Part shown: in pieces, positions 1-64,000 of the stretch
How positions within the stretch are numbered: position 1 is the first letter of the stretch
Layout: each line of letters starts with the position of its first letter
Assembly (NCBI RefSeq): GCF_000591055.1
Contig: NC_020388.1
Coordinates: forward strand, 2,170,001-2,234,000
Direction of reading: 5' to 3'
DNA: 64,000 bases
DNA from: Natronomonas moolapensis 8.8.11
GTDB taxonomy: Archaea > Halobacteriota > Halobacteria > Halobacteriales > Haloarculaceae
Notes under the pieces: model-generated
Told to the model about the DNA's origin: nothing
Seen by the model: only the letters and a program-made list of their open reading frames with translations
Database searches by the model: none
Translations under genes and position numbers: made by a program

Positions 1-129
1 CAAACTGTTTTAGCAACGCCAAAGCAGAAACTGCTGATGAGTGGCTCAGATCGTTTAGCTTCGCATGGAATCAGCTTATTTGAACACTACCGCACTAACG
101 CTAGCAGTTTGTTTTTATCCGCGAAATGA
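1..129 (+). CDS. Possible C-terminal fragment of an unknown protein, cut by the window edge
   Basis: Frame 1 is open from the first base for 42 codons and ends in a TGA at 127-129. The predicted tail (…SDRLASHGISLFEH…) matches no family I recognise. Codon use is AT-rich (TTA, AAA, ACT), like the variable parts of the neighbouring archaellin genes and unlike the GC-rich bulk of the window. Forty-two open codons in AT-richer DNA is only weak evidence for coding. It could equally be non-coding or the edge of a mobile element. Confidence 0.25.
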   Translation, partial: QTVLATPKQKLLMSGSDRLASHGISLFEHYRTNASSLFLSAK

Positions 130-214
130 AGGAGAGCAACGCATCTGAACTACTGTCTAATCAATAACTCATAAATAAAACCTGTCTCAAAGTTAACTTA
201 ATATAATTTATACG
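130..214. other. AT-rich spacer downstream of the archaellin genes
   Basis: An 85-bp AT-rich stretch between the left partial frame and the stop codon of the last archaellin gene. Read on the minus strand it holds a T-rich run (about 173-183, …GGTTTTATTTATG…) some 35 nt after the archaellin stop, a plausible oligo-T transcription stop for the archaellin operon. No gene is visible. Confidence 0.35.
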
Positions 215-847
215 CTACAGTTGAATATCATCGCCGTTGCTGCCAATAAGCGGGTCATCTACGATAACTTCGTCAACCCTCTGAGTACCATCAGCAGTAA
301 TAAACCGGAACTGTGCTGATTGGCCCTCTCCAAGTACAGTATCCTGTGCTCCGTATATTCCATCAAAATTCCCGTCTCCGCCATCACCCTCAAGCCTGAC
401 AGTTAGCTCAACACGCTCGGAGGAGCTTTCAAGTAAAGTTGCGTCCCCTCCACCAGAGATCTCAGTAAGTTCTGTTGAGGCACCATCTGCTTCGACAGCT
501 CCGTCTTCTATACTGGTCGTTATTGGTCCATTGGGGCCGACATATTCTAGTGTCGTATCAAGCAAATTGATACTATCAGATCCTGGTGCGAGGCTGAGTA
601 TAAATGTTACTTGATCTATACCAGTATTATCAGCATCAACTTGACCGGTTGTACTGATAATGTCAAGGTTGTTAGAGACTTGATCTGTACTTTCTTGACC
701 GGTCGATTCAGCCTGTGTTTGCAGGAAGCCAGCGGTGTTGATCAGCACCCCGGCCGCGATCGCCGCCACCAACACGAGGGCGATGAACACAATGAGGGTA
801 CCGATTCCTACCTGACCGCGATCCTGCTTGTTGATTCTATCAAACAT
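215..847 (-). CDS. Archaellin (archaeal flagellin), third gene of a tandem triplet
   Basis: This is a structural subunit of the archaellum filament, 210 aa, a normal length for haloarchaeal archaellins. The N-terminus has a class III signal peptide: a short charged leader ending in QDRG, then [18 protein letters not shown], so the prepilin peptidase (ArlK/PibD) should cut after Gly of DRG. The hydrophobic helix that follows forms the filament core. The rest is an acidic, Thr/Ser/Gly-rich outer domain specific to this copy. The gene starts 2 nt after the stop of the preceding archaellin, so it is probably translated from the same mRNA. Its first ~165 bp are almost identical to those of the other two copies, while the outer-domain DNA is AT-richer. 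The family assignment is secure; which paralogue name applies (arlA/arlB, formerly flgA/flgB) is not. Confidence 0.95.
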
Positions 848-849
848 TA

Positions 850-1428
850 TTATAACTCCGTTGAATCCGTAGCACTAAGTGGGTCATCAACATTTAACTC
901 AACAACGGTTTCGCCACCACTAGGCAATGAAAGGATCACTGTTGCTGAATTTCCTGGATCCAGTGTTTCTCCACTGAGTCCATTTGATCCAGCAATATTT
1001 AATTCAAGTATCAATTCATTATTGCCGTCCCCGAGCGTGGTTGCTGTTACTCCTTCAGCGCCAACAGCAAATGAATCAACATCTCCGTCACCATCAACAC
1101 CGCCTATATTAACAACATTTTCACCGACGTAGGTTATCGTTACCTGGTTCAGATTAACTGGATCGGATCCAGGAGCGAGACCAAGGGTTAATCGAACTCT
1201 ATCAATACTATTTGTATCAATGCTTCCAACAGCAGATGTAACTTGTAGGTTATTTGATACTTGATCTGTACTTTCTTGACCGGTCGATTCAGCCTGTGTT
1301 TGCAGGAACCCGGCAGTGTTGATCAGCACCCCAGCCGCGATCGCCGCCACCAGCACGAGGGCGATGAACACGATGAGGGTGCCGATCCCCACCTGACCGC
1401 GATCCTGCTTGTTGATTCTATCAAACAT
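850..1428 (-). CDS. Archaellin (archaeal flagellin), second gene of a tandem triplet
   Basis: Archaellin of 192 aa with the same first ~55 residues as its neighbours ([11 protein letters not shown], predicted cut after Gly, then the conserved hydrophobic core helix ending [13 protein letters not shown]). The outer domain, from about residue 60, differs from both neighbours but keeps the shared [10 protein letters not shown] segment seen in similar form in all three copies. It sits between the other two genes with 2-nt gaps on each side, so all three are one transcription unit read leftwards. The filament is probably built from more than one archaellin, as in other haloarchaea; which is the major subunit cannot be told from sequence. 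Confidence 0.95.
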
Positions 1429-1430
1429 TG

Positions 1431-2027
1431 TTATAGTGTGATTGCCTGAGTGCCTGCTTCGGCGTCAATTCCATTGAGTGGATCAGGTACGTTGACTTCA
1501 ATAGCTGTCTGACCGCCATCGACAGTTGTAATTAAAAGAGAGACAGAGTCACCAGCCGACAGCGCTCCATCAGTTGTAGTAGTAAGGTCAATTGTTAATC
1601 TACTAACATCACTGTTCTGATCAAGGATTGTATTACCACTACTACCTTGAACCTCTAAATACCCGCTAATTTCTGGATTTGTTTCAGCCCCGCTAAACGA
1701 GTCAGAGGCTGAATTGATGTATTCATAAGTAAAATCTGTAAGGTCGACAGGATCCGAACCAGGGCCAAGTGAAATAATAAATTGTAATTCTTGTAAATCT
1801 TCGCCACTATTAGTACTAACGCCTACCACTTGGCTCACTTGGATATTGTTAGAGACTTGATCCGTACTTTCTTGACCGGTCGATTCAGCCTGCGTTTGCA
1901 GGAACCCGGCGGTGTTGATCAACACCCCAGCCGCGATCGCCGCCACCAGCACGAGGGCGATGAAGACGATGAGGGTACCGATCCCCACCTGACCGCGATC
2001 CTGCGTTTCTGTGTCTGTGTCGAACAT
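1431..2027 (-). CDS. Archaellin (archaeal flagellin), first gene of a tandem triplet
   Basis: Archaellin of 198 aa and promoter-proximal gene of the triplet. The leader ([12 protein letters not shown]) differs from the other two copies, but from DRG onward the core helix is the same. The prepilin peptidase site is after DRG. The outer domain carries the shared [10 protein letters not shown] motif and is rich in Ser, Thr and Asp, typical of a salt-adapted surface protein. No chemotaxis or arl motor genes lie to the right, so any remaining archaellum cluster would be to the left of the window or elsewhere. Confidence 0.95.
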
Positions 2028-2107
2028 GCGTTCTATTGCACGCCCGCCGACCCCCCCTCGCTGGGGATGCGCCTCGGACGTTATCGGGTCGTACTCCCCA
2101 AACCCCC

Positions 2108-2114
2108 CTAAAAG
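2108..2114 (-). promoter_or_regulatory. Putative TATA box of the archaellin operon
   Basis: The minus strand reads CTTTTAG about 85 nt before the archaellin ATG at 2027. If used, it gives a 5' leader of roughly 55-60 nt, long for a haloarchaeon. The leader contains a short C4/G4 stem around 2053-2066. Confidence 0.35.
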
Positions 2115-2227
2115 CGCGAGCGAACTCCACCCGCGTATCCCGACGCGAATTGGGAACTAAGGCGAACGCAGAGGTTAAATAGGAGGACGGAAGTAGCTCG
2201 GGAGTTCCGGCCCGACGCGCTGGCGAG

Positions 2228-2234
2228 TTTATAA
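2228..2234 (+). promoter_or_regulatory. TATA box of the ferritin-like gene
   Basis: TTTATAA in GC-rich surroundings, about 90 nt before the ATG at 2321, predicting a leader of some 60 nt. Confidence 0.45.
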
Positions 2235-2320
2235 GAGGTCGCCGGGAGCGACGACGGCGATCCGACGCCCTGGGACTCGGCGGAAGGTCCTTCAGAAGCG
2301 ACGGTGTAGCTCGAAGCGTT

Positions 2321-2767
2321 ATGTCCGACGACCGCGTCATCGAGTTGCTCCGGACGGCCTATGGCGACGAGATCGAGACCGTGATGAACTACCAGACGAA
2401 CGCGATCGTCCTCGACGGCGTCCGCGCCGAGGAGATCAAAGAGAGCCTCAAGGCGGACATCCAAGAGGAGCTGACCCACGCCGAGCAGTTGGGCCAGCGG
2501 CTCAAACAGCTCGGCGCGCGCCCGCCGGGGTCGACGGAGTTCGTCGCCCGCCAGGAGTCCCTGCAGCCGCCCGAGGACTCGACGGACGTCCTCGCGGTCA
2601 TCCGGGGCGTTCTGGAGGCCGAGGAGGACGCCATCGCCACCTACCGCGAGCTCGTCGACGCCGCCGAGGAAGCGGGCGACCCCGTCACCGAGGACCTCGC
2701 CGTGACGATCCTCGCCGACGAGGAGGCCCACCGCACCGAGTTCCGGGGCTTCGAGAAGGAGTACTGA
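2321..2767 (+). CDS. Ferritin-like di-iron protein (bacterioferritin/Dps-like)
   Basis: A 148-aa all-helical acidic protein with the two-fold pattern of a ferritin-like four-helix bundle. An Asp/Glu stretch sits in helix 1 (DEIET, about 16-20). An ExxH motif follows at E50-H53 (EELTH), then a further Glu pair in helix 3 (EED, 101-103), and a second ExxH at E134-H137 (DEEAH). This ligand set is what a di-iron carboxylate centre needs. The likely role is intracellular iron storage or handling, or peroxide protection. Which subfamily it belongs to cannot be settled by eye. It is a single gene transcribed away from the archaellins. Confidence 0.8.
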   Translation: MSDDRVIELLRTAYGDEIETVMNYQTNAIVLDGVRAEEIKESLKADIQEELTHAEQLGQRLKQLGARPPGSTEFVARQESLQPPEDSTDVLAVIRGVLEAEEDAIATYRELVDAAEEAGDPVTEDLAVTILADEEAHRTEFRGFEKEY

Positions 2768-2959
2768 TACCGGCGGACGAACGCACACGACACCGACGCA
2801 GGAGTGACCCGCCGGTCGCGCCGTCGAGCGGCGTGCGCCCCGTGCGTCGTGTGTCCGTTCGTTTGGCTGCCAGTATGACGCCCGCAGACCTGTCTTTCGG
2901 CTGCTGGGTGTAACTTGGAGATTCCGAGTAATACATGGCGATACGAGTAGCTACCACCT

Positions 2960-3057
2960 CGAAAGCCCTCGGGCTCTCGGCTCCCGCGGCTCGTTGTCGT
3001 TCGAAAGAGCGCTCCGCGCTCTTTCGTGATGACGAAAGACGCCGCCGGCGTCTTTCG
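2960..3057. repeat. Three tandem hairpins sharing CGAAAG…CTTTCG arms
   Basis: Hairpin 2 (3002-3026) has perfect 11-bp arms, CGAAAGAGCGC and its complement, around a 3-nt loop. Hairpin 3 (3033-3057) has perfect 11-bp arms, CGAAAGACGCC and its complement, also with a 3-nt loop; a TGATGA hexamer separates the two. Hairpin 1 (2960-2979) has 9-bp arms starting CGAAAGCCC with one imperfect pair. The shared arm ends and different inner bases suggest duplicated, individually compensated structures. Confidence 0.75.
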
Positions 3058-3210
3058 AACCACGCGCGTTCGCTCGCTGACGCTCGCTCACGTGCTTGCG
3101 TCGCCGGGGGTCGCCGAGACCCCTCGCCCTTTCAGTCCGCCAGGACGTGACTGGTTGGCCGGCAAAATTCAAGTGTCTGCTCGGCGGGTATTTAACTACT
3201 TCCCGCTGGA

Positions 3211-3222
3211 CTATTTAAATAG
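3211..3222. promoter_or_regulatory. Palindromic TATA-like motif
   Basis: CTATTTAAATAG is its own reverse complement and lies 22 bp beyond the ccdA stop. It could act as a TATA box in either direction, but no gene with acceptable composition follows on either strand. Its use is unproven. Confidence 0.3.
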
Positions 3223-3243
3223 GAGCACGGACCACCGGCCGCC

Positions 3244-3930
3244 TCACCCCACCAGCGCCGCGAGCAGGACCTTGTCGAGTTCGAACAGGAGGGCGACGCC
3301 GGTCGCGACGAGGGCGTACCCGCTGAGCCGCCGGACCACCGAGGGCCGATCGAGCGACGTGACGTAGCCCGTGAGCGTCTCGCCCGCGCGACGGCCGCCG
3401 TAGGCGACGACGAGCAGCGGTCCCGAGAAGCCGACGCCGTAGGCGAAAAGCAGGGTCGCACTGCCGGTGACGTCCCCGGAGGCGCCGACGTACGCGAGCA
3501 CGCTGCCGAGGATCGGGCCGACGCAGGGCAGCCAGATGATCCCGAGAAAGAGCCCGAGGACGAACCCCCCGACGAGGGGGTGATGCGCGCGCTCGACGGC
3601 CGTGGTGAACTGCGTCACGGGAGCGGTGAGCCGCGACGTGGCGGTCGTGTAGGCCTCGTGGAGGTCGTCGTCGGCCAGCACCGCGCCGAAGGCGATGATC
3701 GCGAGGACAAAGGGCAGCCGGAACGTCTCGGGGGTGACCGACCCGACGGCGGCCGTCGAGACTCCGAGGCCGGTAAACGAGAGAATGCTCCCGGCGACGA
3801 TGGCGATCGGCCGGAGGCGGTGGCCGGCGCTGCCGGCTAAAAGCGGCGGGAGCATCGGGAGACAACACGGCGTCAGGGCGGTCAGGACTCCGGCGAGGAG
3901 CACCGCGGCGACGCCCGGCGTTTCGAGCAT
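3244..3930 (-). CDS. ccdA: CcdA/DsbD-type membrane thiol-disulfide transporter
   Basis: A 228-aa polytopic membrane protein of the CcdA (DsbD transmembrane domain) family. It carries reducing equivalents across the membrane for cytochrome c maturation. The two diagnostic Cys-Pro motifs are present: TPCCLPMLPP near residues 20-29 (C22/C23) and WLPCVGPILG near 133-142 (C136). About six hydrophobic segments are visible, the usual number. It reads leftwards in the same direction as the diheme cytochrome gene, ending the left half of a divergent c-type cytochrome cluster. The partner thioredoxin and CcmF lie on the right half. The ATG at 3930 leads directly into the first membrane helix. Confidence 0.93.
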   Translation of the reverse strand: MLETPGVAAVLLAGVLTALTPCCLPMLPPLLAGSAGHRLRPIAIVAGSILSFTGLGVSTAAVGSVTPETFRLPFVLAIIAFGAVLADDDLHEAYTTATSRLTAPVTQFTTAVERAHHPLVGGFVLGLFLGIIWLPCVGPILGSVLAYVGASGDVTGSATLLFAYGVGFSGPLLVVAYGGRRAGETLTGYVTSLDRPSVVRRLSGYALVATGVALLFELDKVLLAALVG

Positions 3931-4026
3931 GTAGTGTGGTTTCGATATCGAACTGAAGAACGTGACGGTTGCTCGCGATATCGCGGGGGCGACCGCGAGT
4001 GCGATCAGAAGGCTACGATCGCAGGG

Positions 4027-5259
4027 TCACTCCTCGGCCGGGTCGACCGTTTCGTTTCGGAGCGGTTGGTCGTACCGTCCGACGTCGTCGGGGATGTCGG
4101 ACTCGTTGAGCGGTTGGGTCCCCGTCGGCATGTCGGCAAGCATGAGCTTCTTTTTCATCGGGTTCATCTCGTATCCGAGCCGTTCTTGGGTCCGGTTGTA
4201 ATAGATGCCTTCGTCGGGCGTCCCGTCCGGGAAGTCCTTTGACTTCTCGGGGAACTCGGGGCGGTCGTGGGCGTTCATGAACCCGGCGATGTCGTGGACG
4301 TCCTCCCAGTCGGTCACGTCGTGGGCGTAGCCGTACGGCATCGCCTCGCGGATGTAGGACGCCGAGGTGTACATCCGACCCATCCCGGCGCCGTCGTTGA
4401 ACGAGCGGGGGCCCCAGAGGGGCGGGTAGACGACGCTGCCGTCGTCGTCGACTTCGCCCTGGCCGTCGGCGCCGTGACAGGACGCACAGTTCTCGAGGTA
4501 CAACTCGGCGCCGCGGACCGGGTTGACCTCCTCGACCGGCACCTTCTCGTCGCCGGTCGGCTTGTTCAGGTGCGACCAGTATGGCTGGCCCTTGGTCGGG
4601 ACGCCCTCGCTGAGCCACATCATGTACGCCTCCATGGCCTGTATCTCGCGGCTGTCGTAGTCCGGCGCGCCCTCCTCGGACCCCGGCGAGTTCATGCTCC
4701 GCTGGAAGCACCCGATCAGGCGCTGTCGGGTGTCGCGCATCCGGTTCCGCCGGCCCGTCCACTCCGGTAAGTCCGCGCTGGTGCCGACGAGCGGGATCAG
4801 GTTGATGTCCTGACCGACCATCCCGACCGTGGCGACCGACTGGCCGCCGCCGTGACAGCTGGCACACGAGAGTTCGTTCCCGACGTGTTCGGGCATCTCC
4901 TCGGAGGTGTTCGCCATGAGGGTCCGCCCGTACATGATGAGTTCGCGCTCGTTTTCGTTGTCGGGGAGCGTCGACTCGTTCATCTCCTTCGGGACGAAGT
5001 TGATTTCGTCGCCCGCGGTCGCATTCCGATACCGCAACTCGTCTTTGGCCTCACCCTCCCGGAGGTCGCCGTCTATGACTTCCCGGTTCGGCATGTTGGC
5101 CGGAACCTCGGCGGGCTCGGTCGCGTCGACGTCGGGTTGGGGGGTCTCGACGGTCCCGTCGTCGGCTTCACCGCCGTCGCCGGCACCCGGTAGCCCGGTA
5201 CACCCCGCCAGAACGACCATCGCGAGCGTCCCGACGAGAAGCAATACCCTGCGATCCAT
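4027..5259 (-). CDS. TsdA-like diheme c-type cytochrome lipoprotein
   Basis: 410 aa from the ATG at 5259, chosen because it gives an ideal lipoprotein signal (MDRRVLLLVG…VVLAGC, lipidated Cys20); an in-frame ATG at 5277 adds six residues. Two CxxCH heme sites, C132-H136 and C258-H262 (both CASCH), make it a diheme cytochrome exposed outside the cell. The segment after heme 1 (RDTRQRLIGCFQRSMN, then AYMMWLSEGVP) is the signature of thiosulfate dehydrogenase (TsdA) and the related SoxA N-terminal fold. Thiosulfate oxidation is therefore a reasonable but unproven role; it may simply be an electron carrier. It lies divergent to the thioredoxin-ccmF operon that should mature it. Confidence 0.85.
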   Translation of the reverse strand: MDRRVLLLVGTLAMVVLAGCTGLPGAGDGGEADDGTVETPQPDVDATEPAEVPANMPNREVIDGDLREGEAKDELRYRNATAGDEINFVPKEMNESTLPDNENERELIMYGRTLMANTSEEMPEHVGNELSCASCHGGGQSVATVGMVGQDINLIPLVGTSADLPEWTGRRNRMRDTRQRLIGCFQRSMNSPGSEEGAPDYDSREIQAMEAYMMWLSEGVPTKGQPYWSHLNKPTGDEKVPVEEVNPVRGAELYLENCASCHGADGQGEVDDDGSVVYPPLWGPRSFNDGAGMGRMYTSASYIREAMPYGYAHDVTDWEDVHDIAGFMNAHDRPEFPEKSKDFPDGTPDEGIYYNRTQERLGYEMNPMKKKLMLADMPTGTQPLNESDIPDDVGRYDQPLRNETVDPAEE

Positions 5260-5417
5260 TCCTATCGGTGCCTCCATCGACGTGTCCGTCTGCGCACTCG
5301 ATGCATCATGCAGTTGTGCAGATAGTGCACACACAAAAAGTTTTGCATGATCGACCCCACGGATGGCGATGGAGTTAATTATCCGGATACTATCAATACG
5401 ACGTACCACTCGAACAG
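5260..5417. promoter_or_regulatory. Divergent promoter region with nested inverted repeats
   Basis: The 158 bp between the diheme cytochrome (leftward) and the thioredoxin (rightward) are AT-richer than the genes. ATCATGCA at 5305-5312 is the exact inverse of TGCATGAT at 5344-5351. Inside this pair, TGTGCA (5315-5320) and TGCACA (5326-5331) form a second inverted repeat around GATAG. TTAATTAT near 5375-5382 may be the rightward TATA element, about 40 nt before the ATG at 5418. The arrangement suggests a regulator site shared by both operons. Confidence 0.5.
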
Positions 5418-5891
5418 ATGAATCCACGAAAGCTATTCACACTCACGCTTTTGTTCACGGCGCTCGGCATCGGCTACTACTCGATGAACGCGGCACCCGT
5501 GCTGAGCGACGAGTCCTATTCGTATCACGGTGACACCGCCTGGGGAACCGACGTCGACGAGGCGCTCGACACGGCCGCCGCCGAGGACAAGCCCGTCCTC
5601 GTGTACTTCTGGACGACGTGGTGTACGTACTGCGAGGAGTACAACACGAACGCGTACACGGATCCCGGCGTGCTCGACCGACTCGAGGAGTTCGTTCTGC
5701 TCGCGGTAAATCTCGACGACGGCAGCGAGTCGGCGGAGCAACTCCAGGCCGAGTACAACGCGAACTACCCGCCACAGCACGTCGCGATCACACCGGGGGG
5801 CGACGTCCTCGTCGAAATCAACGGCTACGCCGAGCCGGACGGGTTCGCGACCTATCTCGATGACGCCCGAGCGGCGTGGGAACGCCGATGA
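5418..5891 (+). CDS. Membrane-anchored thioredoxin-like protein
   Basis: A 157-aa protein with an N-terminal hydrophobic anchor (about residues 6-23) followed by a thioredoxin fold facing outward. The active site is WCTYC (C69, C72) inside FWTTWCTYCEE, and the cis-Pro region is YPPQHV. Composition and size resemble the C-terminal domain of DsbD and other cytochrome-maturation thioredoxins. It probably receives electrons from CcdA and keeps apocytochrome CxxCH cysteines reduced before heme attachment. Its stop overlaps the ccmF start by 4 nt (ATGA), implying coupled translation. Confidence 0.88.
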   Translation: MNPRKLFTLTLLFTALGIGYYSMNAAPVLSDESYSYHGDTAWGTDVDEALDTAAAEDKPVLVYFWTTWCTYCEEYNTNAYTDPGVLDRLEEFVLLAVNLDDGSESAEQLQAEYNANYPPQHVAITPGGDVLVEINGYAEPDGFATYLDDARAAWERR

Positions 5892-8290
5892 TCGGCACCG
5901 CGTTGCTCGTCTGTGCGCTCGCCTCGGGGCTCGCCGCGACCGGACTCTTGCTCCGGGGGTATCTCCGCCGTGACGACAGCTACGACGCCGCCGTCACGCC
6001 GCTCATCGCAGTTAATGCAGTCTCTCTGACACTATCGCTCGCGTACCTCACCTATCTGTTCGTCGTTACGGACTATACAATCGCGTACGTCTATGACAAC
6101 ACCGCAGACTATATTCCGCTCCTCTATCGGGTTACGGGCGTCTACGCCGGCAACGAGGGGTCGGTGCTGTTGTGGGCGGCCCTGGCCGCCGTCGTCGCTC
6201 TCTGGGCGGCGCTCCTCCGCGGGTTCGAGACCCCCAACGGCAAACTCGTCCAGGCGATCACGGTCGGCGTCGTGACGTACTTCGCCGGGATGTTAGTCGT
6301 CGACAGCCCATTCACCCCGCTCGGAGAGGCCCTCCCGGAGATGGGCAGCGGAGCCGTCCCGCTCGACGGGACGGGGCTCAACCCGCTGTTGATCGATCCC
6401 TACATGGCGATCCACCCGCCGATGATGTTCGTCGCGTACGGGCTGTTGACGATGCCGTTCGCAATCGGCGTCACCCACTTCGTCTCGACGCTCCGCGGTG
6501 ACGGCGGCGTCTTCGGGGCGTGGATCGGCAGCATCACGCGCTGGGTTCGCATCTCGTGGCTGTTTCTGACGACCGCGATCGTCCTCGGCTCGCTTTGGTC
6601 GTACCGCGTGCTCGGGTGGGGCGGCATCTGGGCGTGGGATCCCGTCGAAACCGCGGTGTTGATCCCGTGGATATTCCTCACCGCGACGCTGCACGCCGTA
6701 ATCAATTACCGGTCGCAGTCGACGTACGCGACGCTCGCCCCGGCGATGACGTCGGCGACGCTCGCGCTCATCGTCTACGCGACCGCCATCGTCAGAAGCG
6801 GCGTCTTCCGCAGCGTCCACTCCTTTGCCAACGACGGGATCGGATCCGCGCTCTTGATTCTGCTCGCCGCGACGCTCGTCCTCGGCGTCGGCTTGCCGCT
6901 CGGCTACTGGCTGGTTCGGGAACCGGCGGAGTCAAGCGCCGGAACGAAGCGGTGGCTCACGCGCTCGAACGTCCTCCATCTGGCCGTTCTCGGCATCGGC
7001 CTCCTCGGATTCATCTCGGTGTGGGGCCTCACGTTCCCGGTTCTCAGCAACTACACCACCGGCGTCGAGGTCGAGTTGACCAGTATGTACTACAACCTCT
7101 GGAGCTATGCGATCCTCGTCGCGATCCTCCTGACGCTCGGCTTCTACATGGACTACGACGTCGAAGGGCGACGGCGCGCGCTGGCCTCGCTCGGCGTCTT
7201 CGGCGCCGCGACGGTCGTGGCCGCGTTGATCGCACCGAGCGCGACGTGGACGCTCGCCGAGACCAATCCGGGTGACGTCATGTTCTATCGACTCTTGGGG
7301 AGCGCGAGCGTGCTCTCGATCGTCCCGCCGGCGGCGTACGTCTGTCTCACCGTGATCAAGCGCGCGCTCGAGTTGATCCCCGGATCGCCGAACCGACACT
7401 TCCAACTCAAACAGACCGGCATCACGATGGTCCACGTCGGCCTCGTGCTGCTCGTCGTTTCGGTCTCGTTTTCGTATCTGTTCGTCACCGAATCGTCGGT
7501 GATCATAGACAACGCCGAACGGGAGGCGGCCCTCGAGGCGCCGCCGGTCCACGACGTCCCCGAATCGGCGTACGCCGTCGAGGTGACCGACTACGACGAG
7601 TATCAGCGACCCGCCTCCCCGGACATCGAGAACGTCGCGCTCTCGGTCGGGCAGGTGACCGACCGGGGACGGTCGATACACGAGACGGTCCAGCCGGTCT
7701 ACGGGACCGTCACGCAGGTCAACCGGGGGCCGGAGGCGACGATCGTCCAACTCGACGGCTCGCCGATCTGGATCGGTATCGTCGGGGAGGGCCACGAGAC
7801 GGTCGAGGTCTCCGAGGGCCAGCGCCTGGTCGGCGTCGGCTACGTCATGTGGGACTACCTCCCCGAAACGCCCCAGACCGACGCCGTCGTCGTCGCCGAA
7901 CCCGGAAACGTCGGCCCGACGACGGACCCGCCGGCCTCGATCGATCAGACGCGCGTGCTCGGAAGCAGCGTCGGCCTCACCGTCTACGAGGGCGGCGAGC
8001 GGATCGCGAACGGCGACGCGGGCCAGGAGCGCTACGTCCAACAAAGCGACATGGAGGTCCGGGACGTCTTCGTCGACCGGGGCGTGGCCCACGACACCTA
8101 CGTCATCGCGGCGGTCGACGACGGCACCGCCTCCCTGACAGTCCGGCGAATCCCGCTCATGAACCTCATGCGCATCAGCGCTCTGACGCTCCTTTCGGGG
8201 ATGGCTCTCGTGTTGCTGTTCGACCCCGCGTACGGCCTCGTCCCGCGGTTCAGCTACCGTTCGCGGGGCGTCGAGGCGAGTTCCGATTGA
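5888..8290 (+). CDS. ccmF: CcmF-type cytochrome c heme lyase
   Basis: An 800-aa polytopic membrane protein of the CcmF/CcsA heme-handling family. The WWD-type heme-binding motif is LGWGGIWAWDPVE at about residues 242-254. Upstream are GNEGSVLLW and the conserved IHPPMMF histidine near residue 174. I chose the ATG at 5888 because it overlaps the thioredoxin stop (ATGA); an earlier in-frame ATG adds four residues. Late in the chain is an external segment (about 601-655, VYGTVTQV…GQRLVGVGYVMWDY) that reads like a small beta-barrel, then a final membrane helix (PLMNLMRISALTLLSGMALVLL). No CcmE, CcmC or CcmH gene is adjacent. Confidence 0.93.
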   Translation: MIGTALLVCALASGLAATGLLLRGYLRRDDSYDAAVTPLIAVNAVSLTLSLAYLTYLFVVTDYTIAYVYDNTADYIPLLYRVTGVYAGNEGSVLLWAALAAVVALWAALLRGFETPNGKLVQAITVGVVTYFAGMLVVDSPFTPLGEALPEMGSGAVPLDGTGLNPLLIDPYMAIHPPMMFVAYGLLTMPFAIGVTHFVSTLRGDGGVFGAWIGSITRWVRISWLFLTTAIVLGSLWSYRVLGWGGIWAWDPVETAVLIPWIFLTATLHAVINYRSQSTYATLAPAMTSATLALIVYATAIVRSGVFRSVHSFANDGIGSALLILLAATLVLGVGLPLGYWLVREPAESSAGTKRWLTRSNVLHLAVLGIGLLGFISVWGLTFPVLSNYTTGVEVELTSMYYNLWSYAILVAILLTLGFYMDYDVEGRRRALASLGVFGAATVVAALIAPSATWTLAETNPGDVMFYRLLGSASVLSIVPPAAYVCLTVIKRALELIPGSPNRHFQLKQTGITMVHVGLVLLVVSVSFSYLFVTESSVIIDNAEREAALEAPPVHDVPESAYAVEVTDYDEYQRPASPDIENVALSVGQVTDRGRSIHETVQPVYGTVTQVNRGPEATIVQLDGSPIWIGIVGEGHETVEVSEGQRLVGVGYVMWDYLPETPQTDAVVVAEPGNVGPTTDPPASIDQTRVLGSSVGLTVYEGGERIANGDAGQERYVQQSDMEVRDVFVDRGVAHDTYVIAAVDDGTASLTVRRIPLMNLMRISALTLLSGMALVLLFDPAYGLVPRFSYRSRGVEASSD

Positions 8291-8321
8291 TCCGCGTCCG
8301 TTCCAACCGCATTCATAACCC

Positions 8322-9548
8322 ATGACACACCGACCTACGTCCGTACTACTCGTTTCGCTCACGCTCGCGCTGTTCGCCGCGCTCGCACTGACGGCCGGCG
8401 TCGGCGCCGCGGCGTCGACCACCGGCTCCGTCACCGTCGAGAACGGCTCGGCAGACGGCTACAACGTCACCGTCGCCGCCCTCGACCCGTCGAACGAGCC
8501 GATCGTCGACCCGGTCGAGACGACCGTCGAAAACGGGACGTTCAGCTACGAGCCGGTCGACAACGCGACGTCGTACTTCCTCCGACTGGAATCGGAGGAC
8601 GCGGTGTACTACAATCTCGCCGATCCCGGCGAGGACCCGGCGTTCGTTCTGGACCGACGCGTCACCGGGACCGTCGTCGACGAGTCCGGCACACCCGTTC
8701 CGAACGCCACCGTCGAGGTGGTGAGCCAACACGGCCCCCAGGTGAATCAGGTGCCGGTGTCGGCGGACGGGACCTTCGAGATCGAACCGCTGCAACCCGA
8801 CCGAACGTATACCCTCCGGATCCGGGCCGACGGCGCGGTCTATGAGGACGTCGTCTCGACGGACGCACCGACGACGGAGATCGACGTGGAACTACCGGCC
8901 CCGATCGCCGATCCGGGGGCGCTCGAACTCAGCGGCGGGCGGCCGGTGAATCACCTCATGCGGGTCGGCCCGACGGAGAGCGGGGACGGGCTGTTCGTCA
9001 TCGAGATACTCTCGGTTCGGAACGGCGTTGACCGGCCGTTCGTGGGGGCCGTCGACTTCGCGGTCCCCTCGAACGCCAAGGTCGTCTCGGGGATGGTGCA
9101 AAACGAGCGCGTCGACGCCGCCGCCGAGAACGGGACCGTAGGGGTCGAGGCGTCGATCAAATCGGGCGAGACGGTCCAGGTGGCGGCGATCTACCGGATC
9201 GACGAGCACACGCTCGAGAAGCCGGTCGGCTACGACGTCGACGAGTTCGCCGTCATGCTCGAGGAGTACGACCTGTCGCAGGCCGAGTTCTCGAACAACC
9301 TCGTCGAGGCGGAGACGGGAATGGACGTGCCGATGGTGACGAACACCGCCCCGCTCGGCGCTACCGACCGGATCTCGGTGCAGGTGTCCGGCCCGCCGGC
9401 GGGCACCGGAAACGCCTCGACACCCGCCGGGCAGTCGACGCCGGGGGCCGGATCGGAATCTGGGGCGGGCGGGCTCCCCGTCCTGCCGCTGGGCGTGGCC
9501 TTCGTGGGGACGGTCGCCGGCGGGATCGCGGTGTATCGATACGTCTAG
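8322..9548 (+). CDS. Exported, C-terminally anchored protein with carboxypeptidase-regulatory-like domain
   Basis: 408 aa with a clear Sec signal peptide (about 1-31, ending AGVGAAA). A carboxypeptidase-regulatory/prealbumin-like beta domain follows (GTVVDESGTPVPNATVEV near 110-127), then an acidic central domain, a Ser/Thr/Gly-rich linker (about 355-385) and a single C-terminal helix (LPVLPLGVAFVGTVAGGIAVYRYV). The bulk therefore lies outside the cell. It starts 31 nt after ccmF on the same strand and is probably cotranscribed, hinting at a role in cytochrome c maturation or in housing a redox partner. No enzymatic motif is visible. Confidence 0.7.
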   Translation: MTHRPTSVLLVSLTLALFAALALTAGVGAAASTTGSVTVENGSADGYNVTVAALDPSNEPIVDPVETTVENGTFSYEPVDNATSYFLRLESEDAVYYNLADPGEDPAFVLDRRVTGTVVDESGTPVPNATVEVVSQHGPQVNQVPVSADGTFEIEPLQPDRTYTLRIRADGAVYEDVVSTDAPTTEIDVELPAPIADPGALELSGGRPVNHLMRVGPTESGDGLFVIEILSVRNGVDRPFVGAVDFAVPSNAKVVSGMVQNERVDAAAENGTVGVEASIKSGETVQVAAIYRIDEHTLEKPVGYDVDEFAVMLEEYDLSQAEFSNNLVEAETGMDVPMVTNTAPLGATDRISVQVSGPPAGTGNASTPAGQSTPGAGSESGAGGLPVLPLGVAFVGTVAGGIAVYRYV

Positions 9549-9626
9549 CCCCGAGCCGTCGAGGGATTCGCCTCCGATCCCCGACGTCGGATAACGGGAC
9601 GACGCTCTCTCGGTCCCGGACCCGAC

Positions 9627-11156
9627 TTACAACTCGCCTGCCGCCGCCAACCGCCTGATTTCGGCCGCGCGCTCGCGGATCGCCTCGCGCTCGTCGTCGT
9701 CTTTGTCGTCCCAGTGGGAGTAGACGAGCCCCATCCGGTGATTCGATCGGAGCCGGGACTCGTTGCGGCCGAGGAAGTCCCAATACAGCGCGTTGAACGG
9801 GCAGGCCCCCTCGCCGGTCGTCTTCGTCTTGTAGTAGGGGCATCCCGAGCAGTAGTCGCTCATGCGGTCGATGTAGTTCGCCGAGGCGGCGTAGGGCTTC
9901 GTCGACAGCGAGTCGGTCCCGAAGGTCCCCATCCCGACGACGTTCGGCGTCGTCACCCAGTGGTAAGCGTCGACGTAGCCTGCGTGGAACCACTCGTTGA
10001 GCTGCTTCGGCTCGACGCCGAACGTCGTCGCGAAGTTCGAGAGGATCATCAGCCGCTGGATGTGATGAGAGTACCCACGCGCTCGGACGCCCTCGACTGC
10101 GTCCGCGAGGCACGCCATCTCCGTCTCGCCCGTCCAGAAGAACTCCGGGAGGGGTTCGCTCGCCTCGAGGGCGTTCGCCTCGGCCATCCCCGGTTCGCGG
10201 CGGTAGGCGTGGCGGACGAACTCCCGCCAGCCGAGCACCTGCCGGACGAACCCCTCGACGCTCTCGATCGGGGCGTCGCCGTCCTCGTAGGCGTCGATCG
10301 CGGCTTCGATGACCTCGCCGGGCCGGAGCAAGCCGACGTTGAGACTCGAGGAGACGAGCGCGTGGTTCATCGACCACTCGCCCTCTAGCATGGCGTCCTG
10401 GTAGGGGCCGAACGCCGGGAGGCGCTCCTCGACGAACGACGACAGCGCCGCCCGGGCTTCCGCGCGCGTGACGGGCCAGAAGAAAGGCTCGGGGTCGGCC
10501 CACCCGGTCCCGTAGGGCGGGCCGTCGTACCTCTCGTCGCCGTACGTCGACGCGACCCACTCGGCGACCGCCGCCGTCGTCTCGTCGGGGTCGAACCGCG
10601 GCGGCTTGGGCGGGTCGTACCCCTCGTCGGGGAACTCGCGGTTTTCGTCGTCGAAGTTCCACGCGCCGCCGAGGGGGTCGTCGTCGACCGTCAGATACCC
10701 CGTCTCGCGGCGCATATGCCGGTAGAAGTTCTCGTGGCGGTACGGCGGGTCGCCGTCGGCCCACTCGTCGAACGCCTCGGGCGAGCACAGAAACCGGGGG
10801 TCCGCCCGGAACGCGACGGTGCCGCCGCGCGCCTCGACGAGTTCGCGGAGTCGGTCGGTCGCGCCGTGGGCCGACCGCCGCGTCGTGAGGAGGTGATCGC
10901 CCGGGTGGGCACTAAAATGGGCGTCGAACCCCTCGGCAAACGTGTCGACCTCGCGATACTCGACGGTGTACCCCTCGGCGCGGAGTTCATCGCGGAAGTG
11001 CCGCATCGCGCTGAACACGAGCGTCAGTTTGTGGGGATGATAGGGTTTCCGGCGGGCAAACTCGCGGGCCTCGATCATGAGGACGCGGGGGGACTCGCCG
11101 TCGGTCGACAGCGGACCGAACCGCGCCAAGCAGTCGCCCAAAACGAGGACGGTCAT
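9627..11156 (-). CDS. FeS-type (PhrB-like) cryptochrome/photolyase-related protein
   Basis: 509 aa from the ATG at 11156 (MTVLVLGDCLARFGPL), the usual start of this family; upstream in-frame codons encode no conserved sequence. The family is the FeS-BCP/PhrB group, which repairs (6-4) photoproducts using FAD and a [4Fe-4S] cluster. The four cluster cysteines are all visible: C349 (EMACLAD), C436 and C439 (YCSGCPYY), and C452 (GEGACPFNALYW), with the spacing I recall for PhrB. The FAD-binding helical half carries NHALVSSSLNVGLL and VLGWREFVRHAYR. It is transcribed alone. A second, unrelated photolyase lies at 54274-55674. Confidence 0.9.
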   Translation of the reverse strand: MTVLVLGDCLARFGPLSTDGESPRVLMIEAREFARRKPYHPHKLTLVFSAMRHFRDELRAEGYTVEYREVDTFAEGFDAHFSAHPGDHLLTTRRSAHGATDRLRELVEARGGTVAFRADPRFLCSPEAFDEWADGDPPYRHENFYRHMRRETGYLTVDDDPLGGAWNFDDENREFPDEGYDPPKPPRFDPDETTAAVAEWVASTYGDERYDGPPYGTGWADPEPFFWPVTRAEARAALSSFVEERLPAFGPYQDAMLEGEWSMNHALVSSSLNVGLLRPGEVIEAAIDAYEDGDAPIESVEGFVRQVLGWREFVRHAYRREPGMAEANALEASEPLPEFFWTGETEMACLADAVEGVRARGYSHHIQRLMILSNFATTFGVEPKQLNEWFHAGYVDAYHWVTTPNVVGMGTFGTDSLSTKPYAASANYIDRMSDYCSGCPYYKTKTTGEGACPFNALYWDFLGRNESRLRSNHRMGLVYSHWDDKDDDEREAIRERAAEIRRLAAAGEL

Positions 11157-11284
11157 AGCCACACAACGGGCTGTACGGACATAGTTGTACGGTCGACGGC
11201 CACAACCGTCGACCGCGCACGACCCCCCAATTCTGCCGTTCGTGGGCCCGTCTATCAGTGAAGCGTTGACATAGATCAACGGGC

Positions 11285-11291
11285 ATTTATG
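11285..11291 (+). promoter_or_regulatory. TATA box of the halocyanin gene
   Basis: ATTTATG centred about 33 nt before the ATG at 11321; this spacing supports that ATG over the in-frame start 30 nt upstream. Confidence 0.5.
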
Positions 11292-11320
11292 TGTATCCGG
11301 TACCAACGCCGCAGTTGTAT

Positions 11321-11860
11321 ATGAAAGAGTTCAGTCGACGTCGGTTCGTCATCGGTACCGCTGCTACGGCTGCGACGGGCGCGCTCGCAGGCTGTTCGGG
11401 CAACGGTGGCGGCAACGGCAACGGCAACGGAAGCGGCAACGGCAACGGCGACATGGACGGCAACGGTGGCGGCAACGGCGGCGCCGAAGGCCCCGAGGCC
11501 CGCGCGGAAGCGTTCGTCAGCGACAACGACGCGAACCAGTATGAGAACTCCCTCGAGGACATGACCGGGCAAGACGAGGTCGTCATCGAGACGGGAGCCG
11601 GCGACAACGGCTTCTCCTTTAGCCCCTCGGGCGTGGTCGTCTCCACCGGGACGAACGTCGTCTGGGAGTGGACCGGCGAGGGCGGCGCACACAACGTCGT
11701 CTCAGAGGACGGCAGCGACTACGAGTTCGAGAGCGAACTCACCGGCGAGGCGGGCTACACCATCGAGCAGACCGTCGACGAGGCCGGTGCGGTCCTCTAC
11801 GTCTGCATCCCCCACCGCGCGCAGGGTATGTACGGCGCCGTCGCCGTCGTCGACGAGTAA
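11321..11860 (+). CDS. Halocyanin (type I copper lipoprotein)
   Basis: 179 aa. The N-terminus combines a twin-arginine motif (SRRRFVIG) with a lipobox (ALAGC, Cys25), so it is exported folded and lipid-anchored. A Gly/Asn-rich flexible tether spans about residues 27-54. The cupredoxin domain then supplies all four blue-copper ligands: H124 (GGAHNVV), C162 (LYVC), H165 (IPH) and M170 (AQGM). Halocyanins are one-electron carriers on the outer face of the haloarchaeal membrane, linking respiratory complexes and oxidases. The promoter is its own; the next gene on the same strand has a separate TATA element. Confidence 0.95.
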   Translation: MKEFSRRRFVIGTAATAATGALAGCSGNGGGNGNGNGSGNGNGDMDGNGGGNGGAEGPEARAEAFVSDNDANQYENSLEDMTGQDEVVIETGAGDNGFSFSPSGVVVSTGTNVVWEWTGEGGAHNVVSEDGSDYEFESELTGEAGYTIEQTVDEAGAVLYVCIPHRAQGMYGAVAVVDE

Positions 11861-11885
11861 CGCTCCCGACACGACACCCGCGTAC

Positions 11886-11892
11886 TTTTATT
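11886..11892 (+). promoter_or_regulatory. TATA box of the UDG-like gene (leaderless layout)
   Basis: TTTTATT centred 25 nt before the GTG at 11914. The spacing is that of a leaderless haloarchaeal transcript and is the main reason for choosing GTG as start. Confidence 0.55.
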
Positions 11893-11913
11893 CACCACCC
11901 CCTAGCCACTGCC

Positions 11914-12501
11914 GTGGAACGAATCTCGGATCGCGTCTCGAACCCCTTCGGTATGCGGGCTCCCGCCGAACCGGCAGTGTACGGCTACGGCGACGTCAAC
12001 GCCGACTTTCACGTGATCGGTGCCGACGCCGAGACCCACGGCGGCGCGGAGACGAGCGTTCCGTTCACCCGATCCGCCGCCGGCGAACGGATACAGCCGG
12101 TTCTCCACGCCGTCGACTTCGCCGCCGAGCCCTACAGCGACCGTCCCGACCTCGAGAACTGCTATCTTTCGTATCTCCGACTCGCGCCGGGCGATCCGAC
12201 AGACGTCGAGCGCTATCTCGACGCCGAGCTCCGGGCGTTGAACGCCCACATTCTGCTTCCGGTGGGCGACGATCCGCTGGCGTACGTGCTTCGGGAATTC
12301 ACGACGCAGGCGCGGTCGCTTTCCGCCGACGCCGAGCGCCTGCACGCCACCGAAATCCGTGGCCGGGGGTTTCTGGTCGTCCCGGTCGGGGAACCGACGG
12401 CGTGGGAGTCGGGCGACGAGGCGGCCCTCGTCGATCGCCTCGAAGCGCTCTTGGACAGCGATTACCGCCAGACGAAAGGCGTCGCGACGCGGATCGGCTG
12501 A
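11914..12501 (+). CDS. Uracil-DNA glycosylase-superfamily protein with degenerate motifs
   Basis: 195 aa from a GTG placed 25 nt after a TATA box; the next in-frame ATG (11953) would drop the leading SNPFG segment. The chain follows the family 4/5 UDG layout: a beta strand into VIGADAETHGG, then PFTRSAAGERIQPVL (compare the family's G-E-A-P-G…PF-G-AG pattern), ENCYLSYLRL, and LLPVGDDPLAYVL. It keeps only one cysteine, so it cannot bind the family 4 iron-sulfur cluster. The usual C-terminal H-P-S catalytic segment reads PVGEPTAWES instead. It is probably a non-canonical member, perhaps without glycosylase activity. Confidence 0.65.
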   Translation: MERISDRVSNPFGMRAPAEPAVYGYGDVNADFHVIGADAETHGGAETSVPFTRSAAGERIQPVLHAVDFAAEPYSDRPDLENCYLSYLRLAPGDPTDVERYLDAELRALNAHILLPVGDDPLAYVLREFTTQARSLSADAERLHATEIRGRGFLVVPVGEPTAWESGDEAALVDRLEALLDSDYRQTKGVATRIG

Positions 12502-12541
12502 GCCGGGGGGCCGCCCGGAACGGCTCCCGTCTCCGCGGTAC

Positions 12542-12991
12542 TCACTCGGCGACGACGAGCAACGCGGTGTTTTCGCGCTTGTCGGAGTACTCGCCCCCGG
12601 CCGGTGGCTTGACGTCGAACTCGACGGTCCCGTCTCGTTGGTTCGGTCGGAGCTCCGGCGAGAGCTCCAGTTCCGCGACCCCCTCCTCGTCGGTCGCCGC
12701 CGTCTCCACGCCGTCGAGCCGCGCCGACCCGCCGCGGGCGATGACCGTCGCGTCGGAGACGGTATGGCCGTCGGGATCCACGACCGACACCTCGACGGTG
12801 TGATCGCCCGGCTCGACTACCTCCGGTTCGGGCTGGACGTCCAATTCGGTCACCGCGAGCCCCGAGATCCCCGACAGCATGTTCATCATCACCGATAGGC
12901 TCGCGACCCCGACGACCAGGGCAATGACGAGTCTGACCGGCAGGCCTTCGATACCTCGCGTGTCCGCGGCGAATCGCCGTCTCCGTCCCAT
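12542..12991 (-). CDS. Haloarchaeal single-span protein with a pilin-like N-terminus and extracellular beta domain
   Basis: 149 aa from the ATG at 12991. The N-terminus (ADTRGIEGLPVRLVIALVVG) resembles a type IV pilin/class III signal peptide with a charged leader ending in Arg-Gly, followed by a hydrophobic helix. A domain with carboxypeptidase-regulatory or Ig-like character follows (VVDPDGHTVSDATVIARGG, then TDEEGVAELELSPEL). It is probably a minor pilin-like or membrane-anchored surface protein; no partner pilus genes are adjacent. Function unknown. Confidence 0.6.
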   Translation of the reverse strand: MGRRRRFAADTRGIEGLPVRLVIALVVGVASLSVMMNMLSGISGLAVTELDVQPEPEVVEPGDHTVEVSVVDPDGHTVSDATVIARGGSARLDGVETAATDEEGVAELELSPELRPNQRDGTVEFDVKPPAGGEYSDKRENTALLVVAE

Positions 12992-13113
12992 GGGCCGTCT
13001 GGCCCCGTCTCGGTATTTAAATTCTCGCGTCGGTCGCCGCGCCCTGGACCGACCGGCCACACCGGGGCCGACCGAACCGCAAGCTACCTGTGACAGCCGA
13101 CAGAGGCCACGGT

Positions 13114-13473
13114 ATGGAACGACGGGCGGCCCTCCTCGTCGCGGCCGGCGGGTTCGCGGGAGCGGTGAGTCGTCACGGCGTCGCGGTTGCGCTCCCGGCC
13201 GGGGATCCGTGGGGTACCCTTGCAGTCAACGTCGCCGGCGCGTTCGTCCTCGGGGCGGTCGTCTACCGGACGCGGCTGGTCGGGCGGCTCTCCGAGCGGA
13301 CGCGGCTCGTCGTCTCGACAGGCTTCGTTTCCTCGTTTAGCACCTACAGCACGTTCGCCGCGGAGACCGTCTCGCTCGATCCGGCGGCGGCGGCGCTCAA
13401 CGTCGTTGCCAACTACGCGCTCGGGTTTTTGGCCGTCCTCCTCGCCAGGGGGGTGATCCGGTGGCGCTCGTGA
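13114..13473 (+). CDS. crcB1: CrcB/Fluc fluoride channel subunit 1
   Basis: 119 aa with four hydrophobic segments. Fluc motifs are AGGFAGAVSRH near the start, GTLAVNVAGAFVLG in the second helix, and GFVSSFSTYSTFAAE in the third (pore-lining Phe/Ser/Thr). The channel exports cytoplasmic fluoride. I use the ATG at 13114; an in-frame GTG at 13090 would add eight residues. Positive charges lie at the N-terminus (MERR), in the second loop (YRTRLVGRLSERTR) and at the C-terminus, which places those parts inside. The gene overlaps its partner by 4 nt or 13 nt, depending on the partner's start. Confidence 0.92.
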   Translation: MERRAALLVAAGGFAGAVSRHGVAVALPAGDPWGTLAVNVAGAFVLGAVVYRTRLVGRLSERTRLVVSTGFVSSFSTYSTFAAETVSLDPAAAALNVVANYALGFLAVLLARGVIRWRS

Positions 13474-13811
13474 GCGCGCTCGCGGTCGGGGTCGGCGGCG
13501 CGGCCGGCGCGGTCTCGCGGTACGCCGTGGGGCTCGCGATCGAGCGCCGCGCCCTCGACACCGCCGTCGTCAACGTCGCCGGGAGCTTCCTGCTCGGGGC
13601 GCTCGTCGCCGTCGACCCCTCCGGCCCGGCGGCGCTCGCGCTCGGCGTCGGCTTCTGTGGCGCGTTCACGACGTTCTCGTCGTTCGCCGTCGAGACCGTC
13701 CGTCTCGCCGAGGACGAGGGCGTCCCCGCGGCGGCGGCCAACGCGGCGGGGACACTCGGGGCCGCGCTGGTCGCAGTGCTCGCGGGGATGGCGCTGGTCG
13801 GGGTGCTGTAA
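13470..13811 (+). CDS. crcB2: CrcB/Fluc fluoride channel subunit 2
   Basis: 113 aa from a GTG that forms a GTGA overlap with the crcB1 stop; a GTG at 13461 would add three residues. Fluc motifs are VGGAAGAVSRY, VVNVAGSFLLG and GFCGAFTTFSSFAVE. Here the positive charges sit in the first loop (ERRA), and the N-terminus and C-terminus carry none, the reverse of subunit 1. The pair therefore looks like the split, oppositely oriented heterodimer known for two-gene Fluc systems. Confidence 0.92.
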   Translation: MSALAVGVGGAAGAVSRYAVGLAIERRALDTAVVNVAGSFLLGALVAVDPSGPAALALGVGFCGAFTTFSSFAVETVRLAEDEGVPAAAANAAGTLGAALVAVLAGMALVGVL

Positions 13812-13827
13812 CCGCTTTCTCGTTTCC

Positions 13828-14403
13828 TTAGCCGTCGACGCTCACGCGTCGCATCTCCGCCTCGAGATCGCGAGTGCTCATTTCGCTTGCGGTCCGGTCC
13901 AGGTCACACCGCAGCCGCTCGAATTTGGCGTTCAATTCGGCGTACGACTCGCTGGCGTCGAGTTCGTACGCGCTCTTTTTTGCCTCGAGAGCGGCCCGTT
14001 TCGACGCCAGCGCGAAGAGCTCCTGGAGCTTTTCGCTGTACTCCGTCCGCGTCAGGAGCGATCCGACGACGGCCTCGATCTCCCGCCGCTGGACCGGCTT
14101 GACCAGGTACTCGTCGAACCCCATCTCGATGATGTCGAAGTCGGGATCGACCGCGGTCACGATCGACACCCGGCAGTCGTACTCGTCGTCGGCTCTGATC
14201 CGCTCGAGCACTTCTTCGCCCGGAACCCGCGGCATCAACCGATCGACCAGAGCGACGTCGATGCCGTCGTCCATCGCTTCGATCCCGTCTCTGCCCCCGT
14301 ACGCGGTCCGTACGTCGTACTCGCCGCGGAGCCACGCGGCGTATAGATCCGCCAGTTGGCGGTCGTCGTCGACGACGAGGACGGTGGGTTCGTCGTCCAT
14401 CAT
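13828..14403 (-). CDS. HalX-type response regulator
   Basis: 191 aa from the ATG at 14403, or 190 from the adjacent ATG at 14400; residue numbers below use the latter. A CheY-like receiver domain spans about 1-115 with the acidic pocket VVDDD, phospho-acceptor D53 (ALVDRLMP), Thr82 (IVTAVDP) and Lys101 (YLVKP). The C-terminal HalX helical domain (about 120-185) is rich in Ala/Glu/Leu and likely coiled. HalX proteins are haloarchaeal response regulators with no recognised DNA-binding domain. No histidine kinase is adjacent. It converges on crcB2 with a 16-bp gap. Confidence 0.88.
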   Translation of the reverse strand: MMDDEPTVLVVDDDRQLADLYAAWLRGEYDVRTAYGGRDGIEAMDDGIDVALVDRLMPRVPGEEVLERIRADDEYDCRVSIVTAVDPDFDIIEMGFDEYLVKPVQRREIEAVVGSLLTRTEYSEKLQELFALASKRAALEAKKSAYELDASESYAELNAKFERLRCDLDRTASEMSTRDLEAEMRRVSVDG

Positions 14404-14695
14404 GGGCTCCCCATATGGCGTCTTATGGAGGGTCAATAAATACCGTTCGGGGCGTTTTGGACCGCCGAACGAGGTCACAATTTAAATACACGACGACAAC
14501 GACCTAGGGACAGTGGGGTCGCGGGGGCGGTCCCTGTGTGGGCGCGTCTCGCGGGGGTCCCGGGCGAGCAGTTCATCGGTGAGCCGGCGGACGGTCTCCG
14601 CGTGGGTTCCGGCGTGGGTTCCGGCGTGGAGGCGGCTCCGACGGAGCTGAGCGCAGGTTCTGACGGATCCGAAAGTAAAACGAGCGGCAGACGGG
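14404..14695. other. Intergenic stretch with an unassigned promoter and tandem 12-mers
   Basis: The halX promoter (minus-strand TTTATT at 14435-14440) occupies the left part. A separate strong TATA-like TTTAAATA at 14481-14488 faces about 200 bp with no acceptable open frame. A short stem (AGGGAC near 14506 with GTCCCT about 30 nt on) and two tandem copies of CGTGGGTTCCGG (14601-14612, 14613-14624) lie downstream. A small RNA here is possible but unproven. Confidence 0.4.
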
Positions 14696-14845
14696 TCAGG
14701 CAGCGCGTCGTTCCTTCGCCTTCGGACGCAGCTTCTTGTAGCCGCACTTCCGGCAGCTGTCGGCGCGTTTCGGGTTTCGGGCGTTACAGCGCATACAGAT
14801 CATCTTGTCGAGAATGCGCTCTTCTGCTTCCTCGAAGCTAGCCAT
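14696..14845 (-). CDS. rpl40e: Large-subunit ribosomal protein L40e
   Basis: A 49-aa basic zinc protein starting [14 protein letters not shown]. The zinc-binding cysteines are C17, C20, C31 and C34 (ICMRC…SCRKCGY), followed by a Lys/Arg-rich tail ([13 protein letters not shown]) that contacts rRNA. Length and motif match archaeal L40e closely. The start at 14845 is the conserved one; a longer in-frame extension is unconserved and basic. It is transcribed opposite to ffh, from the same intergenic region. Confidence 0.95.
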
Positions 14846-15007
14846 ACTCGACACGAGACCGCCCTCGCGGATAAAGCTAACCGTTCGGGGGCGCTCACGG
14901 CCGATCGCGGCCGCCGGCTGTGGCTGTCGCCCTCGCCGTCCGGTCACCCGCCGCCCGTTGCCCCGCGACGAACAAAGCCTTTAGTCTGGACGGTCTACGG
15001 ACGACAA

Positions 15008-16402
15008 ATGGTACTCGACGATCTGGGCAGTTCCCTCCGGGGGACGCTCGATAAACTACAGGGCAAGACGACCCTCTCCGAGGACGACGTCGAGGCGATC
15101 GTAAAGGAAATACAGCGATCGCTCCTGTCGGCCGACGTCGACGTCGACCTAGTGATGGCGCTTTCGGACTCGATCCGCGAACGGGCCGTCGAGGAGGAGC
15201 CGCCGGCGGGGACGACCGCGCGCGATCACGTTCTCAAGATCGTCTACGAGGAGATGGTCGAGTTGGTCGGCGAGTCGACCGACCTCCCGCTCGAGGAGCA
15301 GACGATCGTACTGGCCGGCCTCCAGGGGTCGGGCAAGACCACGACGGCCGCGAAGATGGCGTGGTGGTTCTCGAAGAAGGGCCTCCGGCCGGCCGTGGTC
15401 CAGACCGACACGTTCCGCCCCGGCGCTTACGAGCAGGCCAAGGAGATGTGCGAGCGCGCGGAGGTCGAGTTCTACGGCAACCCCGACAACGACGACCCTG
15501 TCGACATCGCCCGGACGGGCCTCGAAGAGACCGCGGACGCCGACGTCCACATCGTGGACACGGCGGGCCGACACGCCCTAGAGGAGGTGCTCATCGACGA
15601 ACTCGAACGAATCGAGTCCGTCGCCGACCCCGATCGGAACCTGCTCGTCCTCGACGCCGCGATCGGTCAGGGCGCGAAGGACCAAGCCGAGCGCTTCCAC
15701 GACGCGGTCGGCATCGACGGCGTCGTCATCACGAAACTCGACGGGACGGCGAAGGGTGGCGGCGCACTCGCCGCGGTCGATCAGACCGACTCCTCGATCG
15801 CCTTCCTCGGCACCGGCGAGGAGGTCAAGGACGTCGAGCGCTTCGAGGCGTCGGGGTTCATTTCCCGGTTGCTCGGGATGGGCGATCTCAAACAGCTCTC
15901 CGAGCGCGTCGAGCGCGCGATGGCCGAAACCCAGGCGGAGGAAGATTGGGACCCCGAGGACCTCATGCAGGGGGAGTTCACCCTGAAGGACATGCGAAAT
16001 CAGATGAACGCGATGAACCGGATGGGACCGCTCGACCAGGTCCTCGATATGATCCCCGGCCTCGGCGGTGGTATCAAGGACCAGCTCCCGGAGGACGCGA
16101 TGGACATGACCCAAGAGCGGCTTCGGGACTTCGAGGTCATCATGGACTCGATGACCGATGCGGAGCTCGAACACCCCCGCGCGATCGGCCAAAGCCAGAT
16201 CGAGCGAATCGCCCGCGGCTCGGGCAAAGACGAGGAGACTGTCCGGGAACTGCTCGAACAGCACAAGATGATGAGCCAGATGATGAAGCAGTTCCAGGGG
16301 ATGGGCGAAGGGGATATGCAACGGATGATGAAACAGATGGGCGGCGGTGGCGGTGGTGGTGGCGGCGGCGGCCTCGGCGGGATGGGGCCGTTCGGCGACT
16401 AG
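15008..16402 (+). CDS. ffh: Signal recognition particle GTPase SRP54
   Basis: 464 aa. An N-terminal four-helix bundle spans about 1-90. The GTPase domain has its P-loop at G104-K110 ([13 protein letters not shown]), DTAGRH in G3 and [14 protein letters not shown] in G4/G5. The methionine-rich M domain follows (about 300-440; many MNRMGPL/QMMKQF segments), which binds SRP RNA and signal peptides. It ends in a Gly-rich tail (ten Gly in a row before LGGMGPFGD), common in haloarchaeal SRP54. The protein delivers ribosomes making membrane and secreted proteins to the translocon. The gene stands alone. Confidence 0.98.
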
Positions 16403-16538
16403 ATGCGCTCCGTCCCCGGATCCCGGGCTGTGTCGGCTCGCGCTTTCGAAGTCCCGGGACGGCGGGCGGTGTCGACCCCCGATCGGCGGGGCTGCTTCCA
16501 AACGGTTATGGCGATCGGCCATAAGATTGAACTAGCCG

Positions 16539-17198
16539 ATGTCGACCGAGAACGCGACGATTTTGGCCGTCGACGACGAACGAGGGCTTGTCGATATCTA
16601 TCGAACGTGGTTCGACGGTACGTACGACATCCGAACCGCTTTCGGGGGCCGGGAGGCGCTCTCGACGTTCGACGATTCGGTCGATCTCGTGGTGCTCGAC
16701 AGGCGGATGCCCGGCGTCTCTGGCGACGAAGTGCTCGAGGAGATACGCGAGGCGGACCACGGCTGCCCGGTCGTGATGGTGACCGCAGTCGAACCGGACG
16801 AGGGGATGATCGAACTCCCCTTCGACGAGTACGTCGTCAAGCCGATCGACAAAGAAGAGCTCCTCGAGACCGTCGAACGGACGCTCGCACAGGCCTCCGA
16901 CGACACCGCGAGCGACGTCCTCGACGCGCTCGGTGACGAGAAGGCCCGCCGCTGCTGTACCGTCATCAACGGCGACGCGAAGAGCGCACGCGAGATCGCT
17001 AACCTGACAGGCTACTCGCTGCCGACTGTTTACCGCCGGCTCAACACGCTCCGGCAGGCCGGCCTCATCGAGAGCCGGACCCAGATCGATCCTGGCGGCG
17101 ATCACTACGAGGCGTTCACCACGGTCGCCGAGCGCGTCACGGTCGACCTCGACGGGTTCACCGTCGAACGCGAACCGTCGACAGAGGGACCGGCGTGA
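16539..17198 (+). CDS. Response regulator with C-terminal winged-helix DNA-binding domain
   Basis: 219 aa. The receiver domain (about 1-115) has VDDE, phospho-acceptor D54 (VVLDRRMPG), Thr82 (MVTAVEP) and Lys101 (YVVKPID). A winged helix-turn-helix spans about 130-185 (SAREIANLTGYSLPTVYRRL, then LRQAGLIES), so this regulator should bind DNA directly. Its receiver closely resembles that of the HalX regulator at 13828-14403 (shared FDEYvVKP and MP-G-EVLE motifs), but the output domain differs. No cognate kinase is nearby. Confidence 0.88.
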   Translation: MSTENATILAVDDERGLVDIYRTWFDGTYDIRTAFGGREALSTFDDSVDLVVLDRRMPGVSGDEVLEEIREADHGCPVVMVTAVEPDEGMIELPFDEYVVKPIDKEELLETVERTLAQASDDTASDVLDALGDEKARRCCTVINGDAKSAREIANLTGYSLPTVYRRLNTLRQAGLIESRTQIDPGGDHYEAFTTVAERVTVDLDGFTVEREPSTEGPA

Positions 17199-17285
17199 CC
17201 GACGAGGCAGGTGCCCGTCCCGCGGTTCCGGCGATCGGTCCCGTCGAGCAACACGGATAAATCCGCCAAGCTACTACATCGAGTA

Positions 17286-18543
17286 GTGAAACGCCGCCAC
17301 CTCCTTGCTGCGTGCGTGCTGCTCGCGGGTATCGGACTCGCTGTCCCGGTCGCTCCGGCTCTCGCGGACGTCCCCGACGCGCGGCTCGTCGTCTCGGACG
17401 TGACCGTCACGCCCGAAGCGCCCGAACCGGGCAACACGACGACCGTCGAGTTCACCGTCGAGAACTCCGGCGGGAGCGCGACCGCCGTCGCCGTCGAACG
17501 GGTCGCTCTACAGGACCGGGACCGCTACGGGGCCGTCCACGCCGAAGCCGACGACATCGGCTCGCTGTCCGTCGGTGATAGCGTAACGCTCGAACTCGCG
17601 ACCGCCTTCTCCGAGCCCGGTGTCGAGGAGCTCGAACTCGTCGTCGAGACCGAAACCGAGGCCGACGAGGACGTCACCGTGACCCGCCCCGTGACGGTCG
17701 TCGTCGGGGGCGTCGACGCCGCTGGCGTCGAGGACGACGTCCAGATCGACGCCCGGACGGTGTTGCCCTCCGAACTCGAAGAGGACGAGCAGGTCGACGT
17801 CGGGCTGGGCGCCGACGCCGGCGGGCTGCTCGGCGACGGCGGCGACGACGAGGACGACCCCGAACTCCGGACGCCGCTCGTCCGCGTCGAGGTGACGAAC
17901 TTCGGCGAGGGCACGGCCCGTCGAGTCGCCGTCACGCCCTCGACCGGCGAGGGGACGCGGGCCCGGTTGGCGGTTCCGGACGTCGAGCCCGGCGAGTCCG
18001 AGACCGTTCTCTTCGACGCCGGCGACATCGCGGAGCCGACGGCGATCGAGTTCGAGGCGGCCTACGAGATCGGCTCCCGACGGAACACCAGCGCGACGAC
18101 CCTCGAGTACCGTCCCAACCGCGGCGACATCACCGTCACGGACGTCGACATGACCCTCGATAACGGGACCGTAACGGTGACTGGCCACGCCGCCAACGTC
18201 GGATTGGGCGAGGTCAACAGCGCGGTCGTCTCCCTCGGCGAGACCGAACACGTCGAGCCGGCCTACCCGGCCCGGGAGTACTTCGTCGGGACGATCCCCG
18301 AAAGCCAGTTCGTCCGTTTCGACGTGACCGCCGACGTCGACCACACCAACGCCACGACCGTCCCCGTGACCGTCAGCTACCTCGCCGACGGCGACCCATA
18401 CGAGCGGACCGTCGAACTGGAGTACGACGCCCACAGCGACTCCGACGGCGACGACGGCTCGGACGTCCCGCTGTCGCTCGTCGGCGCGCTCGTCGGCTCG
18501 GCGACGCTCGGGTTCGGGGCGGCGCTCGGCTGGAGGCGACTCC

Positions 18544-18557
<14 letters not shown>
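17286..18557 (+). CDS. Exported CARDB-like beta-domain protein, partner of an ABC exporter
   Basis: 423 aa from a GTG at 17286 (VKRRHLLAACVLL), which begins a proper signal peptide ending near PALA-DVPDA; the upstream in-frame ATG would bury it. The mature part contains repeated Ig/CARDB-type beta domains (LVVSDVTVTPEAPEPGNTT; TVEFTVENSGGSATAV; VRVEVTNFGEG) like those in archaeal S-layer-associated proteins. A single C-terminal helix (about 398-418) and a basic tail anchor it. It overlaps the ATPase gene by 14 nt, so the three genes are one module. It may bind the exported substrate. Confidence 0.75.
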
Positions 18558-19199
<642 letters not shown>

Positions 19200-19203
<4 letters not shown>

Positions 19204-20324
19204 CCCGGTTGCCGGCGCTGTTCGTCGCCCGGCGGAACCTCTCGCGGAACCGGCTCCAGTCGGCGCTGGCGGCGCTCGGCATCCTCGTCGGCGTCGTCGC
19301 CATCGCCTCGCTCGGCATCTTCGGGAACGTCCTCGCGGTCGGGGCCGACGACGCGCTGGGCGACATCGGCACGCAGGTGATCGTCACGCCGAACGCCGAC
19401 GCCGGCGTCCAGTCGATCGACGACCGGACGGTCACGGAGATCCAACGGGTCACGACGGGGGGCAGCGCTGTCCCGCTGAAGACCGACGGCGGCCTCGTCA
19501 CGCGCGGTGGCGACTCGGCGGCGGCGACGATCTACGGAATCCGCGAGCCGGACGCGTTGTACACCGCGGCCGACGGCGAGCTCCCCACGCCCCACAGACA
19601 GGGCGCGATCCTCGGGGCGGACCTCGCCGACACCCTCGGCGCGCAGGTCGGCGACAACGTCGACGTCACCGGGGACACCTACCGCGTGATCGCCGTCCTC
19701 GAACCGGTCGAATCGTTCACGCCGATCTCGCCGAACGACGCGGTCATGCTCCCCGAGTCCGCGGTCAGCGGCGACGGCTACCAGCAGGTGGTCATCGAGG
19801 CCGACGGCGGCGCGGCCGCGACGGCCAGCGCCGACGCGATCGAGTCGACGGTCAACGCCCGCGAGGACGTCGTCGAGGTGTTCGAGCTCTCGTCGATTCT
19901 CGACGAAATCAACGAGTTCTTTTCGCTTCTGTCGGTGTTCCTGCTCGGGCTGGGCGGCATCTCGCTGTTCGTCGCCGGCGTGAGCATCCTGAACGTGATG
20001 TTGATGAGCACCGTCGAGCGCCGCCAGGAGATCGGCGTCCTCCGGGCGGTCGGCGTGAGCCGATCGGAGGTGTTGCGGACGATTCTCTTCGAGGCGACGC
20101 TTCTCGGGATCGTCGGCGCCGCCGGCGGCGTCCTGGTGACCGTCGCGCTCGTGGCGGGGCTGTATCTCGCGACGCCCGTCGAGTTGTGGATCGTCCTCGA
20201 TCCCACCAACGGCCTGTACCTGCTCGGCGCGTTCGCGTTCGGCGTCCTGATAAGCGTCCTCGGCGGTCTCTACCCGGCCTGGACGGCGGCTAACGAGCGC
20301 CCCGTCGACGCGCTCCGGGGCTGA
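19200..20324 (+). CDS. MacB/FtsX-type ABC permease
   Basis: 374 aa with the MacB layout. A first membrane helix (about 15-45) is followed by a large extracytoplasmic domain (about 45-245) and then three clustered helices in a C-terminal FtsX domain (starting near FFSLLSVFLLGLGGISLFVAG, then SRSEVLRTILFEATLLG, and ending at LYPAWTAANERPVDALRG). The conserved RRQEIGVLRAVG motif of FtsX domains is present. With the ATPase and the anchored CARDB protein it forms a three-gene module; the substrate is unknown. Confidence 0.93.
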
Positions 20325-20362
20325 CCGCATCCCTCATTTAGGCGTGGCCCCTCCGGCCAGCC

Positions 20363-21289
20363 ATGAACGCGACCCGACGGTCGATCCTCGACTCGCTCGC
20401 CGAGGGGCCGGTGTCCGGCCCCGAGATGGCTGCCGCGCTCGATATCTCACGGGCGGCGGTCTGGAAGCACGTCGAGGCGCTTCGCGAGGCAGGATTCGGA
20501 ATCGAGAGCCGCGGCGACGGCTACGTGCTGTCGTCGGTCCCGGAGTTCGGCGCCGGCAGCGTCGAGTACGGCCTCTCGGTCCCCGTCGAGATCGAGTACC
20601 ACGACTCGATCCCGAACACGAACGACCGGGCCAGGGAGTTGGCCGTCTCGGGGGCCGACGGCGTCGCGGTGCTCGCCGACGAGCAGACCGGCGCACGTGG
20701 GCGCCTCGGCCGCGAGTGGACCTCGCCGTCGGGCGGGATCTGGCTCAGCCTCGTCCGGCGCCCCGACCTCCCGCCCGCCCGGGCGCCGATCTACACGCTC
20801 GCCGCGGCCGTCGCCGCCGCCGAAGCGCTCCGTGGCGTCGGCGTCGACGCCGAAATCAAATGGCCCAACGACGTGTTGGTCGACGGCGAGAAACTCGTCG
20901 GGGTCCTCACCGAGATGGAAGGCGAGGCCGACCGCGTCGAGTGGGTCGTCGTCGGCATCGGGATCAACGCCAACGTCGACGGCGCGGTCGTCCCGGCGGG
21001 GGCGACCACGGTTCGCGAACGGGTCGGCGACGTCGACCGCGCGGCGCTGACGCGGGCCCTCCTCGAGCGCTTCGAGGAACTCACCGCAGCGCCCGAGGAC
21101 GTTCTCCCGGCCTGGCGCGAGGCGGCGGGCACGCTCGGCCGGCGGGTCCGCGTCGAGACACCGGGCGGCGAGGTCGTCGGCGAGGCGGTCGACGTCGAGT
21201 TCCCGGGGACGCTCCTCGTCGCCACCGATGACGGCGAGCGGCGCGTCTCCGCGGGCGACTGCGAGCACCTCCGGCCGACGGACGGGTGA
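20363..21289 (+). CDS. birA: Biotin–protein ligase BirA with N-terminal HTH
   Basis: 308 aa. The N-terminal winged helix (about 1-60, GPEMAAALDISRAAVWKHVE) is the bifunctional-BirA DNA-binding domain. The catalytic domain has GARGRLGREW (110-119; biotinyl-AMP loop), the catalytic Lys in KWPNDVLV (K166), and GIGINAN. The C-terminal SH3-like domain (about 260-305) closes the protein. It attaches biotin to carboxylases and, given the HTH, may also repress biotin genes. The gene follows the ABC module by 38 nt but is functionally unrelated. Confidence 0.95.
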   Translation: MNATRRSILDSLAEGPVSGPEMAAALDISRAAVWKHVEALREAGFGIESRGDGYVLSSVPEFGAGSVEYGLSVPVEIEYHDSIPNTNDRARELAVSGADGVAVLADEQTGARGRLGREWTSPSGGIWLSLVRRPDLPPARAPIYTLAAAVAAAEALRGVGVDAEIKWPNDVLVDGEKLVGVLTEMEGEADRVEWVVVGIGINANVDGAVVPAGATTVRERVGDVDRAALTRALLERFEELTAAPEDVLPAWREAAGTLGRRVRVETPGGEVVGEAVDVEFPGTLLVATDDGERRVSAGDCEHLRPTDG

Positions 21290-21355
21290 CCGTCGCCGGG
21301 GTCGCGTCCCGAGCGGGTCGATGCGCCGTCTGCGATGCCAGCGCACCCGGGGCGT

Positions 21356-21853
21356 TCACTCGAGGGCTTCCGTGACCGACGGGTCGGCGGTGATACACCG
21401 CTCCTCGGGGGGGTCGAGCGGCTCGGACTCGCCGACTCGGACGGCCATGACGGGGACCTCGGCCGAGCGAACGACGCGTCCGGTGACGGTGCCGAGCAGC
21501 TCCCGGTCCGAGTCGAGGCGGCTGTGTGTCCCCATAACGATGAGGTCCGAGTCGGTCTCCTCGGCGTGCGCCGGGATCTCGCGTCCCGGCGGCCCCTCCC
21601 GGACGTCCGAGTCCGTTCGGTCGACCGCCGCCCGCTCCTCGGCCGCCACAAGCGCCGCCTCCGCCTCCTCGCGGAGCATCGCGTCGACGCTCTCCCACGG
21701 CGTCTCGAGGGGCAGACGCTCGAAAGCCGCCGTCGGGACGACGTAGACGAAGCGAAGCGCCGCGTCGTGGGTCTCGGCGAGTTCCGAGGCCGTGTCGATC
21801 ACCCGGGCTATCGCCTCTGAGCCGTCCGTCGGAACGAGTATGCTGTCGAACAT
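21356..21853 (-). CDS. UspA-family universal stress protein
   Basis: 165 aa starting MFDSILVPTDGSE, the classical UspA opening. The ATP-binding signature is near residues 112-127 (MGTHSRLDSDRELLG, then TVTGRVVRSAEVPVM), in the G-2x-G-9x-G-S/T style, so it probably binds nucleotide. The minus-strand TATA (TTTATAG, about 21886-21892) is ~35 nt before the ATG, and a 13-bp palindrome sits at the expected start of transcription. Confidence 0.92.
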   Translation of the reverse strand: MFDSILVPTDGSEAIARVIDTASELAETHDAALRFVYVVPTAAFERLPLETPWESVDAMLREEAEAALVAAEERAAVDRTDSDVREGPPGREIPAHAEETDSDLIVMGTHSRLDSDRELLGTVTGRVVRSAEVPVMAVRVGESEPLDPPEERCITADPSVTEALE

Positions 21854-21857
21854 GGTA

Positions 21858-21870
21858 CCACGTGACGTGG
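21858..21870. promoter_or_regulatory. Palindromic operator candidate before uspA
   Basis: CCACGTGACGTGG is a perfect inverted repeat (6-bp arms, 1-bp centre) between the TATA element and the ATG at 21853, at about the predicted transcription start. A protein bound here would block transcription. Confidence 0.4.
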
Positions 21871-21920
21871 GGCTTCGATAGCCCTCTATAAACCGTTTTC
21901 GGCGCTTCGACTCCGCGCGC

Positions 21921-22937
21921 TCAACGCAGGACGACGTCCGTGACGTCGTTGACGCCCGCCCGCCGGACGACCGCCCGCACCGGATCGTGGCTCCCACAGA
22001 GGTTGTCCGAATCGCCGTCGAGGACCACCATACGGGCCGCCCGTCCCGGTTCGATGACGCCGCAGTTCAAACCGGCGAGCTCCGCGCCGCCGGCGGTCGC
22101 CATCCGGAGCACCTCCGGCGCGGAGACGTCACAGAGTTTCGAGACGAACGCCATCTCGCGGAACATCGAGGGGCTGTTCAACATCACGTTGTCGGTGCCG
22201 AGCGCGACCGTTGTCCGTTTTAACAGCTCTGCGATCGGTGGGACGCCAACCCCGGTTACGAGGTTCGAACGCGGGCAGACGGCGATCGGCACGCCGCGGT
22301 CCTCGACCCGCTCGAGGTGTCGCGGCTCCGCGTGGACCATGTGGACGAGAAAGTCCGGATCGAGATCCAGCGCCGGATTGACGTCGGCGGCGTCTCGCTC
22401 GCCCGCGTGGATGCCGAACGGCTTGTCGCGCCGTCTGGCCGCGGCCCGTTCGGTCGAGAACTCGCCGTCTCGCGCGCCGCTCGCGCCGTACCCGTCGGCG
22501 GCGTCGAGGACGGCCGCGTCCCCCCGGCCCATGACGGACGCCTCGAGGTCGAGCGGTTCGAGCGCCGATTCGAGCGCTGCGACGCCCTCGGTCCCGCCCT
22601 CGCGGAACTCGACGAACGCGCCGGTCCCGCCCGAGCGCATGAACCGCAGCGAGCGCCGCATCGACGCGACGAGATCCCCGCGGGAGGCGTCGGCGAGCAG
22701 CCGGTGTTTGAGCCCGTCCGGCGGGGCGACGAGGTCGTCGAGCGAGAGCCCGCGGCCGGCTTCCTTGGCGATCGAGTCCCCCAGATGCGTGTGGGCGTTG
22801 ACGAACGCCGGACAGACGATGTCCGTCGAGTCGGTGGGCGACTCCTCGACCGCGGCGATCTCGCCGTCATCGAGGACGACCCGGCCCTCGGTCGGCTCGT
22901 ACTCGGGGCCCGCCAGGATCGTTCCGGACAGCTCCAT
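21921..22937 (-). CDS. Amidohydrolase-superfamily deaminase-like protein
   Basis: 338 aa from the ATG at 22937 (MELSGTILAGPEYE). The metal site begins with H49-T-H51 in AFVNAHTHLGD. Further ligands are probably the His of GIHAGER, the His in VHMVHAEP and the Asp of LGTDNVML, as in the cytosine/methylthioadenosine deaminase branch. A short beta-sandwich flanks the barrel at both ends (VVLDDGEIAAVEE; RAARMVVLDGDSDN). At 338 aa it is shorter than typical MtaD (about 420 aa). The substrate cannot be read from sequence. Confidence 0.8.
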   Translation of the reverse strand: MELSGTILAGPEYEPTEGRVVLDDGEIAAVEESPTDSTDIVCPAFVNAHTHLGDSIAKEAGRGLSLDDLVAPPDGLKHRLLADASRGDLVASMRRSLRFMRSGGTGAFVEFREGGTEGVAALESALEPLDLEASVMGRGDAAVLDAADGYGASGARDGEFSTERAAARRRDKPFGIHAGERDAADVNPALDLDPDFLVHMVHAEPRHLERVEDRGVPIAVCPRSNLVTGVGVPPIAELLKRTTVALGTDNVMLNSPSMFREMAFVSKLCDVSAPEVLRMATAGGAELAGLNCGVIEPGRAARMVVLDGDSDNLCGSHDPVRAVVRRAGVNDVTDVVLR

Positions 22938-22986
22938 ACCCCTCTCACGGTGTCCCGGGTTAACTACTTTTAGCAACGCGTGAACT

Positions 22987-23030
22987 GCCCCACCCTGCTC
23001 GGCCGCTGGCGCGGCTTCGCTGAGGGTGGG
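22987..23030. repeat. Inverted repeat resembling a transposon end
   Basis: 8-bp arms CCCACCCT and AGGGTGGG enclose 28 nt that themselves fold (GGCCGCTGGCGCGGC). On the minus strand the right arm is followed by GGCAGTTCAC. This looks like the palindromic end of IS200/IS605-type elements, or of the PATE mini-elements described in haloarchaea. That likeness is from memory and unverified. Confidence 0.35.
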
Positions 23031-23035
23031 ACCTC

Positions 23036-23206
23036 GTCTCTCGACGACGCGCTGTACATCCACAACATCGGACGCACCCGACGAGCTAAATGCAGAAGTG
23101 CCTCGGATTTCGTTTCACCGTGGCTGACCGCTCTCGATTCCGGATCCGTCGCCACGATGTAGCCGTCGTTCGGGTCGATCTCGATCGGCTGTAGATCAGA
23201 TGGTGT
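23036..23206 (-). pseudogene. HicB-like antitoxin fragment without a start codon
   Basis: The minus-strand frame reads IEIDPNDGYIVATDPESRAV then SHGETKSEALLHLARRV, a good match in pattern to HicB antitoxins (Y-I-V-A…V-S-x-G-x-T-x-x-E-A-L-x-x-L). No ATG, GTG or TTG lies in frame within a sensible distance upstream. The C-terminal part runs into the CCCACCCT palindrome, where the protein pattern stops. No HicA toxin is adjacent. I read it as a relic of a toxin-antitoxin pair disrupted by a mobile element. Confidence 0.5.
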
Positions 23207-23292
23207 CGGGGAGCGCCGATTCCCCCGTCCCGTGTATGCGCGTATGCACTGTTTGCGCTGACAGTCCGGCGCCGGCCCGTCCCCGGCGCCAC

Positions 23293-23982
23293 TCAGGCGA
23301 GCCGCCACCCGCCGTCGACTCGGGCCGCGACGTCGCGGCGCTCCATCTCTGAGAGGACTTCGCCGAGGCGGTCCGGTTGGGCGACCTCCATCTCGATGCG
23401 TTCGAGGTCGTGGTACGACGAGAGGTAGTGTCGGACGTCCTCGCGGGCGAACGTCTCGGCGTCGGCTTTCCGCATGACGCCCTCGATCAGGTCGATCATG
23501 TCCTCGAGGAAGTTCCACGGGTAGACGACCCACGTCCACGTCTCGAGGCGCTCGCCGACGAACTCCGGTTCGAATTCGCTGGTTCCGAGCAACTGCAGCG
23601 TGGCGGTCCGGACCGAGGCCGCGTCGCGCTCCGTGACGTACTCGTGGGCACGGCTGATCGACCCGCCGGTGTCGGCGATGTCGTCGATCACGAGGACGTC
23701 CTTGCCCCCGACGCTACCATCGGGCATCGGGTAGCGGACCTGCGGTTCGTCGGTCTTGACCCCCGTGCCGACGTAGTGCTCCATCTTCAGGCTCGTCAGG
23801 TCGTCCAACCCGAGGAAATCACAGAGACAACGTCCGGCGAACCAGCCGCCGCGGGCCAGCGCGACGACGACGTCCGGTTCGAACTCGGCTGACTTGATCT
23901 CGTCCGCCACGTCTCGACAGAGCCCGTAAATGTACTCCCAGTTGGTGACGGTACAGTTGAACTCCTCCAGGAGGTCGCTCAT
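23293..23982 (-). CDS. Purine-type phosphoribosyltransferase (Gpt/Hpt-like)
   Basis: 229 aa. The PRPP-binding loop is VLVIDDIADTGGS (96-108), preceded by the VVALARGGWFAGR segment (39-51) that contacts pyrophosphate. This pattern fits the xanthine/hypoxanthine/guanine phosphoribosyltransferase group used in purine salvage. The C-terminal ~80 residues include a WVVYPWNFLED segment, common to archaeal members. It is a single gene; the base preferred cannot be decided by eye. Confidence 0.85.
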   Translation of the reverse strand: MSDLLEEFNCTVTNWEYIYGLCRDVADEIKSAEFEPDVVVALARGGWFAGRCLCDFLGLDDLTSLKMEHYVGTGVKTDEPQVRYPMPDGSVGGKDVLVIDDIADTGGSISRAHEYVTERDAASVRTATLQLLGTSEFEPEFVGERLETWTWVVYPWNFLEDMIDLIEGVMRKADAETFAREDVRHYLSSYHDLERIEMEVAQPDRLGEVLSEMERRDVAARVDGGWRLA

Positions 23983-24052
23983 ACGCGCCTGTCGGAGGGT
24001 CAGACCTAATAATCGCCGGGTTGAGGGCGTCCCGACTCGCTCCGGAGGCGAT

Positions 24053-24059
24053 TTTATAT
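24053..24059 (+). promoter_or_regulatory. TATA box of the MDR oxidoreductase gene
   Basis: TTTATAT centred about 26 nt before the ATG at 24082, a leaderless arrangement. Confidence 0.6.
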
Positions 24060-24081
24060 CTTGCGGTGACGAAGCAGTATC

Positions 24082-25095
24082 ATGCGCGTCGCAGCGTTCA
24101 CGGAGTTAGTCGGCCCCGACGGCGTAACGATACGCGAACGCGACGACCCTCAACCGGACGCGGGTGAGGCGGTCATCGACGTCGAGGCATGTTCGATTAA
24201 CCGCCATGATCTCTGGATTCTGGAGGGTGACTCCGCGATGGTCGACGAGGATGTCTTGCCGTTCGTCAGCGGGCTGGACCCCGCCGGCACCGTCCGATCG
24301 GTCGGCAAGGACGTCTCCGGGATCGCCCCTGGTGATCGCGTCGTTCTCTGCCCGAACCAAACCTGCGGGGCCTGTGAGTACTGCCGGGAGGGACCGGAAA
24401 ACCACTGTATCGAGTTCGGACTGTACCATGGTGGGCTGGCCGAGCGCGCCCGCGTCGACGCGACACGTCTCGTTGCGATTCCGAAGTCGCTCCCCGTCCG
24501 GGCCGCCGCGGCACTTCCGACGGCGTACGTGACCGCCTGGCGGATGCTTCGCCGCGCCAACGTCGCCCCCGGTGATCTGGTGTTCGTGCCTGGCGCGACC
24601 GGCGGCGTCGGCGTCGCGACAGTGCAGCTCGCCGACGTGTTGAACGCCGAGACGATCGCCACGTCACGATCGGCAAAAAAACTCGAACGACTCTCGGACC
24701 TCGGGGTCGACCATCCCATCGAGTCGGACGACCCCGAAACGCTGGCTGCGAGCGTCCGTGAGATCGGCCGCCCCGATACGGTCATCAACCACCTTGGCGG
24801 CCCCTTCACGAAGCCCGCACTCAACGCGATGGCCAGGGGCGGGCGGATGGTTATCTGTGGTCGAACGGCGGGAACGGTCTCGCAACTCGACGTTCCGGAC
24901 CTTTTCTTGGGCCACAAACACGTCATCGGGAGCACGATGGGAACACAGGGCGACCTGCGCCGGTTGGTCGACCTCGCGGCGAAGGGGGCATACGAACCAG
25001 CCCTCGGGGGAACGTACGATCTCGAATCCACCGCGGAGGCGTTCGCCGATATGCAGCGGCGGGAGGCGTTCGGAAAGCTGATTATCGAGCCCTGA
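24082..25095 (+). CDS. Zinc-containing MDR alcohol dehydrogenase/quinone oxidoreductase
   Basis: 337 aa of the medium-chain dehydrogenase superfamily. The structural zinc lobe has four cysteines C95, C98, C101, C109 (TCGACEYCREGPENHC). The catalytic region reads EACSINRHDLW, so the usual C-G-x-D zinc site is replaced by a quinone-reductase-like one. The nucleotide fold carries PGATGGVGVATVQLA (about 170-184). It reduces or oxidises a small carbonyl or quinone with NAD(P)H; the substrate is unknown. Single gene with its own promoter. Confidence 0.88.
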   Translation: MRVAAFTELVGPDGVTIRERDDPQPDAGEAVIDVEACSINRHDLWILEGDSAMVDEDVLPFVSGLDPAGTVRSVGKDVSGIAPGDRVVLCPNQTCGACEYCREGPENHCIEFGLYHGGLAERARVDATRLVAIPKSLPVRAAAALPTAYVTAWRMLRRANVAPGDLVFVPGATGGVGVATVQLADVLNAETIATSRSAKKLERLSDLGVDHPIESDDPETLAASVREIGRPDTVINHLGGPFTKPALNAMARGGRMVICGRTAGTVSQLDVPDLFLGHKHVIGSTMGTQGDLRRLVDLAAKGAYEPALGGTYDLESTAEAFADMQRREAFGKLIIEP

Positions 25096-25223
25096 AAGAA
25101 ATCAAGGCCGAGACTGGAGCTGTGGCTAGGACCGGAACTGCGACCCTGAATAGGACCGAAAGCGTAGGACGCGCTCCACGACGCCCGGTCGACCCCCCGA
25201 CGTGGCCCCACCGACGGTCGGGG

Positions 25224-25231
25224 TTTTTATT
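25224..25231 (+). promoter_or_regulatory. TATA box of the PhzF-family gene
   Basis: TTTTTATT centred about 27 nt before the ATG at 25255, giving a leaderless transcript. Confidence 0.6.
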
Positions 25232-25254
25232 CGTCGGCCGCGAAACGGCCGACG
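25232..25254. promoter_or_regulatory. Operator-like palindrome abutting the PhzF-family start codon
   Basis: Perfect 9-bp arms CGTCGGCCG (25232-25240) and CGGCCGACG (25246-25254) flank CGAAA, and the ATG follows at once. The palindrome fills the space between the TATA box and the predicted start of transcription, so it can only act as DNA (operator), not as an mRNA hairpin, if the transcript is leaderless. Confidence 0.5.
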
Positions 25255-26169
25255 ATGGATACCCGACGCGCCTTGCTCGTCGACGCGTTCACGACCGACC
25301 CCCTCTCCGGCAACCCGGCGGGGCTCGTCCCCGACGCCGACGGCCTCGCCGACGAGGCGATGGCGGCGATCGCTCGCGAGTTGCACGCCTCCGAAACTGT
25401 CTTTCTGCTCGACGCTGATAACGGCGAGGCGGCCCGGCGGCTCCGTTGCTTCACGCCAACGGGGGAGATCGACCTCTGTGGGCACGCGACCGTGGCCGCC
25501 GGGTCGTGGCTCGCCGGCGCCGGCGGCCTCGGGGACGGAACGCACACCTTCGAAACGAACGCCGGATCGATCGACGTCGACATCGAGGGCGGGCTGGTCC
25601 GGATGTCGCCCGGCGGGGAGGTGTCGTCGGTCACCGAGGTCGATCTCGGCTACGATCGGGTCGCGTCGGCGATCGGGGCGGACCCGGCGACGCTCTCGGA
25701 CGTCGGCGCGGACCTGCCGCTCGCGACCGCCTCCATGGGGCCCGAATACCTCGTCGTCCCGGTGAACTTCCTTCAGGCCCTCTCGGGGCTGGAGCCCGAT
25801 CCCCGGGCTATCGCCGGGTTGACCGATGAACTCGGCGTGACGGGCGTCTACGCGTTCACCTTCGACGCGCTCGAGGCCGACTCGACGCTGCACGGCCGGC
25901 TGTTCGCTCCGGCCGTCGGCGTCAACGAGGATCCGCCCACCGGCACCGCCTCCGGCGCCGTCGGGGCGTACCTCCGCGAGGTCGAAGCGTTCGACGGCGA
26001 GTTGCCCGAAGAGATGGTCTTCGAGCAGGGCCACTTCCTCGATCGGCCGGGTCGGGTGCGGGTTCGCGCCCGGACGGACCCGGTCTCGATCGGTGGGCGG
26101 GCGGTGACGGCGTTCGAGGGGACGATCTCCGTGCCCGAGATGGGTGCGGACGATATCATAGAGGTGTAG
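25255..26169 (+). CDS. PhzF-family isomerase/epimerase
   Basis: 304 aa. The family's catalytic glutamate is E47 in LHASETVFL. The CGHATVAAG motif at 75-83 and its C-terminal counterpart EDPPTGTASGAVGAYL (about 224-239) form the two-domain active site. N-terminal DAFTTDPLSGNPAGLV is also typical. PhzF proteins include diaminopimelate-epimerase-fold isomerases with many substrates, and haloarchaeal members are uncharacterised as far as I know. A palindrome right at the start codon suggests dedicated repression. Confidence 0.92.
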   Translation: MDTRRALLVDAFTTDPLSGNPAGLVPDADGLADEAMAAIARELHASETVFLLDADNGEAARRLRCFTPTGEIDLCGHATVAAGSWLAGAGGLGDGTHTFETNAGSIDVDIEGGLVRMSPGGEVSSVTEVDLGYDRVASAIGADPATLSDVGADLPLATASMGPEYLVVPVNFLQALSGLEPDPRAIAGLTDELGVTGVYAFTFDALEADSTLHGRLFAPAVGVNEDPPTGTASGAVGAYLREVEAFDGELPEEMVFEQGHFLDRPGRVRVRARTDPVSIGGRAVTAFEGTISVPEMGADDIIEV

Positions 26170-26333
26170 CGAGGATCGACCGGAGGGAGAGCCTCGAAGA
26201 AGCCGAACGGGAGGAGCGCGGGCAGGCGATGATCGAGCGTTTCGGACACGTATCGGTAGGTTCGGGACGCACACACACGGGGCGCGAACGCCGAACGAAT
26301 GGCCTAAGTTGGGGGCACCTGAATCGTCGAGCA

Positions 26334-28649
26334 ATGACAGCAGACGGGACAGACAGTCTCGAGGAACCCGTGCTCTGGCTGGACGAGATTCGCTCCGACG
26401 ACATCGGATTGGTCGGCGGCAAGGGCGCCTCCCTCGGCGAGATGACGGACGCGGGGCTGCCGGTCCCGCCGGGATTCGTCGTCACCGCCGGAACGTACCG
26501 CGCGTTCATCGAGGGGACGGGAATCGACGAGGAACTGTTCGACGCCGTCGACGTCGACTCCGACGACTCCGAGGCGCTCGCGGTCGCCGAGGAGCGGGCG
26601 AAGGAGCTCATCCTCGGGACCGAGATGCCCGAGGACGTCCGCGAGGACATCCTCGCGGCCTACGACGACCTCGACGACGGCGAGGCGTTCGTCGCGGTCC
26701 GCTCGTCGGCCACGGCAGAAGATTTGCCGAGCGCCTCATTTGCGGGTCAGCAGGACACCTACCTCAACATCACCCGCGAGGGGCTGATCGACCGCATCAA
26801 ACACTGCTGGGCGTCGCTGTTCACCCAGCGTGCGATCTACTACCGGAACGAGCAGGGCTTCGACCACGACATCGTCGACATCGCCGTCGTCGTCCAGCGG
26901 ATGGTCGCCGCGGACAAATCTGGCGTGATGTTCACCTCCCACCCCTCCAGCGGCGAACCGAAAATCATCGTCGAGGCCGCCTGGGGGCTCGGCGAGGCGG
27001 TCGTCTCCGGGTCGGTGTCGCCGGACAACTACGTCATCGACCGCGAGGCCGACAAGGTGATCGAAGCGACAGTCGCCGACAAAAAAGTGATGATGCTGAA
27101 AGACGAGGAGACGGGCGAGACCGTCGAACGCGCGGTGCCGGAGGACAAGCGAAACGCCCGAGTGCTCGACGACGACGAGCTCGACCGGCTCGCGGAACTG
27201 GGCGAGCGCGCGGAGGCTCACTACGGCGAGCCCCAGGACGTCGAGTGGGCCATCGTCGAAGGCGACGGGCGGAGTTCGGACGGCCGGACGCACTCCGGCG
27301 ACGTGTTCATGTTGCAGTCGCGACCCATCACGACGATCTCGGAGGACGCCGCGTCCGAGTCGGACGAGGAGGCCGACGGCGACCTCCTCGTCCAGGGGCT
27401 TGGGGCGTCACCCGGTATCGCCTCCGGGCCCGTCCGGACCGTCGGCAAACTCGACCAGCTCGACAAGGTCGGCGAGGGTGACATCATCGTCACCGAGATG
27501 ACGACCCCCGACATGGTGCCAGCGATGAAGCGCGCCAGCGGGATCATCACCGACGAGGGCGGGATGACGAGCCACGCCGCGATTGTCGCCCGCGAACTCG
27601 GCGCGCCGGCCATCGTCGGCGCCGGCACGGCGACCGAACAACTCGAGGACGGTCAACTCGTCACGATCGACGGCGAGAAGGGCAGTGTCACCGAGGGGAC
27701 CGTGGCCCCCGACGAACAGACCGACGCCGTCGAAACGGTCCGCCCCGAAAACCCCGTCAAACCGATGACGGCGACGGAGGTCAAAGTGAACGTCTCGATC
27801 CCCGAGGCGGGCGAGCGCGCCGCGGCCACCGGGGCCGACGGCGTCGGCCTGCTCCGGATGGAGCATATGATCCTCTCGACGAACAAGACGCCGGAGCGCT
27901 ACATCGAGGACCACGGCGAGGACGCCTACGTCGAGGAGATCGTCGACGGCGTCCGCGGTGTCGCCGACGAGTTCTATCCGCGCCCGGTCCGGGTCCGGAC
28001 GCTCGATGCGCCGACGGACGAGTTCCGGCAGATGGAGGGCGGCGAGTCCGAACCCCACGAGCACAACCCGATGCTCGGTTACCGGGGGATCAGGCGGAGC
28101 CTCGATCGGCCGGAGTTCTTCAAACACGAACTCGAGGCGTTCCGGCGGCTCTTCGAGATGGGCTACGACAACGTCGAGGTCATGTTCCCCCTCGTCAACG
28201 ACGCCGAGGACGTCGTTCGCGCGCGGAACCTGATGGCTGAGGCCGGCGTCGACCCCGAGAAGCGCTCTTGGGGCGTGATGGTCGAGACCCCCTCGGCGGC
28301 GCTGTCGATCGAGGAGATGGCCGAAGCCGGGATCGACTTCGCCTCCTTCGGCACGAACGACCTCACCCAGTACACGCTCGCGGTCGACCGGAACAACGAA
28401 CACGTCGCCGACCGCTTCGACGAGCTCCACCCATCGGTGTTGCGGCTGATCGGCGATACGATCGAGACCTGCCGCGAGTACGACGTCGCGACGAGCATCT
28501 GTGGGCAGGCTGGCTCGAAGCCGGAGATGGTCCGGTTCCTCGTCAACGAGGGCGTCTCGTCGATCTCGGCGAACATCGACGCCGTCCGGGACGTCCAACA
28601 CGAGGTCAAACGGAAAGAACAGAAGCTGCTGCTCGACTCGATCCGGTAA
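26334..28649 (+). CDS. ppsA: Phosphoenolpyruvate synthase
   Basis: 771 aa from the ATG at 26334 (MTADGTDSLEEPVLWLDEI); an earlier in-frame ATG adds 35 unconserved residues. The N-terminal ATP-grasp domain starts at VGGKGASLGEM. The swivelling phospho-histidine domain carries H414 in GGMTSHAAIVARELG. The C-terminal TIM barrel has the PEP/pyruvate site with TSICGQAGSKPEM (Cys near 722). It converts pyruvate and ATP to PEP, AMP and phosphate, the entry step of gluconeogenesis. Length is normal for archaeal PpsA. Confidence 0.97.
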   Translation: MTADGTDSLEEPVLWLDEIRSDDIGLVGGKGASLGEMTDAGLPVPPGFVVTAGTYRAFIEGTGIDEELFDAVDVDSDDSEALAVAEERAKELILGTEMPEDVREDILAAYDDLDDGEAFVAVRSSATAEDLPSASFAGQQDTYLNITREGLIDRIKHCWASLFTQRAIYYRNEQGFDHDIVDIAVVVQRMVAADKSGVMFTSHPSSGEPKIIVEAAWGLGEAVVSGSVSPDNYVIDREADKVIEATVADKKVMMLKDEETGETVERAVPEDKRNARVLDDDELDRLAELGERAEAHYGEPQDVEWAIVEGDGRSSDGRTHSGDVFMLQSRPITTISEDAASESDEEADGDLLVQGLGASPGIASGPVRTVGKLDQLDKVGEGDIIVTEMTTPDMVPAMKRASGIITDEGGMTSHAAIVARELGAPAIVGAGTATEQLEDGQLVTIDGEKGSVTEGTVAPDEQTDAVETVRPENPVKPMTATEVKVNVSIPEAGERAAATGADGVGLLRMEHMILSTNKTPERYIEDHGEDAYVEEIVDGVRGVADEFYPRPVRVRTLDAPTDEFRQMEGGESEPHEHNPMLGYRGIRRSLDRPEFFKHELEAFRRLFEMGYDNVEVMFPLVNDAEDVVRARNLMAEAGVDPEKRSWGVMVETPSAALSIEEMAEAGIDFASFGTNDLTQYTLAVDRNNEHVADRFDELHPSVLRLIGDTIETCREYDVATSICGQAGSKPEMVRFLVNEGVSSISANIDAVRDVQHEVKRKEQKLLLDSIR

Positions 28650-28680
28650 TCCGGGTCGACGACCGTCGAAAACACAACCG

Positions 28681-28686
28681 ATAAAC
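28681..28686 (+). promoter_or_regulatory. TATA box of mfnA
   Basis: ATAAAC centred about 27 nt before the ATG at 28710. Confidence 0.4.
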
Positions 28687-28709
28687 CCCACGCGCCGCTG
28701 AAACGGAGT

Positions 28710-29765
28710 ATGCAGCGGGCCGAACCGCAGGAATTCTCCCGAGTATTGTCGTCGATGTGTACCGAACCGCATCCGACGGCCCGCGAGGCGGCCGAGCAGT
28801 TTCTGGCGAGCAACCCCGGCGATCCCGGCACCTACGGGACGGTCTCGACGCTCGAACGCGAGGCCGTCGACCGGCTCGGGACCGTCGCCGAACTCGCGGA
28901 CCCGGCCGGCTACATCGCCTCCGGCGGGACGGAGTCGAACGTCCAGGCGATCCGGCTGGCCCGCAACCGGGCCGACACCCGAACGCCGAACTTCGTCGCC
29001 CCCGAGTCCGCGCACTTCTCGTTCCGCAAGGCCGCCGGCGTATTGGGCGTCGAACTCCGGACGGCACCCCTCTCCGATTACCGGGCGAACCTCGACGCTG
29101 TCGCGGAGCTGATCGACTCCGACACCGTCTGCGTCGTCGGCGTCGCCGGAACGACCGAGTACGGCCGCGTCGACCCGATCCCAGCGCTCGCGGACATGGC
29201 AGCCGACGCCGGCGCGCTCTGTCACGTCGACGCCGCCTGGGGTGGGTTCGTCCTCCCCTTTACCGAGCACGCCTGGAGCTTCGCCGACGCCGACATCCAC
29301 ACGATGACGATCGACCCGCACAAGATGGGGCGGGCGGCGGTGCCGGCGGGCGGTCTCCTCGCTCGTGGCCCCGAGTTGCTCGACGAACTCGCGATCGACA
29401 CGCCGTATCTCGAGTCGACGTCGCAGATGACGCTGACGGGGACCCGAAGCGGGGCCGGCGTCGCCAGCGCGGCGGCGGTGATGGACGAGCTGTGGCGGGA
29501 CGGCTACGGGCGACAGTACCGTCGCGCCCGCTCGAACGCCGACTGGCTCGCCGCCGAACTTGACGATCGGGAGTTCGAGGTCGTCGAGCCCGCGTTGCCG
29601 ATCGTGACTGTCGACCTCCCGGCGCGGTTGATCGACGACCTCCGGGACGCCGGATGGCGACTCTCCCGGACGGAGGCGGGCGAGGCCCGGATCGTCTGTA
29701 TGCCCCACGTCACCCGGTCGATGCTGGCCGAGTTCCTCGGCGACGTCGATCGGCTAGCCGAGTGA
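28710..29765 (+). CDS. mfnA: PLP-dependent L-tyrosine/L-aspartate decarboxylase (MfnA family)
   Basis: 351 aa group II decarboxylase. The PLP-stacking region is [15 protein letters not shown] (about 71-85), the cofactor Asp is in HVDAAWGGF, and the Schiff-base lysine is K205 in [10 protein letters not shown]. Archaeal MfnA either makes tyramine for methanofuran or, where methanofuran is absent as in haloarchaea, decarboxylates aspartate to beta-alanine for coenzyme A; the second role is the more likely here. It follows ppsA by 60 nt but has its own TATA element. Confidence 0.92.
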
Positions 29766-29822
29766 GGCGTCGTCCGCCCCGAGAGCGGGACTGTTTTAGC
29801 CCCCTGGCCCGGCGTGTCGTGT

Positions 29823-31940
29823 ATGCACGAGGAGTTCCCGACGGATTCCCCGGCGGTGGTCACCTGCGGGTTGCCCTACGCCAACGGCGACCTCCACGTC
29901 GGCCACCTGCGGACGTACGTCAGCGGCGACGCCTACGCGCGGGCGCTCGACCGCCTCGGCCAGTCGGTCGCGTTCGTCTGCGGATCGGACATGCACGGGA
30001 CGCCGATCGCGGTCAACGCCGCCGAGACGGGCGTCGACCCCGAGTCGTTCGCCTTAGAGTACCACGAGCAATACGAGGAGACGTTCCCGGCGTTCAACGT
30101 CGAGTTCGACAACTACGGCCACACACACGACGCGACGAACACGGAGATGACCCAGTCGTTCGTCCGGTCGTGGATCGACGGCGACCACGTCTTCGAGAAG
30201 GAAATCGAGGTCGCATGGGACGCAGAGACAGACCAGCCGCTGCCGGATCGGTTCGTCGAGGGGACCTGCCCGTACTGCGGCGAGCGGGCCCGCGGTGACG
30301 AATGCGACGAGGGCTGTCAGCGACACCTCGAACCGGGCGAGATCGAGGAGCCGGTCTCGACGATCACGGGCAACCCCGCGGAGTACCGCACCCGCCCGCA
30401 CAAGTTCCTCCGGCTCTCGGACTTCCAGGAGTACCTCCAGGGGTTCATCGACCGACTCGAGGGCACCGACAACGCGAAGAACCAACCCCGAGAGTGGATC
30501 GAGGGCGAGTTACAGGACCTGTGTATCACCCGCGATATGGACTGGGGAATCGACTACCCCGGCGAGGACGGGGCGGACGGCGAGGACCTCGTCCTCTACG
30601 TGTGGGTCGACGCCCCGATCGAGTACGCCTCCTCGACGAAGCAGTACTCCGAGCGAGTCGGCTCGGAGAGCTACGACTGGGAGGCCGTCTGGAAGGACCG
30701 CTCGGATCCGGACTCGGAACGCCCCGAGGGCGGCGAGATAATCCACGTCATCGGCCACGACATCATCCAGCACCACACGGTGTTTTGGCCCGCGATGTTG
30801 CGCGGGGCGGGGTTTACCGAACCCCGGGCCGTGATGGCGTGTGGGTTCGTCAACCTCGACGGTGAGGCCTTCTCGACCTCGCGGAACCGGGCGGTCTGGG
30901 CCGACGACTACATCGAGTCGGGGCTGGATCCGGACCTCTACCGGTACCACATCGTCACCGGCAGCGAGTTCACCGCCGACGTCGACTTCTCGTGGGACGG
31001 TCTCCGAGAGCGCGTCAACAACGAGTTGGTCGGCACGCTCGGGAACTTCCTGTATCGCTCGCTTCTGTTCGCCGAGCGAAACTACGACGGGACGCCGAAC
31101 GCCGCGGTGAGCGACGAGGTCGAGGCCGAAATCGAGTCCGCGATCGAGTCGTTCCGGGAGGCGGTCGACGACTACCGCGTCCGCGGGCTGGGGCGGACCC
31201 CTGTCGAACTCGCGGCGTTCGGCAACGAGTACATCCAGCGGCACGAACCCTGGAAGCTCACTGACGAGGACCCCGAGAAGGCGGCGCAGGTCATCCGCGA
31301 TTGCGTCCAGCTCTCGAAGGCCATCGCGGTGTTGATGGAGCCGGTGCTCCCGGGGAAAGCCGACGCCCTCTGGACCCAACTCGGCGAGGAGGGCTCGGTC
31401 GGTGACGTCGCGCTCGACGCGGCGCTGTCGAGTCCGCCCGAGGCGTTCGACGCGCCGGCGGAGCTCTTCGAGAAGATCGAGGACGACCGCGTCGAGGAGC
31501 TCAACCGGCAGCTGGCCGAGCGCGTCGAGGCCGCAGGCGACGACGAGAGCGCGGACGCCGACGACGGACCGGAGACAGACGACGGGGACGGGGAGCCGGC
31601 TGACCTCGAACCGATCGCCGACGATCGGGTGAGTTTCGAGGAGTTCGAAGACCTCGACCTCCGCGTCGGGGAGATCACGACCGCAGACCCGATCGAGGGC
31701 GCGGACAAACTCGCGAAGCTCGAGGTCGACATCGGCGTCGAAACGAGACAGATCGTCGCCGGGATCAAACAGCTCCACGACCTCGGGGAGCTGCCGGGAA
31801 CGCGGATCGTGATCGTCGCCAATCTCGAACAAAGCGAGCTGTTCGGCGTGGAGTCCGACGGGATGTTGCTCGCCGCCGGCGAGAAGGCGGACCTGTTGAC
31901 GACCCACGGCGACGCCGGGCCGGGGACCAAGATACAGTGA
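29823..31940 (+). CDS. metG: Methionyl-tRNA synthetase with C-terminal tRNA-binding domain
   Basis: 705 aa from the ATG at 29823, which lies 27 nt after a TTTTA TATA element; an in-frame GTG nine bases upstream is less likely. The class I HIGH motif is HVGH (25-28). A zinc knuckle sits near residue 149 (CPYCGERARGDECDEGC), and the KMSKS equivalent is AFSTSRNRAVW (about 350-359). An acidic linker (about 575-600) leads to a C-terminal EMAP II/Trbp-type OB domain (LDLRVGEITTADPIEGADKL, ending GTKIQ). The enzyme charges initiator and elongator tRNA-Met. Confidence 0.97.
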   Translation: MHEEFPTDSPAVVTCGLPYANGDLHVGHLRTYVSGDAYARALDRLGQSVAFVCGSDMHGTPIAVNAAETGVDPESFALEYHEQYEETFPAFNVEFDNYGHTHDATNTEMTQSFVRSWIDGDHVFEKEIEVAWDAETDQPLPDRFVEGTCPYCGERARGDECDEGCQRHLEPGEIEEPVSTITGNPAEYRTRPHKFLRLSDFQEYLQGFIDRLEGTDNAKNQPREWIEGELQDLCITRDMDWGIDYPGEDGADGEDLVLYVWVDAPIEYASSTKQYSERVGSESYDWEAVWKDRSDPDSERPEGGEIIHVIGHDIIQHHTVFWPAMLRGAGFTEPRAVMACGFVNLDGEAFSTSRNRAVWADDYIESGLDPDLYRYHIVTGSEFTADVDFSWDGLRERVNNELVGTLGNFLYRSLLFAERNYDGTPNAAVSDEVEAEIESAIESFREAVDDYRVRGLGRTPVELAAFGNEYIQRHEPWKLTDEDPEKAAQVIRDCVQLSKAIAVLMEPVLPGKADALWTQLGEEGSVGDVALDAALSSPPEAFDAPAELFEKIEDDRVEELNRQLAERVEAAGDDESADADDGPETDDGDGEPADLEPIADDRVSFEEFEDLDLRVGEITTADPIEGADKLAKLEVDIGVETRQIVAGIKQLHDLGELPGTRIVIVANLEQSELFGVESDGMLLAAGEKADLLTTHGDAGPGTKIQ

Positions 31941-31983
31941 CCTCCGCCGACAGCCACTTCAACGCACGGTGGGTAACCGGAGC

Positions 31984-32274
31984 ATGAGCGACCGCGAGAC
32001 GGACGGACGTTCCGGGAAGCCGCCGGGCAGCGTTCGAGACGGCGATCCGGACGGTGCGGGCGACGCACCGGCAGAAGACAGGGAGGAATCGGAGGCGGAG
32101 TGGCAGTTCTCTCTGGAGGACATCGACGACCGCGAGGCGGCCGCGGCCGCCGCTGCCGAGGCCGACGCCGATCGGGCCGAACCGGTCGAGGCCGGCTCCC
32201 CGTCGACGGAGAACGTCGCGTTCGTCCTGCTCGGGGTGCTTTTAGCGCTGTTTATTTTATCGCGGCTACTCTAG
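31984..32274 (+). CDS. Small acidic tail-anchored membrane protein
   Basis: 96 aa from the ATG at 31984; a GTG five codons upstream is possible. A disordered, Asp/Glu-rich N-terminus contains a conserved-looking EWQFSLEDID segment and an Ala-rich helix. It ends in one membrane helix (VAFVLLGVLLALFILSRLL), so it is tail-anchored with a cytoplasmic head. It begins 43 nt after metG. Haloarchaea often have such short proteins with no known function, and I cannot assign one. Confidence 0.65.
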   Translation: MSDRETDGRSGKPPGSVRDGDPDGAGDAPAEDREESEAEWQFSLEDIDDREAAAAAAAEADADRAEPVEAGSPSTENVAFVLLGVLLALFILSRLL

Positions 32275-32336
32275 GGTAGCGAGCCCCCGAAGGCCCCCGT
32301 CCGAAGCGTTAACCACGGGGCGACCCTACCCGGGGT

Positions 32337-32951
32337 ATGGCGGAACTGTTCGGGCTGTCAGTGCCGTTCACACTCGTCCTCCTCGGAGCGGCGCTGATGA
32401 TCATGGAGGCGTTCGCGCCCGGTGCGCACTTCATCGTCGTCGGGATCGCGCTGCTGGCGGCGGGGCTCGCTGGCCTCTTAGTCGGTAGCTTCCTGCCCGC
32501 GGCGGCGCTCCCGCTCGTGCTCGCCGCGGTCGTCCTCGTGGCCGGCGGGGCGGCGCTGTACGGCTACCGGCAGTTCGACTTCTACGGCGGCAAGGGCTCC
32601 GGGCAGACCAGCGACTCGGCGTCGCTTCGGGGCAAGACGGGGCGTGTCACCCAGCGCGTCACGAGGGACGACGGCGAAATAAAACTCGAGGGCGGCGGCT
32701 TCAACCCCTACTACCAGGCCCGGGCGCTCGACGGCGAGATAGCGGAGGGCGAGGAGGTGATGGTTGTCGATCCCGGCGGGGGCAACGTCGTGACCGTCGA
32801 GTCGGTGTCGGCCTTCGAGGACGACATCGACCGCGAACTCGCCGCCGAGCGGGCGCGCCGCGACGACGAAGCGAGCCGGGCCGACGACACCGGCGGATCG
32901 GAGGCGAACGGCCGCGGCGACGACCGCGAACGCGACGGCGAACCGGCCTAG
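32337..32951 (+). CDS. NfeD-like membrane protein
   Basis: 204 aa. Three to four hydrophobic segments fill about residues 8-78 (VPFTLVLLGAALMIMEAF; GIALLAAGLAGLLVGSFL; LPLVLAAVVLVAGGAALYG). A cytoplasmic OB-like NfeD domain follows (LRGKTGRVTQRV…EGEEVMVVDPGGGNVVTVE, about 100-162) and then a charged acidic tail. NfeD proteins normally act with an SPFH/stomatin partner whose gene is adjacent; none is in this window. Its last 4 nt overlap the convergent SDR gene. Confidence 0.82.
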   Translation: MAELFGLSVPFTLVLLGAALMIMEAFAPGAHFIVVGIALLAAGLAGLLVGSFLPAAALPLVLAAVVLVAGGAALYGYRQFDFYGGKGSGQTSDSASLRGKTGRVTQRVTRDDGEIKLEGGGFNPYYQARALDGEIAEGEEVMVVDPGGGNVVTVESVSAFEDDIDRELAAERARRDDEASRADDTGGSEANGRGDDRERDGEPA

Positions 32952-33670
32952 CCGAGCCGCCTCTCCCACTCGTCGGCCGGCATCGACTCGGCCGTGACGC
33001 CGCCCGGGTCCTGTGCCAGAAGCGCAACGGCGGCGTCGTCCATCACGTCCGGATCGGGGATCGACTCTCGCTCTGCGGCATCGAGGTGATCCCAAAAGCC
33101 CGTCTCGACGCGGCCGCCGGGGTCGAGACAGTTGACGTTGATCTCCGGTTCCAGTTCGAGCGCGAGCGTTCGCGAGAAACCCTCCAGGGCCCACTTCGAG
33201 GCGACGTACGGTCCCCAGCCGGCCGACCCGCGACGGCCGAGCCCCGAGGAGACGTTGATAACGTTGCCGGACGCCATCTCCCGGGCGGCGTGTTTCGCAC
33301 AGAGGAACGCGCCCGTGACGTTCACCTCCAGGATTCGCCGCCAGTCGTCGGCGTCGATCTCCGCGATGTCGTGTAACTCGTCGTAGAGGCTCATCATTCC
33401 GATCGCCGCGTTGTTGAGGAGACCGGTGAGGTCGCCGTAGGCCTCGAGCGCCGCGCCGACGAGCGCCTCGACCTCGGCCTCGTCGGTCACGTCCGTGGGA
33501 ACGACGAGCGTCTCGCCGGCGGCGGCCGCAGCGACCGCCTCGAGGTCATCTTCGCTCCGCGCGGCCAGGACGGTGTTCGCCCCGTCGCGGGCGAACCGCT
33601 CTGCCATCGACGCCCCCAGTCCCCGACTTGCGCCGGTCACGATCACCGTTTCGCCGTCGAGTGGTCCCAT
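32948..33670 (-). CDS. Short-chain dehydrogenase/reductase
   Basis: 240 aa classical SDR. The cofactor motif is TGASRGLGASMAE (about 12-24), then NNAAIG, catalytic Ser in INVSSG, and Tyr-Lys in YVASK. An Arg after the second strand (LAARSEDD) favours NADPH. The C-terminal LDPGGRVETGFWDH is typical. Substrate unknown. It is transcribed convergently to the NfeD-like gene with a 4-nt overlap; a TTTTG element about 27 nt upstream suggests a leaderless start at 33670. Confidence 0.92.
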   Translation of the reverse strand: MGPLDGETVIVTGASRGLGASMAERFARDGANTVLAARSEDDLEAVAAAAAGETLVVPTDVTDEAEVEALVGAALEAYGDLTGLLNNAAIGMMSLYDELHDIAEIDADDWRRILEVNVTGAFLCAKHAAREMASGNVINVSSGLGRRGSAGWGPYVASKWALEGFSRTLALELEPEINVNCLDPGGRVETGFWDHLDAAERESIPDPDVMDDAAVALLAQDPGGVTAESMPADEWERRLG

Positions 33671-34470
33671 GTTCGTACGTCGGTCGACGGCGACAAAAGC
33701 GCGGTGGAGTGCGGAGACCCTTCGGTTCCCGGTTCCGTTCGGGGCGTTTTGTATGGTTCCGTTCGACCGACGTCCGGCGCGACGGCGCGTTCGGCCGGGA
33801 CAGAGTGCAGCCAGTCGGATTCCAGCGGCGTCTGAACTGCCTCGGGCACGACGAGAACGCGAACCGCCGCTCTGTATGGCGGTTTCGATAGTCTCATCCG
33901 GTCGTAGCGTACGCGATCGATGAAAAACTATTCATCGGCCCACGTCGACACACGAGTCGGGAACAGTCGGCGTCGGCACGCCCTGGGTGCGGGTGACACC
34001 CGCAGATCGTACTGCCACCGCCACGCGGCTCCGCCATCCCAACGCGCCCACGAAAGTTGAGTCACTGTTCCCACATTTGCCGTCCGCTCCCCACTCGTCC
34101 TCGTTCGTCGGTACGGGTCGGCGCGGCAACGACCGGGCGTTCCCTCGGCCCGACCGCTCGGCACCTGGCGTAGACGGACGTCCCAACCGACGCCGGTCCC
34201 GATACGTAGGCTTCAGCACAGCTCCCCGTACGAACCCGCGGTGCGTTCGAGCGGGACCGGGAGAGTCACACGACCGGTGACCGTCGTCGCCTCCGCTCGG
34301 TTTCCCTCGGCTCCCCGTTGCTCGCCCGGCAACACCGGTTATTCCGTGGCGAAATACGTCCGATGGTACCGAAGCGGACGCTTTACACCCACGGGCGCCG
34401 GTCGTCGTCTCACGGTCCACCGCACGGTCTCGCCGCGTCGGCGGAGCGTACAAAAAGGATCGCGTCGGCG
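33671..34470. other. 800-bp stretch without a convincing gene
   Basis: Open frames here are Arg/Ser/Pro-rich, overlap on both strands and lack the acidic bias of haloarchaeal proteins. Visible structures are a 7-bp inverted repeat CGATGAA/TTCATCG (33918-33937), a second one TGCGGGT/ACCCGCA (33988-34004), and AACCGCC/GGCGGTT (about 33859-33881). The SDR promoter is at the left end and the thermosome terminator at the right. Candidates are a decayed gene or an unrecognised RNA; I see no tRNA. Confidence 0.5.
34451..34458 (-). terminator. Oligo-T terminator after the thermosome gene
   Basis: The minus strand reads CCTTTTTG about 15 nt after the thermosome stop codon, the usual form of an archaeal T-run terminator. 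Confidence 0.45.
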
Positions 34471-36051
34471 TTACTCGGCGGAGATGACGTCGTCGATGCG
34501 GGCGATCATCGTCGCCGCCTCGGTCGCGGACTCGACGGCTTCGCGCTTGACCGCGGCGGGATCGAGGATGCCGTGCTCGACGGGGTCACCGACGTCCCCG
34601 GACTGTCCCTCGCTGATCAGACCCGCACGTCCTTCGGCGTCGTGGGTCGACCGGAGCTCGACTAGGGCGTCGATGGGATCCATACCGGTGTTCTCCGCGA
34701 GCGTCCGCGGGAGGACGTCGACGGCGTCGGCGAACGCCTCGATGGCGAGTTGTCTGCGGCCCTCGACGCTGGCGACGCTGGTCCGGACGTGGTCTGCGAT
34801 CGCGACCTCCGTCGCGCCGGCGCCGGGGACGACGCCGCCGGCGTCGAGCGCGGCGGTGACGACGTCGAGCGCGTCACGGAGCGCGCGCTCGAGTTCGTCG
34901 GCGACGTGTTCGGTGCCGCCCCGGGCGAAAACCGTGACCGTCTCGGCGGCGGCGCCGCCCTCGACGAACGCGAGGTCGTCGTCACCGAAGGACTCGACGC
35001 GGACGGTCTCGGCGCTGCCGAGGTCGTCGCTTTCGAAGTCACTCAGCGTGCCGACGGTCGAGGCACCGGTCGCGCGGGCGACCGAGCGGGCCTCGTCGTC
35101 GTCGACGGAGTCGAACGCGAGGACGCCCTCCTTGGCGAGGTACGAGGCGACGAGGTCGTCGACGTCGCCCGTGACGAACGCGACGTCGACGCCGGCGTCC
35201 GCGACGGATTCGGCGTAGCCACGGAGTTCCGATTCCTCGGCCTCGATGGCGGCGTTGAGTTGGTCGACGTCGGTGATGTCGTACTCGGCGTCGATCTCGG
35301 CCTCGCGGACCTCGAGGTCGAGATCGAAGACGCCGATCGAGGCGTCTTCGACGGCCGTCGGCATGTCGTCGTGGAGCGGCTCCTCCTCGCTGACGACGCC
35401 CTGGACGAGTTCGGTGGCCGACGCGCCGGCTCCCGTCTGCGTTCGGATCGTGATGGCGTCGCGGTCGACGCCGTCGTCGGATTGGACCTGCTGGACCGCG
35501 GCGACGACCGTCTCGGCGAGGGACGCGGCGTCCATGTCGCCGGTTCCCTTGCCGGTCATCGAGGACTCGGCGACCGACTCAAGGCTCTCGTCGTCGAGGT
35601 CGTCGGCCAGCGTGACGTCCTCGATGGCTTCGAGGGCGAGGGTTGCGGCCTCCCGGTACCCCTCGACGATCGTCGTCGGGTGGATGTCGTCGTCGATGAG
35701 GTCCTCGGCCTGGGCGAGCAACTGCCCCGCGAGCACGGAGGCGGTCGTCGTCCCGTCGCCGACCTCTTCTTCTTGTGTCTCGGCGACTTCGACGATCATC
35801 TGGGCCGCGGGGTGTTCGATGTCCATCTCCTGAAGGATCGTCGCGCCGTCGTTCGTGATGACGACGTCCCCGGAATCGGAGACGAGCATCTTGTCCATCC
35901 CGCGCGGGCCGAGCGTCGTGCGTACCGACTCGCTGACGGCCTTTCCGGCCGTGATGTTCGACGACTGGGCGTCCTTGCCCCGGGTGCGTTCTGTGTCCTC
36001 GTTGAGAATGAAAAGCGGCTGTCCGCGTCGCTGGCGCATCTGCTGTGACAT
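34471..36051 (-). CDS. Thermosome (group II chaperonin) subunit
   Basis: 526 aa from the ATG at 36051 ([16 protein letters not shown]). Diagnostic ATPase motifs are [12 protein letters not shown] near residue 45, [13 protein letters not shown] near 60, [12 protein letters not shown] near 92, and [15 protein letters not shown] in the C-terminal equatorial domain. It forms the double-ring archaeal chaperonin that folds cytosolic proteins. Its C-terminus (…[10 protein letters not shown]) lacks the long Gly/Met repeat seen in some haloarchaeal paralogues. The TATA box is unusually strong. No other thermosome gene is in the window. Confidence 0.97.
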
Positions 36052-36080
36052 GTTCAGTTCATATGTCGTCAGCGGTTCTA

Positions 36081-36087
36081 TATAAAA
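36081..36087 (-). promoter_or_regulatory. TATA box of the thermosome gene
   Basis: Minus-strand TTTTATA, about 33 nt before the ATG at 36051, in an AT-rich pocket, as expected for a strongly expressed heat-responsive chaperonin gene. Confidence 0.6.
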
Positions 36088-36144
36088 CCTTCGTAACGAC
36101 CGGAGCACGGTGGGGGCGTCCGGGGGTCGGACTCCGGTGGGTTT

Positions 36145-37041
36145 TTACCTGCGGTCGTGAACGGCGACCGCCCGGTCGGCGCGCGCCGAGAGACCTCGGG
36201 GGTTCCGGCTGGGGCTTCGGTCGGCGTAGCGGGCCCGAAGCCCATCGGCGTATCCGCGCCCCCCACCGAGTACGACGTCCCGGCCGTTCCCGAGCCACGA
36301 CGTCGGTTTGGATTCCCCGCGGAGGACGTCCCGAAACGCCCTGCCTGCGTCCGTCGCGGCGTGTCGAAGCGTCCGGAACGGCACCGTCGGGTGGAGACCG
36401 TAGTTCTTCGCCAGGCGATAGGCAAGCGAGCGATACCGCGCCTGCCAGTCCCGCTCGGCCGTCCCACCGTCGGTGGCGGCCCAGGCGACACACATCCCGG
36501 CCGACCACTCGACCTCGGAGCCGACCCCGGCGATCCGGTGGGCCGCGTCGCGGGCACCGCCCACCTCGAGGTACTCGTCGAACCCGTCGAGTTCCGCCAG
36601 GAGGTCCCGGGTGAACGCGACGTTGCCGCCGTTGAAGTAGGTGACCTGCTGGTCGCGGATCCGCCTAGACTCGATCGTATCGGTCGCGACGCCGGCGTCG
36701 AGTCGTTCGTGTGTCGGGCCGGTTGCGGCGCCGGCTCCCGAAAGCGCCCCCCGAACCGCGTCGAGCCACCCCGGTTCGACCGCCATCGTCGGCGCGAGGA
36801 ACCCGATGGCGTCGCCTCGGGACCGGTCTATTCCGGCGTTTCTGGCGACGTTGATGTTTCGCTCGTCGATTTCGACCAAGACGTCGACGTCGGGCCGATC
36901 GCGCACCATCCCGCTCGTGCCGTCGGTAGAGGGCCCGTTGACCACGACGACCTCGTGGGGTTCCTCGCCGGCGAGCGACTCGAGACAGCCCCGCAACTGG
37001 TCGCGGTCGTTCAGCGTCGAGACCACTACCGAGACATCCAT
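36145..37041 (-). CDS. Family 2 glycosyltransferase
   Basis: 298 aa with a GT-A fold start: MDVSVVVSTLNDRDQLRGCL, then VVVNGPSTDGTSGMV and NINVARNAGIDRSRGDAIGF in place of the usual D-x-D region. The central FNGGNVAFTRDLLAELDGFD matches the acceptor-side motif of GT2 enzymes. A basic C-terminus follows. It probably transfers sugar to a lipid or protein glycan. It lies 52 nt after the methyltransferase gene on the same strand, suggesting a joint role in glycan modification. Confidence 0.85.
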   Translation of the reverse strand: MDVSVVVSTLNDRDQLRGCLESLAGEEPHEVVVVNGPSTDGTSGMVRDRPDVDVLVEIDERNINVARNAGIDRSRGDAIGFLAPTMAVEPGWLDAVRGALSGAGAATGPTHERLDAGVATDTIESRRIRDQQVTYFNGGNVAFTRDLLAELDGFDEYLEVGGARDAAHRIAGVGSEVEWSAGMCVAWAATDGGTAERDWQARYRSLAYRLAKNYGLHPTVPFRTLRHAATDAGRAFRDVLRGESKPTSWLGNGRDVVLGGGRGYADGLRARYADRSPSRNPRGLSARADRAVAVHDRR

Positions 37042-37093
37042 ACCCGACGTAGCGGCGGCGACCGTCAAAAGCCCCGTGTTTGCGCGGCGACGA

Positions 37094-37804
37094 TCACTCG
37101 GGGACGCGCGCGTCCCAGTAGGAGACGGTGGCGATCCGCTCGCCGAGGCCGGTCCCGCGGATCGCCGTATCCGCGGTCCGGAACGGGCGGGCGACCCAGC
37201 CCGGTATCGCCCGGTAGAACCCGTACGGAAGGACGAAGTCGTGATCGGCTCCGGCGAGTTCGAGGCCGGCACCGACGACGAGCTCTTTGGCCTCCCGTTC
37301 GGAGTACAGCCGCGAACCCATCGGGAGCGCCCAGTTATACGTCGAGCGAGCGGAGTAGCGCTTGAACGTGTCGAAAAACACCTGCTCCGTCGCAACACGG
37401 CGCATCTCCGCGATGAACCCCTCGGGGTCGGGAGCGAGGTGAAAAAACCGCATCGCCAGCACGGCGTCGAAGTGGTCGTCCGGGAACGGCAACCGCCCGG
37501 CGTCGCCCTGTATAAACGACAGCGATTCGTCGACACCGGCCGAACGGGCCTTTCGTCGGCCCTGTTCGAGCATCGCCTCGGAGATGTCCATTCCGACGAT
37601 GTCGGCACCGCGGTCGGCGAGCATGACAGTAAATCGGCCGGTCCCGCAGGCCACCTCGAGGATCCGTTTGTCCTCGATGGGGCCGAGGGCATCCAAGACA
37701 GCCTCCTTCTCGCGGCGATCGATGAACCGTCCGCCGCCGGAGAACCGCTTGTCCTCGTAGGACTCCGCGACGTCACTCTCCTGGTACCACTCCTGTCCCT
37801 TCAC
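37094..37804 (-). CDS. SAM-dependent class I methyltransferase
   Basis: 236 aa from a GTG at 37804, chosen because a TATA box is centred 29 nt upstream; longer in-frame starts would lie inside or before that promoter. Motif I is ILEVACGTGRF (48-58), followed by IVGMDISEAMLEQGRRKA and the FDAVLAMRFFHL motif of small-molecule methyltransferases. The family resembles UbiE/bile-type enzymes, but the substrate is unknown. The adjacent glycosyltransferase suggests methylation of a sugar or lipid. Confidence 0.85.
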   Translation of the reverse strand: MKGQEWYQESDVAESYEDKRFSGGGRFIDRREKEAVLDALGPIEDKRILEVACGTGRFTVMLADRGADIVGMDISEAMLEQGRRKARSAGVDESLSFIQGDAGRLPFPDDHFDAVLAMRFFHLAPDPEGFIAEMRRVATEQVFFDTFKRYSARSTYNWALPMGSRLYSEREAKELVVGAGLELAGADHDFVLPYGFYRAIPGWVARPFRTADTAIRGTGLGERIATVSYWDARVPE

Positions 37805-37829
37805 ACTATCCGAATCGATCCGCCTCGAA

Positions 37830-37836
37830 TATAAAA
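37830..37836 (-). promoter_or_regulatory. TATA box of the methyltransferase gene (GTG start)
   Basis: Minus-strand TTTTATA, 29 nt before the GTG at 37804. A second AT-rich element (AATATATAAGG, about 37877-37887) lies further upstream and may serve either direction. Confidence 0.55.
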
Positions 37837-37972
37837 GGCGGTGGATGCGCGCTGGGCGGGCGCCGCCGGTCCCGTCGAATATATAAGGAGTCATTATACA
37901 CACTTGATTCTCCGTATTGTTTTGTTATACATATAGCGAACGTTTACACGTGTGTTTCATACATACGATAAC

Positions 37973-38251
37973 ATGAGCACCACCACGGAGGACCGCTCAC
38001 GCCAGGCCGAATCGCCACTCTCGGATCCGGAGTTCCGCGAGACGCTCCGGGAGCTCCCACCCAGCGCGAAGCTGGTCGCGAAGGTACTCGAGGACGCGAG
38101 ACCACTCTCGCAGGGGCAACTCGCCGAGGAGTCGCTGCTGCCGGATCGAACCGTCCGCTACGCGCTCAACCGTCTCGAGGAGGAGTCGCTCGTCGAGTCG
38201 CGGTACTCCTTCTACGACGCGCGAAAACAGGTCTACTTCCTCGTCGCGTAG
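37973..38251 (+). CDS. Small winged-helix transcriptional regulator
   Basis: 92 aa. After a polar N-terminus comes a compact winged helix (about 25-85): LPPSAKLVAKVLEDARPLSQ, QLAEESLLPDRTVRYALNRL as the recognition helix, and EESLVESRYSFYDARKQVYF as the wing. The pattern is of the MarR/TrmB-like minimal regulators common in haloarchaea. The ATG at 37973 is preferred; an in-frame GTG at 37952 adds seven residues. Its upstream region is strongly AT-rich and shared with the divergent methyltransferase, which it might control. Confidence 0.82.
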   Translation: MSTTTEDRSRQAESPLSDPEFRETLRELPPSAKLVAKVLEDARPLSQGQLAEESLLPDRTVRYALNRLEEESLVESRYSFYDARKQVYFLVA

Positions 38252-38273
38252 CCGTCCCGGGGCCTCGCGAGCG

Positions 38274-39413
38274 TCATTCCGCCCGACCGAACCCGACCCG
38301 CCGAGCGTCGGCCTTGGCCCGCTCTGCGGCCGCCTCGATGTCGAGTGTCGCGACGACCTCGCCGTCGCGGACGAGCGGTTCGAACAGCGACTCGGCCCCG
38401 GGCGGCGCGTCGGCGTCGGCCGCCGCGACGTGGTGGCCGCCCGCCGGCGTCCGGTAGACCGCCTTCCGGCCCGGGAGCTTTCCCCGCTTGGCCGTCGCTT
38501 CGCCGTCGACTTCGACGATATCCAGGGCGAAATCGACTGGGTCGGCGTTCGTGATGTGGCTTCCGACGCCGAAGCCGTCGGCGACGTCGTGGAGTTCCCG
38601 GATCGTCTCCGGCGTGATGCCGCCGCTGACGAAGATGTCGACGTCGTCGTGACCGGCCGCATCGAGCTTCCAGCGGGTCTCCCGGACGATGTGTCTGAAG
38701 TCCCCGCGGCGAGACCCCGTCGTGTCGAGCCGGACGCTGTCGAAGCCCAACTCCGCGGCCCGGACGGCCTCGTCGACTTCGTCGTCGAAGGTGTCACACA
38801 GCGCGATGCGGGGCACGTCGGGTGCGACGGCCTCGTCGAACGCGCGCCAGGCGTCCTCTTGATTGCCCGGCCCGAAACAGAGCATCAACGCGTGCGGCAT
38901 CGTCCCGGCGGCCTCGCGACCCATCAGGTCGCCGGCGGCGACGTGCGAGAAGCCGTCGAACCCCCCGACGAGGGCGCTCCTGTCGACCGTCCCCGCGATG
39001 GAGGGGTGGACGTGACGAGCCCCGAAACTCAAAAGAGACGTCTCGGGGGCCGCCCGCCGGGCCGCAAGCGCAGCCGTCGCCATCGCCGAGGGCTTCGAGA
39101 GGAAGCCGAGCAACGACGTTTCGAGCCGCGCGAACTCGAGGTACGGCCCTTCGATCCGCAGCACAGGACCGCCATCGAACAGCGTCCCTTCGGGGAGCGC
39201 GTCGGCGTCGACGCCGCGTCCCTCGAGGAGCCGAGCGGCGTCGGCCACCCCGGCGAACAGCTCGAACCCCCCCGTGGGGAACTGGTCGGCGGTCACTTCG
39301 ACGGCGACGTGTGGATTCCGGTCGGCGTATTGTAAGGCCTCCTCCGTCCGAAGGAAATACGCGTCCGTCGCCCGCCCCTCCGCGATGGCGGCCTCCGGAA
39401 CGATGTCGAACAT
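38274..39413 (-). CDS. pncB: Nicotinate phosphoribosyltransferase
   Basis: 379 aa of the archaeal NAPRTase branch. Characteristic segments are RTEEALQYADRNPHVAVEV near the N-terminus, SFGARHVHPSI (phosphate binding), CDTFDDEVDEAV, RLDTTGSRRGDF and VSGGITPETIREL (barrel loops contacting PRPP). It converts nicotinate and PRPP to nicotinate mononucleotide in NAD salvage. It converges on the winged-helix gene with a 22-bp gap. Confidence 0.93.
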   Translation of the reverse strand: MFDIVPEAAIAEGRATDAYFLRTEEALQYADRNPHVAVEVTADQFPTGGFELFAGVADAARLLEGRGVDADALPEGTLFDGGPVLRIEGPYLEFARLETSLLGFLSKPSAMATAALAARRAAPETSLLSFGARHVHPSIAGTVDRSALVGGFDGFSHVAAGDLMGREAAGTMPHALMLCFGPGNQEDAWRAFDEAVAPDVPRIALCDTFDDEVDEAVRAAELGFDSVRLDTTGSRRGDFRHIVRETRWKLDAAGHDDVDIFVSGGITPETIRELHDVADGFGVGSHITNADPVDFALDIVEVDGEATAKRGKLPGRKAVYRTPAGGHHVAAADADAPPGAESLFEPLVRDGEVVATLDIEAAAERAKADARRVGFGRAE

Positions 39414-39444
39414 ACCGGTATGTCTCCCCGGATACTCGAAAAAG

Positions 39445-40320
39445 CTACCCTTCCGGGGTTCCGTCCCCGGACGGATCGGGGCTCGGTTCGGTGACCCACC
39501 CGAGGAGGGCGTCCGCGTCGACGTCGAACCCTTGTCGGCCGAAGAAGGCAGCGACGTTGTGACAGTCCCGTTCGAGGAACTCCCGGCTGTTCGGGTGATG
39601 GACCGTGACCGCCTGCCCCAAATCGAGCAGGCAGAGTTCGCCCCCGTGGACGACGAGGTTGTACTCCGAGAGGTCGCCGTGGATCAACCCGGCGGCGTAG
39701 AGGCGGCGCATATACTCGCGGACGACCTCGAACGCCGTCTCGGGGTTCTCGACGTCGACCTCGCTGAGCCGTTTTGCGCGTTGGGTCTCCCCGCCGAGGT
39801 ACTCCATCACGAGGACGTTTCGCTCCATCGCGATCGGTCGCGGCACCCTGACGCCGGCCGCCCGCGCCCGTTCGAGGTTCGCGAACTCCTTTTTCGTCCA
39901 CGCGACGACGACCTTCTTTTTGTCCGAGCCGATCCCCTCGAATCGGGGATCCCCGTCGAGGTACTCCCGCATATGCTGAAAATCGGAGGCGTTGATCCGA
40001 TACACCTTCACCGCGACCTCGCCGTCGGGGGCCAACGCCGTGTAGACGTTCGCTTCCTTGCCCGTCGAGATCGGACCCCCGAACGCGTCGACGTGGCCGT
40101 CCTGGACGAGTTTGTACAGCGCCCCCAGCGTCGCGTCGTCGAAGACCGACGCCTCGACTTTGAACTGTTCGGTGTTTTTGATCCGTTTTCGGAACTCGAG
40201 GAACGCCCGATCCTGCCGGCGGGCGATGCGGTCGGCGTCCGTGTCGGCGACGTCGATGTCGTCCCACTCGTCGCCGTCGACCCCCTCGGCGGGTTCGAGC
40301 AGGCCGTACTCCTCGCTCAT
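39445..40320 (-). CDS. rio1: RIO1-family serine kinase/ATPase
   Basis: 291 aa. The RIO1-specific glycine loop is STGKEANVY (85-93), with the ATP lysine K105 (VAVKVYR). The hinge is VMEYLGGE, the catalytic loop IHGDLSEYNLV (D216) and the metal-binding Asp in LLDLGQ (D233). Rio1 acts in late maturation of the small ribosomal subunit in archaea and eukaryotes. It follows citrate synthase by 59 nt on the same strand and precedes pncB, possibly with shared transcription. Confidence 0.95.
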   Translation of the reverse strand: MSEEYGLLEPAEGVDGDEWDDIDVADTDADRIARRQDRAFLEFRKRIKNTEQFKVEASVFDDATLGALYKLVQDGHVDAFGGPISTGKEANVYTALAPDGEVAVKVYRINASDFQHMREYLDGDPRFEGIGSDKKKVVVAWTKKEFANLERARAAGVRVPRPIAMERNVLVMEYLGGETQRAKRLSEVDVENPETAFEVVREYMRRLYAAGLIHGDLSEYNLVVHGGELCLLDLGQAVTVHHPNSREFLERDCHNVAAFFGRQGFDVDADALLGWVTEPSPDPSGDGTPEG

Positions 40321-40379
40321 TCGTCACTTGTAGGGTCCGGAGAGTCAAAGGGTCACCGGTCGGTCCCTTCGAGGGCGTC

Positions 40380-41516
40380 CTATCGTTCGGCTCTCGGCGT
40401 GACCGACAAGTCCGTGGGGCCGACGTAGCGGGCGCGTGGCCGGATGAGACGGTTGTCGTCGTACTGCTCGAGGACGTGGGCGATCCAGCCGCCGACGCGG
40501 CTCATCGCGAAGATGGGCGTGTAGATGTCGACAGGGATGCCCATCTGGTAGTACGTCGACGCTGAGTAGAAATCGACGTTCGGTGCGAGGCCGTTCTTTT
40601 CTGTGAGGTACTCCTCGATCGCGACCGAGTAGTCGTGCCAGTGTGGCGTCCCCGCGGCCTCGCCGAGCGCCTCCGACTCGGCAGAGAGGATCCTCGCGCG
40701 CGGGTCTTTGACGTCGTAGACGCGGTGGCCGAAGCCGGGAACGCGGTCGCCCGCGTCGAGGCGGTCCTCGACCCACTCGATGGGGTCCTTCCCGGAGTCG
40801 TCGAGTTCGAGCAGCGCTTCCATCACGTCCTGGTTGGCGCCGCCGTGAAGGCTGCCCGAGAGCGTCCCGACCGCCGAGGTGACGGAGGCGTGGAGGTCCG
40901 ACAACGTCGAAGCAGTCACCGTCGCCGAGAACGTCGAGGCGTTCAGGCCGTGGTCGGCGTGGAGCACGAGCGCCATGTCGAACGTCTCAGCGAGGACGTC
41001 GTCCGGTTCCTCGCCGTTGAGCATGTACAGGAAGTTGCTCGCGTGATCGAGGTCCTCGCGGGGCGCGATCGGATCGTCGCCGTCGCGGATCCGCGAGAAG
41101 GCCGCCAGCGCGGTCGGGATCTTGGCCGTGATCCGGCGGCCCTTCCGGAGGTTTGCCGCCTCGTCGGTCGGCTCCGACCCGACGTCGGGATCGTACGCCG
41201 AGAGGTTCGAGACGATGGTCCGAAGCGCCGCCATCGGTTTCTCGTCGGCCTCGGCGAGTTCGCGGACGAGCCGGTGGGCGCCGTCGTCGAGGCCGCGCTC
41301 CTCGGCCATCGACGCCTCGAACGCCGAGAGATCCTCGGTGGTCGGCAACTCGCCGTGCCAAAGCAGATACAGAACCTCCTCGAAGCTCGCGTTCCGGGCG
41401 AGATCGTCGATCGTATACCCACGATACACCAACTCTCCGGCGTCGCCGTCGATGAAGCTCAACGACGATTCCGCGACCAAAACGCCCTCCAACCCTTTTT
41501 TTAGCTCCTCGGTCAT
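40380..41516 (-). CDS. gltA: Citrate synthase
   Basis: 378 aa, the small archaeal/Gram-positive type. Conserved pieces are ESSLSFIDGDAGELVYRGY at the N-terminus, the catalytic His in GSLHGGANQDVM, GFGHRVYDVKDPRA with the second His, and the catalytic Asp in NVDFYSAS followed by MGIPVDIYTPIF. It condenses oxaloacetate and acetyl-CoA into the TCA cycle. The CCTTTTCT stretch about 28 nt upstream of the ATG may be its TATA element. Confidence 0.97.
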   Translation of the reverse strand: MTEELKKGLEGVLVAESSLSFIDGDAGELVYRGYTIDDLARNASFEEVLYLLWHGELPTTEDLSAFEASMAEERGLDDGAHRLVRELAEADEKPMAALRTIVSNLSAYDPDVGSEPTDEAANLRKGRRITAKIPTALAAFSRIRDGDDPIAPREDLDHASNFLYMLNGEEPDDVLAETFDMALVLHADHGLNASTFSATVTASTLSDLHASVTSAVGTLSGSLHGGANQDVMEALLELDDSGKDPIEWVEDRLDAGDRVPGFGHRVYDVKDPRARILSAESEALGEAAGTPHWHDYSVAIEEYLTEKNGLAPNVDFYSASTYYQMGIPVDIYTPIFAMSRVGGWIAHVLEQYDDNRLIRPRARYVGPTDLSVTPRAER

Positions 41517-41633
41517 ATGCTGTCGATTCCTATGGACGGAAGAAAAGGGTTATCGTTTCCATTGAACGATTGTTACTGTTTCGGCCGGCGGGACGTCGTG
41601 TCGGTGGCGGAAACCCCGGCGGTTATCAGTAGG

Positions 41634-41640
41634 CATAATA
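41634..41640 (+). promoter_or_regulatory. TATA-like element of the aspartoacylase-like gene
   Basis: CATAATA centred about 28 nt before the ATG at 41665; it supports that ATG over a TTG six bases upstream. Confidence 0.4.
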
Positions 41641-41664
41641 ACGGCCACGATACGATTTTTGGTA

Positions 41665-42621
41665 ATGACGACCCTCGGTACCGCGACCGCATCGCCCGGT
41701 GAGGCAGACATCGGGCGTCTTCCGGTCGGCGAAGCACGCGATGGCTCCGACGTCGGACTTCCAGTTGCGGTTATCAACGGCCGCCGCGACGGCAAGACGC
41801 TGTTTGTACAAGCGGTCTCGGACGGCGATGAACTCAACGGGCTGGGGGTTATCCGCCGCGTCGTGCCGCAACTCGACCCCGACGAGATCGCCGGCGAGAT
41901 CCTGATCGTCGGCATCGCCAACTACTATGGCTTCCTCGTCGGCGAGCACCGAAACCCGATCGACGACACCAAACTCAACCGGACGTTCCCGGGCAACGAG
42001 TCGGGGACGGCCTCCGAGCGAATCGCCGCCGCGATCTTCGAGGCCGTGACGCGTTCGGACCTCGCGTTGGACCTCCATCAGGGATCGACGTCGTGTATGA
42101 TAAACGAGACCCGGGTCCGGTGTGGCAGCAGACACCGGCTTCACCGCGACTGTCTCGAGCTCGCGAAGGTGTTCGGCTGCGGATACATTCTCGATCTGAA
42201 AGGTCCGGACGGGCAGCTCGCGCGCGCCGGTCCCGACGAGGGCGTCCCGACGATCGATCCCGAGCTCGGCGGCGCTGTCGGGTGGGACGAGACGTCCATC
42301 CAAAAGGGCGTAAAGGGCGTATTCAACGTCCTCTATCATTACGGCTTTCTCGACGGCGAGGTCACGACCGCACCGCAGACCCGCGCGTCCAACTTCGAGC
42401 AGTACGGCTCCCCCGCCGGTGGCCTCGTGAGCTTCGAATTCGACCTCGGCGATGACGTCGAGCGCGGCGACACGATCTTCACCGTCACCGACCCGTTCGG
42501 CACGGTCAAAGCGGACGTGACTGCCGACTCGGACGGTATTTTCTGGCGCCACCGGCGCCTTCCGCAGGTCGCGACCGGCGAGTACGTCTGCTCGGTGGGA
42601 ACGACCATCGACGAGTACTGA
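41665..42621 (+). CDS. Succinylglutamate desuccinylase/aspartoacylase-family protein with altered metal motif
   Basis: 318 aa of the AstE/AspA branch of zinc carboxypeptidases. The fold landmarks are GLPVAVINGRRDGKTLFVQA, IGIANYYGFL-like IVGIANYYGFL, LNRTFPGNESGTASERIA and the second zinc ligand in LALDLHQGS. The first zinc motif, normally H-G-(N/D)-E, reads SDGDELNG here, with Asp in place of His. The C-terminal barrel (GGLVSFEFDLGDDVERGD…) is complete. It may deacylate an N-acyl amino acid or be an inactive relative. Confidence 0.8.
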   Translation: MTTLGTATASPGEADIGRLPVGEARDGSDVGLPVAVINGRRDGKTLFVQAVSDGDELNGLGVIRRVVPQLDPDEIAGEILIVGIANYYGFLVGEHRNPIDDTKLNRTFPGNESGTASERIAAAIFEAVTRSDLALDLHQGSTSCMINETRVRCGSRHRLHRDCLELAKVFGCGYILDLKGPDGQLARAGPDEGVPTIDPELGGAVGWDETSIQKGVKGVFNVLYHYGFLDGEVTTAPQTRASNFEQYGSPAGGLVSFEFDLGDDVERGDTIFTVTDPFGTVKADVTADSDGIFWRHRRLPQVATGEYVCSVGTTIDEY

Positions 42622-42655
42622 CCGGACCGAACGACAGCCGCTTGTCACCCGTTTG

Positions 42656-42663
42656 TTTATATA
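42656..42663 (+). promoter_or_regulatory. Strong TATA-like element with no gene behind it
   Basis: TTTATATA lies 35 bp after the aspartoacylase-like stop and faces about 140 bp that end at the convergent tiaS stop. No acidic reading frame follows. It could serve a small RNA or an antisense transcript into tiaS. Confidence 0.35.
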
Positions 42664-42800
42664 CTCGAACGCGGCCAGACCGTCGCGTGACCTGAGAGAT
42701 CGCCGGCGGCCGATCGAAGCCGTAGCGCGAGGTATCGCCGCCGACCTCCGCGGACTCGCCTGCTCGCCTCATACCTCCGGGATGTCCGGAGCTCCCCCGG

Positions 42801-44069
42801 CTACCGCTCCGGGTGTACCGCCCCGTCGAATCCGCCCCTGACGAGCGGTTTGGCGATGTGTCGCCGCGCCCGCGGGGGGACCTCGTACCAGCCGGTTTCG
42901 AGGCCTCGCTCGATCGGCTGCTCGACCTTCCCCGCCTCCGAGGTTCCACAGTCCCGACAGCGATAGCCCTGTCCGCTGCCCGCCGACTCCATCGTCCGGT
43001 CGCACTTGGGGCAGGTCGGCGTCGCCAGTTCGGTCCTAACGAGTTCGCGAGCGGCGAACTTCTCGAGTTTCACTGTCCCGTTGCTCACCTCGCCGCAGAC
43101 GGTGATCCGATCACCGACGCGGAGAGCCCGAACGCGATCGCGGAACCGCTTGGTCGGCTCGAAGGCGACGCAGTCGATCGTCCCGCGGTCGTCGCCGAGC
43201 GAAACAAAGACGTGCCCGCCGCGGCGCGTTTCGGGGGCGTCGAGAACGCGCCCGTCGAGCCGGTAGGCGTACCCGTCGCGGACGCCCTCGATCGTCCCGT
43301 CTCGCAGGTGACCGTCGGTCCCCTGATTTGCGCGAAACGTCCTGGCGCGGTCGGGCGGCTCGCTCTCGATACCGGTGGCGACGGCCCGACACGCCGCCGG
43401 GTCGTCTCCACGGACACCGTACAGGATCGGTCCCGGCGTCCGCGGGACACAGACGACCTCGCCGGTGGCACGGTCGACGGTGTCCCAGACCGTCGGATAG
43501 TGGGCATCGGCAGCCTCGAAGACGCTGTCGGGATCGACGACCCGGTCAGTTCCCCACCGCGACGGCTCCCGATAGGCGATCCGTTCGTAGGTCCACTCCT
43601 CGAGCGCTCGCCACGCCCCGACAGCGGCGAGCGCGCCGATGACCCCGCGTCCGTTCTTCCAGCCGTGGCGTCGGTACCCGGCCCGGTCGGCCAGTCGCCG
43701 CGCGGCCTCCCGGGTGAGATGGTCCTCGACCGCGTCGCGGGCGAACCCGGCGATCGCCTCCGGAACGCGATCCGGAGCGCCGGGAGCGACGACCACGCCC
43801 GGATTGGTTCGGTCGTCACCGATCTCGGCAGCCTCCTCGACAGCGCTGTGTGCGGTCTCGAATGCCGTTTCGACCGACGCGTTGGTGTGAACCGCGAGCG
43901 CCGCATTCCCCCGAGTCTTGTGCTCGACAGCGGGGTTGCATCTGATCAACAGGACCCGATCGATGGTCGCGCCGCGGCGTTCGAGGCGCCGCGCCACCGT
44001 ATCGGCGACGTACGTCGTGCACATCCCCCGTTCGCGGGAATCCGTGTCGTCGATGCCGAGGACCGTCAC
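42801..44069 (-). CDS. tiaS: tRNA(Ile2) 2-agmatinylcytidine synthetase TiaS
   Basis: 422 aa from a GTG at 44069 (VTVLGIDDTDSRERGMC), the conserved start region; an in-frame GTG at 44138 would add 23 mostly basic residues. The catalytic kinase-like domain opens with GIDDTDS. The ferredoxin-like and middle domains include GRGVIGALAAVG and PGPILYGVRGDDP. An OB domain (GHVFVSLGDDRGTIDCVAFE) and a zinc ribbon (CPKCD…YRCRDCG) bind the tRNA. It attaches agmatine to C34 of the AUA-reading tRNA-Ile, an archaeal speciality. Confidence 0.93.
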   Translation of the reverse strand: MTVLGIDDTDSRERGMCTTYVADTVARRLERRGATIDRVLLIRCNPAVEHKTRGNAALAVHTNASVETAFETAHSAVEEAAEIGDDRTNPGVVVAPGAPDRVPEAIAGFARDAVEDHLTREAARRLADRAGYRRHGWKNGRGVIGALAAVGAWRALEEWTYERIAYREPSRWGTDRVVDPDSVFEAADAHYPTVWDTVDRATGEVVCVPRTPGPILYGVRGDDPAACRAVATGIESEPPDRARTFRANQGTDGHLRDGTIEGVRDGYAYRLDGRVLDAPETRRGGHVFVSLGDDRGTIDCVAFEPTKRFRDRVRALRVGDRITVCGEVSNGTVKLEKFAARELVRTELATPTCPKCDRTMESAGSGQGYRCRDCGTSEAGKVEQPIERGLETGWYEVPPRARRHIAKPLVRGGFDGAVHPER

Positions 44070-44205
44070 GTCCGCTGGTAGGTCCCCCTCGGTCAACCGC
44101 GTTTCGATACGACGCTCCCGCCGGCTCCGAAAGCCCACGTGGGCGGACGCAAACCCCTCGCCCGCGGGGAAACTGATTTAACTCGGAACGCGACTATATA
44201 CTTCT

Positions 44206-45165
44206 ATGTCCCGATCCGCACTGGTCGGCAATATCACCGCGATGCTCGAGGATGCCGGCTTCACGGTGAGTGACCGGTGTGCGATCCGACCGAAGAGCTT
44301 CGACATCGCGGCGCGGCGCGGCGACGACGTGCTCCTGTTGAAAGTGCTCGCGAACATCGACGCCTTCGACGGCTACACCGGTGCCGAGATGCGTCGTCTG
44401 GGGGAGTACCTCGACGCGACGCCGCTCGTCGTCGGTCTTCGGACGCGCGACGAGGAGTTAGACCCCGGCGTCGTCTACTTCAGACACGGGGTTCCGGTGT
44501 TCTCGCCCGACACGGCCATGGACCTGTTCATCGAGGAGGTGCCGCCGTTGATTTATGCGGCCCCGGGTGGACTGTACGTCAACATCGACGGCGATTTGCT
44601 CTCCGAGATCCGCTCGGAACAGAAGATGTCGCTCGGGAAGTTGGCGAACGAACTCGGCGTCTCGCGCCGGACCGTCTCGAAGTACGAGGACGGTATGAAC
44701 GCGAGCGTCGAGGTCGCGGCCGAACTCGAGGACATCTTCGATCGGCCGCTTGCGAGCCCCGTCGAGGTACTAAACGGCGCCGAGGACGTCCACGACCGTG
44801 TCGACGACCCCGAGGAGCCGGAAGCCGATCCCGACGACGCCCACATCGTGACGGTGCTCACCCGCGTCGGATTCGATGTCCATCCCACGTCGCGGGCCCC
44901 GTTCAAAACAGTCAGCGAGGACGAATCGCGCGAGCGGAAGATGCTCACGGGCCACTCGGAGTTCACCAGAACGGCCGAAAAGCGCGCCCGGATCATGTCC
45001 TCGGTCGGACGGGTCACGGAGACCCGTTCAGTGTACGTCGTCGACCGCACAACGCGCGACTCGGTCGACGGGACGGCGCTCATCGAGCGCGAGGAGTTCG
45101 AACGCATCGACGACCCCGAGGAGCTCGAAAACCTGATCCGCGATCGCGGCGAACTCGAGGCCTGA
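44206..45165 (+). CDS. Archaeal HTH transcriptional regulator (COG1395 type)
   Basis: 319 aa. The N-terminal domain resembles a nuclease-fold/receptor-like module ([29 protein letters not shown]). A Cro/C1-type helix-turn-helix lies at about residues 128-180 ([29 protein letters not shown]). The C-terminal domain is acidic and unassigned. This architecture belongs to a widespread archaeal family of putative regulators. A GATTTAA element about 28 nt upstream fits a leaderless start. Its targets are unknown. Confidence 0.88.
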
Positions 45166-45175
45166 CTCCCGGAGG

Positions 45176-46030
45176 CTACCCGATCCACGCCCGCTCGAAG
45201 GCCTCATAGAACGGCTCGTCGGTCGTGGCTCGGACGTACTCGCCGCCCTGTGCGACCGCTGCCGACTCGATGGCGTCCCAGTGAGCCGACAGCCGCTTCC
45301 TGTATTGCCGTTGCTTTCGCGGGCTGAAATACGTCCGGAGGCTCGTCTCCGTTTCGAGCCCCTCGAAGATCGTCTCACCGTCGACCGGCGGCGACAGTTC
45401 CTCGGGGGCGACGGCGTGGACGACGACGACGTCGTGCTCCGAAAGCGCGGCAAGCCCCGACTCGAACGCCTCGGGGTCGAGAAGACAGTCGCTCGCGATC
45501 ACCACGAGCGACCTGGAGGCGATCGTTTCGGCGTACGCCGAGAGCGCCGTCTCGACGTCGGCCTGCCCGCGCAACGCCACCTCGTTCAGCCGATCGATCA
45601 CCGGAAGCAACGCCCCGGTCGTCGACGCACCCGAGTCGAGACGCTCGTGGCGGGCACCGAGCGTCGAGAGCCTGAAGTCGTTGTGCTCGGCGGCGAACAG
45701 ATAACAGTAGCCGAGGCCGATCTTCGCCGCGAACTCGAACTTCGATCGGTCGGCGAACGCCATCGACTCGCTCCGGTCGAGGAGGACGTGGACGGTGAGG
45801 TTTCGCTCGGTCTCGAACTGCCTCACGTACAGTTCGTCGCTCCGGGCGTACACCGTCCAGTCGATGAGCCGCGTGTCGTCCCCGGGGACGTACTGTCGGT
45901 GGTCGCTGAAGACGAGCCCCTCGCCGATCTCCGTCGAGCGCTGCTCGCCGCGCTGGAGCGCCGAACTCCGGCGGTCGATCGACGCGTCGAAGCGATCCAG
46001 CGTCGCCAGGAAGTCGGGATCGATAGCCAT
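45176..46030 (-). CDS. DUF58 (vWA-like) protein, last gene of the MoxR operon
   Basis: 284 aa. The DUF58 signature is GDDTRLIDWTVYARSDELYV (about 52-71), followed by a vWA-like fold with a MIDAS-type VLLDRSESMAF. DUF58 proteins are almost always encoded beside MoxR ATPases and are thought to be their adaptors or substrates, in complex assembly or stress responses. The start is 4 nt after the MoxR stop, so the two are surely coexpressed. Confidence 0.92.
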   Translation of the reverse strand: MAIDPDFLATLDRFDASIDRRSSALQRGEQRSTEIGEGLVFSDHRQYVPGDDTRLIDWTVYARSDELYVRQFETERNLTVHVLLDRSESMAFADRSKFEFAAKIGLGYCYLFAAEHNDFRLSTLGARHERLDSGASTTGALLPVIDRLNEVALRGQADVETALSAYAETIASRSLVVIASDCLLDPEAFESGLAALSEHDVVVVHAVAPEELSPPVDGETIFEGLETETSLRTYFSPRKQRQYRKRLSAHWDAIESAAVAQGGEYVRATTDEPFYEAFERAWIG

Positions 46031-46034
46031 CGGC

Positions 46035-46994
<960 letters not shown>

Positions 46995-47074
46995 GCGTGT
47001 GTGTCTCCCTCCTGCGCGTCGTCCACTCGATCCCGGTCGTTCGGCCACCGACGCCCGTGCCCGCCCGCGGGTTT

Positions 47075-48016
47075 TCACTCATCGGCGTCCCCGCCTCGGA
47101 TCCGCTCGGTGTAGGCCCGCACGAGTTCGGCCTCCTCGGGGCGCTCCTCCTCGCTGAACGCCGCGCGGGAAGCCTCGACGCTTCCCGGGTCGGCCTCGAA
47201 GGAGCCGCCGCTGTAGTCGCCGCCCCCGCCGGCCCCTCCCTCGCCCTCACCGCGGAGCTGGAGCGACCGATCGTCCGTGCCGCGCTCGACCTCGCCCGCC
47301 TCGCCGAGGAGGTCCGCCCCCCCGCCCGAGCCGGACGACTCGCCGCCCGCACCGCCGCCAGCGCCGCCGCCGGCACCCCCGACCGCCCCCACGTCCGCGT
47401 CGCCGCCGGCACCGATCGACGACAGCCCCAGTCCCGCCACGCCGACGGTCGCGGCGCTGACGAGCGCGATGCCGGCCACGACGGCGACGAGTTGCCGACG
47501 CTGCAGGAACGCCCGGCTGGAGGTGTCTTTCAGCCGCCCGAGCACGTCCCGATAGAGCGCCGTCGCTACGGGGTTGTCGGCGTCGGATTTGGCGGTATCC
47601 CTGGCCGTCCGGAGCGCCTCATCGACGACCGGGTTGTCCGACTCGAACCGCTCGACGCCGAGTCGATCGTGCCGGAGGAAGGCGTCGGCGACGAACCACG
47701 ACACCGCGGTCAGGACAGCCGCGACGCCGGCCGCCGAGACGGGGACGGGATCGGGGAAGACGATGCCGACCCCGCCGAGCGCGCCGGCGATGCCGCCCGG
47801 CAACGGCACCGAGACGAGCGTCCCCCAACTGCCCCCGACCGGGGTGAGCCGGAGCGCCAGCCGGACGAGGACGAAGACCAACATCGCGTCGAGGGCGGCC
47901 TGCAGGAACGCCGCCTTCTTGGCCTCCCGGTCGATCTCGGAGACGGCCGCGAGCAGCTCCTCGCGGGGGTGTGGCCCGCGGTCGGAATTGATTGCCTGTT
48001 GTTGGGGTTCACTCAT
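47075..48016 (-). CDS. Integral membrane protein with Gly-rich acidic domain
   Basis: 313 aa. Hydrophobic segments are visible near 35-55, 75-115 (two) and 180-202. A Gly/Ala/Ser-rich linker (about 205-240) and an acidic C-terminal helix (EASRAAFSEEERPEEAEL) follow. I do not recognise the family; it occupies the slot that DUF4129/BatD-like genes take in bacterial MoxR operons, but no sequence likeness is obvious. It overlaps the coiled-coil gene by 4 nt (ATGA). Confidence 0.75.
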   Translation of the reverse strand: MSEPQQQAINSDRGPHPREELLAAVSEIDREAKKAAFLQAALDAMLVFVLVRLALRLTPVGGSWGTLVSVPLPGGIAGALGGVGIVFPDPVPVSAAGVAAVLTAVSWFVADAFLRHDRLGVERFESDNPVVDEALRTARDTAKSDADNPVATALYRDVLGRLKDTSSRAFLQRRQLVAVVAGIALVSAATVGVAGLGLSSIGAGGDADVGAVGGAGGGAGGGAGGESSGSGGGADLLGEAGEVERGTDDRSLQLRGEGEGGAGGGGDYSGGSFEADPGSVEASRAAFSEEERPEEAELVRAYTERIRGGDADE

Positions 48017-48588
48017 GATCCATTCTGGCTATTTTCTAACTCATCGATCTTATCGTTCTTCTCCTCGATCTGTGTTCTAAGCCTCTCAACCTCATCATCG
48101 AGATCATCGACCCTGTCCTGCAAATTATCCCTCTCCTCCTGCAAATCTTCCTTCTCCTCCTCCAACTCGTCAGCTCGCGCCCTCGCATCGGCCAGTTCGT
48201 CTTGGGTCTCCTGAAGCTCCGACTCCGCCCGACGCAGCTCCGCCTCCGCCTCGGCGAGGTCGTTCTCGGTCGCCGCCAGTTCCGATTCGGTCGATTCGAG
48301 TTCGGCCTCGGTCTCGTCGAGCTGGTTGAGCAGCTGCTCGCGGTCCTGCTCTCTCGTCTCGAGGGTCGATTGGGTCTGGTTGAGTTCCCGCTCGCGGGAC
48401 TCGAGTGTCGCCTCGGTCGCTTCCAGCTCCGCCCGAAGGTCCTCGTTTTCGGCCTCCAGGTCGGCGTTCGTCGACTGCAGCTCCGAACTCGCGGCCTGGT
48501 ACACCGCGGTCGTACCGACCAGCCCACCGGCCGCAACGAGCAGGGCGATGAGTACCGTCGTGTCGATGTGGCCGCCGATGTATCCCAT
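48013..48588 (-). CDS. Membrane-anchored long coiled-coil protein
   Basis: 191 aa. One N-terminal helix (about 10-28, VLIALLVAAGGLVGTTAVY) anchors it; residues ~32-188 are an almost uninterrupted heptad coiled coil rich in Glu, Leu, Arg and Asp. It probably forms a rod about 20 nm long. Position inside the MoxR operon, with a 2-nt gap before it and a 4-nt overlap after it, implies a structural or spacing role in the same complex. Coiled-coil sequence gives no further clue. Confidence 0.75.
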   Translation of the reverse strand: MGYIGGHIDTTVLIALLVAAGGLVGTTAVYQAASSELQSTNADLEAENEDLRAELEATEATLESRERELNQTQSTLETREQDREQLLNQLDETEAELESTESELAATENDLAEAEAELRRAESELQETQDELADARARADELEEEKEDLQEERDNLQDRVDDLDDEVERLRTQIEEKNDKIDELENSQNGS

Positions 48589-48590
48589 CG

Positions 48591-50981
48591 CTACGATGTC
48601 GTATCTCCGGCGTCATATATCTCCCCCAGGCGACGCGCGGCGACCTCGCCGAGGTAGACGAAAAGCGCAATCGCGAGCAACACCCATCCGAACGGACGCT
48701 GGATCGCGCGTTCGCGGGTCGCCTCGCTCCGGGTGAACTCGGCGATGGCGGCCGCCTCGGAGGGATCGAAGGCCCGCCCACCGGTCCGGTCGATCGCCGC
48801 CTCGACCGCCGACGCCTGCCCGACCGCCCCGTATTCGGCGGCGTAGTTCACGGCGTACCCGGCGTCGAGCACCGAGTCGTAGCCGACCGCCTCCGGCGTG
48901 AACGTGGCCTCGAACCGTTCGGTGTCGGTCCGAACGAACTCCAGATCCGTTCCCGTCGGCCGGGTCGCCCCGCGGTAGACGACTCTCGTCTCCGCGCCAC
49001 GGCTCGTGTCGTCGACCGAGGCCACGTCGGTCCGTTTCCGCCGGGGGTCGCCGATGGCCCAGTTCACCGACCGCGTCGTGAGTTCGGCGTCCGGCGGCGA
49101 CAACAGCCCTCCGAGGCTCCCGTCGGCGTCGTAGGCCGTCACAGAAACGACGCGCCCGAGCCCGAACCGCCAGCTCGTGACCGCCGGATCGCCCTCGCTC
49201 GTCGTGACGAGCAGGCGGGCGCCGTCCCGGGCTTCGACGTCGTTCGCCGAGGTGGGATCCGACTCCGTCTCGACGCCGTCGGTGATGAAGTGCGTGCGGT
49301 CGACGACGACCAGCGAGTCGGCCTCCGGCGGGGCCGCGCCGCTGTCGAAGAACAGCCGGAGGCGCTCGGTCTCGTCCGGCTGGATGTAGGTCCCCCCGGT
49401 CGCCCCCGCGATCTCGGCCAGGCGGTCGTCGTCGCTCCAGTAGCCGAAGCCGACGCCCGTCACCCGCACGTTCTCGGCGGCGAGTTCCTCAGCGGCGACG
49501 AGCGCCTGCTCGGAGTCGTCGACCCCATCCGTTATCAGGATCACCTCGCCGTCTCCCTCGAGCAGCCCACCGGCCGCGCGCAACCCGGCCCCGATGTCCG
49601 TGCCGCCGCCGGCCTGTAGCCGTCGGATCGTCGCCTGCAACTCCGTGCGCTCGCTCTCGAGAGGGCGGAGTTCCGAGACGACCTGCGCTCTGCTGTCGAA
49701 GGCGACGACGCCGAGGCGGCTCTCGTCGCCGATCTGTTCGAGGATATCGAGCGAGAGCCCCCTGATGCGCGGCATCGTCTCCTCGGCGCTGCCGGAGACG
49801 TCGACCACGAGCACGACGTCGTCGCCGCCGATCGCCTCGTCGAAGCGGACGGGAAGCATCGTCGCGATCGACGACGACGCGTAGCCGCCGCGGCCGTAGG
49901 CGTTGTTGCCCCCGGCGACGACGACCCCGTTTCCGTCGGCCGCGTACGACTGGAGCGCGCCGACGTCGCCGATGTCCCCGGCCGCGACGTCCTGGATCAC
50001 GACGGCGTGATACCGATCTAAGGCGTCGCGATCCGGCACGGACTCGGCGCGGGTCACGTCGTAGAGTTCCCCGAGGTACGTCTCTAGGGGGTAATCGACC
50101 CGGGAGACGTACAGCACTTCGGGGGGTTCGACGACCCTGACGACCCGACGGAATACGGTGTTTCTGTCGAACCCGCCGTCGTCGGCGTCGATCGTCGCCT
50201 CGATCCGGTGGTCGCCCGCTTTCTCGAAGGTGTGTTCGAGTTCGATCGACGTAGGGTCGGATACCGTCTCCTCGCGCACTTGCTCGCCGTCGACCGTGAC
50301 GGTGAGCGTCGCGTCCGTTTCTCCCACGCCGCCGACGCTGACGCGAATCGACTCTTCGGCCCCGGCGGTCGTGGTTTCGGGGGCCTCGACCCGGACGAGC
50401 CGTTCGGGGCGCGCCGGGTCGACTCGGAGCGCGCTGATCGTGGCGTTGCGTTCGGCCGCGACGTCGACTGCGAACCCGAGGTTGCGCCCCTCCGTCACCC
50501 GTCCGTCGGAGAGCAACACGACGTGAGATCCCGCCTCGATGCTCCGGAGCACCTCGTCCCCGATAGGCGAGGACGCCCCGGAGGCGACCGTCGTCCGCCG
50601 GACCGGAACGCCCTCGGCCTCGATCGACTCGGCGATCGACTCGGCGTCCACATCGTAGACGTCCATGCTCTCCGAGTCGTCGACGAGGAGCTGCACCTCG
50701 GGTTCGCCGGCGGAGCGGCTGACGTCGACCACGTAGGGACCGGCCGCCGCGGTGACCAACAGGACGGCCACGAGAACCCGCGTGGCGATCATGAGCGTCC
50801 GCGTTCGGCCCGTCGGCGCTCCCGACCCGACGTTCCAGTAGAACAGGACGGCGACGGCGGCGAGCGCAACGGGGAGTGCGAGGAAAAACAGCGGCCGCTC
50901 GAAGCCGACCGCGCCGAGGGCGGCTACGCCCCGCGCCATGCCGGCGACCCCGGCCCCGGCCTGCAGACCGGCAAGGAGCAT
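48591..50981 (-). CDS. Large vWA-domain membrane protein of the MoxR operon
   Basis: 796 aa from an ATG whose first base is the last base of the upstream stop (TGATG). Two N-terminal membrane helices (about 25-55 and 65-85) flank a short loop. An outer region follows with a degenerate MIDAS-like DDSESM, an Ig-like part, and a class I glutamine-amidotransferase-like segment. A full vWA domain has its MIDAS at DVSGS (about 392-396), then GGGTDIGAGL and LITDGVDD. A C-terminal helix (VLLAIALFVYLGEV) closes it. The layout resembles BatA/BatB-type and GATase-vWA proteins. Confidence 0.85.
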   Translation of the reverse strand: MLLAGLQAGAGVAGMARGVAALGAVGFERPLFFLALPVALAAVAVLFYWNVGSGAPTGRTRTLMIATRVLVAVLLVTAAAGPYVVDVSRSAGEPEVQLLVDDSESMDVYDVDAESIAESIEAEGVPVRRTTVASGASSPIGDEVLRSIEAGSHVVLLSDGRVTEGRNLGFAVDVAAERNATISALRVDPARPERLVRVEAPETTTAGAEESIRVSVGGVGETDATLTVTVDGEQVREETVSDPTSIELEHTFEKAGDHRIEATIDADDGGFDRNTVFRRVVRVVEPPEVLYVSRVDYPLETYLGELYDVTRAESVPDRDALDRYHAVVIQDVAAGDIGDVGALQSYAADGNGVVVAGGNNAYGRGGYASSSIATMLPVRFDEAIGGDDVVLVVDVSGSAEETMPRIRGLSLDILEQIGDESRLGVVAFDSRAQVVSELRPLESERTELQATIRRLQAGGGTDIGAGLRAAGGLLEGDGEVILITDGVDDSEQALVAAEELAAENVRVTGVGFGYWSDDDRLAEIAGATGGTYIQPDETERLRLFFDSGAAPPEADSLVVVDRTHFITDGVETESDPTSANDVEARDGARLLVTTSEGDPAVTSWRFGLGRVVSVTAYDADGSLGGLLSPPDAELTTRSVNWAIGDPRRKRTDVASVDDTSRGAETRVVYRGATRPTGTDLEFVRTDTERFEATFTPEAVGYDSVLDAGYAVNYAAEYGAVGQASAVEAAIDRTGGRAFDPSEAAAIAEFTRSEATRERAIQRPFGWVLLAIALFVYLGEVAARRLGEIYDAGDTTS

Positions 50982-52771
50982 CACAGCTCCCCCCGGTACT
51001 TCAGGTAGCCGAGTTCGAGCACGCCGACGAGCAATGCGACGAGTGCGAGCCACGGGGTGAGCGACCGCGGCGTCGCTCCCGTCTCGAGCGTCCCCGTCTC
51101 CGCCTCGATCGGTTCGGAGACGACGTCCGACTCCGTCGGCGAGCGCAGACTGACGCCGTAGCGCTCCCCAGGGGCCGAGTAGAATCCGACCCGGGTCGTC
51201 TCGAGCCGGGCCGTCTCGACGGTCCCGCCCGGCGTCTCGACGGTCGTTTCGCCGCCGAACTCGATCGTCCCGCCGCTCGCGCGGTTCAGCTCCTCGATCG
51301 GCGTCCGCCCGGCGGCGTACGTCATCACGCCCCGCCAGAAGACGGGGTAGCGGTAGTCGAATTTGAACGCGGAGTCGTCCTCGATGTACCCGTAGTACAC
51401 TGCCCGCCCCGCCCCGACGTCGTCGACCGCGATCATAGGGCTGCCGTCGTCGGCCACCGCGAGCGCCGTTCCGCGTCGGAGGTCGCCGGAGACGTACGCC
51501 CTCGCGGGGACGAATCCGACCCCGTCGACGATCGGGTGGGACTCGACCGTCCGGACGTCCGTCTGGACGCCGACCTCGCCGGGATCGAGAAGCGACAGCC
51601 CGCCGTACCCGACCTCGGCGATGTCTGGTTGGCTCTGGACGACGGCGCCGGCCCCGTCCTCGACCTCCCTGCGCACGTCCGCGATCGTCCCCTCGAGGAC
51701 CAGTTCGGGGTCGACGTTGCTGAACACGACGACGTCGTAGCCGCGGGCGTCGTTGACGGGCGGTTCGGCGACATCGACCCGGACTTCGCCCATCACGTCC
51801 AGCGCCGTCGTCAGGTAGGCGTTCTCGTCGTTCGTCACAACGAGGGCGTCGATCTCGCGATCCGACGGGGCGCCGACGTACGCGACGTCGTCAGTCGGGA
51901 AGGAGTCGCCGGGCGAGAGCCGCAACGCCCCGCCGCCGGGCGGAATTGGAAGCGTCACCTCGGTCACGTCGCCGGGACCAAGCGTGACCGTCTCGGTGTC
52001 GCCCCCGAGGGATACGTCGCGCGTCTGCTCCGTTTCGCCGCCGTTCGTGACGACCGCCGTCGCCTCCGTGGCCGTCACCGACAGGTCGACGATCCCGACG
52101 TTGTCCCGTCCGCCGCCCCCGGTCCGGCGCAGGACGACCTCGTTGCCGCCCGCCCGGACGCTCTCGACGGCCGCCTCCCAGTCGGTGCCGTCGACGAAGT
52201 CGCTGACGACGACGATCCGGCGGGGATCCTCGTGGGCGTCGGCGGCGACCCTGATCGCCCGCCTGAGGTCGCCCTCGGTGTCCGTCGCGGACACCTGTGA
52301 CAGCGCTGTGGCCGTCGCGTCCCGGCCGCCATCCGCGATCTCGATCGACGGATCGGGGGCGGACGTGACGAGCGTCGTCCGGTCGCCGGTCGCGCCCTCG
52401 ACGGCGCCGACGGCACGCTCGAACCGCGTCGAATCCCCGTCGGTCGTCGCCATGCTCGCGCTGGTGTCGAGTACGACGACCGTCTCGCCGGTGGCCCCGC
52501 CAGGGAGTGGGACCTGCGGCCCGGCCAGCGCGAGCGGGATCGCAACGAGAACCAGCGCCTGCAACAGAAAGACCGTCGAGATACGGAACCGATCGCGGAG
52601 CCGCTGTCTGCTGCTGTCGCCGTCGCCCGCCGTGAGAAACTCGACCGTCGGGAGGTCGTACCGCTGGGGATCGGGACGGACGAGGTACAACACGACGAGC
52701 GGGACGAGCGCCGCGAGGCCGAGGAGCCCGAGCGGGGTCGCGAGCGCCCCGCCGGCCTGAAGAGGGGCCAT
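50981..52771 (-). CDS. BatA-like vWA-domain membrane protein, first gene of the MoxR operon
   Basis: 596 aa. The N-terminus has the aerotolerance/BatA pattern: a membrane helix (about 12-30), the RYDLPTVEFL segment (38-47) and a second helix (about 68-84). The vWA domain follows, with MIDAS D102-T-S-A-S (VVVLDTSASM), then IVVVSDFVDG. The middle holds beta domains and a GATase-like part (DVVVFSNVDPELV). A C-terminal helix lies near 570-592. It starts the six-gene operon; a weak TATA-like CATATG is about 29 nt upstream. Confidence 0.87.
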   Translation of the reverse strand: MAPLQAGGALATPLGLLGLAALVPLVVLYLVRPDPQRYDLPTVEFLTAGDGDSSRQRLRDRFRISTVFLLQALVLVAIPLALAGPQVPLPGGATGETVVVLDTSASMATTDGDSTRFERAVGAVEGATGDRTTLVTSAPDPSIEIADGGRDATATALSQVSATDTEGDLRRAIRVAADAHEDPRRIVVVSDFVDGTDWEAAVESVRAGGNEVVLRRTGGGGRDNVGIVDLSVTATEATAVVTNGGETEQTRDVSLGGDTETVTLGPGDVTEVTLPIPPGGGALRLSPGDSFPTDDVAYVGAPSDREIDALVVTNDENAYLTTALDVMGEVRVDVAEPPVNDARGYDVVVFSNVDPELVLEGTIADVRREVEDGAGAVVQSQPDIAEVGYGGLSLLDPGEVGVQTDVRTVESHPIVDGVGFVPARAYVSGDLRRGTALAVADDGSPMIAVDDVGAGRAVYYGYIEDDSAFKFDYRYPVFWRGVMTYAAGRTPIEELNRASGGTIEFGGETTVETPGGTVETARLETTRVGFYSAPGERYGVSLRSPTESDVVSEPIEAETGTLETGATPRSLTPWLALVALLVGVLELGYLKYRGEL

Positions 52772-52909
52772 CGTGCCCGATCAAACGGCACAGGGGCATA
52801 TGTGTCTGACCTTCCGGGTCGGTTCGTTCCGCTTCCAAGCCGACCGTCTCGAACGGCCGGGGACGCAACCGCTGTCAGTGCGGCGTTTCGACTCCCCGTC
52901 GCGGCGTCG

Positions 52910-52916
52910 AAAAAAA
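52910..52916 (-). terminator. Oligo-T terminator after superoxide dismutase
   Basis: Seven consecutive T on the minus strand, about 20 nt after the sod stop, a typical archaeal terminator. Confidence 0.5.
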
Positions 52917-52934
52917 TCGTCGGTGTGACTACGG

Positions 52935-53540
52935 CTACTGCTGGATGGCCTTCTCGTACTGCTCGGCGACGTTGTCCCAGTCGACGACCTCGAAGAAGCC
53001 GTCGATGAAGCTCCCGCGGTCGGGACCGTAGTCGTAGTAGTAGGAGTGCTCCCACACGTCGAGTGCGAGGACGGGGTGGCTACCCCACAGTGCGCCCTGG
53101 TCGTGCTTGTCGACGACGAGGTTGCGCAACTGGTCCGAGACCGGATCGTACACGAGCAGCGCCCAGCCGCTCGCTTCACCTGCGGCGGCCTCGAACTCGC
53201 CCTTCCAGCCCTCGTAGGAGCCGAAGTCCGCCTCGATGCGGTCGGCGAGTTCGCCCGACGGCTCGCCGCCGCCGTTGGGATCCATGTTCTCCCAAAACAG
53301 CGTGTGGAGATAGTGGCCGCTGCCGTTGTGGGTCACGTTCCTGATGGCGGCTCCGGAGCTACCGAACTCGCCGGCCTCGCGGTTCTCGGCCAGCGTCTCC
53401 TCGGCGGCCTCGAGACCGTTGACGTAGCCCTGGTGGTGGGTGTCGTGATGCCACGTCACCACCTGCTCGGAGATGGACGGTTCGAGAGCATCGTACTCGT
53501 AGGGGAGCGGCGGCAGTTCGGGGTTGGAATGTTCGGACAT
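52935..53540 (-). CDS. sod: Mn/Fe superoxide dismutase
   Basis: 201 aa. Metal ligands are seen in HHDTHHQGYVNGL (first His), NGSGHYLHTLFWENM (second His) and DVWEHSYYYDYG (Asp and third His). GAAIRNVTHN and WGSHPVLAL are also family hallmarks. The QGALWGSHP context and the haloarchaeal setting suggest manganese. It removes superoxide in the cytoplasm. The gene is alone. Its upstream region holds a TTTTAA element at 53581-53587 (minus) and a GTGGTACCAC palindrome. Confidence 0.96.
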   Translation of the reverse strand: MSEHSNPELPPLPYEYDALEPSISEQVVTWHHDTHHQGYVNGLEAAEETLAENREAGEFGSSGAAIRNVTHNGSGHYLHTLFWENMDPNGGGEPSGELADRIEADFGSYEGWKGEFEAAAGEASGWALLVYDPVSDQLRNLVVDKHDQGALWGSHPVLALDVWEHSYYYDYGPDRGSFIDGFFEVVDWDNVAEQYEKAIQQ

Positions 53541-53598
53541 TTATATCGACCTCTACTACAACTACACTTCCGCGATCCTGTTAAAACTTCATGTAGGT

Positions 53599-53608
53599 GT
53601 GGTACCAC
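53599..53608. promoter_or_regulatory. Palindrome upstream of sod
   Basis: GTGGTACCAC is a perfect 10-bp palindrome, extendable to 16 bp (53597-53612 region, GGTGTGGTACCACGCC) with one mismatched pair. It lies just upstream of the probable sod TATA element, where an activator or repressor would sit. Confidence 0.35.
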
Positions 53609-53715
53609 GCCACTATATGATGGGTAATTAAACAGCGGCGGAACTGCCAAGCCATCGGTTCGGCCCGCAGCCGTCGGGACCGGCGGTATGCCGTGCGTCT
53701 GACGCGGCCTGCGTA

Positions 53716-53723
53716 TTTATATT
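53716..53723 (+). promoter_or_regulatory. TATA box of the small coiled-coil gene
   Basis: TTTATATT centred about 28 nt before the ATG at 53747, a leaderless layout. Confidence 0.6.
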
Positions 53724-53746
53724 CCGGTAGGCTGCTATAGACAACT

Positions 53747-54196
53747 ATGACTTCCGACCCGAGCGCCACGTCCGACCCCTCGACGACCTCCGACCCGGTT
53801 GACGATCCGACAGATCAGGCCGCGACGGACGCCGACGCCGCGACCCCGGACCCCGAGGACGTGATCTCGCCCGACCCGTTGACGATCGAGTTGCCCGACG
53901 GCACCGAAAGCGTCTCGGAGGCCATCCTCTCGAATCGACAGATGCTCATCGACCCCGACGAATCGGCGATGGCCTCCGAGACCGAGGTCGTCGAGTTGAC
54001 CGACTGGGTCGAAGAGCTCGCGGGGACGATCGCGGACGTCGAACAGCACCAAACCGAGACGATCGAAGCGGAGGTCACCGATCTCGAAGCAGTCATCGAG
54101 GAGCAACGGCGACAGATCGAGGAGCTCCGGGGAGCCGTCGAGTCCCTCGCCGACATCCTCGGGACGACCGCCGACTGGGAGACGTTCGACGAGTAA
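53747..54196 (+). CDS. Acidic coiled-coil protein of unknown function
   Basis: 149 aa, very acidic. The N-terminal 40 residues are a Ser/Thr/Asp/Pro-rich disordered tail containing near-repeats of SDPSTT. The middle (DPLTIELPDGTESVSEAILS) reads as a small beta unit. The rest (about 80-140) is a coiled coil (AVIEEQRRQIEELRGAVESL). There is no signal peptide or membrane helix. A strong TATA box supports it as a real gene. I do not recognise the family. Confidence 0.75.
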   Translation: MTSDPSATSDPSTTSDPVDDPTDQAATDADAATPDPEDVISPDPLTIELPDGTESVSEAILSNRQMLIDPDESAMASETEVVELTDWVEELAGTIADVEQHQTETIEAEVTDLEAVIEEQRRQIEELRGAVESLADILGTTADWETFDE

Positions 54197-54273
54197 CCGT
54201 CTCGGATCGGTGACACGAGCCGAACGGCCGCCGACAACCGACGCTCGCCACGAACGACGTACGCCGCGCCGTC

Positions 54274-55674
54274 TCAGTCCGACTCGCCGCGGGCGCGCTC
54301 GAACATCGACAGCGCCTGCTCGCGGCGCTCGCTGTGCTCGACGACCGGTTCCGGGTATTCCGGGGCCGCGTTCGCGCGCTCGGTCGGCGTCAGTTCGTGC
54401 CACGAGTGGACGACGTCGGGATCGACGCCCTCGAGTTCGGGCACGTACTCCCGTATATACGCCGCGTCGGGATCGTAGCGTTCGCCCTGCGTCATCGGGT
54501 TGAAGATCCGAAAGTACGGCTGGGAGTCGGTGCCCGTCGAGGCCGCCCACTGCCAGCCGCCGTTGTCGTTCGCGGTGTCGTGATCGACCAGCAGATCCCG
54601 GAAATGCTCGTAGCCGTGGCGCCAGTCGATCAGTAAGTCCTTCGTCAAAAATGAGGCCACGATCATCCGGACGCGGTTGTGCATGAATCCCTCCGCCCGC
54701 AACTGTCGCATCCCCGCATCGACGATCGGGTACCCCGTCTCGCCGCGCTTCCAGGCCGCCAGCAGGTCGTCGTCGTTCTCCCACTCGATCGGGTTCTCGT
54801 AGGACGTGTAGTTCGTTGTGACGACGTCGGGATTGAAGTAGAGGACGTGGGTGTAGAACTCCCGCCAGGCGAGTTGCGAACGGAACTCCGCGACCGACTC
54901 GCGGCGCTCGCCGGAGGCGCTCTCGAGGGCGTCTCTGACCCGCTTGTCGACCTCGCGAATCCCGATCGTCCCGAACTTCAAGTGCACCGAGAGCCGGGAC
55001 GTACACTCCTCGGCGGGGTAATCGCGAGACTCCTCGTATCGATAGACGTCGTCGTCGAGAAACGACTCGAGTAGCGTTCGTGCGACATCCGTGCCGGCGG
55101 CCGGAACCTCCGCCGCCGGTGCGTCGAACCCCAGATCCGATAGCGTCGGGATCGCACCCGGGGCGACGCCGAGGTCGGCCGCCGGGGCCGTCTCCGGAAT
55201 CCGCCGGGGGTCGTCCTTCTCGCGGTCGCGCCATTTCCGACCGAAGTAGGTGAACACCGAGTACGGGTCACCCGCGTTCGTCGTGATCGATCCGGGTTCG
55301 TGACACACGGCGTCGTGGAACTTCTGGGGGGTCGCATCGACGTTCTCGAGCGCGTCGTCCACGCGCTCGTCGCGCTCGCTCGCCAGCCCCGAGTAGTCGC
55401 GGTTCCACGAGACGAACTCAGCACCCAGATCGGCCGCGAGGTTGGGCACGACACTTGCGGGATCGCCCGCCCGGACGAGCAGTTCGGATCCGCGCTCGCG
55501 GTAGGCCGCACGCAGCGCCCCGACCGCGTCGAGTAGAAACGCCACACGGGACGCTCCCGCATGCTCCAGCACTGCCTCGTCGAAGACGAACACTCCGACG
55601 GGCCGCTCGGGCGCGTCTGCGAGGCCGCGGTTGTCAGCGAGTCGCAAGTCCCGCCGGTGCCAGTGAAGACGCAT
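54274..55674 (-). CDS. phr: Class I deoxyribodipyrimidine (CPD) photolyase
   Basis: 466 aa. The N-terminal alpha/beta domain (about 1-130; HWHRRDLRLADNRGL) binds the antenna chromophore. The FAD-binding helical half has YPAEECTSRLSVHLKFG, SQLAWREFYTHVL, TGYPIVDAGMRQL with EGFMHNRVRM, and GGWQWAASTGTD…FNP. These match class I CPD photolyases such as haloarchaeal Phr2. It repairs UV cyclobutane dimers using visible light. It converges with the small coiled-coil gene and is unrelated in sequence to the FeS-type protein at 9627-11156. Confidence 0.95.
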   Translation of the reverse strand: MRLHWHRRDLRLADNRGLADAPERPVGVFVFDEAVLEHAGASRVAFLLDAVGALRAAYRERGSELLVRAGDPASVVPNLAADLGAEFVSWNRDYSGLASERDERVDDALENVDATPQKFHDAVCHEPGSITTNAGDPYSVFTYFGRKWRDREKDDPRRIPETAPAADLGVAPGAIPTLSDLGFDAPAAEVPAAGTDVARTLLESFLDDDVYRYEESRDYPAEECTSRLSVHLKFGTIGIREVDKRVRDALESASGERRESVAEFRSQLAWREFYTHVLYFNPDVVTTNYTSYENPIEWENDDDLLAAWKRGETGYPIVDAGMRQLRAEGFMHNRVRMIVASFLTKDLLIDWRHGYEHFRDLLVDHDTANDNGGWQWAASTGTDSQPYFRIFNPMTQGERYDPDAAYIREYVPELEGVDPDVVHSWHELTPTERANAAPEYPEPVVEHSERREQALSMFERARGESD

Positions 55675-55779
55675 CAGCAGATCAGTCGTTGCGCGCTCCG
55701 GTAAATCCCCGGGTGACCGCCGTGTTCTGCTGGTAGTTCGACGAACGGGACAGAGACGAAAACAGGACGCGGACGAGGC

Positions 55780-56718
55780 TTATTTGTGCGCGTCGAGGAT
55801 CATATCGTAGGTGCGCTCCCACTCGTAGTCGTCGTCGTGGTAGCGCTCGGCGAGCGGTTCCTCGGGTATCTCGCCGATCGCCTGCTTCTCTTCGGTGTAG
55901 GAGCGCCGCTCGTCGTCGCGGTAATACCGGCCCGTCAGGATCTCCCCGTCGTGGACCGCGAGTTCCGTCTCGTACATCATTTCGGCCGCCTCGGGGCGGT
56001 TCGTGACGTCGAACTCGTAGTCGTCGTTTTGTTGGATGTCGATGTAGGGGACGTACTGCTTTGCGTCCTTGTTCCAAGTCGGACACTGCGTGAGGAAATC
56101 GATGTGGCTGAATCCGTCGTGTTCGATGGCCTCTACGAGGATCTCCTGGGCCTGGTTGGGGTTGACCGCCGCCGTCCGGGCGACGTACGAGGAGCCCGCG
56201 GTGAGCGACGTCGACAGCGGCCGAACGGGGTCCTTCGCGGAACCGTGGGGTTGGGTCTTCGATTCGTGTCCTTTCGGGCTCGTCGGCGACGTCTGGCCCT
56301 TCGTCAGCCCGAAGATCTCGTTGTTGAACACGATGTAGGTGATGTCGTGGTTCTCCCGGGCCGTGTGGGTGAGGTGGTTGCCGCCGATTCCGTAGCCGTC
56401 GCCGTCGCCGCCCGCCGCGACGACCTCGAGGTCGGGGTTCGCGAGCTTCGCCGCCCGCGCGACCGGCAGCGCCCGGCCGTGCAGCGTGTGGAACCCGTAG
56501 CTGTCGAAGTAGCTGTTGAGCTTGCCCGAGCAGCCGATCCCGGTCACGAGCAGGATCTCTTCTGGGTCCTTGCCGAGTTCGGACATCGCGCCCTTCAGCG
56601 CCTTCAGGACGCTGAAATCACCGCAGCCGGGACACCACGTCGCCTGTGGCTCGATGCCGGGCGTGTACTCGTCTCGCTCTACATCTCGATCCGCGTCGAT
56701 TGCGTTGAACGCGCTCAT
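55780..56718 (-). CDS. korB: 2-oxoacid:ferredoxin oxidoreductase, beta subunit
   Basis: 312 aa from the ATG at 56718, 2 nt after the alpha-subunit stop. The thiamine diphosphate site is GGDGDGYGIGGNHL (G-D-G…N). The cysteine-containing TWCPGCGDFSVLKAL and GIGCSGKLNSY segments fit a [4Fe-4S] cluster. With the alpha subunit it oxidises 2-oxoglutarate (or pyruvate) to the acyl-CoA, reducing ferredoxin. The substrate split between Kor and Por is uncertain by eye. Confidence 0.92.
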   Translation of the reverse strand: MSAFNAIDADRDVERDEYTPGIEPQATWCPGCGDFSVLKALKGAMSELGKDPEEILLVTGIGCSGKLNSYFDSYGFHTLHGRALPVARAAKLANPDLEVVAAGGDGDGYGIGGNHLTHTARENHDITYIVFNNEIFGLTKGQTSPTSPKGHESKTQPHGSAKDPVRPLSTSLTAGSSYVARTAAVNPNQAQEILVEAIEHDGFSHIDFLTQCPTWNKDAKQYVPYIDIQQNDDYEFDVTNRPEAAEMMYETELAVHDGEILTGRYYRDDERRSYTEEKQAIGEIPEEPLAERYHDDDYEWERTYDMILDAHK

Positions 56719-56720
56719 GA

Positions 56721-58607
56721 TCAATCACCTGCCGCCGGGACGAACCTCGTCGTCGTCGCGGGCTCGTCACCCTCGAGGACGGACCGGAACCCGTCGACGA
56801 CTTCCGCCGGCTCGAACGGGTTGCCGTTGTATTTCAGAAGGCTGTGCATCTTCGGGCCGAACCGGCCCAGCTCGCGCTGGACGAGCCCGCGGAACTGGCC
56901 GCTGGCCGTCATCTCGACGACGAGACACTCGTCGACGGATTCGAGGAACTCGGTCACCTCGGCCTCCGGGAACGGCATCAGGTCGGAGACCCCCATCGAC
57001 TTCACGCTGTAGCCGGCGTCGTTGAGTTCGTCGACGGCCTCCTCGACGGTGCCTTGCTGACTGCCGAAGGTCATGATGCCGTACGCAGCGTCGTCGTCGC
57101 CGTGGGTGGTCTGGTGGCTCCCGTCGGCGTCGTTGAGCTGCTCTCGGATCGAGTCGTGCTTACCGAGGCGGCGATCGACCTGCGCGGTCCGGTTTCCGGG
57201 GTCCTCTGAGATGTGCCCCTGTGGGGTGTGCTCGTTGCTCTCGGCGAGGAACCGACCGCCCTTCTGTCCGGGGATCGACCGCGGCGAGACGCCCTTCTCG
57301 CCGGGGTCGTGCTGGTAACGGTTGAACTTCCCGGCGGAGTGGTGTGCCGCCTCGGCGAGTTCCTCCTCGGTGAGCGTCGCCCCGAGGTCCGGAGCGGGCT
57401 CACGATCGAAGAAAGACTCGTCGACGTTTCTGAGTTCGCCCCCGATCTTCTGATCGTAGAGGACGATCGTCGGGACGTGATAGTCGTAGGCGATCTCGAA
57501 GGCGGCGCGTGTCTGGTCGTAGGCCTCCTCGATGTTACTGGGCGCGAGAACGACTCGCGTCGAGTCGCCCTGGCTCGCATAGAGGACGTGTTCGAGGTCG
57601 CTCTGTTCGGGCTTCGTCGGCATCCCGGTCGCGGGGCCGGCCCGCATCGCCTCGACGAGGACGACCGGGGTCTCGGTCATCTCGGCGAGCCCGAGCGGCT
57701 CGGTCATCAACGAGAACCCGCCCCCGGAGGAGCCGGACATCGCCTTCGCGCCGGCGTGTGACGCACCGAGCGCGAGCGCGGCCGCGGCGATCTCGTCTTC
57801 GACCTGTTCGGAGATCCCACCGACCTTCGGGAGGTATTTGCTCATCAGGCTGAACACTTCGGTCCACGGCGTCATCGGGTACCCCGAGATGAACCGACAC
57901 CCGGCGTCGAGAGCGCCGTAGGCGATGGCGTTGCTCCCCGAGAGCAACACCTGTTCTTCGTCGTGCTCGCCGGTCGGCATCCGGAGGTCGTGGCTGAACT
58001 CCATTCCTTGGACGTCCTCGTAGGCGTCCTCGAGAATCTCGAGGTTCGTTTCGAGGACGTCGCCGGACATCGCATCCGACATCAGGTGCTTGATATTGTC
58101 GAGTTCGTACTCGAGGAGGGCAGCGGTCGCGCCGACGCCCGCCGTGTTGCGCATGACCTCGCGGCCCTTCTCGCGGGCTCGAGCACGGAGGTCCATCGGA
58201 TAGACGTGCCAGTCGTTTTCTTCTACGCGCTCCTCGAAGTCGGGAACGGCGTCGATGTCGACGAGTCCCTCGTCGTAGACGATGACGCCGCCCTCGCGGA
58301 GCTCGTCGAGGTTTTCGACGATCGGCTTCATTTCCTCGTCGCCGTAGTAGGCGTCCTCCTGTGGGTTCCTGGCGAAGGAGTCACCGAGCGCGAGCAGGCA
58401 GTTGTAGCCGTCACCGCGGGATTTTACGGGTTCCGGCGACGCCCGGACCTCGACGTAGGTGTGGCCGCCACGGATGCGGGAGGGATAGTGTCTGTGTGTG
58501 AATACGTGCAGCCCGGATCGCATCAGGGCCTTCGCGAAGTTCTGGCTCGTCGAGTCGATCCCGTCGCCGGAACCGCCCGCGATTCGCCAGACTATTTCTT
58601 CTGTCAT
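56721..58607 (-). CDS. korA: 2-oxoacid:ferredoxin oxidoreductase, alpha subunit (gamma–alpha fusion)
   Basis: 628 aa. The first ~200 residues are the gamma domain (RIAGGSGDGIDSTSQNFAKA, YPSRIRGGHTYVEVR), fused to the alpha pyrimidine-binding domain starting near LLSGSNAIAYGALDAG and SGYPMTPWTEV. A GGGFSLMTEPLGLAEMTETP segment and the C-terminal transketolase-like domain complete it. Two-subunit enzymes of this build are the haloarchaeal Kor/Por type. A minus-strand CTTTTATT (58648-58657) about 45 nt upstream may be its TATA box. Confidence 0.93.
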   Translation of the reverse strand: MTEEIVWRIAGGSGDGIDSTSQNFAKALMRSGLHVFTHRHYPSRIRGGHTYVEVRASPEPVKSRGDGYNCLLALGDSFARNPQEDAYYGDEEMKPIVENLDELREGGVIVYDEGLVDIDAVPDFEERVEENDWHVYPMDLRARAREKGREVMRNTAGVGATAALLEYELDNIKHLMSDAMSGDVLETNLEILEDAYEDVQGMEFSHDLRMPTGEHDEEQVLLSGSNAIAYGALDAGCRFISGYPMTPWTEVFSLMSKYLPKVGGISEQVEDEIAAAALALGASHAGAKAMSGSSGGGFSLMTEPLGLAEMTETPVVLVEAMRAGPATGMPTKPEQSDLEHVLYASQGDSTRVVLAPSNIEEAYDQTRAAFEIAYDYHVPTIVLYDQKIGGELRNVDESFFDREPAPDLGATLTEEELAEAAHHSAGKFNRYQHDPGEKGVSPRSIPGQKGGRFLAESNEHTPQGHISEDPGNRTAQVDRRLGKHDSIREQLNDADGSHQTTHGDDDAAYGIMTFGSQQGTVEEAVDELNDAGYSVKSMGVSDLMPFPEAEVTEFLESVDECLVVEMTASGQFRGLVQRELGRFGPKMHSLLKYNGNPFEPAEVVDGFRSVLEGDEPATTTRFVPAAGD

Positions 58608-58731
58608 TGGCTATCACTGCGCCCGTATGGGCGTTGAAAATCATTCAGAGCGCATCAATAAAAGTATTTGCTACACAATGGCATACATTGATCGTGATAT
58701 AATTGTATTAATACGGTGGCATAGCGCGGCC

Positions 58732-59784
58732 TCACTCGTTTCCGTGTGGTTTCACCAACACCTTGATCGCCTCCCGCTCGTCCATGGCACGATACCCCTC
58801 CGGAACGCCGTCGAGGTCGACAGTTTGCGTGAAGATCGGGCTCGGGTCGAGCGTTCCGGCCAGCACGTCGGCCATTAGCTCCTCGGCGTAGGCGCGAACC
58901 GGCGCGACCCCACCGCGCAGGGCGACGTTGCCGCCGAACAGCCCGAACAGATCGAGGCCCCCGTCTTCGACCCCGTGGGGGACGCCGACGTAGCCGACGG
59001 TGCCGCCGTCCCGGCAGATATCGATCGCCGCGTTCATCGAGGCGGCCGCGCCGACGCACTCGAGGACGTGATTCGGACCGCCATGGGTCGTCTCCCTCGC
59101 CCGTTCTATGGCCTCCTCGCCGTGGGCGTGTATCGTCTCCGTCGCGCCGAACTCGGCGGCGAGGTCGAGTCGGTCCTCGTGGTGGCCGAGGGCGACGATC
59201 CGCTCGGCACCGAGGCGGCGTGCGGCGAGGACACCACACAGTCCGACCGCCCCGTCGCCCACGACGACGCAGGTCGATCCGGCCTCGACGCCGGCGCTCA
59301 CGGCGGCGTGGTGGCCGGTCCCCATCACGTCCGTCAGGGCTAACAGCGACCGGAGCGTGTCCTCGTCGTCGGCGTGGCGGTCGGGCACCCGAACGAGCGT
59401 TCCGTCGGCGTGCGGTGTGCGGACGTACTCGCCCTGCCCGCCGCCGTTGTCGCCGCCCCACGAGTCCCCGTTGACACAGGAGGTGTGTAGCCCCTTCCGA
59501 CAGAACTCACAGGCGCCGCAGCTGACGAGGAAGGGCGCGAACACCCGATCGCCGGGCGCGACCGACCGGACGTCCGCGCCGACGGCTTCGACGACTCCCA
59601 TCGGCTCGTGACCGACGCGGGAGCCGACCTCTCGGTCGCTGTCCCCCCGGTAGAACCATAGATCGGACCCACAGACCGCGGTGTGGGTGACGCGGACGAC
59701 GGCGTCGGTCGAGGACTCGAGTTCGGGGCGGGGAACCTCTTCGACGGTGATCTCTCCGGGACCACGGTAGATCGCTGCGCGCAT
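58732..59784 (-). CDS. Zinc-dependent MDR alcohol dehydrogenase
   Basis: 350 aa from the ATG at 59784 (MRAAIYRGPGEITVEEVPRP). The catalytic zinc site is HTAVCGSDLWFYRG with GHEPMGVVEAVG. The structural zinc lobe is CGACEFCRKGLHTSC. The Rossmann motif is VVVGDGAVGLCGV. The sequence is close to the glutathione-independent formaldehyde/threonine dehydrogenase-like branch. It lies upstream of korA on the same strand, separated by 124 bp with a separate promoter. Substrate unknown. Confidence 0.92.
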   Translation of the reverse strand: MRAAIYRGPGEITVEEVPRPELESSTDAVVRVTHTAVCGSDLWFYRGDSDREVGSRVGHEPMGVVEAVGADVRSVAPGDRVFAPFLVSCGACEFCRKGLHTSCVNGDSWGGDNGGGQGEYVRTPHADGTLVRVPDRHADDEDTLRSLLALTDVMGTGHHAAVSAGVEAGSTCVVVGDGAVGLCGVLAARRLGAERIVALGHHEDRLDLAAEFGATETIHAHGEEAIERARETTHGGPNHVLECVGAAASMNAAIDICRDGGTVGYVGVPHGVEDGGLDLFGLFGGNVALRGGVAPVRAYAEELMADVLAGTLDPSPIFTQTVDLDGVPEGYRAMDEREAIKVLVKPHGNE

Positions 59785-59950
59785 ACGAAACGCCTCGCGC
59801 CGAACGAACAAAGAACCCCACCAACTGTGGTCTCCGGCCGGCCGACGCTGCTCGTCTCTGACGCCTCCAGAGAGCCCGTCGATTCGGCCCTCGGTGGCGA
59901 CCGGCTCGGGGCGATCCCCGGGGAGCTTTTGCTCCGATGGAGGCCACAGG

Positions 59951-59957
59951 CTTATTA
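59951..59957 (+). promoter_or_regulatory. TATA-like element of the DICT-domain gene
   Basis: CTTATTA centred about 34 nt before the ATG at 59988; it supports this ATG over one 51 nt upstream, which would lie before the promoter. Confidence 0.4.
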
Positions 59958-59987
59958 GTGATACTGTCGTGCATCCGGTTGAAGGGA

Positions 59988-60713
59988 ATGTCTCTTACCG
60001 AACTCATCGCCGGGGTCGAGGGCCACGAAAAGACGCTTACGGTCTTCAACGCCGACGAGGGGACCATCGGCGTCCTCCGGGAGCAGTTCCACGACCGGAA
60101 CGTCTCCGTCTCCGGGGAGCACACGCCGAGCGGGAAGCCGGACGCGTTCACGGTTCTCGCCGACGAGGACGAGTTCGTCGCGGCCGCCGACATCGAGAGT
60201 GTCCTCGACGACGGGAACGAACGGACCGAACCGGGCTTCGATGGCGACGCCTACCGCCCGATCCTCGATCACCTCGACGAGACGATGTTTACCTCCTACG
60301 ACATCGAGCAGATGGTCGCGGCCTCCCGGGAGATCGAGGACCGCGCCTGGCGGGTCGGCAAGGGGACGCTGCACTCGGGGTTCCAGAAGCTCTCGATTCT
60401 CTCGGGACAGATGAACATCTACGAGCAACTCGCTCAGAAGGGCAGCCTCAACGTCCACGCCTACGCCGTCCCCGACGCCGACGTTCCCGAACACGACACC
60501 GACCTCACGATCCACGTCGAACGAAGCGACGAGATCGAGCGGTCGTGGTTCGTCGCCTACGACGGCGCCGGTGTCGACGTCAACAAGTGTGCGCTCCTCG
60601 CCGAGGAACGCGACCCCCGGTCGTTCTATGGCTTTTGGACCTACGATCCCTCGACCGTCGATTGGATCATCGACCACCTCGAGTCGACGTACGGCCTCCT
60701 CGAATCGCAGTGA
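59988..60713 (+). CDS. DICT sensory-domain protein
   Basis: 241 aa from the ATG at 59988 (MSLTELIAGVEGHEKTLTVF). It follows the haloarchaeal DICT-domain pattern: an N-terminal unit (NADEGTIGVLREQFHDRNVS), AFTVLADEDEFVAAADI, a central MFTSYDIEQMVAASREIEDR segment, and the DICT fold with HVERSDEIERSWFVAYDG then FYGFWTYDPSTVDWI. DICT domains are thought to be light- or redox-linked sensory modules. No output domain is fused. It sits just before the heme operon but has its own promoter. Confidence 0.85.
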   Translation: MSLTELIAGVEGHEKTLTVFNADEGTIGVLREQFHDRNVSVSGEHTPSGKPDAFTVLADEDEFVAAADIESVLDDGNERTEPGFDGDAYRPILDHLDETMFTSYDIEQMVAASREIEDRAWRVGKGTLHSGFQKLSILSGQMNIYEQLAQKGSLNVHAYAVPDADVPEHDTDLTIHVERSDEIERSWFVAYDGAGVDVNKCALLAEERDPRSFYGFWTYDPSTVDWIIDHLESTYGLLESQ

Positions 60714-60951
60714 GTCCGGCCCTCGGTGTGCGTTTTCCTACCGCCGCCCGACGGATCGTTTATACACGTCTGCGGACAGACGTCCACAATTCGGGGCCAG
60801 CTACCCGAGGTGAACTCCACGATCCGGGAGCGCCTACTTAAATTGACGTCCACGATCCGGTGGCTAATTATAAATTAACAGACACGCGAAGCTGTCCGGA
60901 GGGCTGGGATCGAGCGAGGGGCTTATTTCGGGGACGCCCTATTTACGTCTA
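60714..60951. promoter_or_regulatory. Regulatory region of the heme operon with three 33-bp-spaced repeats
   Basis: The core TCCAC-AT-CGG recurs at 60783-60794 (TCCACAATTCGG), 60816-60827 and 60849-60860 (both TCCACGATCCGG), each exactly 33 bp from the next. TTAAATT and TAAATTAA motifs fall at matching places in the last two units. An ACGTCT/AGACGT inverted repeat (60766-60783) precedes the first unit. The core promoter is TTATTT at 60923-60928, about 26 nt before the ATG at 60952. Confidence 0.55.
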
Positions 60952-62010
60952 ATGAGTCAAACCGCCGGGCTGGACCGGATCGACCGCGCCGTCGTCAACG
61001 CTTATCAGGGCGGCTTTCCGGTCGTCGAACGCCCGTTCGAACCCGCCGCGGCAGCCCTCCGGGATCGCGGTGTAGACGTGACAGCGGCGGAACTACTCGA
61101 GCGGGTCCGAACGCTCGACGACGAGGGCGTCCTGACCCGGTTCGGCGCGTTGATAAACGCCGCGGAGATCGGCGGCGCGGCGACGCTCGTCGCCATGCAC
61201 GCCCCCGAAGAGCGCTTCGAGGAGATCGCCGAGGCGGTCAACGCCCGCCGAGAGGTCGCTCACAACTACCGGCGCGAACACCCACACCTGAACATGTGGT
61301 TCGTCGTCTCGGTCGCGGACGCCGACGCGATCGAGGCGGTCCTCGACGGGATCGAGGCCGAGACCGGACAGGAGACGTACAACCTCCCGAAACAACGGGA
61401 GTTCCGCGTCGAGGCGAAGTTCCTCCTCGACGGGCCGCTTCCCGACGGCGACCTCGATCGCTCCGGGCTCGGTCCCACCGTCGAACCGGCCGAGTCGGGG
61501 GCGTTGACTCCCGACGAACGCGACCTCGTCGTCGAGATTCAGGGCGGGTTACCGATCACCGAGACCCCCTACGCCGACGTCGCCGAGGCCCTCGGAACCG
61601 ACGTCGAATGGGTCCTCCGGACGATCAAACGCTTCGACGCCGCCGGGAAGATCCGACGCGTCGGCGTCGTCCCCAACCACTACGCGCTCGGATACACGGA
61701 GAACGGGATGACTGTCTGGGACGTCCCCGACGAGAAACTCGACGTCGTCGGTCCTGAGGTCGCCGGTCTGGACTTCGTCACCCACTGCTACGAGCGCCCG
61801 AGACACGAGGGCGTGTGGCCGTACAACTTCTTCGCGATGACGCACGGCCGAAGCGACGAGGAGAGCGAACAGCGGATCCAGCAGGTAAAGGAGACGATGG
61901 AGCGCCACTGGGACGTCGGCTCCGACGACTGGGATTCGCTGTTCTCGACGGAGATACTCAAAAAGACCGGGATCCGACTCGACGAACGCGCCGACGCCAA
62001 CACGGAGTAG
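60952..62010 (+). CDS. ahbAB: Siroheme decarboxylase, AhbA–AhbB fusion
   Basis: 352 aa made of two tandem Lrp/AsnC-like halves. The first half contains LDDEGVLTRFGALINAAEIG and HNYRREHPHLNMWFVV; the second has FDAAGKIRRVGVVPNHYALG and HCYERPRHEGVWPYNFFAMTHG. These are the active-site signatures of AhbA and AhbB (NirD/L family). The enzyme converts siroheme to didecarboxysiroheme, the archaeal route to heme b. Adjacent sirC and hemA confirm the pathway. The stop is 1 nt before the sirC start. Confidence 0.93.
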   Translation: MSQTAGLDRIDRAVVNAYQGGFPVVERPFEPAAAALRDRGVDVTAAELLERVRTLDDEGVLTRFGALINAAEIGGAATLVAMHAPEERFEEIAEAVNARREVAHNYRREHPHLNMWFVVSVADADAIEAVLDGIEAETGQETYNLPKQREFRVEAKFLLDGPLPDGDLDRSGLGPTVEPAESGALTPDERDLVVEIQGGLPITETPYADVAEALGTDVEWVLRTIKRFDAAGKIRRVGVVPNHYALGYTENGMTVWDVPDEKLDVVGPEVAGLDFVTHCYERPRHEGVWPYNFFAMTHGRSDEESEQRIQQVKETMERHWDVGSDDWDSLFSTEILKKTGIRLDERADANTE

Positions 62011-62011
62011 C

Positions 62012-62659
62012 ATGATTCCGCTCTATCACGACTTCACCGATGAGACGGTTCTCGTCTTCGGCGGCGGTCCGGTCGGTGCCCGGAAGGCCAGACGCTTCGC
62101 CCGGGAGGCGAACGTCGTCGTCGTCAGTCCCGAGTTCGCGGCCGACGGCTACGGCGAGGCGGAACTCGTCCGGGCCGCCCCGGATGCCGGGACCGTTGCC
62201 GGGTGGTTCGACCGGACCGACCCCGCACTCGCCGTCGCGGCGACGGACGTCGATCCGGTGAACGAGGCGGTCGAACGGGAAGCCCGCAACCGCGGAACGC
62301 TCATAAACCGGGCGGATCACTCCGGCGAGCGCGGCCCGGGCGGCGTCGTCGTCCCCGCGACTGTCCGAGACGGCGGCGTCGCAGTCTCGATCTCGACCGG
62401 CGGAGCCAGCCCCGCCCTCTCGAAGGAACTCCGCAAGCGGATCGAGGGCGAACTCGACGGCGCGGGCGAACTCGCGGCGATAACCGCCGACGTTCGATCG
62501 GAGCTGAAAGCCCGCGGCGTCGACCCGGCCCGCCGCCGTCGTGCCGTTCGGGCCGCCGTCCAGTCGCCGAGGGTTTGGAAGGATTTAGGTACGGGTGTCT
62601 CCAACGCTCGACAAACAGTTGACGCCGTCGTCGACGCGGCGTTGGGTGAGAAGTCGTGA
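62012..62659 (+). CDS. sirC: Precorrin-2 dehydrogenase (siroheme branch)
   Basis: 215 aa. The NAD-binding fold opens with VLVFGGGPVGARKARRF (about 13-29). A further segment reads LAVAATDVDPVNEAVEREAR, and the GGVVVPATVRDGGVAVSIST then GGASPALSKELRKRIE region is the hallmark of Met8p/SirC/CysG-N proteins. It oxidises precorrin-2 to sirohydrochlorin with NAD. It is 1 nt from ahbAB and overlaps hemA by 4 nt (GTGA), so the three are cotranslated. Confidence 0.95.
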   Translation: MIPLYHDFTDETVLVFGGGPVGARKARRFAREANVVVVSPEFAADGYGEAELVRAAPDAGTVAGWFDRTDPALAVAATDVDPVNEAVEREARNRGTLINRADHSGERGPGGVVVPATVRDGGVAVSISTGGASPALSKELRKRIEGELDGAGELAAITADVRSELKARGVDPARRRRAVRAAVQSPRVWKDLGTGVSNARQTVDAVVDAALGEKS

Positions 62660-64000
62660 CAACGGGATCAAAATCGGAGATCGTCGCCGGCGTCAGCGTC
62701 TCATACGGCCACGCGAGCGTCGAGCAGATCGAGACCGTCGCGGCGGACTCCGGGCGGGCGGCCGTCGAATCGCTGCTCGGACAGACCGAGGTCCTCGAGG
62801 CGTTCGTCCTCCAGACCTGCAACCGGGCCGAAGCGTACGTCGTCTCCGAGACCGCGGCGTCGGCCCGCGAGGCACTGTCGACGTACGTCGACGGCGTCGC
62901 GCCCGAGGCCGTCCGAGAGCTCGACCACGAGGAGAGTTTCAGACACCTCATGTCGGTCGCGTGCGGCCTCGAATCGCTCGTCTTGGGCGAAGACCAGATC
63001 ATCGGCCAGCTCCGGGACGCCTACGAGGACGCCCGCGGCGCCGGCGCCATCGGGCCGACACTCGACGACGCGATCCTGAAGGCGATCCACGTCGGCGAGC
63101 GGGCCCGAAGCGAGACGGCGATCAACGAGGGCGCACTCTCGCTCGGCTCCGCCGCGGTTCGGTTCGCCGACGACGAGCACGGTCTCGGGGACGCGACCGC
63201 CCTCGTTGTCGGGGCCGGCGAGATCGCGACGCTGGCGGCGAAGGCGCTCGACGAACCCGCCAGCCGGGTCGTGATCGCAAACCGGACGCTCCCGAACGCC
63301 GAACGCCTCGCGAAGCAACTCGAGAGCGAAACCTCCGTCGTCGGCCTCGATGCGCTCTCGGTCGCCGCCGACGAATCCGACGTCGTCGTCTCCGCCACCG
63401 GAAGCCACGAGCACGTGATCGACGCCACCGACCTCGAAACCGTCGGCGAGACCTGTATCGTCGACATTGCACAGCCCCGCGACGTCGCGCCCGAGGCGGC
63501 TTCGCTCGAGGACGTCTCCGTATACGACCTCGACGCGATCGAAACGATGACCGGCGAGACCAAAGCGAAGCGCCGCGAGGCCGCCGAGGTCGTCGAGACG
63601 ATGATCGACGAGGAACTCGAACGCCTTCTGACCCAGTACAAGCGCAAACGCGCAGACCAGGTCGTCGCGGCGATGTACGAAGGGGCCGAACGGATCAAGA
63701 GCCGCGAACTCAGAACCGCCGTCTCGAAACTCGAGAGCGAGTCCGAAACGGGCGTCTCCGAAACCGAACGCGAAATCCTCGAGTCGATGGCGGACGCCCT
63801 CGTCGGACAGCTCCTCTCGGCACCGACACAAAGCATCCGCGACGCCGCCGAGAACGACGACTGGTCGACGATCAGTACCGCACTGCAGCTCTTTGGGTCC
63901 GGATTCGAACTCGGGCCGACCACTCCGCCGGCGTCCCCGCGGGGTCCCGAAACCCTTTCCGAGGAGATGCGCGAGCGAATGCCCCCACGCGTCATCGAAC
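62656..64000 (+). CDS. hemA: Glutamyl-tRNA reductase (3' end beyond the window)
   Basis: The frame starts at a GTG overlapping the sirC stop (GTGA) and stays open through the last base, 448 codons. The catalytic cysteine is C55 in VLQTCNRAEAY. HLMSVACGLESLVLGEDQII is the second hallmark. The NADPH domain carries VVGAGEIATLAAKAL and VIANRT, and the long C-terminal dimer helix follows. HemA makes glutamate-1-semialdehyde from Glu-tRNA, the first step of tetrapyrrole synthesis. Only a short C-terminal tail should be missing. The acidic/Pro-rich extension (GPTTPPASPRGPETLSEE) is usual in haloarchaea. Confidence 0.96.
   Translation, partial: MTTGSKSEIVAGVSVSYGHASVEQIETVAADSGRAAVESLLGQTEVLEAFVLQTCNRAEAYVVSETAASAREALSTYVDGVAPEAVRELDHEESFRHLMSVACGLESLVLGEDQIIGQLRDAYEDARGAGAIGPTLDDAILKAIHVGERARSETAINEGALSLGSAAVRFADDEHGLGDATALVVGAGEIATLAAKALDEPASRVVIANRTLPNAERLAKQLESETSVVGLDALSVAADESDVVVSATGSHEHVIDATDLETVGETCIVDIAQPRDVAPEAASLEDVSVYDLDAIETMTGETKAKRREAAEVVETMIDEELERLLTQYKRKRADQVVAAMYEGAERIKSRELRTAVSKLESESETGVSETEREILESMADALVGQLLSAPTQSIRDAAENDDWSTISTALQLFGSGFELGPTTPPASPRGPETLSEEMRERMPPRVIE

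Follow-up and report, generated by a model that had tools for sequence, protein, structure and literature searches.

A beta-domain protein as a candidate CcmF synthase subunit in a TsdA-linked cytochrome c maturation locus of Natronomonas moolapensis

How a diheme cytochrome is matured from a locus that encodes only part of an assembly machinery, and what the exported protein (P5) encoded downstream of ccmF contributes, are the questions raised by one stretch of the Natronomonas moolapensis 8.8.11 genome. The window analysed was 64,000 nucleotides long (NC_020388.1, positions 2,170,001 to 2,234,000). All five ORFs of the locus (5/5) were intact, and the five proteins were found at the positions and in the directions that a sequence-only reading had given (Table 1). 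That reading had also spoken of a membrane thioredoxin, for which no segment passed the TM cut-off applied. The same gene set, together with ccmC, ccmA, ccmB and ccmE, was present in 25 of 26 other contiguous loci; in the 26th (L065) a contig end cuts the locus before ccmC. The set recurs, and therefore its arrangement is not due to chance.

Table 1 Features of the window locus (window positions) and components named in the second ccm locus.
Feature	Position	Strand	Basis or remark
CcdA (DsbD_TM)	3244..3930	-	Pfam E 6e-18; sole PF02683 match in the genome
TsdA-type diheme cytochrome c lipoprotein, client cytochrome	4027..5259	-	best start ATG 5259; alternative GTG 5427
CxxCH 2 codons (CASCH, heme 2)	4474..4488	-	
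Cys184 codon	4708..4710	-	aligned with Cys of TsdA motif CFERS(L/M)N
CxxCH 1 codons (CASCH, heme 1)	4852..4866	-	
Thioredoxin-fold protein, CTYC motif	5418..5891	+	putative CcmG-like role
CcmF, TsdA-linked (type A)	5876..8290	+	alternative start ATG 5888
P5	8322..9548	+	exported, two transthyretin-like domains, beta-saddle-like core, C-terminal TM
Second locus (L004): CcmC			PF01578
Second locus (L004): CcmE			PF03100
Second locus (L004): CcmB			match to 7f02_B, E 3e-6
Second locus (L004): CcmA			ABC ATPase; named from its place beside CcmB

The window CcmF matched Cytochrom_C_asm (E 1.5e-25) and TIGR00353 (E 5e-60, yet under that model's cut-off). In a profile alignment with 6zmq (E 6e-55), WGG.WAWDPVE and three His regions aligned, and H516 was invariant (19/19). 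The conserved histidines are presumably equivalent to the heme ligands of E. coli CcmF. The protein keeps the WWD motif and these histidines as System I features, and CcmA, CcmB, CcmC and CcmE are all present in the same genome. A start at the alternative ATG would give a 4 nt overlap with the thioredoxin stop. Type A CcmF was not strictly one clade, as a quick, long-branched tree placed L091 with type B (support 86). A tRNA-Arg called within ccmF was rejected: it had no Rfam match, and of 16 related or paralogous loci that were scanned, 15 gave no such call and L083 an unlike tRNA-Ala call.

CcmA, CcmB, CcmC and CcmE were absent from the window locus itself. They lie at C1:2336545-2341130, at a distance of ~160 kb, as part of a second such locus, which also has a thioredoxin, a CcmF and a diheme peroxidase of its own and lacks CcdA. 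In this genome PF01578, PF03100 and PF02683 matched one CcmC, one CcmE and one CcdA, split across both loci. The cytochrome is thus united with maturation genes, as the sequence-only reading had proposed, but its "most of a reduced machinery" was not supported, because the genes for heme export and delivery (CcmABCE) lie at another place in the genome and relatives have the full set at the locus. As the second locus is without CcdA and the window locus without CcmABCE, one heme-delivery set and one CcdA would serve two client-specific thioredoxin-CcmF units.

This organization resembles the streamlined CcmABCEF system without CcmH, described for most archaea in parts of PMC9084895 and PMC4429474: CcmF, thioredoxin and CcdA are in the window, CcmABCE elsewhere in the genome, and CcmH gave no match in 26/26 haloarchaeal genomes searched. 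It differs in having, in one genome, two client-linked CcmF types for one CcmABCE set, in the added P5, and in a His in CcmE where a Cys is stated for archaea. A CcmF tied to one cytochrome recalls the client-dedicated paralogs NrfE and CcmF2, the latter beside ANME MHC-B (excerpts of PMC9012536), whereas the client here differs from theirs in having two ordinary CxxCH sites and two hemes.

The TsdA relationship suggested for this client was borne out by a phmmer match to Allochromatium TsdA (E 4e-47, residues 98-342) with the Cys motif kept, and by the Pfam matches SoxA-TsdA_cyt-c and Cytochrom_C. In the alignment, Cys184 falls on the Cys of 'DCFERSLN' in AvTsdA, and it was invariant in 14/14 sequences. 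We take the equivalent Cys to be the axial ligand of heme 1 in TsdA. A Cys ligand of this heme is in line with the abstract of PMC6879331. The window cytochrome shares homology, two CxxCH sites, the Cys motif and the heme 2 Met with the TsdA thiosulfate dehydrogenase/tetrathionate reductase structures 4v2k and 4wq7, and unlike them is a lipoprotein. The Lys immediately preceding the heme 2 Met in A. vinosum TsdA is replaced by Ala or Ser in 14/14 sequences aligned, as would be expected if heme 2 had His/Met ligation, as in the C. jejuni enzyme (abstract of PMC6879331). Judged from sequence, TsdA activity is plausible, either as thiosulfate oxidation or as tetrathionate reduction. Haloarchaeal TsdA beside ccm genes is already known: in 2015, homologs of thiosulfate dehydrogenase that are grouped with ccm genes in operon-like fashion were described from five species (in passages of PMC4429474).

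P5 has a hydrophobic N-terminus and a C-terminal TM-like segment, and matched CarboxypepD_reg (E 2e-13). Transthyretin-like domains at residues ~33-110 and ~112-190 are followed by the beta-saddle-like core (~197-357) and the TM; in the predicted model the ectodomain is almost wholly beta. N234 and P249 were kept in 67/68 family members. Searches of the PDB turned up no informative relative, with best E values of 0.31 with the sequence and of 0.0016, to NOMO2, with a profile. The best Foldseek match was an S-layer protein (8qox_B, E 2.6e-7, TM-score 0.20), and M1 aminopeptidases and Ost1 resemble the core at fold level only. No earlier description of P5 was found in the literature, and the family is widespread and apparently undescribed.

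The distribution of P5 bears out its earlier nomination as a candidate maturation partner, which in haloarchaea withstood the refuting condition set by the sequence-only reading, a protein found mostly in the absence of CcmF. At E<1e-30, 26 of 391 Halobacteria genomes had P5, and these were precisely the genomes with the type A CcmF and TsdA; P5 was found in 0/14 that have only another CcmF and in 0/351 without CcmF; seven genomes with weak matches (E 1e-7 to 1e-3) were left out before counting. P5 and type A CcmF were one-to-one in copy number. Nearly all P5 copies (27/28) adjoined ccmF, including the pair of copies in each of the two genomes whose locus is duplicated. In the exception, G021, one contig carries P5 next to the cytochrome in divergent orientation, and another carries ccmF without P5.

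Relatives of P5 reach beyond the haloarchaea. Whole-genome scans with the P5 core covered 364 Halobacteriota genomes; of 40 genomes, 13 were left out as their match misses the core (12 with the N-terminal or TTR part only, one with the C-terminal end), and G405 was retained despite its TTR-only listed match, two P5 ORFs being found there. The core match lay beside ccmF in 11 of 24 non-haloarchaeal genomes, beside ccmH with ccmF 5 kb off in one (G670), and away from ccm genes in 12, of which 11 belong to family f15. In L195-L197, where a P5 relative adjoins ccmF, no TsdA match was found. Of 78 additional CcmF loci, most of them bacterial, 20 gave core matches with a wider P5 profile; ORFs of L170 and L179, not counted among these 20, match the P5 members L160 and L165 and gave no TPR match. 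Among ORFs of 200 aa or more, 16/111 starting within 1.2 kb downstream of ccmF matched the wider profile, versus 4/1737 others. P5 was absent from 19 of 20 further CcmF loci sampled, and a P5-core match from 133 of 160 CcmF genomes in a phylum sample; P5 is therefore not essential to CcmF in general. Together with the haloarchaea that have only another CcmF, the sampled loci led us to reject the idea that P5 belongs to every CcmF.

Among known proteins P5 comes close to CcmI or NrfG, the TPR apocytochrome chaperone of the CcmFHI synthase (sections of PMC3884852). P5 resembles these in lying beside ccmF, in being exported and anchored and, in several archaeal members, in a related coil module. 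These archaeal P5 proteins carry, in the same chain, a CcmI-like membrane coil for which bacteria have a gene of its own: their tails (TM and coil) match the free-standing coil proteins encoded in ccm operons of bacteria with i-E to 3e-12, in a search set of under 200 sequences. The CcmI model TIGR03142 matched 9/10 bacterial coil proteins at E<0.1 and, weakly, 4/13 P5 proteins scanned (E 0.009-0.13), all under its cut-off. P5 differs in its beta domains in place of TPR, with no ectodomain homology found, and haloarchaeal members are without a coil tail; the window P5 ends just past the TM and gave no TIGR03142 and no Pfam TPR match. Across 74 loci, P5 occurred in 20 and a CcmI-type TPR protein in 18, the two being mutually exclusive (both in 0; 4.9 expected, p 0.001). 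The exclusion partly follows phylogeny, since 12/18 TPR loci are actinobacterial by title. The TPR proteins were found with an iterated profile, an earlier TPR regex having matched in no locus; NCBIfam on downstream ORFs gave TPR matches for 12/128 from loci without P5, in counts swamped by ABC models. The proposal that P5 replaces CcmH was rejected as stated: the window P5 has no cysteine and no PF03918 match, and CcmH adjoins P5 relatives in L195-L197.

We somewhat favour the view that the window holds a client-specific System I synthase cassette, with P5 as a docking subunit of the CcmF synthase and a beta-domain substitute for the TPR part of CcmI. Gene content, co-occurrence, adjacency, coil fusion, TPR exclusion and the predicted fold are its observed basis, from which we infer complex formation, apocytochrome binding and the sharing of CcmABCE and CcdA. 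Outside the membrane, CcdA and the thioredoxin would maintain the CxxC of apo-TsdA in its reduced state, and CcmF would attach heme brought by CcmE, the cassette drawing on CcmABCE of the second locus. The membrane-anchored P5 would hold the apocytochrome at the synthase, as the TPR domain of bacterial CcmI does. More tentatively, P5 may represent a new and ancient family of CcmF-synthase subunits in archaea and ~10 bacterial phyla, a non-homologous counterpart of the CcmI/NrfG TPR domain. Its beta-saddle apocytochrome adaptor would plug into the same CcmF/CcmH/coil platform as the TPR domain, and swapping adaptor and CcmF on a shared heme delivery would decide which cytochrome matures.

Against a synthase subunit stand the arrangement in G021, the 12 non-haloarchaeal genomes with the core away from ccm genes, the CcmF loci and genomes without P5, the few and weak CcmI matches of P5 proteins, and the finding that in haloarchaea P5 is inseparable from type A CcmF and TsdA. 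P5 could work with the TsdA enzyme itself, as an anchor, a scaffold or a docking protein for electron transfer, and not in its maturation, lying near ccmF since the locus is one unit. It shares the same 26 genomes with TsdA at equal copy numbers, and in G021 it adjoins tsdA, not ccmF. We consider this unlikely, as P5-core relatives sit beside ccmF without a TsdA match in L195-L197, recur in 20/78 other CcmF loci and, across 74 loci, exclude TPR proteins. The core could instead be a general surface module, and P5 an envelope protein that has repeatedly come to lie close to ccm genes and takes no set part in assembling cytochromes. The TTR domain is widespread, the best structural match is an S-layer protein, and the core lies away from ccm genes in the 11 f15 genomes and G414; the strong enrichment downstream of ccmF and the one-to-one copy number with type A CcmF make this reading decidedly improbable.

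A laterally acquired, decaying and functionless remnant that has lost ccmABCE would account for this being the sole contiguous type A locus seen without those genes. The window CcmF groups with family f3 and not with type A copies of its own family, and P5 or TsdA was found in 0/10 other genomes of the genus. Decay is nonetheless very improbable: the five frames, the heme motifs, the TsdA Cys motif, and the WWD region and histidines of CcmF are all kept, and the second locus, which supplies CcmABCE, is without only the CcdA that the window has.

Parts of a 2022 study (PMC9084895) describe archaeal c-type cytochromes as made without CcmH/CcmI, a replacement being deemed unlikely, though not excluded, by its authors. 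P5 is a concrete candidate for this gap in haloarchaea, and ties the haloarchaeal case to a putative subunit, so far undescribed, that numerous System I operons of bacteria encode. A docking role for P5 would be a testable claim on client recognition at the last step of cytochrome c assembly. If it holds, this genome offers a natural experiment, with one cassette at work in the absence of a CcmABCE set of its own.

Bacterial P5-like proteins of System I operons are at present labelled as transthyretin-like domain proteins, or carry no label.

All five genes of the window locus had intact frames on the single contig of the 2.91 Mb haloarchaeal genome G000 (window, C1:2170001-2234000). Family scans assigned one gene to CcdA, one to a diheme cytochrome lipoprotein of the TsdA/SoxA type, and the others to a thioredoxin, CcmF and P5. 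P5 is exported, has a CarboxypepD_reg domain and contains no cysteines. For the cytochrome, the start at 5259 was preferred over 5427. A tRNA-Arg predicted within ccmF was judged spurious. Three archaellin-like genes with near-identical N-termini stand in tandem in a window stretch of 46% G + C, against 64-72% elsewhere in the window.

A second ccm locus, L004, was found ~160 kb from the window locus. According to whole-genome Pfam searches, G000 has a single CcmC, a single CcmE and a single CcdA/DsbD_TM gene, the last being the window copy. Because these are split between the two loci, the loci are complementary, and we infer that they share parts.

Features of the window, of L004 and of other loci, with positions and basis
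Feature	Stretch	Position	Basis
Archaellin-like genes	window	215-2027	by eye
tRNA-Arg (TCT), rejected	window	6165-6243	ARAGORN
Cupredoxin	window	11291-11860	family scan
Diheme cytochrome c peroxidase	L004		3o5c match, E 2e-76; MauG matched too
Second thioredoxin	L004		
Second CcmF	L004		
CcmB	L004		7f02_B match, E 3e-6
CcmA	L004		ABC ATPase, taken as CcmA
CcmE	L004	12127-12582	Pfam searches
CcmC	L004		Pfam searches
Sulfite-oxidase-family ORF	L004		1ogp match, E 1.5e-21
Third haloarchaeal CcmF type	L106	5622-12410	
Frame with 48 CxxCH motifs	L272	1-5955	
P5 relative with fused cytochrome domains	L121	5673-7604	
P5 relative with fused cytochrome domains	L127	12322-13821	
ORF near ccmF	L170	5831-6466	phmmer
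ORF near ccmF	L179	5423-6295	phmmer

CcmF was present in 40 of 391 Halobacteria genomes, a sample drawn from the larger class. Type A CcmF, at least 49% identical to the window copy, occurred in 26 genomes (28 copies), with TsdA present; in the remaining 14 the identity was at most 46%, and 13 of these were peroxidase-linked (type B). The 14th, G346, had a third type, whose neighbors, all named by eye, are an iron-sulfur subunit, a membrane protein like NrfD and a multiheme protein with several CxxCH motifs.

In type A loci, ccmC-ccdA-tsdA diverges from trx-ccmF-P5, with ccmB-ccmA-ccmE lying 3' of P5 in 16 and beyond ccmC in 10. The set was complete in 25 of the 26 contiguous loci other than the window, the exception (L065) ending at a contig end; among the contiguous type A loci seen, the window alone lacks ccmABCE. 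The type B layout is peroxidase-trx-ccmF, ccmB-ccmA, ccdA, ccmE, a sulfite-oxidase-like ORF and ccmC. It was complete in 11 of 13 loci other than L004, which is without ccdA; L095 and L096 were without some parts within the stretch taken. In the tree, the window CcmF clustered with family f3 and not with the type A copies found in f1, the family to which it belongs, and neither P5 nor TsdA was found in ten other sampled genomes of its genus. Lateral acquisition of the window locus is likely. The whole type A locus, including P5 and TsdA, is duplicated complete in G325 (L074/L075) and G319 (L083/L084).

At a cut-off of E<1e-30, P5 was found in all 26 genomes (of 391) that have type A CcmF and TsdA, with 28 copies of each, and in none of the 365 other Halobacteria genomes. 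Its association with CcmF had a Fisher p of 9e-31, such values overstating significance because the genomes are related. ccmF adjoins P5 in 27 of the 28 copies; in the exception, G021, one contig carries P5 next to tsdA and another carries ccmF. Among haloarchaea, the distribution fits P5 as a CcmF partner and as a TsdA partner alike.

P5 relatives outside haloarchaea separate the two partnerships. The P5 profile matched five of the six genomes behind named loci, two of them Halorussus (type A). In the remaining three, which are an Archaeoglobi MAG (L195), a Ca. Methanoperedens MAG (L196) and an uncultured archaeon (L197), the P5 relative is part of operons that also encode CcmF, CcmH and a CcmE-like protein, and a TsdA query gave no matches in these three stretches. 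In a scan of 364 Halobacteriota genomes 40 matched, of which 13 were set aside for lack of core coverage; the 27 kept (3 haloarchaeal, 24 non-haloarchaeal) were all among the 160 genomes with CcmF. Among the 24, P5 adjoins ccmF in 11, sometimes next to split ccmF halves, and in one it is next to ccmH, with ccmF 5 kb away. In the other 12 it was unlinked to ccm within the stretches taken, 11 of these being family f15 (L234-L237, L242-L245, L247, L251, L252), whose genomes do have CcmF. G578 and G688 are probably the same assemblies as G396 and G393. A wider P5 profile was run on another 20 CcmF loci, part of them from genomes that carry P5 at a different place; it found the core beside ccmF in one (L256) and no P5 in 19. 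Immediately 5' of ccmF in L272 (G443) there is an open frame of 1985 residues containing 48 CxxCH motifs, a pair resembling the MHC-B/CcmF2 pairs of ANME (PMC9012536, excerpt).

The wider profile also gave core matches in 20 of 78 sampled CcmF loci from named contigs (L109-L186, within the best 80 of a collection scan). By title, these belong to Planctomycetota, Acidobacteriota, Chloroflexota, Calditrichota, Bacillota and others. Of 111 ORFs whose start is at most 1.2 kb downstream of ccmF, 16 had the core; among the 1737 other ORFs, which are likewise near ccmF, 4 did. A narrower profile matched only the two Halorussus loci among the same best 80. For ten of the 20 proteins, Pfam and NCBIfam returned TTR-like, SHOCT, GvpG or cytochrome domains, or none. 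The 68 aligned members comprise 24 from haloarchaea, 24 from other archaea and 20 of the bacterial set; 67 of them keep N234 and P249, 62 keep Y291 and 50 keep H211. Two bacterial relatives carry c-type cytochrome domains fused N-terminal of the P5 part. Two ORFs missed by the profile, in L170 and L179, had phmmer matches to the P5 members L160 and L165. The counts probably underestimate how divergent and how wide the family is.

Several non-haloarchaeal P5 proteins have a C-terminal TM and a charged coil. In a phmmer comparison of <200 sequences, P5 tails matched separately encoded short coil proteins of bacterial ccm operons (i-E 3e-12 to 6e-8), and also the coil of a long CcmH-to-TPR protein (L128). 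Nine of ten such coil proteins matched TIGR03142 (CcmI, an apocytochrome chaperone; PMC3884852, excerpt) at E<0.1, the best at 6e-5 and all under the model cut-off. Of 13 P5 relatives, only four matched the CcmI model. By these similarities, one platform appears to bear a TPR domain in some cases and P5 in others. Among 74 loci (L113-L186, including an archaeal MAG, L132), with TPR sought up to 5 kb downstream, 20 had P5, 18 a TPR protein, none both and 36 neither (p 0.001), a count that tallies lineages and not independent events, as titles place 12 of the 18 TPR loci in actinobacteria. When the count was confined to the 59 loci with 2.5 kb or more of sequence downstream, the numbers were 20, 16, 0 and 23 (p 0.0003).

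The AlphaFold2 model of P5 (10 sequences, mean pLDDT 80.7, pTM 0.70) has beta domains at ~33-110, 112-190 and 201-355, flanked by two terminal helices. By VIA-align, residues 111-194 resemble transthyretin-like domains (best Z 12.1 over 79 residues, rmsd 1.9). With residues 197-357, M1 aminopeptidases and LTA4 hydrolase align by their N-terminal domain (Z 10.1-10.6 over ~143-151 residues, rmsd 3.7-4.0), and yeast Ost1 aligns too (Z 10.5 over 163 residues, rmsd 4.9). A peptide-handling role for P5 would fit this model. No description of P5 was found in the open PMC literature, most subscription papers lying outside that scope. TsdA homologs beside ccm genes were already known in five haloarchaea (PMC4429474, excerpt), as was client-dedicated CcmF (PMC9012536, excerpt).

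The window cytochrome is homologous to TsdA and has the Cys motif. The Lys before the heme 2 Met of A. vinosum TsdA is replaced by Ala or Ser in all 14 sequences compared here; the Met is kept. The C. jejuni enzyme, whose heme 2 is of the His/Met kind at +172 mV, functions as a tetrathionate reductase (PMC6879331, excerpt). The window encodes a cupredoxin, with homologs inside 7 of the 26 other type A loci, and this protein is a possible electron partner. 'RAH' stands at the expected heme-binding place in all 38 aligned haloarchaeal CcmE (L004; loci L065-L105), and CxxxY in none; its His we equate, by eye, with E. coli His130. The CcmE of L106, outside the 38, has KSH. The 'RAH' His differs from the Cys that was stated in 2022 for this place in all sequenced archaea (PMC9084895, excerpt).
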